Shown here: positions 1 through 44,222 of the stretch, piece by piece
How the letters are laid out: every line of letters starts with the position of its first letter
How positions within the stretch are numbered: position 1 is the first letter of the stretch
Assembly: GCA_018969355.1 (NCBI GenBank)
Contig: JAGWYO010000011.1
Location: forward strand, 1 to 44,222
DNA from: Actinomycetales bacterium
GTDB taxonomy: Bacteria; Actinomycetota; Actinomycetes; Nanopelagicales; Nanopelagicaceae
Direction of reading: 5' to 3'
DNA length: 44,222 nt
Notes under the pieces: model-generated
Databases searched by the model: none
What the model was told of the DNA's origin: nothing
The model's input: the letters and a program-made list of their open reading frames with translations, nothing else
Position numbers and translations under genes: made by a program

Positions 1-250
1 ACGGTGCCTTGAGAATAAGGGCTATTACCGCAGCCGATACGCCTGCTAATCGATGATCAATCATGAGTTGTGATTTTTCGGTAAAAGTCTGCACAGCAAC
101 TAAAGCGCTGAGCAAAGCAATCGGAATCATGGCATTTATCGATTGCACTTTAGGGTGGGTAAATATCCTCTCTGGCACATTGTGTCCAGCGTATTTGAGA
201 GCAAAAGCAATGACGCTTGTGCCTATTGTTGCTATCCAAAATGAGTTCAT
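1..250 (-). CDS. azlD: AzlD-family branched-chain amino acid exporter subunit, partial at window edge
   Basis: The minus strand reads open from an ATG at 250-248 to the left edge (about 83 codons, no stop), so the C-terminus is missing. The start MNSFWIATIGTSVIAFALKY and the later hydrophobic stretches (NAMIPIALLSALVAVQTF; GVSAAVIALIL) fit the small, three-to-four-helix AzlD membrane protein, the partner of AzlC in efflux of branched-chain amino acids. The start codon overlaps the azlC stop as ATGA, so the pair is translationally coupled. Assignment rests mainly on position after azlC plus hydrophobicity; family members are short and weakly conserved. Confidence 0.8.
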   Translation of the reverse strand, partial: MNSFWIATIGTSVIAFALKYAGHNVPERIFTHPKVQSINAMIPIALLSALVAVQTFTEKSQLMIDHRLAGVSAAVIALILKAP

Positions 251-909
251 GTGCGCAGCCCAACTGCTATGGCTATAAACGCTGTTGCAATAATTGGTAG
301 ACCTGCGGGCACAATCGGCGTCATCGCCAGCGCAAAGAGCATGCAAGCAATGGCAAGGATGCGATCACGTTTAGTGTGTAAGCGTGGCCATACCAGACCA
401 AGAAACGCCGCTGGAACTGCCGAATCAAGGCCCCATGCACGGATATCTCCCATGGCTTGCGCGCCAAGGGCACCTGCAACTGTGAATAGATTCCAAAAGA
501 GAAAAACTCCAAAACCGGTGAGCCAAAAACCTTGGCGCATGGCATTTTCTCCCCGCACTTCTTGACCCAATGCAACTGCAGTTGATTCATCAATTGTGAT
601 TTGGGCGGCAACGATTCTTTTAAAACCTTTTACCTTTAATCGAGGCGCCATAATCACGCCATACACTCCATTTCGAATTCCAAGTAAAGATGCAGTGGCA
701 ATTCCACTTAATGCACCGCCGCCAGCACCAAGAACTCCAATGACAGCAAACTGTGAAGCACCAGAAAATGTTAGAAGTGATAATAAACAGGTTTGAAGAA
801 CTGAAAAGCCATTTGCAACGGAGGCGGCTCCAAAAGCCGTTCCATAAGCCCCAACTGTGATGGAAACGCTCAGAGAATCGCGAAATGTGGTGGATTCAAT
901 TCTGGACAC
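247..909 (-). CDS. azlC: AzlC-family branched-chain amino acid permease (large subunit)
   Basis: A 220-residue polytopic membrane protein of the AzlC/YgaZ family. With AzlD it is expected to export valine, leucine, isoleucine and analogues across the cytoplasmic membrane. Visible family features are the N-terminal FRDSLSVSITVGAYGTAFGA segment, the LTFSGASQFA motif near residue 48, the GIRNGVYG stretch, and roughly five to six hydrophobic segments. The start is GTG (909-907); no in-frame ATG lies just upstream and no Shine-Dalgarno is visible, while CAGAAT six bases upstream could be a -10. It is divergent from thyX across a 59-nt gap. Length is normal for the family (about 220-240). Substrate is inferred from the family. 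Confidence 0.9.
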   Translation of the reverse strand: MSRIESTTFRDSLSVSITVGAYGTAFGAASVANGFSVLQTCLLSLLTFSGASQFAVIGVLGAGGGALSGIATASLLGIRNGVYGVIMAPRLKVKGFKRIVAAQITIDESTAVALGQEVRGENAMRQGFWLTGFGVFLFWNLFTVAGALGAQAMGDIRAWGLDSAVPAAFLGLVWPRLHTKRDRILAIACMLFALAMTPIVPAGLPIIATAFIAIAVGLRT

Positions 910-956
910 GCAGACATTCTGCCGTAGATATCCAAAGACTCAAACCTGGCCCCTTA

Positions 957-962
957 TAGGGT
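957..962 (+). promoter_or_regulatory. Putative -10 (TAGGGT) of leaderless thyX
   Basis: TAGGGT fits the actinobacterial TANNNT -10 hexamer and ends 6 nt before the thyX ATG, so transcription would begin at or next to the start codon. No convincing -35 is seen. One of a set of similarly placed hexamers in this window. Confidence 0.45.
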
Positions 963-968
963 GAGGCC

Positions 969-1688
969 ATGCCTGAAGAAATCATTTTTAGAGACGATGT
1001 CACCGTTGAATTAGTTAAAGCCAGTGCAAGTGATGCTGATGTTATTTGGGCTGCGCGAGTTTCAACTGCTGGTGAGCAGTCCATGGATGAGATCGGTGAA
1101 GATCCTGCTCGCTCAGCTGGATTAATTAACTACCTTGCTCGCGAGCGCCACGGTTCACCATTTGAACATACATCGATGACTTTCTTTATCTCGGCACCGA
1201 TATTTGTTTTCCGAGAGTTCATGCGCCACCGCATCGCTTCATACAATGAAGAGAGTGGCCGTTACCGTGAATTGAAACCTGTTTTCTATATTCCCTCTAA
1301 GGAGCGTAAATTAGTTCAGGTTGGTAAGACTGGTGCTTATACATTTGAAGATGGGACTGCAGAGCAGTTTGAAGTTACCGTAAACTCGATGAAGGCTGCC
1401 TACGTCGTTGCATATGATAGTTATCAAAAGATGTTAGATGTTGGAGTTGCACGTGAAGTTGCACGTGCAGTTCTACCAGTAGCCACATATTCATCCATGT
1501 ATGTATCGATGAATGCCCGCGCATTGATGAACTTTTTATCCCTTCGTACATCCCGCGATGGCTCGCACTTTCCAAGCTACCCTCAACGTGAAATTGAGAT
1601 GGTGGCTGAGAAAATGGAAGCCGAATTCGCGAAATTAATGCCGCTCACATACGCAGCCTTCGAAAAGTCTGGTCGCATCGCCCCATAA
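969..1688 (+). CDS. thyX: Flavin-dependent thymidylate synthase ThyX
   Basis: Converts dUMP to dTMP using methylene-tetrahydrofolate, FAD and NADPH; cytoplasmic, homotetrameric. The family signature RHRx7S is present at residues 86-96 (RHRIASYNEES), preceded by the PFEHTSMTFFI segment. The 239-residue length is typical. The ATG at 969 lacks a Shine-Dalgarno site but has a -10-like TAGGGT six bases upstream, suggesting a leaderless mRNA. In many actinobacteria thyX sits between dapB and dapA; here dapA and rnj follow but no dapB precedes, azlC being divergent instead. No classical thyA is seen in the window. Confidence 0.97.
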   Translation: MPEEIIFRDDVTVELVKASASDADVIWAARVSTAGEQSMDEIGEDPARSAGLINYLARERHGSPFEHTSMTFFISAPIFVFREFMRHRIASYNEESGRYRELKPVFYIPSKERKLVQVGKTGAYTFEDGTAEQFEVTVNSMKAAYVVAYDSYQKMLDVGVAREVARAVLPVATYSSMYVSMNARALMNFLSLRTSRDGSHFPSYPQREIEMVAEKMEAEFAKLMPLTYAAFEKSGRIAP

Positions 1689-1694
1689 AACGGG

Positions 1695-1700
1695 TAGAGT
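1695..1700 (+). promoter_or_regulatory. Putative -10 (TAGAGT) of leaderless dapA
   Basis: TAGAGT ends 7 nt before the dapA ATG at 1708. No Shine-Dalgarno lies between, so a leaderless transcript starting at the ATG is likely. The site lies in the 19-nt gap after thyX. Confidence 0.5.
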
Positions 1701-1707
1701 TGGGCGC

Positions 1708-2598
1708 ATGAGTACGCCAGCGCCGTTTGGCCGCATGTTGACCGCAATGGTCACGCCATTTAAAAAAGATGGTTCCATTGATTGGAATGGCGTAGAAACA
1801 ATCGCAGATCATTTAGTTAAAACTGGTCATGATGGCATTGTTGTCAATGGCACAACTGGTGAAGCCCCTACGACTAAATCCTCTGAAAAAGAAGAGATTA
1901 TTAAAGTCGTTAAGCGTGTAGTTGGTGCACACATCAAGGTTTTATCAGGTGCTGGCGATAATGAAACTGATTATTCAATCAATCAAGCCAAGCGCAGTGA
2001 AGCAGCTGGTGCTGATGGAATTTTGGTCGTTACTCCTTATTACAACAAACCTCCACAGGCAGGTATCAAGGCTCACTTCCTAGCAATGGCCAATGCAACA
2101 GGTTTACCCATGATGCTCTATGACATTCCTGGTCGCACAGGAGTAGAGATTGAGTCTGACACAATCGTTGAACTCTTTGAACACCCATCAATTGTTGCGC
2201 TCAAGGATGCTAAAGGAAATGTTGCAGCAACGTCGTGGGTAATCAAGCGCTGTGGAATCCCTGTGTATTCTGGTGATGACATTCTAAATTTGCCCCTTCT
2301 TTCAGTAGGTGCAGTTGGTTTTGTTTCAGTGTGTGGTCATACCGTTGGATCACAACTTAAAGAGATGCTTAACGCTTGGTTTGCAGGCAATGCTGTTCGT
2401 TCACTAGAGATTCATCAGCAGTTACTTCCAGTCTTTACTGGAACATTCCGCACACAAGGTGCCATCATGACAAAAGCTGCACTGACATTAATGGGTCTAC
2501 CTGGTGGATATACCCGTCTTCCTCTAGTCGATGCAACAGATGCGCAAATTGCGCAGTTGCGTGACGACCTACGCGCAGGTGGCGTAGAACTTAAATAA
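1708..2598 (+). CDS. dapA: 4-hydroxy-tetrahydrodipicolinate synthase
   Basis: Condenses pyruvate with aspartate semialdehyde in the diaminopimelate/lysine pathway. The TIM-barrel family signatures are visible: GTTGE near residue 48, PYYNKPPQ with a Tyr at about 111-112, the catalytic tyrosine at Y138 (MLYDIPGR) and the Schiff-base lysine K166 (VALKDAKGN). At 296 residues it is full length. The start ATG is preceded by TAGAGT and 7 nt rather than a ribosome site. Its TAA stop shares one base with the rnj ATG (TAATG), so dapA and rnj are co-transcribed and translationally coupled, the usual actinobacterial pairing. Confidence 0.97.
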   Translation: MSTPAPFGRMLTAMVTPFKKDGSIDWNGVETIADHLVKTGHDGIVVNGTTGEAPTTKSSEKEEIIKVVKRVVGAHIKVLSGAGDNETDYSINQAKRSEAAGADGILVVTPYYNKPPQAGIKAHFLAMANATGLPMMLYDIPGRTGVEIESDTIVELFEHPSIVALKDAKGNVAATSWVIKRCGIPVYSGDDILNLPLLSVGAVGFVSVCGHTVGSQLKEMLNAWFAGNAVRSLEIHQQLLPVFTGTFRTQGAIMTKAALTLMGLPGGYTRLPLVDATDAQIAQLRDDLRAGGVELK

Positions 2599-4280
2599 TG
2601 AATCACCCTCACCCAGATCTCGGATTACCCTCAGCTTTAGTAAAAGGGGGTTTGCGCATTGTCGCCCTTGGCGGCCTAGGTGAAATCGGTCGTAATATGA
2701 CTGTCTTTGAAACTAAAGGCAAACTTCTCATTGTTGACTGTGGAGTTTTATTTCCTGAAGATACACAGCCAGGAATCGATTTAATTCTTCCCGATTTTTC
2801 ATATATCCGTGATCGTCTAGATGATGTAGTTGGTGTCTTCTTAACGCATGGGCATGAAGACCATATTGGCGCGCTTCCTTATCTACTACGCGAGCGTGGA
2901 GACATTGCTATGTATGGATCAGCCCTGACATTGGCTCTTGTCACAGCAAAGCTAAAAGAGCACAGAATCACTCCACTCACACGCGAAGTTCGCGAAGGTG
3001 GACATGAAGATGTTGGACCATTTGAACTTGAATTTGTTGCCGTTAACCACTCGATTCCAGATGCTCTAGCTGTTGTGATCAACACTGATGCGGGCCGAGT
3101 TCTTGCAACAGGTGATTTCAAGATGGATCAACTACCACTGGATGGTCGTATTACAGATTTGCGTACCTTTGCACGCTTGGGTGATGAAGGCGTTGATTTA
3201 TTTATGGTTGATTCAACCAATGCAGACATCCCAGGTTTTACTCCTTCAGAGCGCGAAATCATGCCCGCACTTAATCGTGTCATCGGTTCGACAAAGCGCC
3301 GCGTGATTGTTGCTTCCTTCTCATCCCACGTGCACCGCGTTCAACAAGTTATTGATACTGCTGCCATTCACAATAGAAAAGTAATCTTCATTGGGCGCTC
3401 GATGGTTCGTAATATGAAGATTGCTCAAGATATGGGGTACTTAACAGTTCCTCCCGGAGTTGTGATGGATGCTAAGGATCTTGATTCTTTTGATGACAAT
3501 GTGGTTTTGATTTGCACTGGCTCGCAAGGAGAACCAATGGCTGCCCTCTCGCGCATGGCAAATGGTGATCATCAGATTCGAGTCGGCGATGGCGACACAG
3601 TCATTTTAGCTTCCTCCTTAATTCCTGGAAATGAAAACTCAGTCTTTAGAGTGATCAACGAACTGACTCGCTTTGGTGCCAAAGTCGTTCATAAAGCTAA
3701 TGCGATGGTTCACGTTTCAGGACATGCAGCTGCGGGCGAACTTCTATATTGTTACAACATCGTTAAGCCACGCTATGTCATGCCCATACATGGTGAGTGG
3801 CGCCATATGAAAGCAAATGCTGAACTTGCAATTCAAGCCGGAGTCCCACGTTCAAATGCTTTGATTATTGAAAATGGGGTTGTGGTGGATCTCATTGATC
3901 ATGAGGCTCAAGTAGTTGGATCTGTTCCATGTGGCTTTGTTTATGTCGATGGTCAGAGTATTGGCGACATCACTGAGACTTCACTGAAAGATCGTCGAAT
4001 TCTTGGTGAAGAAGGTTTCATTTCAGTTATTGTTGTGATTGATTCTCAGAATGGAAAAATTGTTGCCGGACCTGATATCCACGCGCGTGGATTCAATGAG
4101 GATATGGCGCTTTTTGATGATGTGAAATTAAAGATTGAGAAGGCTTTGGCAGCAGCTGTTGCCGAAGGTATTAATGGAACGCATCAACTTTCACAGATTG
4201 TGCGAAAAACCGTTGGTGGATGGGTTGGCGGAGAACATCGTCGTAAGCCGATGATTGTCCCTGTTGTTATTGAAGTTTGA
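2598..4280 (+). CDS. rnj: Ribonuclease J
   Basis: A metallo-beta-lactamase/beta-CASP ribonuclease for mRNA decay and rRNA maturation (5'-3' exonuclease and endonuclease activity known for the family). The zinc-binding HGHEDH motif lies at residues 84-89, after the conserved GGLGEIGRNM near 25-34 and the DCGVLFPED region. Further family motifs are VNHSIPDA, TGDFKMD, CTGSQGEP and PIHGEWRH. The 560-residue length matches RNase J. Translation starts at the ATG that overlaps the dapA stop. Actinobacteria commonly carry RNase J directly after dapA, which supports the call. Confidence 0.96.
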   Translation: MNHPHPDLGLPSALVKGGLRIVALGGLGEIGRNMTVFETKGKLLIVDCGVLFPEDTQPGIDLILPDFSYIRDRLDDVVGVFLTHGHEDHIGALPYLLRERGDIAMYGSALTLALVTAKLKEHRITPLTREVREGGHEDVGPFELEFVAVNHSIPDALAVVINTDAGRVLATGDFKMDQLPLDGRITDLRTFARLGDEGVDLFMVDSTNADIPGFTPSEREIMPALNRVIGSTKRRVIVASFSSHVHRVQQVIDTAAIHNRKVIFIGRSMVRNMKIAQDMGYLTVPPGVVMDAKDLDSFDDNVVLICTGSQGEPMAALSRMANGDHQIRVGDGDTVILASSLIPGNENSVFRVINELTRFGAKVVHKANAMVHVSGHAAAGELLYCYNIVKPRYVMPIHGEWRHMKANAELAIQAGVPRSNALIIENGVVVDLIDHEAQVVGSVPCGFVYVDGQSIGDITETSLKDRRILGEEGFISVIVVIDSQNGKIVAGPDIHARGFNEDMALFDDVKLKIEKALAAAVAEGINGTHQLSQIVRKTVGGWVGGEHRRKPMIVPVVIEV

Positions 4281-4318
4281 GAACGGCGCGCCTAGGCGCT
4301 TAGAAATTACTCTTCCTT

Positions 4319-4324
4319 TACGAT
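4319..4324 (+). promoter_or_regulatory. Putative -10 (TACGAT) that favours the GTG start of ftsK
   Basis: TACGAT ends 7 nt before GTG 4332. Because it overlaps the upstream in-frame ATG at 4323, a leaderless mRNA from this hexamer would make GTG 4332 the functional start. Confidence 0.4.
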
Positions 4325-4331
4325 GAGGAGT

Positions 4332-6647
4332 GTGGCTAAGAAAAAATCTAAATCTAAAAGTGGCGCAGTAGGCGGCGCCCTTGGAAGAGGCTTAGCTGCA
4401 ATTTGGCGGTTCATCGCAAAAATTCTCGGTAATTCAGTTCGCTTTATAGCCCGTGGCGCTCGTGATTTAGATCCAGCACATCAGCGCGATGGAATCGCTT
4501 TTCTTATTCTCATTCTTGCACTCATAGCCACAGCAGGTACATGGTTTCATTCAGATAATATTGTTGGGCGTGCTGTGTATGCTTTTGTTTATGGCGGCTT
4601 TGGACGCATCGGTTTTATCACACCATTAGTCTTAATATATTTTGCCTTCAAACTATTTAGAACTCCCGAAGACAAAGCTGCAATTGGTCGAGTTGTTGTT
4701 GGCACGTTAGCTCTATTATTTTCATCAACAGGTATTGCGCATTTACTCAATGGCTCTATTGGTACTGGAGCTACTGCCATGCGTGAGGGTGGGGGTTGGA
4801 TTGGTTACGCAGTAACCACTCCATTAGTTTCACTCATGACCTCAGTGCTGACTTATCCCGTATTAGTCATAGTTTTTATATTTGGCTTGCTCGTTGTTAC
4901 CGCCACTCCAGTTGCACAACTCATAAACCGAATCACTTCTAGTGCTAATTGGTTGTGGTCCAAGCGGCCTGAACGGCCAGTCAAAGTTGACGATTTCGAA
5001 ATCACCGATACTCCACCTTTTGAAACTCCTATCGTTGCTGCCTGGAATGAGCCAGTCGAAGATGATGAAGAGTTGGATGAAGAGAGCTTTGATGAAGAGT
5101 TCACTGTTCCGATTCCTATTTCTCCGGTTATAACTCCAGAGACAGTTACTAAACGACCTGAACAACTACTACTCACCCCTGATTCAACTTATGAACTACC
5201 ACCCGCTGACTTGCTGCGCACTGGACCTGCGGCTAAAGCCAAAAGTAGAACTAATGATCTAGTCGTTGCAGCGCTGACTGAAGTATTTGCTCAATTTGAA
5301 ATAGATGCACAAGTAACTGGTTTTATGCGCGGCCCAACGGTTACCCGCTATGAAGTAGAGCTGGGCAATGCAGTCAAAGTAGAGCGCATCACCGCCCTTG
5401 CCAAAAATATTTCTTACGCTGTGGCAAGTAGCGATGTTCGAATACTTTCTCCTATTCCAGGCAAATCTGCAGTGGGAATTGAAATTCCAAATGCCGATCG
5501 TGAAATCGTGGCTTTAGGTGATGTTTTGCGCTCATCGGTTGCAGGCCAAGATCACCATCCTATGTTGGTTGCACTTGGTAAAGATGTTGAAGGAAATTTC
5601 GTCTGTGCAAACTTGGCGAGAATGCCCCACCTATTAGTTGCAGGTGCAACGGGTGCGGGTAAATCTTCCATGATTAACGCAATGATTACTTCGATTTTGG
5701 TGCGTGCCACACCCGATGAAGTTCGCTTGGTTCTCATTGATCCCAAGCGCGTTGAATTAACTGCTTATGATGGAATTCCGCATCTTATTACACCCATTAT
5801 TACTAATCCAAAGAAGGCTGCCGATGCACTTACCTGGGTAGTGCGTGAGATGGATTTGCGATACGAAGACCTTTCAACCTTTGGTTTTAGACATATAGAT
5901 GATTTCAATAAGGCTGTTCGTGCTGGAAAGGTAAGTTCACCTCCCGGAAGTGATCGCACAGTTGAGCCTTATCCATACCTACTTGTCATCATTGATGAGC
6001 TTGCAGATTTAATGATTGTGGCCGCAAAGGAAGTAGAAGAATCTGTTGTGCGCATTACTCAGCTGGCACGATCTGCAGGTATTCACTTAGTGCTTGCCAC
6101 ACAGCGTCCATCAGTTGATGTTGTAACAGGATTAATTAAGGCAAATGTTCCCTCCAGACTCTCATTTGCTACTAGTTCTCTAGCAGATAGCCGAGTTATT
6201 TTAGATAGCCCAGGAGCTGAGAAACTAGTTGGACAGGGCGATGGACTATTTATTCCCATGGGTGCAAGTCGAGCAGTTCGTATTCAAGGCGCCTATGTCT
6301 CAGAGCGCGAAATCGAAGCGGTGACGACACACGTGAAGAAGCAGTTAAAGCCACGATATCGCGATGATGTTACTGCCGTGCAATCTCATCCAAAGATGGT
6401 AGATAAAGACATTGGAGATGACCTAGATATCTTGATACAAGCTGTTGAATTAGTTGTTGGAACACAGTTTGGTTCTACATCGATGTTGCAAAGAAAACTT
6501 CGTGTTGGTTTTGCAAAAGCTGGACGATTAATGGATTTGATGGAGTCGCGTGGAATCGTTGGACCCTCTGAAGGTTCAAAAGCCCGAACTGTTCTGGTGA
6601 AGCCAGATGAACTCGACTCTGTAATCGCAACTCTTCGCGACCATTAA
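4332..6647 (+). CDS. ftsK: DNA translocase FtsK/SpoIIIE
   Basis: Hexameric septal motor that pumps chromosomal DNA during division. The N-terminus is basic (MAKKKSKSKSG) and is followed by about four membrane segments (to residue ~200), a short acidic linker (EDDEELDEES), then the RecA-like motor with Walker A GATGAGKS near 438 and Walker B-type LLVIIDELADLM. The C-terminal gamma winged helix, DLDILIQAVELVV through LRVGFAKAGRLMDLME, normally reads KOPS sites. About 771 residues: a short linker for an actinobacterial FtsK, consistent with genome compaction. Start: GTG 4332 is chosen because TACGAT ends 7 nt before it; an in-frame ATG at 4323 would add three residues. Confidence 0.96.
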   Translation: MAKKKSKSKSGAVGGALGRGLAAIWRFIAKILGNSVRFIARGARDLDPAHQRDGIAFLILILALIATAGTWFHSDNIVGRAVYAFVYGGFGRIGFITPLVLIYFAFKLFRTPEDKAAIGRVVVGTLALLFSSTGIAHLLNGSIGTGATAMREGGGWIGYAVTTPLVSLMTSVLTYPVLVIVFIFGLLVVTATPVAQLINRITSSANWLWSKRPERPVKVDDFEITDTPPFETPIVAAWNEPVEDDEELDEESFDEEFTVPIPISPVITPETVTKRPEQLLLTPDSTYELPPADLLRTGPAAKAKSRTNDLVVAALTEVFAQFEIDAQVTGFMRGPTVTRYEVELGNAVKVERITALAKNISYAVASSDVRILSPIPGKSAVGIEIPNADREIVALGDVLRSSVAGQDHHPMLVALGKDVEGNFVCANLARMPHLLVAGATGAGKSSMINAMITSILVRATPDEVRLVLIDPKRVELTAYDGIPHLITPIITNPKKAADALTWVVREMDLRYEDLSTFGFRHIDDFNKAVRAGKVSSPPGSDRTVEPYPYLLVIIDELADLMIVAAKEVEESVVRITQLARSAGIHLVLATQRPSVDVVTGLIKANVPSRLSFATSSLADSRVILDSPGAEKLVGQGDGLFIPMGASRAVRIQGAYVSEREIEAVTTHVKKQLKPRYRDDVTAVQSHPKMVDKDIGDDLDILIQAVELVVGTQFGSTSMLQRKLRVGFAKAGRLMDLMESRGIVGPSEGSKARTVLVKPDELDSVIATLRDH

Positions 6648-6650
6648 AGA

Positions 6651-6722
6651 GGGGCAGTCCTCGGGTTAACCGGTAATTCACCCCCTGTTCTCACACTCCT
6701 CTATAGCCACTGGGACTGCCCC
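6651..6722. repeat. 72-nt element closed by a perfect 10-bp inverted repeat (possible structured RNA)
   Basis: GGGGCAGTCC (6651-6660) pairs perfectly with GGACTGCCCC (6713-6722), enclosing 52 nt. Inside, GGGT (6663-6666) can pair with ACCC (6680-6683), and there is a small GGTTAACC palindrome. No T-tract follows the right arm, so it is not a standard terminator. It starts 3 nt after the ftsK stop and ends 56 nt before the next start. It lacks a tRNA T-arm and anticodon arm. Function unknown: could be an ftsK 3' stabiliser, a small RNA or a leader of the downstream gene. Confidence 0.5.
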
Positions 6723-6763
6723 CGTTCTAGACTTTATCTCTGGCTGGCGCAGTACTCTCCTTT

Positions 6764-6768
6764 AAGGA
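6764..6768 (+). promoter_or_regulatory. Shine-Dalgarno (AAGGA) of the RodZ-like gene
   Basis: AAGGA lies 9 nt before the ATG at 6778, marking this as a leadered gene among leaderless neighbours. TAGACT (6728-6733) or TACTCT (6753-6758) are possible -10 hexamers; the first would give a leader of roughly 40 nt, the second would put the start of transcription at the Shine-Dalgarno itself. Confidence 0.4.
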
Positions 6769-6777
6769 CCAGAAACG

Positions 6778-7524
6778 ATGTCACTTGGATCTTTGATTGC
6801 TAAGGCGCGTAAAGACGCGGGCCTTTCACTTGAAGATTTGGCTGCCAAAACCAATATTCGAATGAGCGTTTTGAGTGAAATTGAGAAGGATAATTTCTCC
6901 CAGTGCGGCGGTGAAACTTACGCACGCGGCCACGTGCGCAACATCGCCTCAATATTGAAAGCTGATCAAAAAGAGTTCATCCGCCTCTATGAAGAAGAAC
7001 AAGGCGGAGAAGTCCGCTCGATGAAAGATTTACTTGTAGAAAATAGCGTGATGCGCCAACCCGAAGAAGGACGCAAAATTTCCTGGAAAACGCTAGTAAT
7101 CATCTCTGTGATTTCACTTTTTGTAGTGGGTATTGCACAAGTAGTAATCTCAAATACAACGTCTAATGATGTAGTTAGTGCTAAGCCGTCGGCAACTGCA
7201 ACCCCATCAGCGTCTCAAACACAAAGTGAATCACCATCAGCTGAGCCTTCGACACAAAGTACTTTCTCAACTGGAACTGGCGTTGAAGTTGTCATTGATG
7301 CAGCACGTGCTAAGTCATGGATCTTTGTTTCCGATGCTGCTGGTCGCACTTTATTTAGTGGTCAAATCTTGCGAGGGCAGGTGAAGGCCTTTTCCTCAGA
7401 TTCACAACTTAATTTCAAGGTTGGAAATGCTGGGGGAATAGATTTGAAAGTAAATGGCAAGAAAGTTCCAGCAATTGGCGTCGATGGTGAGGTAGTTAGC
7501 GTGTCGTATGGGGTGGATTCATAA
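6778..7524 (+). CDS. RodZ-like helix-turn-helix membrane protein (HTH_25 / DUF4115)
   Basis: A 248-residue bitopic protein. Residues ~1-70 form an HTH domain of the RodZ/HTH_25 type (LIAKARKDAGLSLEDLA, then SVLSEIEKDNF). One membrane segment lies at about 102-120 (TLVIISVISLFVVGIAQVVI), followed by a Ser/Thr/Pro-rich low-complexity linker (SATATPSASQTQSESPS) and a C-terminal beta-rich DUF4115-like domain. RodZ relatives link MreB or envelope machinery to the membrane. No mreB is in the window, and this ftsK-rimO location is common in actinobacteria, where the protein's role is not well defined. Family call good; function inferred. Confidence 0.85.
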   Translation: MSLGSLIAKARKDAGLSLEDLAAKTNIRMSVLSEIEKDNFSQCGGETYARGHVRNIASILKADQKEFIRLYEEEQGGEVRSMKDLLVENSVMRQPEEGRKISWKTLVIISVISLFVVGIAQVVISNTTSNDVVSAKPSATATPSASQTQSESPSAEPSTQSTFSTGTGVEVVIDAARAKSWIFVSDAAGRTLFSGQILRGQVKAFSSDSQLNFKVGNAGGIDLKVNGKKVPAIGVDGEVVSVSYGVDS

Positions 7525-7529
7525 CACGC

Positions 7530-7535
7530 TAAGAT
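7530..7535 (+). promoter_or_regulatory. Putative -10 (TAAGAT) of leaderless rimO
   Basis: TAAGAT ends 7 nt before the rimO ATG at 7543, with no Shine-Dalgarno between. It is a near-consensus hexamer in the 18-nt gap after the RodZ-like gene. Confidence 0.5.
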
Positions 7536-7542
7536 TTGCCCA

Positions 7543-8898
7543 ATGAAGCGCACCGTAGCAGTCGTCACTTTAGGGTGCTCGCGCAATGAAGTTGATTCAG
7601 AGGAACTTGCTGGCCGATTAGCAGCAGATGGGTGGACCTTAGTCGATGATGTTGAATCTGCTGAAGTAGCCTTAGTAAATACATGTGGCTTCATCGAATC
7701 GGCCAAAAAAGATTCTATTGATGCTCTACTTGAGGCAAATTCACTCAAAGGTCATGGTCAAACACGCGCAGTTGTTGCAGTGGGGTGCATGGCTGAGCGT
7801 TATGGAAATGAATTAGCCGAGGCGTTACCTGATACAGATGCGATATTGAGCTTTGATGACTACCAAGAAATATCTTCGAGGTTGCAATCAATCGTTGCAG
7901 GTAATTCGCATGCACCTCATATCCCACGTGATCGTCGTGCATTGCTTCCTATTGCTCCAGCAGATCGCGCCGAAGTTCGCGCAAGCGGTGAGTTTGCTCG
8001 CAAACGTCTAGGTGATGCGCCTTGGGCTCCGCTCAAAATCGCATCAGGCTGTGATCGCCGTTGTTCATTCTGTGCGATCCCATACTTTAGAGGCTCCTTT
8101 ATCTCACGCCGCCCCCTTGAGATCTTGGATGAGGCACGTTGGTTAGTTACCCATGGAGTTACTGAGCTCTTCTTGGTCAGTGAAAACACAACTTCTTATG
8201 GAAAAGATCTAGGTGATCTTCAGTTGATGGAGAAGATTCTGCCTGAGATTGCTGGTATCGAAGGAGTTGAGCGGGTTCGCCTTTCATACCTTCAGCCTGC
8301 AGAGATGCGACCAACCTTATTACAAGCGATGATTGCAACACCACACACAGCTCCTTACTTTGATCTATCTTTCCAGCACTCAGCGCCATCTGTTTTGCGC
8401 CGTATGCGTCGCTTTGGCGATAACGAAAAGTTTCTGCATCTGATCAACCAAATCCGCGTGTTATCACCGCAAGCGGGTATTCGCTCTAACTTTATCGTTG
8501 GATTCCCAGGAGAGACACAAGAAGATTTTGATGAGTTAGCTAGATTTATAGCAGAGGCTAAATTGGATGCAGTGGGAGTCTTTGGTTACTCTGATGAAGA
8601 TAATACTGAGGCCATAAAAATGGATGGCAAGATTAATGAAGAAGTAATTGCTCAGCGCGTGGAAACGCTTTCCTCCTTAGCCGATGACATGGTTTCTTTG
8701 CGTGCACAAGCTCGTATCGGTGAAACTATTCGCGTTTTGATAGAAGATGCCGAACTTCAAGAGGGGCGTGCAGCCCATCAAGGGCCCGAAGTAGATGGAA
8801 GCACCACTTTTATCGGGACAGATTTCAAGGTTGGGCAGTATGTTGACGCTGTGGTGATTGATTCAATAGGCGCAGATTTGGTGGCACAGCCATTATGA
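7543..8898 (+). CDS. rimO: Ribosomal protein S12 methylthiotransferase RimO
   Basis: Radical-SAM enzyme that adds a methylthio group to an aspartate of ribosomal protein S12. The N-terminal UPF0004 domain carries its iron-sulfur cysteines at C12, C48 and C82. The radical-SAM CxxxCxxC motif is at C170, C174 and C177 ([16 protein letters not shown]). A TRAM domain follows at the C-terminus ([11 protein letters not shown] onward). At 451 residues it is full length. RimO is favoured over MiaB because of the [11 protein letters not shown]-terminus and the ftsK-pgsA context. The TGA stop overlaps the pgsA ATG (ATGA). Confidence 0.95.
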
Positions 8899-9437
8899 AA
8901 GTACCCGGATTTGTTACTCCCAACTTTATAACGGTGATGCGTTTGCTTTTTGTACCAGTTGGCGCATACACCCTTTTCAAAAATGGTGGCAATGATCCAA
9001 CATGGCAATACATCTCCTGGTGCGTATTTTTCATTCTTGGAATGAGTGATGTTTTAGATGGCAAATTAGCACGTAGCCGAAATACAATCACAGAGTTTGG
9101 AAAGTTTTTAGATCCAGTTGCTGACAAGGTCATGCTTGGCACAGCCATGATTTGCCTTTCAATTCTTGGTCAACTTCCATGGTGGATAACCATTATTATT
9201 TTGGCTCGCGAGATTGGCATAACAATTTTGCGTTTGATGATTATAAATCGGGGAGTCATACCTGCTAACAAGGGTGGCAAGATCAAAGCCACCATGCAAA
9301 ACTTTGGAGTGGGCTTCTATATTTTGCCTCTGAGCTCATCGCTCTACTGGTTCCGTGATGGATTTATGTATATAGCCCTGACTTTGACTATCGTTACTGG
9401 GGCTTACTATGTAAAATCAGCGTTTACTAAGAGTTAG
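8895..9437 (+). CDS. pgsA: CDP-diacylglycerol--glycerol-3-phosphate 3-phosphatidyltransferase (PgsA-type)
   Basis: Integral membrane CDP-alcohol phosphatidyltransferase, expected to make phosphatidylglycerol phosphate from CDP-diacylglycerol and glycerol-3-phosphate. The family signature DxxDGxxARx8GxxxDxxxD is complete: D52, D55, G56, A59, R60, G69, D73, D77. Several hydrophobic helices follow, for example [19 protein letters not shown]. Length 180 is normal. It is translationally coupled to rimO by a 4-nt overlap and followed 12 nt later by pncC, the standard actinobacterial order. A cardiolipin or inositol-phosphate synthase of the same family is less likely given this position. Confidence 0.93.
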
Positions 9438-9449
9438 GAAGTACTGGAA

Positions 9450-9941
9450 ATGGCATTGCCTGCCGAAATCATCAGCCTTGCGGCGCAAGTAGTCGATGAT
9501 TTACGTGCTCGTGGTGAAACTCTAAGTACTGCTGAATCTTTGACCGCAGGTGCTGTGAGCGCTGCCATTGTCACAATTGCCGGTGCTTCAGATGTTTATG
9601 TGGGTAGCACAACTGCGTATCGTGATGAGATAAAGATTTCGCATTTAGGTGTTGATCCAGCAATCATTGCCCAGCACACATCGGTCAGTGAAGAAGTAGC
9701 AATAGCAATGGCGCAGGGTGCGCTCAAATCATTTGGAACAACGTGGGCCATTGGAACAACAGGAGTTGCTGGACCTAATCCATTAGATGGCCATCCAGTG
9801 GGCATGGTGTGGGTAGCAATCGCCGGCCCGGTATCTCAGAGCATCGAATTATCCTTATCTGGTGAGCGAGAATCTGTGCGAAACGCAGCTGCGGCAAGCG
9901 CCATTGCCACTTTTGCGCGTATCCTTAGAGACCGAGCGTAA
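9450..9941 (+). CDS. pncC: Nicotinamide-nucleotide amidohydrolase PncC / CinA C-terminal domain protein
   Basis: A stand-alone CinA C-terminal domain of 163 residues that deamidates nicotinamide mononucleotide in pyridine nucleotide salvage. Visible motifs are STAESLTAG (26-34), the YVGSTTAYRDEIK stretch, and IGTTGVAGPNPLDGHPVG with the GxAGP core. The N-terminal molybdopterin-binding-like domain of full CinA is absent, as is usual in actinobacteria. The ATG at 9450 follows a weak GGAAG. Between pgsA and clgR it keeps the conserved pgsA-cinA-clgR order. Confidence 0.92.
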   Translation: MALPAEIISLAAQVVDDLRARGETLSTAESLTAGAVSAAIVTIAGASDVYVGSTTAYRDEIKISHLGVDPAIIAQHTSVSEEVAIAMAQGALKSFGTTWAIGTTGVAGPNPLDGHPVGMVWVAIAGPVSQSIELSLSGERESVRNAAAASAIATFARILRDRA

Positions 9942-9942
9942 A

Positions 9943-9953
9943 AAGGAGGAGGG
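9943..9953 (+). promoter_or_regulatory. Strong Shine-Dalgarno of clgR
   Basis: AAGGAGGAGGG lies just after the pncC stop and 3-10 nt before the clgR ATG at 9957. It is among the strongest ribosome sites in the window, suggesting efficient translation of clgR from a shared transcript. Confidence 0.7.
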
Positions 9954-9956
9954 CCC

Positions 9957-10223
9957 ATGGTTCTAGTTCGTGAAGCAGTTGGTCTGACTCTTCGCGCTGC
10001 CCGCACATCACAAAATCGCACTCTTCGCGATGTTGCTCGTGATGCCCGTGTCTCACTGGGCTACTTATCAGAAGTAGAACGCGGACAAAAGGAAGCATCA
10101 TCTGAACTCCTAAACGCTATTTGTGTTGCGCTAGGTCTTTCACTTTCTGGTGTTTTCAATGATGTAGCACTTGAGTTAAAGAGCCGCGAGAGCATCACTC
10201 TTACAGTCGTCGATGCCGCTTAA
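9957..10223 (+). CDS. clgR: ClgR-like XRE-family transcriptional regulator
   Basis: An 88-residue DNA-binding protein made almost entirely of an XRE/Cro helix-turn-helix: [19 protein letters not shown], then [20 protein letters not shown]. The motif and the pgsA-cinA-clgR location match ClgR, the actinobacterial activator of clp protease and stress genes. It is slightly shorter than the Corynebacterium protein (about 100). A strong ribosome site precedes it. Its last 11 bases overlap the start of the TetR gene. Regulon is not visible here; the name rests on synteny plus HTH sequence. Confidence 0.8.
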
Positions 10224-10737
10224 TAAGTACGCACCACAAGCTGCTACTCATCGCCGCACACAAAGTGCAATCCTTGAAGGTGCTAAGAATTTAATTGCAA
10301 CTGTTGGCTTAGCCAAGATGTCGATGATTGAAATCGCTGACACATCCCAAGTCTCTCGCGCAACTTTGTATAACCATTACCGAGATAAAGAATCAGTCCT
10401 TGCCGCACTCTGTGATTTAGAGATTCGCAGATTAGTAAGTATCGCACAGAGTGCATCCAATCCCACCGATGCCCTAGAACTCTTATCTCTTGAGATCTCA
10501 TCAGATGCAGCCCTTGCCACGATGCGCGTTGCGGATCCAGCACCATTAACTCAAGTAATGGCAGCTACCCATCATCCGCTATGGATGCAATTTAATGATG
10601 CAGTTGCGATGATTCTTGGTTCACAGATTGTGGCTGATCTTGCAACACGCTGGTTAATTGGCCAAGTGATTGCACCCCTTACGCCAGAGGACTCCAGACT
10701 CCAAGCAGAGTTTCTTATTGCACGTGCGAATCTCTGA
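10213..10737 (+). CDS. TetR/AcrR-family transcriptional regulator
   Basis: A 174-residue protein with an N-terminal TetR HTH at about 12-60 ([18 protein letters not shown], then [20 protein letters not shown]). The C-terminal ligand domain is short and shows no recognisable subfamily signature. The gene overlaps clgR by 11 nt and DUF3046 by 14 nt, so it is embedded in the clgR-DUF3046-recA block, where I do not recall a TetR gene as a standard member. No divergent transporter or oxidoreductase sits beside it; the nearest enzyme downstream is the alpha/beta hydrolase. Ligand and targets unknown. Confidence 0.88.
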
Positions 10738-10918
10738 TCTGCGTGAGCGATTAGCGCTCTCCTTTGGCGAGCACTCACACTTTCCCACCGATATAGCCAT
10801 TTCAGAATTAGGCAGCAAAACCGTTAATGAGGCCTTAGCTGCTGGCCTTGAGGCAGATGAGATTTGGAAGGCAGTATGCAGGGCTCATCCCAAAGAGACA
10901 GAAAAATATAAGTACTAA
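10724..10918 (+). CDS. DUF3046 domain protein
   Basis: A 64-residue protein of the actinobacterial DUF3046 family, function unknown. The family pattern is visible: [17 protein letters not shown] at the N-terminus, ISELGSKTVNEALAAGLEAD in the middle, and the EIWKAVCRAHPK end. Start: GTG 10724 is chosen because family proteins begin with this (M/V)R(x)(T/S)(D/E)(F/L)RER segment; the frame stays open upstream to 10670 but that part only shadows the TetR gene. It overlaps tetR by 14 nt. Location shortly before recA is typical for the family. Confidence 0.88.
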   Translation: MRISDLRERLALSFGEHSHFPTDIAISELGSKTVNEALAAGLEADEIWKAVCRAHPKETEKYKY

Positions 10919-10920
10919 CA

Positions 10921-11715
10921 ATGAGCCTTGTTACGACCCTGACGCAAACAAATCCGTCATATCCACCTTTGGTGTTGATCCATGGTTTGGGATCGGCTGC
11001 AAGCGCATTTAAACCCATCATCCCTGCGCTCTCAAAAAGTTTTCGCGTGATAACGGTGGATCTGCCAGGGCATGGCAAAAGCCCTTATAGCAAAGGGCAG
11101 GCAATGGATCCCAAATCTCTGGGGCGTGCAATCTTTGAAACAGTAGAGCGCGAATATGGAGTTAGAGAGTTTCACGTTGCAGGTAATTCATTAGGTGGCT
11201 GGATTGCACTTGAAATGGCAGCAGATCAACCCCAGCGCATCAAAACTCTCACAGGACTTGCTCCTGCAGGTCTATGGTTAAAGCCAGCATCTGGACGTGC
11301 ACCGAGTGAAGCGCGCTCATACTACATGGCTCAAGCGCTGAAGCCTTTTATAAAACTTGGACTACACATGATGGCCTTGCGCAAAATTGGATATGCATCG
11401 GTAAGCCCCAAGTGGCAAGAGCTCAGTTATGAGATCTGCTACGACTCAGCATATGCAATGGGACATGCACCCGGATATTTTCCTGCTTGGGATGGCATGC
11501 TGGGCAGACGATTTGAAACCTTTGTTCCAGAGAACGTTCCCGTAACAATCCTCTTTGGCGATACCGATAACACTTTGCCCTACCCTGTATCACAAGAGCG
11601 CTCGCTAGCGCCGGCACATGCCTCTTGGATTGTTATTGATAATTGTGGACATGCACCGATGTGGGATTACCCGGAATTGATGGTAAAAATCATTAGCCAA
11701 ACTAGTGCGCGATAA
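10921..11715 (+). CDS. Alpha/beta-fold hydrolase
   Basis: A 264-residue alpha/beta hydrolase without signal peptide. The oxyanion-hole HGLG is at 21-24, the nucleophile elbow GNSLGG places the catalytic serine at S90, an acid is likely in FGDTDNTLP near 215, and the histidine is H244 in NCGHAPMWDYPE. The substrate cannot be read; relatives include esterases, C-C bond hydrolases and epoxide hydrolases. The ATG is 2 nt after the DUF3046 stop, so it is the last gene of the clgR-tetR-DUF3046 run. Its 3' end overlaps convergent yaaA by 14 nt. Confidence 0.9.
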   Translation: MSLVTTLTQTNPSYPPLVLIHGLGSAASAFKPIIPALSKSFRVITVDLPGHGKSPYSKGQAMDPKSLGRAIFETVEREYGVREFHVAGNSLGGWIALEMAADQPQRIKTLTGLAPAGLWLKPASGRAPSEARSYYMAQALKPFIKLGLHMMALRKIGYASVSPKWQELSYEICYDSAYAMGHAPGYFPAWDGMLGRRFETFVPENVPVTILFGDTDNTLPYPVSQERSLAPAHASWIVIDNCGHAPMWDYPELMVKIISQTSAR

Positions 11716-12250
11716 CCTCTAGCACCCAAGGCTCATTTGCCTTAGCTTCAAAGAGTTCACATTCAAATTCTGTTGAGACAATATCTGCTAACTCTTGGGG
11801 ATTAGTGGGAATTATTGGAGAGAGCAGTAACATCCGCGTTACTTCACCGCGAGTCTTTTTAGACATATGAGTAATGACTTTCTTCACGCCATCAACTTTG
11901 CTAAAGACTTTTATCTCCACACTCTTATGAGCCGGGGGAGTCCAAACACTTTGATAGGTCGAAGAGCGACAGTCGATAACTAAATCAGTGTCAAAGGCAT
12001 CTAATACTTGGGTGATGGGTCCTCGCATGTGAGCTGCATCAATCTTTTCTTTATAGGGCTCAATGGGATCAAGGCATTTAAGACTTCCGTATTTAGCCGA
12101 GATGATTGCAAGTGATTTCTGTGCTCGCACTTGTGCAGCTTTAGTCAACGTTGCCCAGCCCAGACCTTGGTAGAGCACGCCGGTATAGACGGTGATGGCC
12201 GGACCTGGCTCTTTGCCCTTTTTCTCACTGGGGGGAAGCAGGATGAGCAT
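11702..12250 (-). CDS. yaaA: YaaA-family (DUF328) peroxide-stress protein
   Basis: A protein of about 182 residues of the YaaA/DUF328 family; in E. coli YaaA limits free intracellular iron and oxidative DNA damage. Family features: the N-terminal LILLPPSEKK, the ISAKYGSLKCLDPIEPYKEK region, and DLVIDCRSSTYQSVW. Start: ATG at 12250-12248 is chosen because families begin MLILLPPSE and CATACT (minus strand) ends 7 nt upstream; the frame is open further upstream to 12292 but that part does not resemble the family. It is convergent with the hydrolase (14-nt overlap) and divergent from recA. Confidence 0.88.
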   Translation of the reverse strand: MLILLPPSEKKGKEPGPAITVYTGVLYQGLGWATLTKAAQVRAQKSLAIISAKYGSLKCLDPIEPYKEKIDAAHMRGPITQVLDAFDTDLVIDCRSSTYQSVWTPPAHKSVEIKVFSKVDGVKKVITHMSKKTRGEVTRMLLLSPIIPTNPQELADIVSTEFECELFEAKANEPWVLEVIAH

Positions 12251-12257
12251 GGGGGTA

Positions 12258-12263
12258 AGTATG
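12258..12263 (-). promoter_or_regulatory. Putative -10 (CATACT) of leaderless yaaA
   Basis: On the minus strand CATACT, one mismatch from TATACT, ends 7 nt before the ATG of yaaA, the same geometry as other starts in this window. Confidence 0.35.
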
Positions 12264-12317
12264 GGGCTGTAGAGCGCTGGCGACACGCTCATATCTGTCA
12301 GTGCCGCCTGCTACCTT

Positions 12318-12333
12318 TCGAACAGATGTTCGG
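12318..12333. promoter_or_regulatory. LexA (SOS) box upstream of recA
   Basis: TCGAACAGATGTTCGG matches the Gram-positive/actinobacterial SOS box TCGAAC-N4-GTTCGA at 15 of 16 positions counting the free spacer. It lies immediately upstream of a -10-like TACTCT (12335-12340), where bound LexA would block RNA polymerase. Supports DNA-damage induction of recA-recX. The lexA gene itself is not in the window. Confidence 0.85.
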
Positions 12334-12334
12334 A

Positions 12335-12340
12335 TACTCT
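12335..12340 (+). promoter_or_regulatory. Putative recA -10 (TACTCT) inside a small inverted repeat
   Basis: TACTCT lies within CGGAT-ACTCT-ATCCG (12331-12345), a perfect 5-bp inverted repeat abutting the LexA box. Transcription from here would give a 5' leader of roughly 125 nt before recA. Confidence 0.45.
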
Positions 12341-12439
12341 ATCCGAGTACAACCAGAGCGGTTCTAACCTCCGCCCACAGCTCTTCCCCCGAGCGCTGCG
12401 GTCCGTCGTTAGGTCTCCGTACCTTCTGGGCCAGGACCA

Positions 12440-12455
12440 AACGTCACACGACGTT
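12440..12455 (+). promoter_or_regulatory. Hairpin in the recA leader next to the ribosome site
   Basis: AACGTC-ACAC-GACGTT forms a perfect 6-bp stem with a 4-nt loop, ending 7 nt before the GAAAGGAAAG ribosome site of recA (12461-12470). It could modulate recA translation or message stability; this is inference. Confidence 0.4.
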
Positions 12456-12473
12456 CTATCGAAAGGAAAGTAA

Positions 12474-13568
12474 GTGGCTACTGAAAAAGTAAATAAATCA
12501 AACGATGCTGCACAAGATAAAGCTACAAGCGAGCGCCAAAAAGCCCTCGACACAGCCCTAGCCCAGATCGAACGTCAATTTGGAAAAGGCTCAGTAATGA
12601 AGATGTCGGATCGTCAAAACCAGATTGTCGAAGTAATTCCAACTGGTTCAATCGCACTTGATATCGCACTTGGTATTGGTGGATTGCCTCGCGGTCGCAT
12701 CGTTGAAATCTACGGACCAGAATCTTCAGGTAAGACAACTCTTACATTGCATGCAATTGCAAATGCACAAGCTGCAGGTGGTATCTGTGCATTCATCGAT
12801 GCTGAGCACGCTTTTGATGCAGAGTATGCAAAGAAGCTTGGCGTTGATATTGACGCACTCCTAGTTTCACAACCTGACACAGGTGAACAAGCATTAGAAA
12901 TTATGGACATGTTAGTTCGCTCTGGGGCCCTTGACCTCGTTGTCGTTGACTCTGTTGCAGCACTTGTTCCACGCGCTGAAATTGAAGGCGAAATGGGAGA
13001 TTCTCATATGGGTCTTCAAGCACGTCTGATGTCACAGGCTCTACGTAAAATTACTGGCGCTCTTCACCAATCAAAGACAACAGCAATCTTTATTAACCAG
13101 TTGCGTGAAAAGATCGGTGTCTTCTTCGGTTCACCTGAAACAACAACTGGTGGTAAAGCGTTAAAGTTCTATGCATCAGTTCGTTTGGATATCCGTCGTA
13201 TTGAAACCCTAAAAGATGGCCAGGATGCTGTGGGAAACCGTACTCGCGTTAAGGTTGTTAAGAACAAGATGGCTCCACCATTTAAGCAAGCTGAGTTCGA
13301 CATCATTTACGGCACAGGTATTTCACGCGAAGGCTCATTAATTGATCTTGGAACTGAAGTTGGAATCGTGAAGAAATCTGGTGCGTGGTATACATATGAA
13401 GCCGATCAGTTGGGCCAAGGCAAGGAAAATGCACGCACATTCCTTATCGATAACCCAGATCTAGCTAATGAGATTGAAGCCAAGATTCGCGCCCACTTTG
13501 TGCCAATCGAGGTAGATGCAGATCTGATCGCAGCTATCGATGAAGCCACCGCTGAGGTTGATTTCTAA
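12474..13568 (+). CDS. recA: Recombinase RecA
   Basis: ATP-dependent strand-exchange protein and LexA co-protease. Walker [10 protein letters not shown] is at 81-89, with the conserved [21 protein letters not shown] and [10 protein letters not shown] segments; 364 residues is full length. GTG 12474 is the start, preceded by AAAGGAAAG with good spacing and a normal N-terminus. Control: LexA box at 12318 and a leader of about 125 nt with a hairpin beside the ribosome site. recX follows with the recA stop overlapping or touching its frame, the usual recA-recX arrangement. Confidence 0.99.
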
Positions 13569-14077
13569 TTAGCCTGCAATTTGTAAAGGTTGACCAAGGC
13601 TCTGACCCTTACTCAATCGCATATGCCATTGCACAAAATGCTTTGGTTGCGCGGGCCAAGAGTAAGGGTGAGCTCTTGGCTCACCTTAAAAAACGTGGCG
13701 TTGAGGATGATATTGCCAATGCAACAATTTATAAGTTAACCCAAAACGGTTTAATCAATGATGGCGAGTTTGCGAAGGCATGGACTCAATCTCGTCACAA
13801 CGCCAAGAAATTATCAAAGCGCATCATCGCCGGTGAACTTCGCACCAGGGGAGTAGATCAAAACTCTATCGATGAAGCCCTAGCTGAGATTGATGATGAA
13901 TCTGAATACCGGACAGCTTTTTTTTTGGCTATGAAAAAATATTCAACTATCTCTCGCCTAGAACCAGACGTTCAAATTCGTAGAATTCAATCCCTGCTCC
14001 AGCGCAAAGGTTTTGGCTTTGGTGTTATTGGCCGCGTTATTCGCGAGCTAGATATTCACTCAGGCGAGCAGCTGTAG
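13568..14077 (+). CDS. recX: Regulatory protein RecX, probably using a non-canonical start codon
   Basis: RecX binds RecA filaments and restrains recombinase activity. The body shows the RecX three-helix repeats: AKSKGELLAHLKKRGV, LINDGEFAKAWTQSRH, and RRIQSLLQRKGFGFGVIGRV. The first ATG/GTG/TTG in frame is TTG 13643, but the frame stays open upstream and encodes SDPYSIAYAIAQNALVARAK, which matches the conserved RecX N-terminus. No standard start exists there; candidates are ATT 13568, which overlaps the recA stop as TAATT with GAGG upstream, or CTG 13574. The start at 13568 gives 169 residues, normal for RecX; TTG 13643 gives 144. A T9 run sits at 13918-13926. Confidence 0.88.
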   Translation: MSLQFVKVDQGSDPYSIAYAIAQNALVARAKSKGELLAHLKKRGVEDDIANATIYKLTQNGLINDGEFAKAWTQSRHNAKKLSKRIIAGELRTRGVDQNSIDEALAEIDDESEYRTAFFLAMKKYSTISRLEPDVQIRRIQSLLQRKGFGFGVIGRVIRELDIHSGEQL

Positions 14078-14753
14078 CAACAACGGCTGCAGCATGAACG
14101 CGGCCAGGCTGTCGTCCTAAGCGCTCAATGGGTCCACTGATACTGACCGCTGCAATAACTTTTCCATTGGGACCGCGAACTGGGGCAGAAACAGATGCCA
14201 CTCCAGCCTCGCGCTCTCCTACAGATTGCGCCCAACCTCGACGACGATCTGCAGCAAGTTGTGCGGCGCTAAATCTGGCATTTGCAACACCGCGATGAAT
14301 CTTTTCGCTATCTTCCCAAGCCAGCAAAATCTGCGCAGCAGAGCCTGCCTGCATAGTTAGCGCTGCGCCAACGGGAACTGAGTCACGAAGACCAGATAAA
14401 CGCTCTGCAACTGCCACACAGATTCTTTGATCACCTTGTCGCTTATAGAGCTGGGCGCTCTCACCCGTTGCATCACGAAGCGCGGCTAATGCTGGGGCAG
14501 CAGCAGCTAGTAATCGATCTTCTCCTGCTGCTGCGCCGAGTTCACCGGCGCGTGGGCCTAATACAAAGCGAGCAGAGAGGTCACGGGCGACATAGCGATG
14601 AAACTCCAGCGCCACAGCTAAGCGGTGGGCTGTTGGACGGGCAATTCCTGTGGCAGCAACGAGTTCTGCTAGTGAATGCGGGCCAGCTTCTAAGGTATTT
14701 AAAATCGATGCGGCTTTATCTAATACGCCAACTCCGCTATTCTTTCTGCTCAT
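14037..14753 (-). CDS. ndgR: IclR-family regulator, NdgR/LtbR-like (leuCD regulator)
   Basis: A 238-residue IclR protein with an N-terminal winged HTH (GVLDKAASILNTLEAG, then LAELVAATGIARPTAHRLAVAL) and a C-terminal effector domain (AALRDATGESAQLYKRQGDQ; VSAPVRGPNGKVIAAVSISG). Its position divergent from leuCD matches NdgR of Streptomyces and LtbR of Corynebacterium, which control leucine biosynthesis. On the minus strand TAATAT ends 6 nt before the ATG, so its mRNA is probably leaderless, and an operator-like CATAGTGGGATG lies just upstream, suggesting autoregulation. Its 3' end overlaps convergent recX by 41 nt. Confidence 0.88.
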   Translation of the reverse strand: MSRKNSGVGVLDKAASILNTLEAGPHSLAELVAATGIARPTAHRLAVALEFHRYVARDLSARFVLGPRAGELGAAAGEDRLLAAAAPALAALRDATGESAQLYKRQGDQRICVAVAERLSGLRDSVPVGAALTMQAGSAAQILLAWEDSEKIHRGVANARFSAAQLAADRRRGWAQSVGEREAGVASVSAPVRGPNGKVIAAVSISGPIERLGRQPGRVHAAAVVATAARLSEYLARE

Positions 14754-14759
14754 AGGGTG

Positions 14760-14765
14760 ATATTA
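14760..14765 (-). promoter_or_regulatory. Putative -10 (TAATAT) of the leaderless IclR gene
   Basis: Minus-strand TAATAT, close to consensus, ends 6 nt before the IclR start codon, with no ribosome site between. Confidence 0.5.
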
Positions 14766-14766
14766 A

Positions 14767-14780
14767 CATCCCACTATGTG
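14767..14780. promoter_or_regulatory. Putative NdgR/LtbR operator between the IclR gene and leuC
   Basis: CATCCCACTATGTG (reverse complement CACATAGTGGGATG) resembles the CATAGTGGGA-type site I recall for LtbR in Corynebacterium. It abuts the IclR -10 and lies about 32 nt upstream of leuC, so one bound dimer could affect both promoters. Motif recall, not a database match. Confidence 0.45.
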
Positions 14781-14811
14781 ATATAGCAAATGAAGGAGTA
14801 AGGACAAGCAG

Positions 14812-16203
14812 ATGGGTAAAACGCTAGCTGAAAAGATTTGGGCTGAACACATTGTTCGCTCCGCTGATGGCGAACCAGATCTTTTGTATATCGATCTTCA
14901 TCTGATCCATGAAGTAACTAGCCCACAGGCCTTTGATGGTCTGCGCCTTGCTGGACGCACAGTGCGACGTCCTGAACTGACCATTGCAACGGAAGATCAC
15001 AACGTTCCAACCCTTAATATTGATAAGCCCATAGCAGATCCTGTGTCAAAGCTGCAGGTGGATACCTTGCGTGCAAATTGCGCCGAATTTGGCGTGCGCA
15101 TCCACTCATTAGGAGATAAAGACCAGGGGGTTGTGCACGTCGTTGGACCACAGCTAGGTCTGACACAACCGGGCATGACAATTGTTTGCGGAGATTCACA
15201 CACATCTACTCACGGCGCATTTGGCGCTCTGGCATTTGGTATAGGAACCTCTGAAGTTGAACACGTTTTAGCCACACAGACTTTACCTCTAGCTCGTCCC
15301 AAAACTATGGCGATAAATGTTGAAGGAACGTTAAAGGCTGGCGTGACTTCAAAAGATATTATCTTGGCAATCATTGCCAAGATAGGCACTGGCGGAGGCC
15401 AGGGCTATGTCATTGAATACCGCGGTTCAGCAATCCGTGCGTTGTCTATGGAGTCTCGCATGACGGTGTGCAATATGTCTATTGAGGCTGGTGCTCGTGC
15501 CGGACTGATTGCACCTGATCAAACTACTTTTGATTACATAAAAGGAAAGCCCCATGCACCGCAGGATTTTGATGCTGCCGTTGCATACTGGAGCACGCTC
15601 TATACAGATAGCGATGCACAATTTGATGTTGAAGTAAATCTCAACGCCGATGACCTAGAACCATTTGTTACTTGGGGAACTAATCCAGGCCAGGGTGCAT
15701 CACTGAGTTCAAATGTTCCAAACCCAGCAGATATTGCAGATCCAGAAGCACGAGGGGCTGCAGAGCGCGCACTTGTCTATATGGGTCTAGAGGCTGGCAC
15801 ACCCCTTAAAAAGATAGCCATTGACACTGTTTTCTTGGGCTCATGCACTAATGGTCGCATTGAAGATCTACGAGCTGCTGCTGAAGTTGTCAGGGGCAAG
15901 AAGATCGCCTCAACACTTCGCATGTTGGTAGTTCCAGGCTCTGCCAGAGTGCGACTTGAGGCTGAAGCAGAAGGTCTGGATAAACTCTTTATCGATGCAG
16001 GTGCCGAATGGCGAAACGCTGGATGCTCCATGTGTTTGGGTATGAATCCAGATCAGTTGGCTGTGGGAGAGCGCTCTGCGTCAACATCAAATAGAAACTT
16101 TGAAGGACGCCAAGGTAAGGGCGGACGTACTCACTTAGTAAGTCCACTAGTAGCGGCAGCAACTGCCCTGCGCGGAACTCTCTCTTCACCTGCAGATCTC
16201 TAA
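14812..16203 (+). CDS. leuC: 3-isopropylmalate dehydratase large subunit
   Basis: Aconitase-type subunit that with LeuD isomerises 2- to 3-isopropylmalate in leucine synthesis. The [4Fe-4S] ligands are C345 (GSCTNGR), C405 and C408 ([11 protein letters not shown]). Other conserved stretches are [14 protein letters not shown] and [15 protein letters not shown]. At 463 residues it is full length. ATG 14812 follows GGAGTAAGGA, so this gene is leadered. leuD follows 10 nt after the stop; the divergent IclR regulator and the operator-like site point to leucine-responsive control. Confidence 0.98.
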
Positions 16204-16213
16204 GGAGCAAATC

Positions 16214-16813
16214 ATGGAAAAATTCATTAAGCACACTGGCACTGCAGTTCCTCTTCGTCGCAGCAATGTTGATACAGATCAGATCATCCCTGCAGTTTAT
16301 TTAAAGCGCGTAACTCGTAGCGGCTTTGAAGATGGATTGTTTTCTGCTTGGCGCAATGATCCGCAGTTTGTATTAAATAAGGCCGAATTCAAGGCTGGCA
16401 CAATTCTTGTGGCAGGCGTTGATTTTGGTACTGGATCATCTCGTGAACACGCAGTGTGGGCGCTGCAGAACTATGGTTTCAAAGTCGTAATCTCTAGCCG
16501 CTTTGCCGATATCTTTCGCGGTAACTCACTCAAAGGTGGTCTCCTTACTGTCATCATCGATCAAAGCGATGTAGAGGCGCTCTGGGCGGCAATTGAGGCT
16601 AACCCAGCTACTTCTGTCAGCGTTGACCTTGAAACTCGCACAGTGAGCTATAACAACGTCGTTGTGCCATTTGTTATCGATGACTACACCCGCTGGCGTT
16701 TAATGGAGGGTCTAGATGACATCGGTTTGACCGTTAAAAACGCTGATTCCATTGCTTCTTTTGAGAAATCTCGAACAACTCTTAAGCCAGCAACGCTTCC
16801 TATTCGCGGGTAA
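16214..16813 (+). CDS. leuD: 3-isopropylmalate dehydratase small subunit
   Basis: Swivelling-domain subunit of isopropylmalate isomerase, 199 residues. Visible features are [16 protein letters not shown] near the N-terminus, [14 protein letters not shown] in the middle and [27 protein letters not shown] before ATG 16214 is a clear ribosome site. It is the last gene of the leuCD operon; an intrinsic terminator follows at 16871-16899. Confidence 0.98.
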
Positions 16814-16870
16814 CTACGGAAAAACAAGCGTAAATCACTGAGATTTAGGTAGGGGTGAGCGTGGTGATGA

Positions 16871-16899
16871 AAAACTCTCAACTTGGAATTGAGGGTTTT
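16871..16899 (+). terminator. Intrinsic terminator after leuCD
   Basis: AAAACTCTCAA (16871-16881) and TTGAGGGTTTT (16889-16899) form an 11-bp stem with one G-T wobble and a 7-nt loop ending in a T-rich arm. It lies 57 nt after the leuD stop. A weaker inverted repeat, TAAATC-ACTGA-GATTTA (16831-16847), precedes it. Confidence 0.75.
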
Positions 16900-17050
16900 C
16901 TACGCATAAAAACAGCGATTTTTCGTAATTTCATTAAAAAATTAATTCGCGACACACCTTCATGAATAGCCTAATCACCCTATAAATACGCGTAAGTTTA
17001 TGAACACGTTAAGCAATTGCTTAACATTTACGCGTAATAAGGGGATTTCA
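16900..17050 (+). promoter_or_regulatory. hup upstream region: AT-rich tract and palindrome cluster
   Basis: An A/T-rich stretch (16904-16948) is followed by a possible -10 (TATAAA, 16981-16986). Then come three palindromes: TACGCGTA (16987-16994), an 18-bp perfect palindrome GTTAAGCAATTGCTTAAC (17008-17025), and TACGCGTA again (17029-17036). The centres are not concentric, so they look like separate protein sites, or a leader hairpin plus flanking sites, rather than one stem. GGGGA (17041-17045) is the hup ribosome site. Confidence 0.6.
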
Positions 17051-17494
17051 ATGAATAAGGCCCAATTCATTGCGGCGTTGGCACCACATTTCAACGACAG
17101 CAAGAAGGAAGCAGCACACGCTGTAGATATCGTTTTTGACACTATTGTTCGCAACCTTGCAAAGGGCGAAGATGTCATGATTAACGATTTCGGTAAGTTC
17201 AAGAAGGTTGATCGCAAGGCTCGCATGGGACGTAACCCATTTACTGGCGAAACAATCAAGATCAAGGCTTCCAAGAAGGCTCGCTTCTTGCCTGCAAAGG
17301 GTTTGAAGGATGTCATCTCAGGTGAGCGCAAGCTCGGACCTGCTCCAAAGCCAGAACCAAAGCCAGTTGCTAAGGCAAAGCCAGTAGCAAAGAAAGCTGC
17401 AAAGAAAGCTCCAGCAAAGAAGGCTGCAAAGAAGAAGGTAGCTAAGAAGGCACCTGCTAAGAAAAAGGTTGCTAAGAAGGCTAAGAAGAAGTAA
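17051..17494 (+). CDS. hup: Histone-like DNA-binding protein HU with lysine-rich tail
   Basis: A 147-residue nucleoid protein. Residues 1-90 form the HU fold, starting MNKAQFIAALAPHF, with VMINDFGKFKKV and the DNA-binding arm around GRNPFTGETIKIKASKKARF. Residues ~100-147 are a Lys/Ala/Pro tail with repeated AKKAPAKK-type units, like histone H1, characteristic of actinobacterial HupB/HupS. ATG 17051 is chosen because it follows GGGGATTTCA and begins at the family N-terminus, although the frame is open upstream to 17000. Expression is probably tightly controlled, given the palindromes upstream and a strong terminator downstream. leuCD-hup order is conserved in actinobacteria. Confidence 0.97.
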   Translation: MNKAQFIAALAPHFNDSKKEAAHAVDIVFDTIVRNLAKGEDVMINDFGKFKKVDRKARMGRNPFTGETIKIKASKKARFLPAKGLKDVISGERKLGPAPKPEPKPVAKAKPVAKKAAKKAPAKKAAKKKVAKKAPAKKKVAKKAKKK

Positions 17495-17510
17495 GCACCG
17501 TAGTTTAGGT

Positions 17511-17540
17511 AACGGGGTCGGCTCACGCCGGCCCCGTTTT
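17511..17540 (+). terminator. Strong intrinsic terminator after hup
   Basis: ACGGGGTCGGC (17512-17522) pairs with GCCGGCCCCGT (17527-17537) around a TCAC loop and is followed by TTT. The GC-rich 11-bp stem (one G-T pair) starts 17 nt after the hup stop. plsC has its own -10 just downstream. Confidence 0.85.
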
Positions 17541-17555
17541 CTTATGCTCATTGGT

Positions 17556-17561
17556 TACTAT
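17556..17561 (+). promoter_or_regulatory. Putative -10 (TACTAT) of leaderless plsC
   Basis: TACTAT ends 7 nt before ATG 17569. It overlaps the in-frame TTG at 17551 that could otherwise be read as a start, and so decides the start in favour of the ATG. Confidence 0.55.
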
Positions 17562-17568
17562 TGCCTAC

Positions 17569-18345
17569 ATGGCGGATTACACAGTTTCATATGCACCGCC
17601 ACAAGGAAAACCTCTTGGAACAAATCTGACCTTTAAAATCTGCACAAAGATTGTGATTCCTATTTTAAATTGTGTGGGCAAGAAGCAATGGCGCGGGGCT
17701 GAGAATATTGTGCAGACCGGCCGGGTAATTGTGGCCAGTAATCACGTTTCGTATTTAGATGTTTTGTTCTTTACCCATTTTCTCTATCGAAGCGGTCGCG
17801 CACCTCGCTATATCGGCAAAGAAGGCGTCTTTAAAGTTCCAGTGATTGGAAAGATTTTGCTAGCTGCTGGTCAAGTTCCTGTTGCTAGAGAAGGCAAAGA
17901 CGCTGCTAAAGCCCTAGAACATGCTCTGAAACTTCTTGAAGCTGGCCACTGTTTAGGCGTCTATCCAGAGGGCACGCTTACTCGAGATCCCAATGGGTGG
18001 CCCATGGTTGCCAAGACCGGTCTTGCACGTCTTGCGATCATGACCAAGTCGCCAGTGATTCCAATTGCGCAATGGGGATCACAGATTGTGATGCCCACCT
18101 ATGAAAAGAAAATAAAGATTTTTCCTCGCACACCTATCAAGATTTTAGCGGGAAAGCCTTTGGATTTATCGCCTTGGTATGGAAGAGAAAATGATGCGCA
18201 AGCGTTAATAGAGGCCACAGCTTTTGTGATGAGAGCAATTACAGATTTACTGGAAGAACTGCGTGGCGAAAAACGCCCAGTTGAGATTTTCGATCCGCAT
18301 ACTTCTACTCTTCCTCGAACTGGAAACTTTAAAAAGAAGCGATGA
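17569..18345 (+). CDS. plsC: 1-acyl-sn-glycerol-3-phosphate acyltransferase (PlsC-type)
   Basis: Membrane-associated acyltransferase that acylates lysophosphatidic acid to phosphatidic acid. The catalytic Hx4D is H59-D64 (NHVSYLD), and the second family motif is YPEGTLTRD near residue 134. About 258 residues. ATG 17569 (MADYTVS) is preferred over the upstream TTG because TACTAT ends 7 nt before it. It begins an operon with gpsA (4-nt ATGA overlap) and ddl (4-nt overlap). In mycobacteria and relatives mutT, ppk and cofC occur in this interval; none is present here. Confidence 0.92.
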   Translation: MADYTVSYAPPQGKPLGTNLTFKICTKIVIPILNCVGKKQWRGAENIVQTGRVIVASNHVSYLDVLFFTHFLYRSGRAPRYIGKEGVFKVPVIGKILLAAGQVPVAREGKDAAKALEHALKLLEAGHCLGVYPEGTLTRDPNGWPMVAKTGLARLAIMTKSPVIPIAQWGSQIVMPTYEKKIKIFPRTPIKILAGKPLDLSPWYGRENDAQALIEATAFVMRAITDLLEELRGEKRPVEIFDPHTSTLPRTGNFKKKR

Positions 18346-19343
18346 GCAAAGTAACCGTCCTTGGTACCGGTGCATGGGGCAGCACAATGGCCCAGGTCTT
18401 ATCTGATGCAGGTAATCATGTACTCATGTGGGGACGCAATGAAAGCGTTGTGAATGAGATTAGCGTCAAACACACCAATGCTAAGTATTTAGATGCCAAT
18501 GTCTTACCACTTGGCATCCAAGCCACAACAGATTTACATCAAGCTTTTGCGTATTCCAATATCTATGTGTTGGCCGTACCAGCGCAAACTTTGAGAGAAA
18601 ACCTCAAGAGTTGGAAAAACTTGGTCGATCCACACGCAACCTATGTCAGTACACTCAAAGGCATTGAGGTGAGCACTCTTTCGCGCATGACAGAGGTAAT
18701 TCAGGCAGAGATGAAGAGTGAAAACTTTTCACTTATCACAGGTCCGAATTTGGCCAATGAGTTGATATTGCGTCAGCCCGCTGGCGCAGTGGCGGCAGCA
18801 CCAACAATGCTGTTGGCGCAGAAGATTCAGAAACTATTTGCAACGCCCTACTACCGTGTTTACACATCCACAGATGTGTTGGGTTGTGAATTAGCAGGTG
18901 CTATCAAATCTGTGATTGCGCTAGCAGTGGGAATTTCAATTGGAATGGGTTTTGGGGAAAACACGCAGGCGATGCTCATTACTCGAGGGTTAAATGAAGT
19001 TGCACGGCTGTGTGCTGCCCATGGGGCAGAACCATTAAGTGCTGCAGGTTTAGCCGGTATGGGCGATCTGGTAGCAAGTTGTGGTTCACCACTTTCTCGT
19101 AATCGCACCTTTGGCGAAGTACTTGGACGCTCGGGTTCGATGGAGATCGCGCGTGAGAATGTAGCTAAGACCGTGGAGGGCGTAGCCTCCTCCAATGCAG
19201 TTCTTGAGATTGCTCACCGAGTAGGAGTTGAAGTGCCAGTTATTGAAGCCGTAGCCGATGTTGTTGCCGGCACGATTTCACCCTCTGATGCTTTGGATCG
19301 CCTGATGGAAATTACTACGAGAGCAGAGAATTTCATCCGATGA
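18342..19343 (+). CDS. gpsA: Glycerol-3-phosphate dehydrogenase [NAD(P)+]
   Basis: Reduces dihydroxyacetone phosphate to sn-glycerol-3-phosphate, the backbone for phospholipids and the acceptor used by acyltransferases. The NAD(P)-binding glycine motif is VLGTGAWGSTMA at 5-16. Further GpsA motifs are STLKGIE, ITGPNLANE, and CELAGAIKSVIALAVGISIG, which carries the catalytic lysine, then GLAGMGDLVASC. At 333 residues it is full length. It is coupled to plsC and ddl by ATGA overlaps, linking phospholipid precursor supply with acylation. Confidence 0.97.
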   Translation: MSKVTVLGTGAWGSTMAQVLSDAGNHVLMWGRNESVVNEISVKHTNAKYLDANVLPLGIQATTDLHQAFAYSNIYVLAVPAQTLRENLKSWKNLVDPHATYVSTLKGIEVSTLSRMTEVIQAEMKSENFSLITGPNLANELILRQPAGAVAAAPTMLLAQKIQKLFATPYYRVYTSTDVLGCELAGAIKSVIALAVGISIGMGFGENTQAMLITRGLNEVARLCAAHGAEPLSAAGLAGMGDLVASCGSPLSRNRTFGEVLGRSGSMEIARENVAKTVEGVASSNAVLEIAHRVGVEVPVIEAVADVVAGTISPSDALDRLMEITTRAENFIR

Positions 19344-20389
19344 GTACATTAAATGTTGCGGTGATTTTCGGTGGAATAAGTAGTGAACATGAGATTTCCT
19401 GTGTTTCAGCTGGAGGAGTTCTTAAAGGTTTAGATTCCAGTAAATATAAAGCCATCCTGATTGGAATTACTAAGGCTGGCAATTGGGTTTTATTGCCTAA
19501 TGATTATCGGCTAGAAATAGTTGGTGGAAAGCTCCCTTCAGTTGATGAAAAAGCACCTGCGGTGGTGGCCGATGTTCATGGTTTTTGCGTTGCGGGTAAA
19601 GCGTTAAATATCGATGTTGTCTTTCCTGTCCTGCATGGGCCATATGGTGAAGATGGAACGATTCAAGGCCTCTTTGAAATCGCAAACCTGCCTTATGTTG
19701 GTAGTGGGGTTTTAGCATCAGCGGTTGCAATGGATAAATCTTTTGCTAAGCCTATCTTTGCAGCAGCTGGTATGAAGGTTGCTGATGGAATTGTTGTATC
19801 GAGCAAGGACAAGCAAGTATCAATTGATGATCTGGCATATCCCGTCTTTGTTAAACCAGCTAGAGGTGGTTCAAGTCGTGGCACTCATAAAGTTAAATCA
19901 GTAGACGCGCTCAACATTGCGCTCAAAGACGCATTTTTGTATGACCACAAAGTGATGATCGAGCAAGCAGTAGTGGGTCGAGAAATTGAGTGTGCAGTAC
20001 TTGAATCTCAAGGAGTGGCAAAGGCATCAGTAGTAGGTGAGATTATTATTGATAGCAAGTTTGAGTTTTATGACTTTGAAGCCAAGTACTTAGATGGAGC
20101 TACAACTGTAAGGATTCCTGCTGATATTCCAGTAGATGCAGCTGAAGAAATCCGTGAAAAAGCTGTCCAGGCATTTAAGGCGTTGGGGTGTAGCGGATTA
20201 GCTAGATGTGATTTCTTCTATACCGATAAGGGCGAGATTATTATTAATGAAATCAACACTATGCCGGGCTTTACGGGAACATCTATGTATCCAAAGCTGT
20301 GGGCAGCAAGTGGTGTTGATTACACGAGCGTGATTACAACTTTGATTGAAACTGCTTTGCTTCGCACTAACTCAGTTTTAGGAAACTAG
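19340..20389 (+). CDS. ddl: D-alanine--D-alanine ligase
   Basis: ATP-grasp ligase making the D-Ala-D-Ala end of peptidoglycan precursors. N-terminal VIFGGISSEHEISCVSA (9-25) is the family signature. PVLHGPYGEDGTIQGLFE, KPARGGSSRGTHKV (ATP-grasp loop), and EIIINEINTMPGFTGTSMYP (metal and active-site end) are all present. Length 349 is normal. The start overlaps the gpsA stop (ATGA). gpsA-ddl adjacency is common in actinobacteria. The 3' end overlaps the convergent amidohydrolase by 12 nt. Confidence 0.97.
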   Translation: MSTLNVAVIFGGISSEHEISCVSAGGVLKGLDSSKYKAILIGITKAGNWVLLPNDYRLEIVGGKLPSVDEKAPAVVADVHGFCVAGKALNIDVVFPVLHGPYGEDGTIQGLFEIANLPYVGSGVLASAVAMDKSFAKPIFAAAGMKVADGIVVSSKDKQVSIDDLAYPVFVKPARGGSSRGTHKVKSVDALNIALKDAFLYDHKVMIEQAVVGREIECAVLESQGVAKASVVGEIIIDSKFEFYDFEAKYLDGATTVRIPADIPVDAAEEIREKAVQAFKALGCSGLARCDFFYTDKGEIIINEINTMPGFTGTSMYPKLWAASGVDYTSVITTLIETALLRTNSVLGN

Positions 20390-21940
20390 TTCAAGGATCT
20401 TTGCTGCAGGGTTTTGCGCAGGATCTGAGTCTAAAACTAAGAACGCGGCTCTCATGCCAACCTCCAGTGCGCCATATTCATCCTCACGAAAGAGTTGATA
20501 GGCGGCGTTTTTTGTATAGAAGGTAAGGGATTCATCCATTGTGAGAGATTCTTCAATAACCCATGGCTGGGTGGCACCAGCTGCTTCATGTGTGCGAGTC
20601 ACGGGGATAGAAAGGGCATCCATGGGAATGTGACTTGTGACTGGCCAATCACTACCAAAGGCAATCATGGCACCAGCATTTAGCATTGAACGAAGACGGT
20701 ATTGCTGGTTGTTTCTAGCGTTACCAATACGTGGGGCTATGAGTTTTTTATTCATGGGATCTAAATAGCACCAGAGCGGTTGGATGTTTGCAATCACGCC
20801 CAATTGAGCAAAGCGAGGAAGATCTTCATCGCGGATTAACTGGGCATGCACAATGACAGGACGTCGATCCCAAGTGGGATTAATTCTTTGCATGGCTTCT
20901 AGAGCATCTAATGCCTGCTTCACAGCAGCATCTCCGATGGCATGTAAGTGCACCTGGTATTTCATTGCATCATAGGCAATTAAGGCATTGAGTAGTTCTT
21001 CTTCCTTCCACATTGTGATTCCATGCGAGGTTGGATCATCTTCATAGGCTTGCGTTAAATAGGCAGTTCCTGCAGATAAGGCACCATCGAGTAAAAACTT
21101 AATGCTGTTGGGTTGTAGTTGTGATGGATTATCAAGTTCTTGGCACTGCTCGCGAATTTCATTGAAATCATCAATTGCGCCAGACCAAGTGGTGGGAGTT
21201 ACAAGGAGAGAAAGATTAAAAGCAATTGTTAACTCATTAGTTTGCGCAGCGGCGATATATGCCTTTGCCATATCTTTATCGCACCATGAATCAATGGCTG
21301 CTATCACACCGGTTTTTCTGTATTCCTTGCAGGCATACGTGATTGCAGCAATATCACTTTCCAGGATGTTGGCAGGAGCGTGATCTAGAACTAATGCCAT
21401 AGCAGATGGCTCGCGCAAGGTTCCTTTTGCACTGCCATCACTATTGCGGGCGATAGTACCGCCTTGGGGATCTTTCGTTGCATGTGTTATGCCAGCCAAC
21501 TCGAGTGCTTTTGAATTAACCCAGATAGTGTGGTGATCTACGGCGTGTAAAACTACGGGGCGATCACTAACTACTTCATCAAGCCACTTGGCATCAAAAT
21601 CTCCCCCTTCAATGATTGCAGCTTCATAAGCACCACCAATAATCCAGGTTATGGAAGGGTGTGCATCTGCAAAAGCTTTTACTTGGGTTTTGATCTCTTC
21701 AATGCTGGTGATGCCATTAATTCTTGGGCCAGCAGCCTCGCGTCCTGCAAAAATGGGATGTGCATGGCCATCTAGGAAAGCTGGGATGACAAAGGCATCA
21801 TCTAAATCAATTGTTGTCTCAGCCGTGAATTTTTTTACATCTTCACCTACGGCAAGGATGAGTGAATCTTTAACGAGTAAGTCATGAAAGATTTCTTTGC
21901 CAGATGACCAAAAGCGCGCGTTTGTATAGAGCGTGCTCAT
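20378..21940 (-). CDS. YtcJ-like metal-dependent amidohydrolase
   Basis: A 520-residue cytosolic protein of the amidohydrolase_3/YtcJ type. The metal-binding HxH is H59/H61 (FLDGHAHPIF), followed by VVLHAVDHHTIWVNSKAL, HLHAIGDAAVKQALDALE, VIVHAQLI and IAFGSDWPVTSH, all typical. The substrate is not predictable; the family includes N-substituted formamide and amide deformylases. There is no Shine-Dalgarno; AAAACT ends 7 nt before the ATG on the minus strand, a weak fit to the leaderless pattern. It lies 12 nt downstream of the Lrp-type gene, so the two may be co-transcribed, and its 3' end overlaps ddl. Confidence 0.9.
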   Translation of the reverse strand: MSTLYTNARFWSSGKEIFHDLLVKDSLILAVGEDVKKFTAETTIDLDDAFVIPAFLDGHAHPIFAGREAAGPRINGITSIEEIKTQVKAFADAHPSITWIIGGAYEAAIIEGGDFDAKWLDEVVSDRPVVLHAVDHHTIWVNSKALELAGITHATKDPQGGTIARNSDGSAKGTLREPSAMALVLDHAPANILESDIAAITYACKEYRKTGVIAAIDSWCDKDMAKAYIAAAQTNELTIAFNLSLLVTPTTWSGAIDDFNEIREQCQELDNPSQLQPNSIKFLLDGALSAGTAYLTQAYEDDPTSHGITMWKEEELLNALIAYDAMKYQVHLHAIGDAAVKQALDALEAMQRINPTWDRRPVIVHAQLIRDEDLPRFAQLGVIANIQPLWCYLDPMNKKLIAPRIGNARNNQQYRLRSMLNAGAMIAFGSDWPVTSHIPMDALSIPVTRTHEAAGATQPWVIEESLTMDESLTFYTKNAAYQLFREDEYGALEVGMRAAFLVLDSDPAQNPAAKILELVS

Positions 21941-21952
21941 ATGGGAAAGTTT

Positions 21953-22189
21953 TTATTGGTACGTAACTGGGCAGGTCAGGGTGCGAGTAATACCTGCAAC
22001 ACCTTGGACCTTGGATAAAATCACGCGACCGAAATCTTCCATGCTGGGTGCTTCTGCACGCATAATGACATCGTATGGACCAGTAACGCCCTCGGCCAGA
22101 GTTACACCAGCGATAGCTGAAACAGCTTTTGCTACGGATCCTGCTTTGCCGACCTCGGTTTGAATCAAAATGTAGGCCTGAACTGACAT
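21953..22189 (-). CDS. Stand-alone Lrp/AsnC ligand-binding (RAM) domain protein
   Basis: A 78-residue protein matching only the C-terminal effector-binding domain of Lrp/AsnC regulators: QAYILIQTEVGKAGSVAKAV, then GVTGPYDVIMRAEAPSMEDF and VQGVAGITRTLTC. It has no DNA-binding helix-turn-helix. Such single-domain RAM proteins bind amino acids and are frequent near thiL in actinobacteria; their role is poorly defined. ATG at 22189 has a good GAAAGGAAA ribosome site 5-13 nt upstream, unlike many neighbours. It is divergent from thiL across 75 nt and just upstream of the amidohydrolase. Confidence 0.9.
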   Translation of the reverse strand: MSVQAYILIQTEVGKAGSVAKAVSAIAGVTLAEGVTGPYDVIMRAEAPSMEDFGRVILSKVQGVAGITRTLTCPVTYQ

Positions 22190-22251
22190 AAGAGTTTCCT
22201 TTCGTTGGTGGGTACAGGCTACTTCAGAGATGTGGCACCTGGCTAGTCGAT

Positions 22252-22257
22252 TACTCT
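22252..22257 (+). promoter_or_regulatory. Putative -10 (TACTCT) of leaderless thiL
   Basis: TACTCT ends 7 nt before the thiL ATG at 22265; no ribosome site is present between. Confidence 0.5.
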
Positions 22258-22264
22258 TCTCACT

Positions 22265-23185
22265 ATGACCTTAAATGAAGCCCAGATAATCGGCGCACTT
22301 GCGCAGATCTTTGGCAGTAATCATCGAGGCGTTCAGGTTGGAATCGGCGATGACGCTGCAGTTGTTGCAACAGGTGAACACACAGTAATGACAACAGATA
22401 TTGCAGTAGAAGGCACTCACTTTAACTGCCAGTGGTCAGGTGCATTTGAGATTGGGCGCAAAATAACGGCTGCAAATCTGGCAGATATCTATGCCATGGG
22501 AGCTGCTCCTACCTATCTGGTAGTAGCGCTTACTTTGACCGGTGAAGAGTCGATGGAGTGGATTTGTGAACTGGCGCAAGGGATAAAACATGAGGCCAGT
22601 AGTTGCGGGGCAGTTGTGGTCGGTGGGGATTTAGCTCGAGGGCCTGCCAAAGTAATTTCAATGAGTGCGCTGGGTGAAGTGGATAAGGTAATTACGCGAA
22701 CAGGCGCACAAGTAGGAGATTTAATTTATCTGTCTTCACTGCCGGGATGGTCGGCGGCTGGGCTTGCCTGTATTGAAAAAGGCGAGTTAAGTGATTTAGA
22801 AAGCTATGCGGCGGAAGAGTTCCGTTCTCCTACTCTTGATTATGCAATGGCAGTTGCTTTTTCACATACAGGTGCCCATGCGATGTGTGACATCAGTGAT
22901 GCGTTAGTTATCCAAGCCGAGCAGGTAGCAGATGCATCTGGCGTGCAGTTGGTTTTTGATCCCGAAGACTTTAAGGCAAGTGAAGAGTTTGGGCAGTTAT
23001 CCGAATTGGCAGCAGGTGCTGGCGTAGATGTCTGGCAGTGGATTTTTGCAGGGGGAGAAGATCATGTCTTTCTGGCCATAGGAAAAGATCTGCCTGGTCT
23101 GTGTGTGGGCGTGGTGAAAGAGGGCAATGGAGTACGTGGTTTAGAAATGAAAAAAGCGCCAGAAACCTGGCGCCATTTCAGTTAA
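22265..23185 (+). CDS. thiL: Thiamine-monophosphate kinase
   Basis: Phosphorylates thiamine monophosphate to the active pyrophosphate cofactor. ThiL hallmarks are VQVGIGDDAAVV near residue 20-31 (Mg-ATP site), TTDIAVEGTHF, NLADIYAMGAAPTYLVVALT, and VVGGDLARGP, then the MCDISDALV segment and FAGGEDH. The 306-residue length is typical. The ATG has a -10-like TACTCT seven bases upstream. The last codons (23156-23173) also encode the hairpin of the rpmB terminator on the other strand. thiL-rpmB-recG neighbourhood is conserved in actinobacteria. Confidence 0.96.
   Translation: MTLNEAQIIGALAQIFGSNHRGVQVGIGDDAAVVATGEHTVMTTDIAVEGTHFNCQWSGAFEIGRKITAANLADIYAMGAAPTYLVVALTLTGEESMEWICELAQGIKHEASSCGAVVVGGDLARGPAKVISMSALGEVDKVITRTGAQVGDLIYLSSLPGWSAAGLACIEKGELSDLESYAAEEFRSPTLDYAMAVAFSHTGAHAMCDISDALVIQAEQVADASGVQLVFDPEDFKASEEFGQLSELAAGAGVDVWQWIFAGGEDHVFLAIGKDLPGLCVGVVKEGNGVRGLEMKKAPETWRHFS
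23150..23173 (-). terminator. Intrinsic terminator of rpmB embedded in the thiL coding end
   Basis: On the minus strand GCGCCAG-GTTT-CTGGCGC forms a perfect 7-bp stem followed by TTTTTT (plus-strand A run 23150-23155). It starts 23 nt after the rpmB stop. The same bases encode the last residues of thiL, so the terminator is written inside the convergent gene. Confidence 0.8.
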
Positions 23186-23195
23186 GCACAATTAG

Positions 23196-23381
23196 TTAGC
23201 GTGTAACTTTCCCAGCCTTGAGGCATGAAGTACAGACGTTTTGACGCTTTGTGTTTCCGTTAACCAAGGTGCGCATGCGCTGAATATTTGGGTTCCAACG
23301 GCGACGTGTCTTTACCTGAGAGTGTGAAACGTTATTGCCAAAGCTGGGCCCTTTGCCACAGATATCGCATGTTGATGCCAC
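23196..23381 (-). CDS. rpmB: 50S ribosomal protein L28
   Basis: A 61-residue ribosomal protein of the zinc-binding (C+) type: CDIC near the N-terminus and CTSC near the C-terminus, with NNVSHSQVKTRRRWNPNIQ between. Start: GTG at 23381-23379 is chosen because AAAAGGAG lies just upstream and the reading begins (M)ASTCDICGKGP, the family N-terminus; the frame is open to 23465 but that extension does not match L28. A GTTCC-ATTG-GGAAC inverted repeat (23413-23426) lies in the leader region. It is convergent with thiL and terminated by the embedded hairpin at 23150-23173. Confidence 0.96.
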   Translation of the reverse strand: MASTCDICGKGPSFGNNVSHSQVKTRRRWNPNIQRMRTLVNGNTKRQNVCTSCLKAGKVTR

Positions 23382-23512
23382 AGCGGTACTCCTTTTAACT
23401 CTGATGAATCTCGTTCCATTGGGAACAGAGCGTAAGGGTACCTCGTAGGCGGGGCAGGAAGCCAATTAGCGCTGAGCGTGGACTGAGCCTGGGCGTGAGT
23501 TAGGCAACATGA

Positions 23513-23538
23513 GGGCTAGCCCATGGTTTTTTTAATGT
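23513..23538 (+). promoter_or_regulatory. Palindrome and putative -10 upstream of cydA
   Basis: The perfect 10-bp palindrome GGGCTAGCCC (23513-23522) is followed by T7 and a -10-like TAATGT (23533-23538). The palindrome would lie just upstream of, or in the spacer of, the cyd promoter, suggesting an operator. It could alternatively be a weak terminator. No Rex-type TTGTGA site is seen. Confidence 0.4.
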
Positions 23539-23568
23539 GCCCACAACTTTTCAAGCGGAGGATTACCT

Positions 23569-25014
23569 GTGAGCCGGCAAAAGCGGTTCAGAATCGGGGA
23601 AAAGGGTTTCATGAACTCCTTAGATCTAGCTAGATGGCAATTTGCCATTACTACCGTGTATCACTTCTTATTCGTGCCAATCACTATAGGTATGGGCTTC
23701 ATGGTCGCAGGCCTTCAGACTGCTTGGTATCGCACTGGCAAGTTGCACTATCTGCGCGCCACTAAATTTTTCGGCAAATTATTTCTCATTAACTTTGCAA
23801 TTGGAGTTGTGACAGGAATAGTTCAAGAGTTCCAATTTGGAATGAACTGGTCCTCCTATAGTCGATTTGTAGGTGACATCTTTGGCGCACCACTTGCCAT
23901 GGAAGGCCTGCTTGCCTTCTTCTTAGAATCAACATTCCTAGGTCTTTGGATCTTTGGATGGGATCGCTTATCTAAGAAGCTGCACCTAATAACTATTTGG
24001 ATGGCAGCAACGGGCACTTTAATATCAGCTTATTTTATTTTGGCAGCAAACGCATGGATGCAACACCCTGTCGCTTATACATATAACGCTGGCAAGAACC
24101 GTGCTGAACTGACTAACATCGTTGAAGTGCTTACGCAAAAAACTGCGTTAGCAACCTTCTTTCACACAATTCCCTCTGCAGCATTTACTGCAGGTGCATT
24201 TGTTGCAGGTATATCAGCATTCCTAATCATCAAAGGTAAAGATCTTCAAATGTCTCGTGGCACATTCAAACTAGGTGCAATTACAATGGTGGTTAGCTTT
24301 ATTCTCGTTGGAATATCTGGCGATTTAACTGCTCGAGTAATGACAGATCAACAACCTATGAAAATGGCAGCAGCAGAAGCTCTCTATGACTCATCTGCAA
24401 ATGCTCCCTTCTCACTCTTTACTCTTGGAACTTTGGATGGCTCACAATCTGTATTCCAGATTGGCCTGCCTTCAGTTCTATCGTTCATGTCTACAGGTAA
24501 TTTTAATGGAGTCGTAGAAGGAGTGAACGACTTAGAAGCCGCCTATGACAAGCAATATGGTGCTGGTAACTACACACCAAATATTCCACTTGCCTACTGG
24601 TCATTTAGATTAATGATGGGATTTGGATTTATTGGTGTCTTCTTTGCACTCCTTGGCTTATGGCAAATGCGAAAAGGCGCAACTCCTAAGGGTAAGTGGT
24701 TTTATCCAGCAATGGTTTCACTTCCATTTATTCCTCTGGCTGCGAACTCATTTGGTTGGATATTTACCGAAACCGCCCGCCAGCCATGGGCAGTGTTTGG
24801 ACTTATCAAGACTGCAGATGGCGTGAGTGCAGTTGTTTCAGCCGGAGCGGTTTTGTTCACAATGATCGTCTTCACACTCCTGTACGGAGTCCTTGCATTT
24901 ATTGAAGTTGGACTTACTTTGCGAGTGATCAAGATGGGACCTGCAGAGGAGCTTGATTATGCAGATCCACAACTTGGTGGAAGTGAAGACAAACAACTAG
25001 TGATGGCCTATTAA
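23569..25014 (+). CDS. cydA: Cytochrome bd ubiquinol/menaquinol oxidase subunit I
   Basis: Membrane subunit carrying the haems of the high-affinity terminal oxidase. The haem-ligand region RWQFAITTVYHFLFVPITIG, the FQFGMNWSSYSRFVGDIFG segment, and the conserved GWIFTETARQPW stretch identify CydA; about nine hydrophobic helices are visible, and the quinol loop is of the short type. Start: GTG 23569 has an excellent GGAGG site and gives 481 residues. ATG 23611 begins at the usual family N-terminus (MNSLDLARWQF), has a weaker GGG site and gives 467. Both are possible. First gene of cydABDC. Confidence 0.97.
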   Translation: MSRQKRFRIGEKGFMNSLDLARWQFAITTVYHFLFVPITIGMGFMVAGLQTAWYRTGKLHYLRATKFFGKLFLINFAIGVVTGIVQEFQFGMNWSSYSRFVGDIFGAPLAMEGLLAFFLESTFLGLWIFGWDRLSKKLHLITIWMAATGTLISAYFILAANAWMQHPVAYTYNAGKNRAELTNIVEVLTQKTALATFFHTIPSAAFTAGAFVAGISAFLIIKGKDLQMSRGTFKLGAITMVVSFILVGISGDLTARVMTDQQPMKMAAAEALYDSSANAPFSLFTLGTLDGSQSVFQIGLPSVLSFMSTGNFNGVVEGVNDLEAAYDKQYGAGNYTPNIPLAYWSFRLMMGFGFIGVFFALLGLWQMRKGATPKGKWFYPAMVSLPFIPLAANSFGWIFTETARQPWAVFGLIKTADGVSAVVSAGAVLFTMIVFTLLYGVLAFIEVGLTLRVIKMGPAEELDYADPQLGGSEDKQLVMAY

Positions 25015-25029
25015 GAAAGGGGTAGGGAG

Positions 25030-26088
25030 ATGACATTTCAAACCGTATGGTTTTTGTTAATCGCAGTTTTATGGGTCGGATACTTCATTCTGGAAGGCTT
25101 TGACTTTGGTGTTGGAATGCTTGTTCGAGCAGTTTCGAAAAATGAAGCAGATCGTCGAGCGGTTTTAACAACTCTTGGACCGGTCTGGGACGGTAATGAA
25201 GTTTGGTTACTTGTCGCAGGTGGTGCAACTTTTGCAGCATTCCCAGAGTGGTATGCAACATTGTTTAGCGGTTTTTATCTGCCGCTATTTCTGATTTTAG
25301 TTTCACTCATTGTCCGTGGCGTGGCATTTGAATATCGCAGTAAATATGGCAAAGCTCAATGGCGTCAGCGTTGGGATGTAGCAATTTTTATCGCTAGTGC
25401 AATACCTGCACTCCTATGGGGTGTTGCCTTTGCAAATATCGTTCGTGGAGTTCCAATTGAAAAAGCTGCCAGTGGTTCACTTGAATACACAGGTGGATTT
25501 TTCAACTTACTCAACCCATATGCACTTCTGGGTGGCGTAGTAACTCTGACGGTCTTCCTTACCCATGGTGCGGTCTTTCTCTCTCTGAAAACTGCGGGAG
25601 AAATCCGAGTGCGCGCCCAGGCGATTGCCAAGAGTTCAGGTCTAGTTGCAGCTGTTGCTGCAGTTGGATTCTTAGCCTGGACCAATCTGATGCTGCCGGC
25701 GATTAATACACGTGTGTTAACCCTCTCCATCATCGTGGCTCTTCTCTGGGTGGCAGGCATGGCGGCGAACCTGATTGGTCGTGAAGGTTGGGCATTTATA
25801 TTCTCAGCTGGAACTATCGCCGTCTTTGTTTCCACACTCTTCTATGCCTTATATCCACGTGTGATGCCAAGTTCACTTGGCTCAGAATTTGATCTCACAA
25901 TCACTAATGCATCAAGCACCGATTACACACTCAAAGTGATGACGGTGGTTGCAGTGGTTTTGACTCCACTTGTTCTGATTTATCAGGGCTGGACATATTG
26001 GGTATTTAGGAAGCGCGTGAGCGCATCCCAGATTATCAATCCAGAACATGGCGTTCTCGATGCAGTAAGTCATATCCTGCATAAGTGA
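25030..26088 (+). CDS. cydB: Cytochrome bd oxidase subunit II
   Basis: Partner of CydA in the bd oxidase, 352 residues with about eight to nine membrane segments. The N-terminal WFLLIAVLWVGYFILEGFDF and GVGMLVR, then GPVWDGNEVWLLVAGGATFAAFP, are diagnostic of CydB. ATG 25030 follows GAAAGGGGTAGGGAG. Gap to cydA is 15 nt; the stop overlaps the cydD GTG (GTGA), so the assembly transporter is translated with the oxidase. Confidence 0.97.
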   Translation: MTFQTVWFLLIAVLWVGYFILEGFDFGVGMLVRAVSKNEADRRAVLTTLGPVWDGNEVWLLVAGGATFAAFPEWYATLFSGFYLPLFLILVSLIVRGVAFEYRSKYGKAQWRQRWDVAIFIASAIPALLWGVAFANIVRGVPIEKAASGSLEYTGGFFNLLNPYALLGGVVTLTVFLTHGAVFLSLKTAGEIRVRAQAIAKSSGLVAAVAAVGFLAWTNLMLPAINTRVLTLSIIVALLWVAGMAANLIGREGWAFIFSAGTIAVFVSTLFYALYPRVMPSSLGSEFDLTITNASSTDYTLKVMTVVAVVLTPLVLIYQGWTYWVFRKRVSASQIINPEHGVLDAVSHILHK

Positions 26089-27704
26089 AATCCTCCGATC
26101 TGCGGCTATTGCTCTCCAGGGGCGGTAGCCGCAGAGTTTTGTTTGTAGCAATTACCGCTGCCATGTTGTGGTCAGTGGCCATTGTTCTTAGTGCGCTGAT
26201 ATTGAGTTCACTTATTGTTGAGATCATCAACCATGAACTGTCTGCACCCACGCTTTTAATCTATCTAGCCTGCGCATGGTGTTTTCGAGCGATTTTCCAA
26301 TCCAGCTTTGAATATTGGTGCAGCAGGCAAGCTGTGCGCATTAAGCAGGAACTACGCAGTGAGATAACACGCTCGCTGGATGCTTATTCAAATCTCTCCG
26401 CTTCACATATGAGTGTCCTATTAGTTAAGGGCCTCAATTCGTTGGATATCTATCTAGGGCGCTTTGTGCCTCAGCTGTTTTTTTCCTCAATCACACCGGC
26501 TGTCGTTATTGCAACACTATTATTTCTTGATCCACTATCAGGGTTCATTGCAATTGTGACTCTGCCCTTAATTCCGATATTTGGCACTCTGATTGGTAAA
26601 TACACTGCCGACTCGGTGGCAAAGAAATGGCAGACTTTAGGTTCACTTTCTCAATACTTTGAAGACTCATTACGTGGGTTTGTGACGTTGAAAATATTTG
26701 GCCGCCATAGCACCCAGAGCCTTCGAATCAAAGAGATGGGGGATCGCTACACAGATGAGACAATGAAAGTTCTGAGGATTTCCTTTTTATCGGCCTTAGC
26801 ACTTGAATTATGTGCAACTATTTCAGTTGCCTTAATTGCAGTATCAATCGGAATTCGCCTAGTTGATGATCACATCTCCTTTGCTCATGCCTTGGCAGTG
26901 TTAATTTTGGCGCCAGAGGTTTATTTCCCGCTCCGAAATGCCGCTTCACTTTTTCATGCCTCAGCAGATGGCACACAAGCCTTAGCTGAATTAAGCGCTA
27001 TGAGAAGTATCTCGGAAGAAAAGGTTGTACAAATTCGCCATGATTTTTCCGCTCTTTCAACCATTTCTTGGCAGCAATGGAACCTCAATATTGCGGGGCG
27101 CATCAACTCCACTATTGCACCGAACCAACTGAGCTCTGGTGATTTTCATTTCATAGTCGGTGAATCTGGAATTGGTAAGACTAGTTTTGCAATGAATTTG
27201 TTGGGCATGAGCAATCAAGCCCAAGTTGTTGCCGATGATATTGAACTAGGCCCTACTCTTCGAGACTCATGGTTCAAAGTTGTTGGCTGGATTCCACAAA
27301 ACCCTGCACTTGCATCTGGCACTGTACGCAAGCAATTTAGATTAGTAGATAATTCCCTCAAGGATGCCGACATTATTGCGCTGCTTGCAAGTTGTGGACT
27401 TTCAATTTCAGATTTGCCTCAAGGACTTGATACGTCTTTGGCAAGTTCGAGTGAAGGTGGCTCTGCGGCATCTGGCGGACAAATAAGAAAGATTGCAATT
27501 GCACGTGCTCTGGCAGCTAAGCCTCGACTTATCGTTGCAGATGAACCTACCGCTGATTTAGATCAAGAGAGTAGTGATCAAGTTTTGCTAGCACTACGAG
27601 CATATGCAGCTAGTGGAGCAATTGTTATCTGCATTTCACACGACCTTTCATTGTTGATTGAAGCAGATACGACATCAACATTTGTTCGAGGTGGACTCTT
27701 ATGA
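26085..27704 (+). CDS. cydD: Cysteine/glutathione ABC exporter subunit CydD
   Basis: A 539-residue fused membrane-ATPase half transporter required for bd oxidase assembly. The first ~310 residues hold about six membrane helices (SRRVLFVAITAAMLWSVAIV onward). The ATPase has Walker A GESGIGKTS near 362, signature SGGQIRKIAIARAL and Walker B LIVADEPTADLD. Start is the GTG overlapping the cydB stop. It forms a heterodimer with CydC, whose start overlaps its stop (ATGA). The CydD/CydC naming follows gene order in cydABDC; which half is which is less certain than the pair. Confidence 0.93.
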   Translation: MKSSDLRLLLSRGGSRRVLFVAITAAMLWSVAIVLSALILSSLIVEIINHELSAPTLLIYLACAWCFRAIFQSSFEYWCSRQAVRIKQELRSEITRSLDAYSNLSASHMSVLLVKGLNSLDIYLGRFVPQLFFSSITPAVVIATLLFLDPLSGFIAIVTLPLIPIFGTLIGKYTADSVAKKWQTLGSLSQYFEDSLRGFVTLKIFGRHSTQSLRIKEMGDRYTDETMKVLRISFLSALALELCATISVALIAVSIGIRLVDDHISFAHALAVLILAPEVYFPLRNAASLFHASADGTQALAELSAMRSISEEKVVQIRHDFSALSTISWQQWNLNIAGRINSTIAPNQLSSGDFHFIVGESGIGKTSFAMNLLGMSNQAQVVADDIELGPTLRDSWFKVVGWIPQNPALASGTVRKQFRLVDNSLKDADIIALLASCGLSISDLPQGLDTSLASSSEGGSAASGGQIRKIAIARALAAKPRLIVADEPTADLDQESSDQVLLALRAYAASGAIVICISHDLSLLIEADTTSTFVRGGLL

Positions 27705-29260
27705 TGCTCCTTGCATACTTCCTTGGTGCTTTTGCATTTATTGGAGGGATAGGACTTACGATTTCTAGTGCTTGGCTGATCACTATGGCCGCCTCGCACC
27801 CTCCGATTCTGACGTTAAGTGTTGCCATTGTTATGGTTCGTTTTTTTGGAATATTTCGTTCAGCTGCACGGTATACAGAGCGACTGGTAAGTCACAAAAC
27901 CGTCTTTGCGCGTCTTACTAAACTTAGAGTAGGGATTTATTCAAATATTGCTTCTCGTTCTATAGCTGCATCCCGAAGTTTAAGCTCTGGTACCGCGGTG
28001 AAAACTATTGTTGATGATGTTGAAAGAGCTCAGGAATATCAGTTGCGTATCAAACTGCCGCACGCAACTGCGGTCATCTCTGTTCTTACAGGAGCGTTAT
28101 TAGGTTTTTGGATACACCCACAAAGTCTCACAATCACTTTTCCAGCAAGCGTAATGCTTTTGTTTATTGTTCCAAAACTAATCAAGAATAAGAGTGAACA
28201 TATCGCCCGTGACATCGAGGGCAGCGAGAACTCATATACGCAGCTTATTCAAACCAGTGTGCAAGGCGTGGCTGAAGCAGCGATTTATGGTTACTTAGAT
28301 GAGAACTTAGATGCATCACAAACAGAGGAAAAGGAAATACGTGCAAAGGAGGAGAATCTCCTAAAAAGTATCTTTGGATATTCCACTCTCACCAATCTTC
28401 TAATAGCTGGTTGCGTAGTTGGACTTTCTTTGCTGGCATATTCATTGGCCGAAACTCAGGCGATACCACCGGTGCAGGTGAGCATGCTTATCTTTTTGCC
28501 GCTTGTTATTTTTGAAGCGGTCACGGCGTGGTATCCCAACTTATTTACCGCCGGTAAGTTATTAAAATCTCAGCATTCAGTTGATAATTTAATGCAGCAA
28601 AGTACCGAGGTGCAACAGGGTCGTCAATTAAGCGAAGAGATTTCTTCCATAAAGGCGGTCGCAGCACGAGTTGCGTGGGATGTAGATTTCATGCGCCCTG
28701 TAGATTTTGATGTTAAGGCAGGTGAATTACTTGTCATCAGAGGTCGCAGTGGCAGTGGTAAATCAACTCTAGCGATGGGCTTACTCTCACTGCTTGCCTA
28801 CAAGGGATCTATACAAGTTAACAATCAAGAACTGTGCAGCTTGAGTGGCAACGGTGGCCGGATTGTTGGAACAGTTCAGCGCTCACACATCTTTAATACT
28901 TCTCTTCGTGAGAATATGAAGATTGCCAATCAAAATGTCACTGACGAGCAGATTCTTGCAGCACTTGAATGTGTAGAACTAGATGGCTTGCTGCGCGAAT
29001 TCGAATCTGGATTAGACACGATTATTGGAGATTTTGGCAGGGTTATATCTGGCGGGGAAGCAAAGCGCCTAGCAATAGCTCGCGTACTGCTTGCAGATGC
29101 AGATGTGTATATTTTAGATGAACCTACCGAACATCTAGATGCCGCTCTTGCCCGCAGATTAGAGATCTCTATCTCCAAGTGGTTAGATCACAAAATAGCA
29201 ATCGTAATCACACACTCTGGCTGGTTAGATTGTGATAAAACTCTGACTATGGCGCGTTAA
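27701..29260 (+). CDS. cydC: Thiol reductant ABC exporter subunit CydC
   Basis: Second half-transporter, 519 residues, with N-terminal membrane domain (MMLLAYFLGAFAFIGGIGLT; SSAWLITMAASHPP, a CydC-type motif) and ATPase domain: Walker A RGRSGSGKST near 350, signature ISGGEAKRLAIARVLL, Walker B VYILDEPTEHLD. It exports reduced thiols to the outer face, allowing haem insertion into the bd oxidase. It is coupled to cydD by an ATGA overlap and ends the cydABDC unit; 37 nt separate it from recG, and no clear terminator lies between. Confidence 0.93.
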   Translation: MMLLAYFLGAFAFIGGIGLTISSAWLITMAASHPPILTLSVAIVMVRFFGIFRSAARYTERLVSHKTVFARLTKLRVGIYSNIASRSIAASRSLSSGTAVKTIVDDVERAQEYQLRIKLPHATAVISVLTGALLGFWIHPQSLTITFPASVMLLFIVPKLIKNKSEHIARDIEGSENSYTQLIQTSVQGVAEAAIYGYLDENLDASQTEEKEIRAKEENLLKSIFGYSTLTNLLIAGCVVGLSLLAYSLAETQAIPPVQVSMLIFLPLVIFEAVTAWYPNLFTAGKLLKSQHSVDNLMQQSTEVQQGRQLSEEISSIKAVAARVAWDVDFMRPVDFDVKAGELLVIRGRSGSGKSTLAMGLLSLLAYKGSIQVNNQELCSLSGNGGRIVGTVQRSHIFNTSLRENMKIANQNVTDEQILAALECVELDGLLREFESGLDTIIGDFGRVISGGEAKRLAIARVLLADADVYILDEPTEHLDAALARRLEISISKWLDHKIAIVITHSGWLDCDKTLTMAR

Positions 29261-29297
29261 CTGCGCTCTCTTCCAACTCATACGAGAGAATGCCTCC

Positions 29298-31469
29298 ATG
29301 GCAGATCTTGAAAGCAAACTCTCCTCAGTTATTGGAGATCGAACTTCCAAAGTCTTCATCGATACTTTTGGTATTAAAACAGTTGGTGATTTGATGCGCC
29401 ACTATCCACGTAGGTATTTAGTTCGAGGCGAGCTCTCAGATATTTCAGAGTTAGTTGAAGGCGATGAAGTAACTATTTTGGCCGAAGTTCTTACTTCAAG
29501 TAATAGACCGCTGCGCGGGCGCAAAGGAAGCATCTTTGAAGTAGTAGTCACCGATGGCACCGACAAACTCTCACTTACTTTTTTCAATCAAGGGTGGCGC
29601 GAAAAAGAGTTAAAAGCCGGGCGTCAAGGTTTATTTGCCGGCAAAGTAGGTGTATTTAATGGCAAGAAGCAGTTGGCTCATCCTGATTATGAGATGATTC
29701 CAGATGGCAATGATGTTGATGCCGCAGCAAGTTCTTTTGCTGGAAAGTATCTTCCAGTATATCCAGCAAGTGCGAAGATGCCTTCGTGGAAGATCTCCAA
29801 ATGTGTTGAGATGGCCATTGATTCACTCGATGAGGTGGAAGATTTCCTCCCTGAACACATACGACGTAGCTTTGGCTATCCCACGTTGCATCAGGCCTTA
29901 GCACAACTGCACCGTCCTGCAGATCTAGCCGGCGCAGAAAGTGCTCGTGAGCGTTTAACTTTTGATGAAGCTTTCTTGCTTCAATCACTGCTTGTTTTGC
30001 GCCGCAATGAATTAAGAAAACTCAATACAGCCTCTCGCAAAGCAATCAAAGGCGGAATTCTGGATAGCTTTGATGCTTCATTGCCTTTCCAATTAACTGG
30101 TGGACAAAGGGTTGTATGCGCTGAAATTGAAGCTGATTTAGCCCAAGACCATCCGATGCATCGATTACTACAAGGTGAAGTTGGCTCAGGTAAAACAATT
30201 GTGGCGCTGCGTGCAATGTTGGCCGTTGTAGATAGCGGGGGACAAGCAGCCCTGCTTGCACCAACTGAAGTTCTGGCCGCCCAGCACTTGCGAACAGTAG
30301 AAAAGCTCTTAGGACCGCTTGCGCAAGGTGGAACTCTGGGATCACAAGAAAGTGCAACGCAAGTAACTTTAATCACTGGTTCACAAAATGCCCCAGCGCG
30401 CAAAGCAGCACTTGCCATAGCCGCATCAGGTGATGCGGGAATCATTATTGGCACTCATGCATTACTGGGGGAGAGAGTTGAGTTCAAAGATTTGGGTCTC
30501 ATCGTTGTTGATGAGCAACATCGCTTCGGTGTTGAACAACGAGATGCTCTCAAGGAAAAGGCACAAAAGCCTCCACATCTACTTGTCATGACTGCAACCC
30601 CAATTCCACGAACGGTTGCTATGACAGTCTTTGGTGATTTAGATGTCTCAACATTGCGCGAGCTTCCACTGGGTCGCCAGCCCATCACAACGCATGTCAT
30701 TGCTGTCATGGAAAAACCAACATATTTGCAACGTGCATGGGCACGTATCCGTGAAGAAGTCGGGCACGGACATCAGGCATACGTTGTGGCACCGCGCATT
30801 GCCGCTGGCAGTGATGAGAACGCTGATATTGATTTTCTCTTTGGGACAGAATCAAGTGATATCGCATCCGTTGAAGAGCTTGCACCCCGCCTGCATGGGG
30901 GCGATTTAGCTGGCTTGCGCGTTGCAAAGCTGCATGGGCGCCTGAGCAGTGAAGAAAAAGAATCCACGATGAGGGCCTTTGCCGCCGGTGAGATAGATGT
31001 TTTAGTCACTACGACAGTAATTGAAGTGGGAGTGGATGTTGCAAATGCAACGATGATGGTAATTATGGATGCAGATCGCTTTGGAGTTTCACAACTTCAC
31101 CAGCTGCGCGGTCGTGTGGGACGCGGAACTTCACCGGGGCTCTGTTTGCTCGTGACACATGCCATTACCGAATCTCCAGCGCGCAAACGCTTAGATGCAG
31201 TGGCTGGAACTGTTGATGGATTTGAACTCTCTCGCATCGATTTAGAGCAGCGCCGAGAAGGAGATGTTTTAGGTGCATCTCAATCTGGAACTCAATCACA
31301 TCTGCGCCTACTTCGGGTTTTGCGCGATGAAGAGTTGATCGAAAAGGCTAGAACTGCCGCCCAAGATTTGATTGCGACATCTTTGGATTTAACAAGTTAT
31401 CCTGCGCTAAAGAAAGAATTAAACGCTATGGCTAATGATATGGCCGTGGATTATTTAGATAAGGGTTGA
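29298..31469 (+). CDS. recG: ATP-dependent DNA helicase RecG
   Basis: Branch-migration helicase for stalled forks and recombination. An N-terminal wedge/OB domain (VGDLMRHYPRRYLVRGELSD, then EVTILAEVLTS) is followed by superfamily-2 motors: motif I GEVGSGKT at 293-300, motif II DEQH at 405-408, TATPIPRT, and motif VI QLRGRVGRG. At 723 residues it is complete. ATG 29298 has no Shine-Dalgarno; GAGAAT ends 6 nt upstream, a partial -10 fit. rsmD follows 4 nt after the stop. In many actinobacteria a DAK-domain gene lies upstream; here cydABDC does. Confidence 0.97.
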   Translation: MADLESKLSSVIGDRTSKVFIDTFGIKTVGDLMRHYPRRYLVRGELSDISELVEGDEVTILAEVLTSSNRPLRGRKGSIFEVVVTDGTDKLSLTFFNQGWREKELKAGRQGLFAGKVGVFNGKKQLAHPDYEMIPDGNDVDAAASSFAGKYLPVYPASAKMPSWKISKCVEMAIDSLDEVEDFLPEHIRRSFGYPTLHQALAQLHRPADLAGAESARERLTFDEAFLLQSLLVLRRNELRKLNTASRKAIKGGILDSFDASLPFQLTGGQRVVCAEIEADLAQDHPMHRLLQGEVGSGKTIVALRAMLAVVDSGGQAALLAPTEVLAAQHLRTVEKLLGPLAQGGTLGSQESATQVTLITGSQNAPARKAALAIAASGDAGIIIGTHALLGERVEFKDLGLIVVDEQHRFGVEQRDALKEKAQKPPHLLVMTATPIPRTVAMTVFGDLDVSTLRELPLGRQPITTHVIAVMEKPTYLQRAWARIREEVGHGHQAYVVAPRIAAGSDENADIDFLFGTESSDIASVEELAPRLHGGDLAGLRVAKLHGRLSSEEKESTMRAFAAGEIDVLVTTTVIEVGVDVANATMMVIMDADRFGVSQLHQLRGRVGRGTSPGLCLLVTHAITESPARKRLDAVAGTVDGFELSRIDLEQRREGDVLGASQSGTQSHLRLLRVLRDEELIEKARTAAQDLIATSLDLTSYPALKKELNAMANDMAVDYLDKG

Positions 31470-31473
31470 TGCG

Positions 31474-32052
31474 TTGAGAATCATTGCAGGTGTTGCTAAA
31501 GGTCGCACTCTGGGCACAGTGGCCGGTGCCACACGACCAACATCTGATCGTGCACGTGAAGGCTTGTTCTCTTCCCTTCTTTCAGAGTTCGGTGATTTTT
31601 TAGGGCTCCACGTTTTAGATCTATTTGGAGGATCAGGTGCAATTGCACTTGAGGCCCTCTCACGCGGAGCAACACTCGTTCATATCGTTGAAAAAGATCC
31701 TGAGGCACAAAAAACGATTGAGAATAACTATGAACTAGTCAATAAAAATAAACCAGCCGGAAAATTTCATCTCTACTCAATGTCAGCGCAAAGATTTGTT
31801 AGCGATCCACCAAAGGAGAAATACCACATTGTGTATGTGGATCCACCCTATGATTTTTCTAACACAGAAGTTGAGGATGTATTAACTAAATTGCGTGCTG
31901 GTGCTTTCCTCAAAGATGATGCGGTGATTGCAGTTGAGCGCACGGCAAAACGTTCCGGTTTTTCATGGCCTGAAGGCTTTAGCGCAGTGCGCGAACGTAA
32001 CTATGGTCAGGCCACGATTTTCTATGGCAATTACACGCCTGAGAATGGATAA
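31474..32052 (+). CDS. rsmD: 16S rRNA (guanine(966)-N(2))-methyltransferase RsmD
   Basis: SAM-dependent methyltransferase of 16S rRNA, 192 residues. N-terminal RIIAGVAKGRTL and PTSDRAREGLFSSL are RsmD signatures; the SAM-binding motif is VLDLFGGSGAIALEALSRGA and the catalytic (D/N)PPY is VDPPYD. Start is TTG 31474: it begins exactly at the family N-terminus and lies 4 nt after recG; there is no ATG or GTG that would fit. coaD follows 29 nt downstream with its own -10-like hexamer. Confidence 0.95.
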   Translation: MRIIAGVAKGRTLGTVAGATRPTSDRAREGLFSSLLSEFGDFLGLHVLDLFGGSGAIALEALSRGATLVHIVEKDPEAQKTIENNYELVNKNKPAGKFHLYSMSAQRFVSDPPKEKYHIVYVDPPYDFSNTEVEDVLTKLRAGAFLKDDAVIAVERTAKRSGFSWPEGFSAVRERNYGQATIFYGNYTPENG

Positions 32053-32068
32053 CTGTCCCATCTCTTGC

Positions 32069-32074
32069 TAGCGT
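32069..32074 (+). promoter_or_regulatory. Putative -10 (TAGCGT) of leaderless coaD
   Basis: TAGCGT ends 7 nt before the coaD ATG at 32082, with no ribosome site between. Confidence 0.45.
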
Positions 32075-32081
32075 TTAGACC

Positions 32082-32561
32082 ATGAGACGCGCGGTTTGTC
32101 CTGGATCCTTTGATCCAATCACATTTGGTCATCTCGACATCATCTCTCGCGCCAGCGCCCATTTTGATCATGTTGTGATTGCCGTGCTTGAAAATCGCAC
32201 AAAATCATCTCTTTTTACAGTTGCTGAGCGCATTGAAATGATCCGAGAAACTACGTCTCATCTGTCAAATGTCAGCGTAGATTCATGGTCTGGATTACTA
32301 GTTGATTATTGCAAGAGCAATTCTATTCAAACAATCGTTAAAGGTTTGCGCGCAGTGAGCGATTTTGATTATGAGCTGCAAATGGCACAAGTAAATCTTC
32401 AAAGCTCAGGGGTTGAAACCATGTTCATGGCAACTTCACCCACACACTCATTCTTATCATCATCTTTAGTTAAGGAGCTCGCCCACTATGGGGGAGATGT
32501 CTCCACAATGGTGCCACCATCGATAAATGCAGCGCTCAAAGTTCGAGTAGGCGGGAAATAG
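32082..32561 (+). CDS. coaD: Phosphopantetheine adenylyltransferase
   Basis: Transfers AMP to 4'-phosphopantetheine in coenzyme A synthesis. The nucleotidyltransferase (T/H)xGH motif is in CPGSFDPITFGHLDII near residue 17; other CoaD stretches are VKGLRAVSDFDYELQMAQ and FLSSSLVKELA. Length 159 is typical. It follows rsmD, as in most actinobacteria, and is 3 nt before the next gene, so coaD, sepIVA-like and DUF177 probably form one unit. Confidence 0.97.
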   Translation: MRRAVCPGSFDPITFGHLDIISRASAHFDHVVIAVLENRTKSSLFTVAERIEMIRETTSHLSNVSVDSWSGLLVDYCKSNSIQTIVKGLRAVSDFDYELQMAQVNLQSSGVETMFMATSPTHSFLSSSLVKELAHYGGDVSTMVPPSINAALKVRVGGK

Positions 32562-32564
32562 AAA

Positions 32565-33047
32565 ATGGATTCAGTTGAAAAGTTAACATCTGCAATCACC
32601 ATGGTCGAAGAGGCTCGAGGTGTTCCACTTTCAGCTAGCTGTGTTGTTCACCGCGGTGAGATGCTTGAGCTCTTAGATGAGGCACGTGAGGCGCTGCCGA
32701 ATGATCTTGAATCTGCACAAAAGCTTATTGCTGCCCGTGATGCCATTATTGAAGAGGGCCGCGTGAGCGCCGAGCAGATGATTGCTATGGCTAGAGAAGA
32801 TGTGGCGAGAATGGTTGAGCAGACCTCTATCGTGCAAATGGCACGCGATGAGGCTAGAAAGATTCTGGATGAGGCTCGCACATTAGGTAATCAAGAAAAG
32901 CAAGAAGTTGAGGAATACATAGATGGCCGCTTAGCCACGCTTGAAGTGATTTTGAATAAGACTCAAGATGCAGTTGCACGTGGCCGTGAACGCTTAGCTG
33001 GTGCAAATGATAAAGATGTTCTTTCGCAACTCTCAGATGCCGACTAA
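32565..33047 (+). CDS. sepIVA: SepIVA/DivIVA-like coiled-coil protein
   Basis: A 160-residue, mostly helical, charged protein. Residues ~60-150 look like a continuous coiled coil (AARDAIIEEGRVSAEQMIAM, then ARDEARKILDEARTLG). The location between coaD and the DUF177-rpmF-rnc block matches mycobacterial SepIVA (Rv2927c), a DivIVA-related septation factor. The N-terminal part (VEKLTSAITMVEEARGVPLS; ASCVVHRGEMLELLDEARE) resembles that family. It is shorter than SepIVA of mycobacteria (about 245). Role in division is inferred from synteny and coiled-coil character. Confidence 0.75.
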   Translation: MDSVEKLTSAITMVEEARGVPLSASCVVHRGEMLELLDEAREALPNDLESAQKLIAARDAIIEEGRVSAEQMIAMAREDVARMVEQTSIVQMARDEARKILDEARTLGNQEKQEVEEYIDGRLATLEVILNKTQDAVARGRERLAGANDKDVLSQLSDAD

Positions 33048-33052
33048 CTCCT

Positions 33053-33619
33053 ATGGCACGCCTACCGGAGCCTTTTAAGTTCAATACGCATGAGCTTGCA
33101 CGTCGTGCAGGGGAGATGAAGGAGTATGAGCTCGACATCGTAGTTCAAGAAAAATTAGGGGTTGAATTAATCTCAGTTCCTGCTGGGGAAATAATCGAAG
33201 TGGATGTCCGCTTGGAATCAGTCACAGAAGGCGTATTGCTGACTGCAGATATCTTCGCCATTGCTAAAGGCGAGTGCACACGTTGCTTAGACCCAGTTGA
33301 AATAGAGATTGAACGCACAGTGCAAGAGCTCTATTACTACGCTCAGAAGTTAGAGAGACCAAAGAAGAAGAAAAAAAGCGAAGAAGACGATGATCTGGGC
33401 GAAGATGATCAGCAGATGATGGATGGTGACATCATGGACCTAGAGCCACCTATCCGAGATGCCATTGTTCTCGAGCTTCCTATCAATCCACTCTGCAGTG
33501 ATGATTGCCCTGGGCTCTGTCCAGAGTGCGGCGGCAAGTGGGCAGAGCTACCTGGCGATCACGCTCACGAGGTTATAGATGCCCGCTGGGCCTCCTTGAA
33601 GGGGCTGGATCTGGAGTAA
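33053..33619 (+). CDS. DUF177 (YceD-like) protein
   Basis: A 188-residue member of the DUF177/YceD family, linked by conserved neighbourhood to L32 and rRNA or ribosome assembly. It shows the N-terminal FKFNTHELARRAGEMKEYEL, a CTRC pair in GECTRCLDPVE, an acidic and lysine-rich low-complexity insert (KKKKKSEEDDDLGEDD, about 103-118), and a C-terminal cysteine cluster, CSDDCPGLCPECGG, likely zinc-binding. It precedes rpmF, the nearly universal arrangement. Exact biochemical function unknown. Confidence 0.92.
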   Translation: MARLPEPFKFNTHELARRAGEMKEYELDIVVQEKLGVELISVPAGEIIEVDVRLESVTEGVLLTADIFAIAKGECTRCLDPVEIEIERTVQELYYYAQKLERPKKKKKSEEDDDLGEDDQQMMDGDIMDLEPPIRDAIVLELPINPLCSDDCPGLCPECGGKWAELPGDHAHEVIDARWASLKGLDLE

Positions 33620-33711
33620 GGGGGCCGATTTCAAGAATTGGGACTTTTGGGGGATACTTACCCCTTGCAGCCACCGCTGCTTGTAGAGATAGATAAGAAG
33701 AGGTTGCAACC
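33620..33711 (+). promoter_or_regulatory. Leader/promoter region of rpmF
   Basis: This 92-nt gap holds GGGG-ATACTTA-CCCC (33650-33664), a 4-bp stem around a 7-nt loop that includes a -10-like ATACTT, and later TAGAGA (33683-33688). AGAGG lies shortly upstream of the rpmF GTG as a modest ribosome site. It suggests that rpmF can be transcribed independently of DUF177. Confidence 0.3.
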
Positions 33712-33885
33712 GTGCCAGTACCAAAGCGAAAAATGTCGCGTTCAAAGACGCGCTCACGCCGTAGCCAGTGGAAGACAACTGCTGCCTCTTTAGCAACATG
33801 CGGACAATGCCAATCTCCAAAGCTTTCGCACACAGCTTGCCCAACATGCGGAACCTATAACCGCCGTCAAGTTCTAGAGGTTTGA
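33712..33885 (+). CDS. rpmF: 50S ribosomal protein L32
   Basis: A 57-residue ribosomal protein with the L32 N-terminus VPVPKRKMSRSKTRSRRSQW and a zinc ribbon: CGQC then, 10 residues later, CPTCG. Start is GTG 33712, preceded by AGAGG. The TGA stop shares bases with TTG 33882 of rnc (TTGA overlap), suggesting coupling. DUF177-rpmF-rnc order is conserved in actinobacteria. The gene is short and easily missed by length-filtered gene calls. Confidence 0.97.
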   Translation: MPVPKRKMSRSKTRSRRSQWKTTAASLATCGQCQSPKLSHTACPTCGTYNRRQVLEV

Positions 33886-34574
33886 TCCTTAGTTCTATGC
33901 TCAATGAAGCGCTGGGGGTGGAACTTGAACCGGCACTTCTGGAGTTAGCTTTTACGCATCGTTCATTTGCCTACGAATCTGCGAGCAAAGAAACAAATGA
34001 GCGTCTTGAATTTCTTGGAGATTCCGTTCTGGGCTTAATTGTTACTGAAGAACTATATAAACGTTATCCCGATTTGGATGAATCACATTTATCACCACTG
34101 CGCTCAGGTGTGGTTAACATGCGTGCGCTGGCAGATATCGCACGAACTTTAGAACTTGGGCAATATATCCGCCTTGGTAAAGGTGAAGAAGTAACAAATG
34201 GGCGTGATAAAAACTCTTTACTTGCCGATGCCCTGGAGGCCTTAATTGGCGCTGTGTATCTTCAATGTGGCTTTGAGAAATGTTCCGAGATTGTGCGCAG
34301 ATTGATTGCATCAACTTTGGATTCAGCCGTTGCACGCGGTGCCGGGTTAGATGGCAAAACAGCCCTGCAAGAGTTAGCGGCAAGCCTTGGAAAAGGTGCA
34401 CCTGAATACATTGTTACTGAACAGGGTCCAGATCACGATAAAGATTTCACGGCTACGGCAATGGTTGCCGGAAACGCTGTGGCGGTGGGAAGCGGAAAAA
34501 GTAAGCGAGAGGCTGAGCAAGTAGCTGCCCGCATTGCATATGAAACTCTAAAAACTGAGCTTGCCGAGCAGTAA
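33882..34574 (+). CDS. rnc: Ribonuclease III
   Basis: Double-strand-specific endoribonuclease for rRNA and mRNA processing. The catalytic signature ERLEFLGDSVLG lies at 40-51, followed by SLLADALEALIGAVYL; the C-terminal dsRNA-binding domain runs from KTALQELAASLG to the end (KSKREAEQVAARIAYETL). Start: TTG 33882 overlaps the rpmF stop and gives 230 residues; ATG 33897 gives 225 and is an equally good family start. Downstream, mutM/fpg is expected in actinobacteria, but smc starts only 40 nt after the stop. Confidence 0.96.
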   Translation: MILSSMLNEALGVELEPALLELAFTHRSFAYESASKETNERLEFLGDSVLGLIVTEELYKRYPDLDESHLSPLRSGVVNMRALADIARTLELGQYIRLGKGEEVTNGRDKNSLLADALEALIGAVYLQCGFEKCSEIVRRLIASTLDSAVARGAGLDGKTALQELAASLGKGAPEYIVTEQGPDHDKDFTATAMVAGNAVAVGSGKSKREAEQVAARIAYETLKTELAEQ

Positions 34575-34602
34575 TTTCGCCAAAAACAAGCAGGCGGCGC
34601 GA

Positions 34603-34608
34603 TAGGTT
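34603..34608 (+). promoter_or_regulatory. Putative -10 (TAGGTT) of leaderless smc
   Basis: TAGGTT ends 6 nt before the smc GTG at 34615, with no ribosome site between. Confidence 0.5.
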
Positions 34609-34614
34609 TACCGC

Positions 34615-37600
34615 GTGTACCTCAAGAGCATAACCCTCAAAGGCTTTAAGTCCTTTGCTTCTAGCACCACGCTGCGTCTTGAGCCAGGAATTACATGTGT
34701 CGTTGGCCCAAATGGTTCTGGTAAAAGCAACGTCGTTGATGCCCTGACATGGGTTATGGGTGAACAGGGCGCAAAGTCCCTTCGTGGCGGCAAGATGGAA
34801 GATGTTATTTTCGCTGGAACAAGTGGTCGTGCACCACTTGGGCGCGCAGAGGTGTCATTAACGATTGATAACACCGATGGAGCACTGCCTATCGAGTACA
34901 CCGAAGTAACTATTTCTCGCATACTTTTCCGTAACGGGCAATCTGAATATCAAATTAATGGCGAAGCTTCACGTTTGCTCGATATTCAAGAACTTCTCAG
35001 CGACTCAGGTATCGGCCGCGAGATGCATGTCATTGTTGGTCAAGGCCAGCTAGATGCAATATTGATGGCAACTCCAGAAGAGCGTCGTGGATTTATTGAA
35101 GAGGCAGCTGGCGTGCTCAAACACCGTAAACGTAAAGAAAAAGCCCTGCGCAAACTTGAATCAATGCAAGCTAACATGGCTCGAGTTCAAGATTTAACCG
35201 TTGAACTTCGTCGTCAACTTCGCCCACTAGGCAAGCAGGCAGAAGTTGCAAAAAAGGCAGCAACTATTCAGGCCGATTTACGTGATGCAAAATTGCGTTT
35301 ATTTGCCGATGATTTTATTTCAATGTCTCGCATACTCGATGCTGAGGTAGCAGATGAAACGGTATTGCGCCAAAAGCGAGCAGAGGTTGAGAGAGAACTT
35401 GACAGTATTCGATCCCGTGAAGAAGCGTTGGATGCACAGTCGGCAGTTGAAACTCCATTACTCGTTCAAGCACAAGAGACGTATTATCAATTAAGTTCAC
35501 TGCGGGAAAAATTCCGTGGAACACAAAGTCTTGCACAAGAGCGCTCACGCTTTCTCAATGAAGAAGCTGAAGAAGCCCGCTCTGCTGGGCGAGATCCGGA
35601 AGGATTAGAAAAAGAAGCTCAAGTTCTTCGCAATGAAGAAAATGCGTTAAGAAATAACATCAATGAGTCACGTACTGCCTTAGCTGAAGCAACTACTGCA
35701 CTTGCACATGCCGAACAAGCACTGAAGATGGATGAAGATAAAATTGCTGCCGCAATGCGCGCAATTGCCGATGCTCGCGAAGGTACTGCGCGCCAAGAGG
35801 GGCACATCAAATCTCTCCAGGCCCGCCTTGAAGCTATCGCTGAAGAAATCGCACGCCTTACAAAAGCCCGCGATGATGCACAAAACCGCGCAGATAGTGC
35901 ATCGCGTGAATATGCATCCTTTGAACTTGAAATTGCTAGCGCTGACTCTGGTGAACTAGGTCTTGATTCTGCTTTTGAAGGCGCTAAGTCCGCACTGGAT
36001 GCTTCAATAGCAAAGTTGAATGGTTTGGTTGATTCTGAGCGTGCTGCAGATCGTGAGCGAAATACTATTGAATCTAAGTTAGAAGCGATGAAGTTGACCT
36101 CCGAAAACCGCGATGGGGCATCTGCTCTCATGCGCGATTCACGTGGTGTGCACATATTAGGTTCACTTGCTACTTTGATTGAAATCGATCACGGTTTTGA
36201 GTCAGCGGCAGCTGCAGCTCTTGGTTCTTTGGCTGATGCCATCGTGGTCCAAGATTTATCCTCAGCTGTTACAGCTCTAACAACTTTGCGCGATCAAAAC
36301 TTAGGCCAGGCTGATGTATTGGTCTATGAGGCCGGCAATAGTGGAAACTCACATATTCCTGCTGGCTTAAACGCTCTCGCATCCCATATCCGTTCACACT
36401 CAATCGGTGAACTCATTTCATCGCTTTTGGCCTCAACTGTTGTGGCTGATAATGCCAGCGATGCTGAAGCCATTCTTCGCTCATTTGCAGCGTTAACGGT
36501 TGTTACACGCGATGGCGATGTAGTCACTAAAGCCAGAGCGCGCGGTGGTTCTCAATCATCATCTTCACTCATTGAGATTAAGGCGTTGATTGAAAGCCTT
36601 GAGACCAAGTTGACTGAGATTACTCACACATGTGATCGTCTGAAATTCGAGATTGCAACTGCAACTACTGAGGTTGCAGATCGCCAGAGCTCATTTGATG
36701 TTGCACTCTCAAAGCTCAACGAGTCAGATGCACGCATTGCATCCATAACTGAGCAGCTTGCTGTTTCTGGACAGAATATGAAATCTGCTCTAGGTGAAGT
36801 TGAGCGCCTCAATACCTCTATCGAAGAGGCAAGTGCGGCCAAGAACCGTGATGAGGGTGAATTAGTTATTGCACAAAACCAGTTGCATCAACAAGGGGCA
36901 GTGGCAGAGCCTGATCACACATTCACTGAAAATTTACGCAACGCTGTTTCACTTGCCCGCACCACTGAAGTGGAGGCACGTTTGGCGGTTCGAACAATCG
37001 AAGAGCGCGTGGATTCAGTTGCAGCTCGCGCAAAGGCCCTTGAAGATTCGGCGCGCAATGAGCGTGAAGCATCAGAACGGGCGATTGTGCGCCGTGGTGC
37101 CCGTGCGCGTGCAGCGGTTATTTCGCAGGCGATTGCTGAATCTGCATACGAAGTTCTGATTCATATCGAGCGCTCTATTGCCAAAGCTGCAACGGAGCGT
37201 GCACGCTTGGAAGAATCACGCACTGCTAGAGATGGTGAAACGCTCACTGTTCGCACGCGTGGCCGTGAATTAACTGCTGAACTGGAACAACTCACTTCAA
37301 GTGTTCACAAGGATGAAATTGCACGTGCTGAACAACGTATGCGCATTGAAACCCTTGAAAATAAGACGATGGAAGAGTTTGGAATAGACACAACCGTTCT
37401 AGTCTCTGAATACGGTCCAGATAAAGATGTTCCAACATTTTTTGAAAATGACGCTGGTGAGATTGTCACAACTGAGCTCATTCCGTATCGTCGCGATCAA
37501 CAAGAAAAGCGATTAGCCTCAGCTGAGCGCTCACTTGCTTTGCTCGGCAAGATTAATCCTTTAGCCTTAGAAGAGTTTTCTTCACTTGAAGAGCGATTGA

Positions 37601-38151
37601 AGTTCTTGGCTGAGCAGTTAGAAGATTTGAAGAATACGAAGAAGGATTTGCTCGACATCATTAAAGAAGTTGATGATCGTGTGCAGTCAATCTTCATGGA
37701 AGCTTTTGAATCAACGGCGACACATTTTGAAGATATTTTCTCTCGCTTGTTCCCAGGTGGCGATGGTCGCTTGATTTTGACTGATCCAGACAATCCACTG
37801 ACAAGTGGAGTCGACGTTGAAGCTCGCCCTCCAGGAAAGCGTATTAAGAGATTGTCTCTACTATCAGGTGGAGAAAAGTCATTGACAGCAGTTGCTATGC
37901 TTATTGCAATCTTTAAAGCTCGTCCTAGCCCGTTCTATGTGCTTGATGAAGTTGAAGCAGCCCTTGACGATATCAATCTTGGTCGACTGCTCCTTATTCT
38001 GGAAGAACTTCGTGCAAGTTCACAGCTCATCATCATTACTCACCAAAAGCGCACGATGGAGATTGCTGATGCACTCTATGGCGTAACTATGCGCGGTGAT
38101 GGAGTAACTGAGGTTATTTCTCAACGATTGCGCGAATCTGACGCAAGTTAA
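34615..38151 (+). CDS. smc: Chromosome segregation protein SMC
   Basis: An 1178-residue condensin ATPase. Walker A GPNGSGKS is at 31-38 and the Q-loop region MGEQGAKSLRGG follows. Long coiled coils (about 165-490 and 680-1000) flank a hinge around 500-650 (SRGVHILGSLATLIEIDHGF and so on). The C-terminal head has the signature LSLLSGGEKSLTA near 1080 and Walker B FYVLDEVEAALDD near 1105. Start is GTG 34615 at the family N-terminus (M)YLKSITLKGFKSFA, with a leaderless-type -10 upstream. ftsY follows 13 nt downstream. Confidence 0.98.
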   Translation: MYLKSITLKGFKSFASSTTLRLEPGITCVVGPNGSGKSNVVDALTWVMGEQGAKSLRGGKMEDVIFAGTSGRAPLGRAEVSLTIDNTDGALPIEYTEVTISRILFRNGQSEYQINGEASRLLDIQELLSDSGIGREMHVIVGQGQLDAILMATPEERRGFIEEAAGVLKHRKRKEKALRKLESMQANMARVQDLTVELRRQLRPLGKQAEVAKKAATIQADLRDAKLRLFADDFISMSRILDAEVADETVLRQKRAEVERELDSIRSREEALDAQSAVETPLLVQAQETYYQLSSLREKFRGTQSLAQERSRFLNEEAEEARSAGRDPEGLEKEAQVLRNEENALRNNINESRTALAEATTALAHAEQALKMDEDKIAAAMRAIADAREGTARQEGHIKSLQARLEAIAEEIARLTKARDDAQNRADSASREYASFELEIASADSGELGLDSAFEGAKSALDASIAKLNGLVDSERAADRERNTIESKLEAMKLTSENRDGASALMRDSRGVHILGSLATLIEIDHGFESAAAAALGSLADAIVVQDLSSAVTALTTLRDQNLGQADVLVYEAGNSGNSHIPAGLNALASHIRSHSIGELISSLLASTVVADNASDAEAILRSFAALTVVTRDGDVVTKARARGGSQSSSSLIEIKALIESLETKLTEITHTCDRLKFEIATATTEVADRQSSFDVALSKLNESDARIASITEQLAVSGQNMKSALGEVERLNTSIEEASAAKNRDEGELVIAQNQLHQQGAVAEPDHTFTENLRNAVSLARTTEVEARLAVRTIEERVDSVAARAKALEDSARNEREASERAIVRRGARARAAVISQAIAESAYEVLIHIERSIAKAATERARLEESRTARDGETLTVRTRGRELTAELEQLTSSVHKDEIARAEQRMRIETLENKTMEEFGIDTTVLVSEYGPDKDVPTFFENDAGEIVTTELIPYRRDQQEKRLASAERSLALLGKINPLALEEFSSLEERLKFLAEQLEDLKNTKKDLLDIIKEVDDRVQSIFMEAFESTATHFEDIFSRLFPGGDGRLILTDPDNPLTSGVDVEARPPGKRIKRLSLLSGGEKSLTAVAMLIAIFKARPSPFYVLDEVEAALDDINLGRLLLILEELRASSQLIIITHQKRTMEIADALYGVTMRGDGVTEVISQRLRESDAS

Positions 38152-38164
38152 GTAAAGGGCCTTT

Positions 38165-39001
38165 ATGAGTCTATTTAGTAAATTCATCGCCAAAATCAAA
38201 GGCACAAATGATTTTTCATCTATAGACTGGAAAGAATTGGAAGAAGAACTTCTTCTATCTGATTTGGGTCCATCACTGACCAAAGAGTTTTTAGAACAAG
38301 CTCGTAAAGTGAAAAGTGAAAATGCTCAAGAAGCCCTTTCTCAGATTCTTTCAACCCATCTCTCCACTAAATATCGTGGCGCACTTCGTGGGCTAGAAAC
38401 CACAGTGATTATGGTTGTTGGTGTTAATGGAACAGGTAAAACGACTAGCGTGGCAAAGTTAGCTTTCAATCTTAAGAGAAGTGGCGGGCAAGTTGTGATT
38501 GCCGCTGGCGACACCTTTCGCGCAGCAGCAGTTGAACAATTACAAACCTGGGGATCACGAATTGGAGTAGAAGTAGTATCAGGTAAAGCTAATGGCGATC
38601 CAGCATCTGTTGCATTTGATGCAGCCAAGAGAGCTCAAGAGAACAAAGTTGATTTTCTAATTATTGACACTGCAGGCCGTTTGCACAATAAGAATGATTT
38701 AATGGCAGAGCTTGAAAAAGTAAAGCGTGTGGTTGAGAAAGTTTTTCCAATTAACGAGGTTTTATTGGTAATTGATGCAACAACTGGTCAAAATGGTCTA
38801 CAACAGGCAAAAGTATTTACGCAGGCAGTTAATGTCACTGGAATTATTTTGACCAAGATTGATGGCAGCGCCCGGGGTGGAATTGCGCTGGCAATTGAGA
38901 AGGAACTCGATATTCCGATCAAGTGGATTGGCACCGGGGAGTCTGAAGCCGATTTTTCTCATTTTGACACCGAGAGCTATATCCAAGGCCTACTTTCGTA
39001 A
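38165..39001 (+). CDS. ftsY: Signal recognition particle receptor FtsY, minimal form
   Basis: SRP receptor GTPase that docks translating ribosomes at the membrane. The G domain has GVNGTGKTT at 86-94, then AAGDTFRAAAVEQL, DTAGRLHNK and TKIDGSARGG. At 278 residues it has only the N and G domains: the long acidic A domain of many FtsY proteins is absent. The first residues, SLFSKFIAKIKG, could form the basic amphipathic membrane-targeting helix. AAAGGG before ATG 38165 is the ribosome site. smc-ftsY adjacency is conserved, and its partner ffh lies at 43073. Confidence 0.97.
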   Translation: MSLFSKFIAKIKGTNDFSSIDWKELEEELLLSDLGPSLTKEFLEQARKVKSENAQEALSQILSTHLSTKYRGALRGLETTVIMVVGVNGTGKTTSVAKLAFNLKRSGGQVVIAAGDTFRAAAVEQLQTWGSRIGVEVVSGKANGDPASVAFDAAKRAQENKVDFLIIDTAGRLHNKNDLMAELEKVKRVVEKVFPINEVLLVIDATTGQNGLQQAKVFTQAVNVTGIILTKIDGSARGGIALAIEKELDIPIKWIGTGESEADFSHFDTESYIQGLLS

Positions 39002-39137
39002 CTTAGACGTAACATAGAGGTGAATTTGTCACGCCACCGCAATAGTTCCCATCATTTGCTGTAACGGGCGCAAGAGAGGGTATGCCCATCTCAAAGGCGA
39101 GAAATTCTATTGAACAATCTCGAAAGCAGATGAATAT
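39002..39137 (+). promoter_or_regulatory. Upstream region of amt with a hairpin
   Basis: This 136-nt gap separates ftsY from the nitrogen operon. GAGAGGG-TATG-CCC(A)TCTC (39074-39092) can form a hairpin with one bulged A. GTAAC occurs at 39009 and again at 39061, but neither has a convincing second half of a GlnR-type box. No clear -10 or strong ribosome site is seen before ATG 39138. The amt promoter must lie here, presumably nitrogen-regulated. Confidence 0.35.
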
Positions 39138-40777
<1,640 letters not shown>

Positions 40778-40786
40778 GATACCCAT

Positions 40787-43060
40787 ATGGGCACACGTGA
40801 GCGAAGGGAGCGATCGAACGAGAGCGATCGCTACCTTCTCTCACTCTATAAAGAGGCTTTAGGCAAAAGCGGCGAGAGCTCTAAGGGTTTAGCTATTGCA
40901 GCCGTTGGTGGTTATGGTCGAGGAGAACTATCTCCTGGATCAGATTTAGATATTCTCATTGTGCACCAAGGCCAATTGTCAGAGAGCTCTTTGGGGGAGT
41001 TCGTACATACCCTGCTTTATCCACTCTGGGACAACAAGAGCGTAGATCATTCAGTTCGCACGCGGGCCGAAACCCGAAGTGCCGCCGAATCTGATTTAAA
41101 AGTCGCACTTGGGCTATTAGACATTCGCCTTGTTGCAGGTGATGCCGATTTAATTGCAGCTATACAAGGGGATAGTGTGCAAGCCTGGCGCAAACACTCC
41201 CGCAAGCGATTATCTGAACTCAGACACTCTTTAAAAGAGCGCCACGAGCGCGCTGGTGAGTTGGCTTATCTATTAGAACCTGATGTGAAGGAAGCTCGCG
41301 GAGGTTTGCGCGATATTAATGCTTTGCGTGCTATCTCTTTATCGGGTGCAACCAATGTTCCACTCGAGCGCATCAGTTGGGCTGAATCAAAACTCAATGA
41401 TGTTCGGGAAGCATTGCATCAAACAAGTGGGCGAAACAGGGATAGATTGCTTTTTCAGGAGCAAGATGCGGTGGCATTTGAACTTGGATATACCGATGCC
41501 GATGCGCTGATGAGTGATGTGGCGCAAGCTGCCAGATCAGTTGACTATTTACTTGAATTCACGTGGCATCAACTAGGGCAACGAAATAAAGAAAGCTTTG
41601 CTCGATTTCTTCGTAAACCTCGCACCGACGTCGTTGCTAAGAATCTCAACGTTTCCCAAAAAGAAATTGTGATTAATCCACAAGTGGATTTGCATAGCGA
41701 TCCGACGATCGGACTTCGAGCAGCAGCAACAGCTGCACAGTTAGGGCTTCCAATCTCCCTAGCATCATATTCACTTCTTTCGTCCTCTCTCAGTGAAGGA
41801 AAAGGTTTACTTCCTCATCCTTGGCCGCGGGAGGCACGTGAACACTTGATTTCTCTCATTGGTGCAGGTGAATCGATGGTTTCAATCTTTGAAGCTCTAG
41901 ATCAAGAAGAGATTATTTTCCATTGGATTCCAGAATGGCGAGCATTGCGCTCTTTGCCACAAAGAAATGCACTACATCGTCATACTGTAGATAGACACAT
42001 GGTGGAAACTGCAGTTCATGCTGCTGCGCTAACACGTAAAGTTCACCGTCCTGATTTACTTCTTTTTGCCGCTCTTTTTCATGACATTGGTAAAGGGGAA
42101 GCAGAAGATCATTCAATCAGAGGAGAGCGCTTAATCGGGCCGCTGGCAAAGCGTATAGGATTTCCTGAAGAAGACATTGAAGTTATAAAAATCCTTGTTA
42201 AACATCACTTACTTCTATCTGCCACAGCGACCAGGCGTGATCTTGATGATCCTGCAACTATTCAGTCAATCCTTGCCGTCATTCCTGATTTAACAACACT
42301 TGAACTTTTGCATACACTCAGTATCGCCGATGGTGAAGCCACAGGAAGTGCTGGGTGGAGTGACTGGAAAGCTACGTTAGTCTCTGATTTAGTCAAGAGG
42401 GTAAAGACGGCGATGTCAGGCTCTAGCACTATTGCTGCCCAACCTGAGATCACTGAAGAACAATTAAAAGCAGCTGAGAGCGGCTTACTGCAAGTTCATC
42501 TAGAACAGCGCGATAATGGTTATTCAATTGAAATAATCTCGCCTGATAAGCCAGGACTACTTTCATTGGTGGCTGGAGTTATTAATACTTCGCGCTTGGA
42601 TGTTAGATCAGCCAGAACTAAATCGCATGGCTCATCGGCCGTAATGACATGGGTTGTTACACCAGAACCGCATGCACCGGCAATTACTGCGCAATATTTA
42701 AGAAGTGAAATTGAGAAGGCATTTAACGATGCATCGCATATTGAGCACAAGTTGATAGCTAAGGCACAGGCCTATGCATCAATTCCTGCAATTCCCGTAC
42801 CAGATCCCATTGTTGAGGTCTTTAATGATGAGGCAACAGAGGCGACCATTATCGAAGTGCGAAGTCACGATAGACCCGGATTACTCTTTAGAATTGGTGC
42901 TGGAATTACACAATCTAAGGTCGACATTAGATCAGCCATTGTTACAACCCTAGGTGCTGAAGCGATAGACACTTTATATGTGAGCGAACTTACGGGAGGC
43001 CCGCTTAGTGATGAGCGGGCTAACGAGGTAGCTTCGCGTTTATTACAACTGCTCAAGTAG
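40787..43060 (+). CDS. glnD: [Protein-PII] nucleotidyltransferase/removing enzyme GlnD
   Basis: Bifunctional enzyme that modifies and demodifies PII according to glutamine. The nucleotidyltransferase site is GGYGRGELSPGSDLDILI at 41-58 (GS 51-52, D53, D55). An HD hydrolase domain has its H-D pair at 432-433 (ALFHDIGKG). Two C-terminal ACT domains follow (SIEIISPDKPGLLSLVAG and IIEVRSHDRPGLLFRIGAG), sensing glutamine. At 757 residues it is somewhat short compared with about 890 in E. coli. Start ATG 40787 has a leaderless-type -10. In actinobacteria the activity is adenylyl transfer. Confidence 0.96.
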   Translation: MGTRERRERSNESDRYLLSLYKEALGKSGESSKGLAIAAVGGYGRGELSPGSDLDILIVHQGQLSESSLGEFVHTLLYPLWDNKSVDHSVRTRAETRSAAESDLKVALGLLDIRLVAGDADLIAAIQGDSVQAWRKHSRKRLSELRHSLKERHERAGELAYLLEPDVKEARGGLRDINALRAISLSGATNVPLERISWAESKLNDVREALHQTSGRNRDRLLFQEQDAVAFELGYTDADALMSDVAQAARSVDYLLEFTWHQLGQRNKESFARFLRKPRTDVVAKNLNVSQKEIVINPQVDLHSDPTIGLRAAATAAQLGLPISLASYSLLSSSLSEGKGLLPHPWPREAREHLISLIGAGESMVSIFEALDQEEIIFHWIPEWRALRSLPQRNALHRHTVDRHMVETAVHAAALTRKVHRPDLLLFAALFHDIGKGEAEDHSIRGERLIGPLAKRIGFPEEDIEVIKILVKHHLLLSATATRRDLDDPATIQSILAVIPDLTTLELLHTLSIADGEATGSAGWSDWKATLVSDLVKRVKTAMSGSSTIAAQPEITEEQLKAAESGLLQVHLEQRDNGYSIEIISPDKPGLLSLVAGVINTSRLDVRSARTKSHGSSAVMTWVVTPEPHAPAITAQYLRSEIEKAFNDASHIEHKLIAKAQAYASIPAIPVPDPIVEVFNDEATEATIIEVRSHDRPGLLFRIGAGITQSKVDIRSAIVTTLGAEAIDTLYVSELTGGPLSDERANEVASRLLQLLK

Positions 43061-43072
43061 TCTTAGCCCCTT

Positions 43073-44222
43073 ATGTTTGAGTCACTGACCTCCAGATTTA
43101 GTAGCGCCTTTTCATCGCTGCGCTCTCGCGGCAAGATAAGCAATGCTGATATCGATGCTACATGCGCAGAGATTCGCCAAGCCTTACTTGAATCCGATGT
43201 TGCCCTGTCTGTCGTGGAAAACTTTGTTGAGCAGATACGCGAGAAATCTGTAGCTGCACTTCTAACATTGCAATCTGGAGTTAATCAGGGCCAAGCAATT
43301 TTTGAAATCGTTAACGCTGCTCTTATTGAAATTCTTGGGGGAAAAGCGCGCCGAGTTCGTTTTGCAAAGAATCCGCCAACAGTGATTATGTTGGCAGGTT
43401 TGCAAGGTGCCGGTAAAACTACTTTGGCCGGAAAGCTTGCCAAGTTTTATGCCGATCAGGGAAATACACCGCTTTTAGTAGCCTCTGATTTACAACGCCC
43501 TAACGCTGTTACACAACTGCAAGTTGTGGGTGAAAGTATTGGTGTTCCTGTCTTTGCACCAGAGCCTGGCAATGGTGTTGGCGATCCAGTCAAAGTTGCA
43601 AAAAATGGTATCGAGTTTGCGAAATCAAAACTCTATAATATGGTCATTGTTGATACTGCAGGCCGTTTGGGTATTGATAAAGAGTTGATGAAACAAGCCT
43701 CAGATATTCGAGATGCTGTGAATCCAGATGAGATTCTCTTTGTTGTTGATGCCATGATTGGTCAAGACGCCGTTAAAACTTCACAAGCATTTTTAGATGG
43801 TGTTGGCTTTGATGGAGTTGTTTTAACTAAGCTCGACGGTGATGCACGTGGTGGTGCTGCCCTTTCTATAGCTTCGATCACTAAGCGTCCGATTATGTTT
43901 GTATCCACTGGCGAAAAGTTCAGTGATTTTGATATTTTCTATCCCGACCGAATGGCCTCTCGTATTCTTGGGATGGGCGATATTGCAACTCTTGCCGAGC
44001 AAGCTAAAAAAGCTTTCGATGGCGATACAACTGCAAAGCTTGAGGCAAAGTTTACAAGCGGTGAAGATTTCACATTAGAAGATTTTTTGGAGCAACTACA
44101 GGCCATGTCCAAGATGGGATCTATGTCTAAGTTATTGGGCATGTTGCCAGGGGCAGGAGCGATGAAAAAGCAGATTGAAAACTTTGATGAAGGTGAAATT
44201 GTTCGCATAAAATCAATTGTGC
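43073..44222 (+). CDS. ffh: Signal recognition particle protein Ffh, partial at window edge
   Basis: SRP54 GTPase binding signal peptides and 4.5S RNA. The N-terminal bundle begins MFESLTSRFSSAFSSLRSRG; the G domain has GLQGAGKTT at 109-117, then SDLQRPNAVTQLQ, DTAGRLGIDKE, TKLDGDARGGAAL. The M domain begins with MASRILGMGDIATLAEQA and includes SKLLGMLPG. About 383 codons are present with no stop; the methionine-rich C-terminus lies beyond the window. ATG 43073 has no ribosome site; TAGTCT ends 9 nt upstream. glnD-ffh order is conserved in actinobacteria. Confidence 0.97.
   Translation, partial: MFESLTSRFSSAFSSLRSRGKISNADIDATCAEIRQALLESDVALSVVENFVEQIREKSVAALLTLQSGVNQGQAIFEIVNAALIEILGGKARRVRFAKNPPTVIMLAGLQGAGKTTLAGKLAKFYADQGNTPLLVASDLQRPNAVTQLQVVGESIGVPVFAPEPGNGVGDPVKVAKNGIEFAKSKLYNMVIVDTAGRLGIDKELMKQASDIRDAVNPDEILFVVDAMIGQDAVKTSQAFLDGVGFDGVVLTKLDGDARGGAALSIASITKRPIMFVSTGEKFSDFDIFYPDRMASRILGMGDIATLAEQAKKAFDGDTTAKLEAKFTSGEDFTLEDFLEQLQAMSKMGSMSKLLGMLPGAGAMKKQIENFDEGEIVRIKSIV

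Follow-up and report, generated by a model that had tools for sequence, protein, structure and literature searches.

A palindrome-rich leader of hup, conserved in the Nanopelagicaceae, is probably a control switch for HU

The leader of hup, the gene for an HU-family protein in a Planktophila-like member of the Nanopelagicaceae, is probably a control switch for HU, judging from what has been kept across its relatives. Two layers of control appear to be superimposed in the hup control region, one acting on the DNA and the other on the transcript, and we give this two-layer reading an even chance. The evidence comes from an RNA hairpin that changes by compensation from genus to genus and from a 12-bp palindrome that recurs at whole helical turns around a putative promoter element.

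The hup locus and its conserved unit

The window, the whole 44,222-nt stretch of DNA that was analysed, is part of a 1.4-Mb genome in which leuC and leuD precede hup. A strong intrinsic-terminator-like hairpin lies 3' of hup, at 17511-17538. Of 101 genomes in the genus 88 gave an HU hit, as did 139 of 151 in the family. Upstream regions were taken from part of the genomes with HU, and 150 distinct leaders were kept from 197 readable loci; genera are labelled g1, g2 and so on, some loci having no genus assignment. The conserved unit covers about 16899-17053 and is larger than the palindrome cluster described in the sequence-only reading of this DNA. Its features, with hup itself, are as follows.

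16899-16910, no strand: U, putative operator copy 50 bp upstream of the box, TCTACGCATAAA, differing from TTTACGCGTAAA at 2 positions
16949-16957, + strand: promoter-region box GCGACACAC, family consensus about GCGACACRC, includes GACAC
16974-16981, + strand: possible anti-Shine-Dalgarno segment AUCACCCU, kept as TCACCC in the window's genus
16987-16997, + strand: left arm of the outer RNA stem, includes the left TACGCGTA, kept mainly as GCGTARRT, the pairing half
17008-17025, + strand: inner RNA hairpin, the 18-mer, with a 7-bp stem and a 4-nt loop, showing covariation
17026-17036, + strand: right arm of the outer RNA stem, includes the right TACGCGTA
17027-17038, no strand: putative right operator copy R, TTTACGCGTAAT, both halves conserved
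17039-17044, + strand: Shine-Dalgarno AAGGGG
17051-17494, + strand: hup, HU-family protein of 147 aa with a lysine-rich tail (PF00216, E 2.4e-27)

The palindromes themselves lie where the sequence-only reading had placed them: two copies of the 8-bp TACGCGTA at 16987-16994 and 17029-17036, 42 nt apart from start to start, and a perfect 18-bp palindrome, GTTAAGCAATTGCTTAAC, at 17008-17025, before hup. The window holds 2 copies of TACGCGTA against 0.20 expected (at least 2 copies in 2 of 100 shuffles), and GTTAAGCAATTGCTTAAC has no second match in the window at up to 3 mismatches, with 0.01 expected. Across the window's genome TACGCGTA is scarce, with 9 copies vs 38 of the reversed control.

Distribution of the leader element

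A covariance model, R1, was built from 31 leaders picked for a clean element. It finds a single place on the hup strand of the window's genome (E 9.8e-18), its other matches there being a weak mirror on the opposite strand (E 0.015) and one at chance level. Within the order, R1 matches 166 of 206 genomes at E ≤0.1, all genomes listed belonging to one family and the listing leaving out 20 of those with no match; within the class, at the same E value and under stricter filters, it matches 27 of 296 genomes and 5 of 105 genera, all in the window's family. Many of the places were compared with hup positions, and those adjoin hup. The confinement of the class matches to the window's family led us to reject a class-wide feature. 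A known Rfam family was likewise rejected as the identity of the element: Rfam 15 gives no match in the window at gathering score, and the four weak ones fall far below the thresholds, with E up to 10. In the one library of open-licence papers searched, no description of the element was found.

The inner hairpin is kept as RNA

In the presumed hup mRNA leader the 18-mer very probably forms a hairpin of 7 bp, which compensatory changes have preserved in most of the genera sampled. The sequence-only reading had offered an RNA hairpin as one option for the palindrome, and covariation together with a bias of G-U over A-C now argues for it. Folded as RNA, region 16980-17070 reaches -23.1 kcal/mol (z -4.5), a value that none of 200 shuffles equals. 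In an alignment of 31 leaders, again picked for a clean element, 96.9% of the cells of the inner hairpin and outer stem are paired, falling to 15-46% when partners are slid by 1-3 columns. Sixteen cells are changed on both sides, which none of 500 shuffles reaches, and four pairs show two-sided change, a count matched or exceeded in 11 of 500. RNAalifold, unaided, gives nearly the same two helices from this alignment. A larger alignment holds the 100 of 150 leaders that were fitted to the covariance model and leaves out g6, g10, g13, g15 and part of g1; two of its 101 rows are reverse-strand matches, and the 99 distinct rows were counted. Across these model-fitted rows pairing reaches 98.7% in the inner helix, where 5 of the 7 pairs have changed on both sides, and 91.1% in the outer helix. 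The inner stems vary in sequence, among them GTTAAGC/GCTTAAC, GTTAGGC/GCCTAAC, GTTAAAC/GTTTAAC, TTGATGC/GCATCAA and GTGAGAC/GTCTGAC.

The type of mismatch and the direction of folding point the same way. Among 1043 inner-stem cells from 149 of the 150 leaders (L119 was dropped), 956 are Watson-Crick, 63 G-U, 4 A-C and 20 other, a count in which related sequences enter many times and for which the stem finder settled on the wrong palindrome about six times (L039, L044, L063, L064, L072, L087). Most G-U cells trace to a single closing pair in g1 and g2; tallied by named genus and position in the stem, G-U outnumbers A-C by 11 to 3, or by 6 to 3 when g10, g13 and g15 are left out. Of the 150 leaders, 121 fold better as the sense strand than as the antisense, and 27 fold worse. 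After shuffle correction the figures are 120 vs 30, with sense ahead on average in 14 of 16 named genera and antisense ahead in g9 and g11. Leader folds have a mean z-score of -2.7, below -2 in 100 of 150, and genus means of only -0.6 to -1.5 are seen in g2, g6, g9, g10, g13, g14 and g15.

For most genera, roughly 10-20% of shuffled leaders give an equally good best 7-bp stem, so the case for the hairpin is carried by covariation and not by its mere presence. The best stem is at chance level in g6 (0.7 of shuffles as good) and g15 (0.9), and weak in g10 and g13; on this control the differing hairpins of these four genera were set aside as proof of an RNA. Compensatory changes thus keep the inner helix, keep the outer helix only partly, and do not extend to the most divergent genera.

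The outer stem and the left arm

The two TACGCGTA copies are able to pair together, forming an outer stem around the inner hairpin. In 110 of 142 leaders the left and right arms form a stronger duplex with each other than the mean of cross-genus pairings; the genus averages of g2, g6, g8, g9, g10 and g14 are weaker than that mean. The outer stem is less certain than the inner one because its changes are mostly one-sided and of the G-U type, and U, as DNA, tolerates the same A-to-G variants. What has been kept of the left copy is GCGTARR alone, its half pairing with R, so that this copy resembles an arm of an RNA stem more than a further operator. In a g1 subclade, among the rows listed, the outer stem is made by other, shifted sequences. 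In g13 (L124-L127) a leader's own arms form a much stronger duplex than cross-genus arms do (-9.6 vs -3.9), through sequences unlike those of g1; read from the letters, the g13 arms are GGCG/CGCC or GGCU/AGCC.

These observations bear on a purely DNA-based account, in which U, R and the 18-mer are all protein sites and the RNA fold is a trivial outcome of repeated palindromes. Two operator copies are necessarily able to pair as RNA, g6 and g15 have hairpins no better than chance, and the helical phasing and turnover of U and R, described below, also agree with such an account. It is nevertheless rather unlikely, as it does not foresee an inner palindrome that changes by compensation both within and between genera, the excess of G-U over A-C, the better folding of the sense strand, or a left copy that keeps just its pairing half.

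Operator copies U and R and the GCGACAC box

Of the two TACGCGTA sites, relatives keep the full palindrome only at the right one, which extends to TTTACGCGTAAA. R is present at ≤2 mismatches in 120 of the 137 leaders scored, its halves about equally conserved and its distance from the box 75-80. This count omits the 13 leaders, of 150, that have no box inside 110 nt, including the leaders in which an insertion separates R from the Shine-Dalgarno; in six of these, R lies at 77-78 after the box. A further copy, U, overlooked in the sequence-only reading, occurs at ≤2 mismatches upstream of the box in 95 of 145 leaders, compared with 0.4 expected from base shuffles. Its distances to the box are confined to 28-29, 39-41, 49-52 or 60 bp, rising in steps of a helical turn as the sites of a DNA-binding regulator should (17 genus-distance combinations; Rayleigh R 0.88 for a 10.5-bp period). 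The palindrome is therefore repeated in helical phase with the box, which we take to be a promoter element. U is absent, at more than 2 mismatches, from all sampled g2, g4, g7, g10, g13, g14 and g15, and g6 has no box. Some relatives with a degenerate or lost R carry a perfect 12-mer U (L028, L030, L031, L076, L111, L113).

On this pattern of conservation and spacing, the 12-bp palindrome is very probably a DNA operator. The sequence-only reading had envisaged a dimeric regulator on same-face sites formed by the two TACGCGTA copies and had looked to relatives for their conservation. The regulator idea finds support for U and the right copy instead of the TACGCGTA pair, and looping, which it had also suggested, would fit U and R better than the two TACGCGTA. 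Relatives do keep the 18-mer hairpin and the right copy; the left palindrome is not kept, for which reason two equal TACGCGTA operators were rejected.

The box keeps a distance of 40 or 41 to the left arm in 90 of 90 leaders that have both (60 of 150 are unscored, 47 having no GCGTA there and 13 no box), a fixed distance that would fit a leader transcribed ahead of the start codon. A TGGAC motif stands 3' of a GCGACAC or CCGACAC box in hup promoters of g4, g10, g13 and g15 (e.g. L091, L121, L125, L129), and is also seen in g3 and some g1, there alongside TCACCC. The pattern TGCGACACRC occurs twice in the window's genome, neither place informative, and misses the window's own box, which is preceded by C. 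The WhiA motif is GACAC, which on its own is very common (available text of PMC3781837 and PMC4850268). The hup box has GACAC in its promoter region and is longer, at about GCGACACRC; in the main text of either paper hupS was not found. Because GACAC is so common, WhiA at the hup box would be only a lead.

An account built on RNA only would make the leader a structured element of translational control, the TTTACGCGTAAA symmetry in R being a by-product of pairing and U incidental. Covariation, the G-U bias and the strand asymmetry all speak for it. We regard it as unlikely, however, because U recurs ahead of the promoter box (95 of 145 leaders) and stays in helical phase, and because the right half of R is conserved although outside g1 it finds little to pair with in the left arm.

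Operator copies elsewhere in the genomes

A search of 25 genomes gives 41 places with exact TTTACGCRTAAA: 22 at hup, 8 before an rRNA promoter, and the other 11 in different or unchecked positions. The sole exact TTTACGCRTAAA of the window's genome lies away from hup, where U and R have 2 and 1 mismatches. The rRNA promoter is located 3' of a tyrosyl-tRNA synthetase gene (one locus) and about 380 nt before 16S rRNA (two loci). A pattern search recovered it from 15 of 151 genomes, a biased sample; within it, 9 of 10 g1 promoters have a copy of the palindrome 74-75 bp ahead of the -35, of which eight differ from it by 1 mismatch and one by 2, and none of the five pattern-found g4 promoters does. 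The g1 copy reads TTTACGCATAAA, in one case TTTACGCACAAA (L259-L261, L267-L269, L272-L281).

Two other settings were seen. In L151, L152 and L155, which are the window's genome and two near relatives, a gene for an extracellular solute-binding protein (PF01547, as checked in L152) has a perfect TTTACGCGTAAA in the neighbouring intergenic space. One g8 genome has a perfect TTTACGCGTAAA immediately ahead of its cytochrome c oxidase subunit III gene (PF00510; L143:1501-1512).

Predicted masking of the Shine-Dalgarno

TCACCC is conserved in g1, 26-31 nt after the start of the box. For AUCACCCU to be part of the RNA, transcription has to start no later than this segment, and the pairing predictions assume a start at box+25. 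Under this assumption the predicted mean unpaired probability of the g1 Shine-Dalgarno is 0.11, rising to 0.32 when the upstream segment is shuffled and to 0.79 when it is removed; 62 of 64 g1 leaders fall below their own shuffles. For the window the predicted values are 0.08, 0.47 and 0.95, and its leader, 16974-17053, is predicted to fold at -25.8 kcal/mol (z -5.5) into a helix with a one-sided bulge. In genera other than g1 the predicted masking is small, absent, or derived from one or two leaders. From these modelled folds, it is about an even question whether the CACCC segment masks the ribosome site in g1.

HU itself could be the ligand, its dimers binding the bulged hairpin, or a DNA cruciform, and so closing the ribosome site. 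HU is not known to be sequence-specific, however, and binding of that kind leaves U and R unexplained. Two things agree with the idea, namely the one-sided bulge of the leader helix and the binding of HU to rpoS and dsrA RNAs reported in the available text of PMC6105893, by virtue of which HU feedback on its own leader is possible. We judge such autoregulation distinctly unlikely. A transcription attenuator or an RNA thermometer is highly improbable: a stable hairpin does precede hup, but the leader has no G+C-rich stem with a T run (the sole terminator-like site in 16700-17600 is the one 3' of hup), and in three leaders modelled between 5 and 45 C the predicted Shine-Dalgarno pairing stays closed.

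A model for hup control

The simplest account of these observations would have a regulator occupy its site in two or more places around the promoter, the leader forming a true RNA hairpin in most of the family and R taking part in both layers. A putative dimeric regulator would bind the 12-bp palindrome TTTACGCRTAAA twice: at U, which precedes the promoter and keeps to one face of the helix as counted from the GCGACAC box, and at R, where the leader ends. It would control transcription through contact with RNA polymerase or through bridging of U and R. The transcript, presumably starting upstream of the left arm, would fold into a long hairpin, made of the inner stem-loop and the outer left-right stem, that adjoins the Shine-Dalgarno. 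In the window's genus this fold would pair the Shine-Dalgarno with CACCC, lowering translation until some signal opened it. In its fullest form, the model has one 12-bp sequence read twice, as a DNA operator, whose regulator would also bind ahead of the hup promoter and, in part of the genus, ahead of the rRNA promoter, and as the RNA 3' arm that masks the ribosome site, so that HU would be set at both transcription and translation and coupled to rRNA synthesis. We put this full form forward tentatively, as possible though doubtful in its entirety.

Relation to known systems and significance

Autoregulatory leaders of the ribosomal-protein type have a conserved fold directly before the Shine-Dalgarno of a gene for a nucleic-acid-binding protein. 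The hup leader is similar in its conserved fold, the Shine-Dalgarno directly after it and its nucleic-acid-binding product; it differs in being a candidate element with no Rfam match, confined to one family among the genomes searched. In GalR/LacI systems, palindromic operators lie whole helical turns apart around a promoter. U and R resemble such operator pairs in being palindromic sites at whole-turn spacing, whereas at hup one putative operator, R, doubles as an arm of an mRNA stem. The nearest published control of an HU ribosome site that we found is that of Salmonella hupA mRNA, whose translation is controlled by the ProQ-dependent sRNA RaiZ (available text of PMC5391140). The proposed control of hup would be like it in acting on HU synthesis at the ribosome site of the 5' UTR with an mRNA stem-loop involved. 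The two cases differ in that RaiZ is an sRNA acting in trans and the candidate masking segment of the hup leader lies in cis, within a covarying leader, and in that hupA is from a gammaproteobacterium and the hup leader from an actinobacterium.

The Nanopelagicaceae, very small actinobacteria of fresh water, have small genomes, mostly of 1-2 Mb, and most of the records listed are metagenome-assembled. If the model is true, a regulator site shared by HU and some rRNA promoters would offer a handle on how chromosome packing is tied to growth in these bacteria. The hup region would also be a natural test case for telling apart DNA-operator and RNA-structure constraint acting on the same bases.
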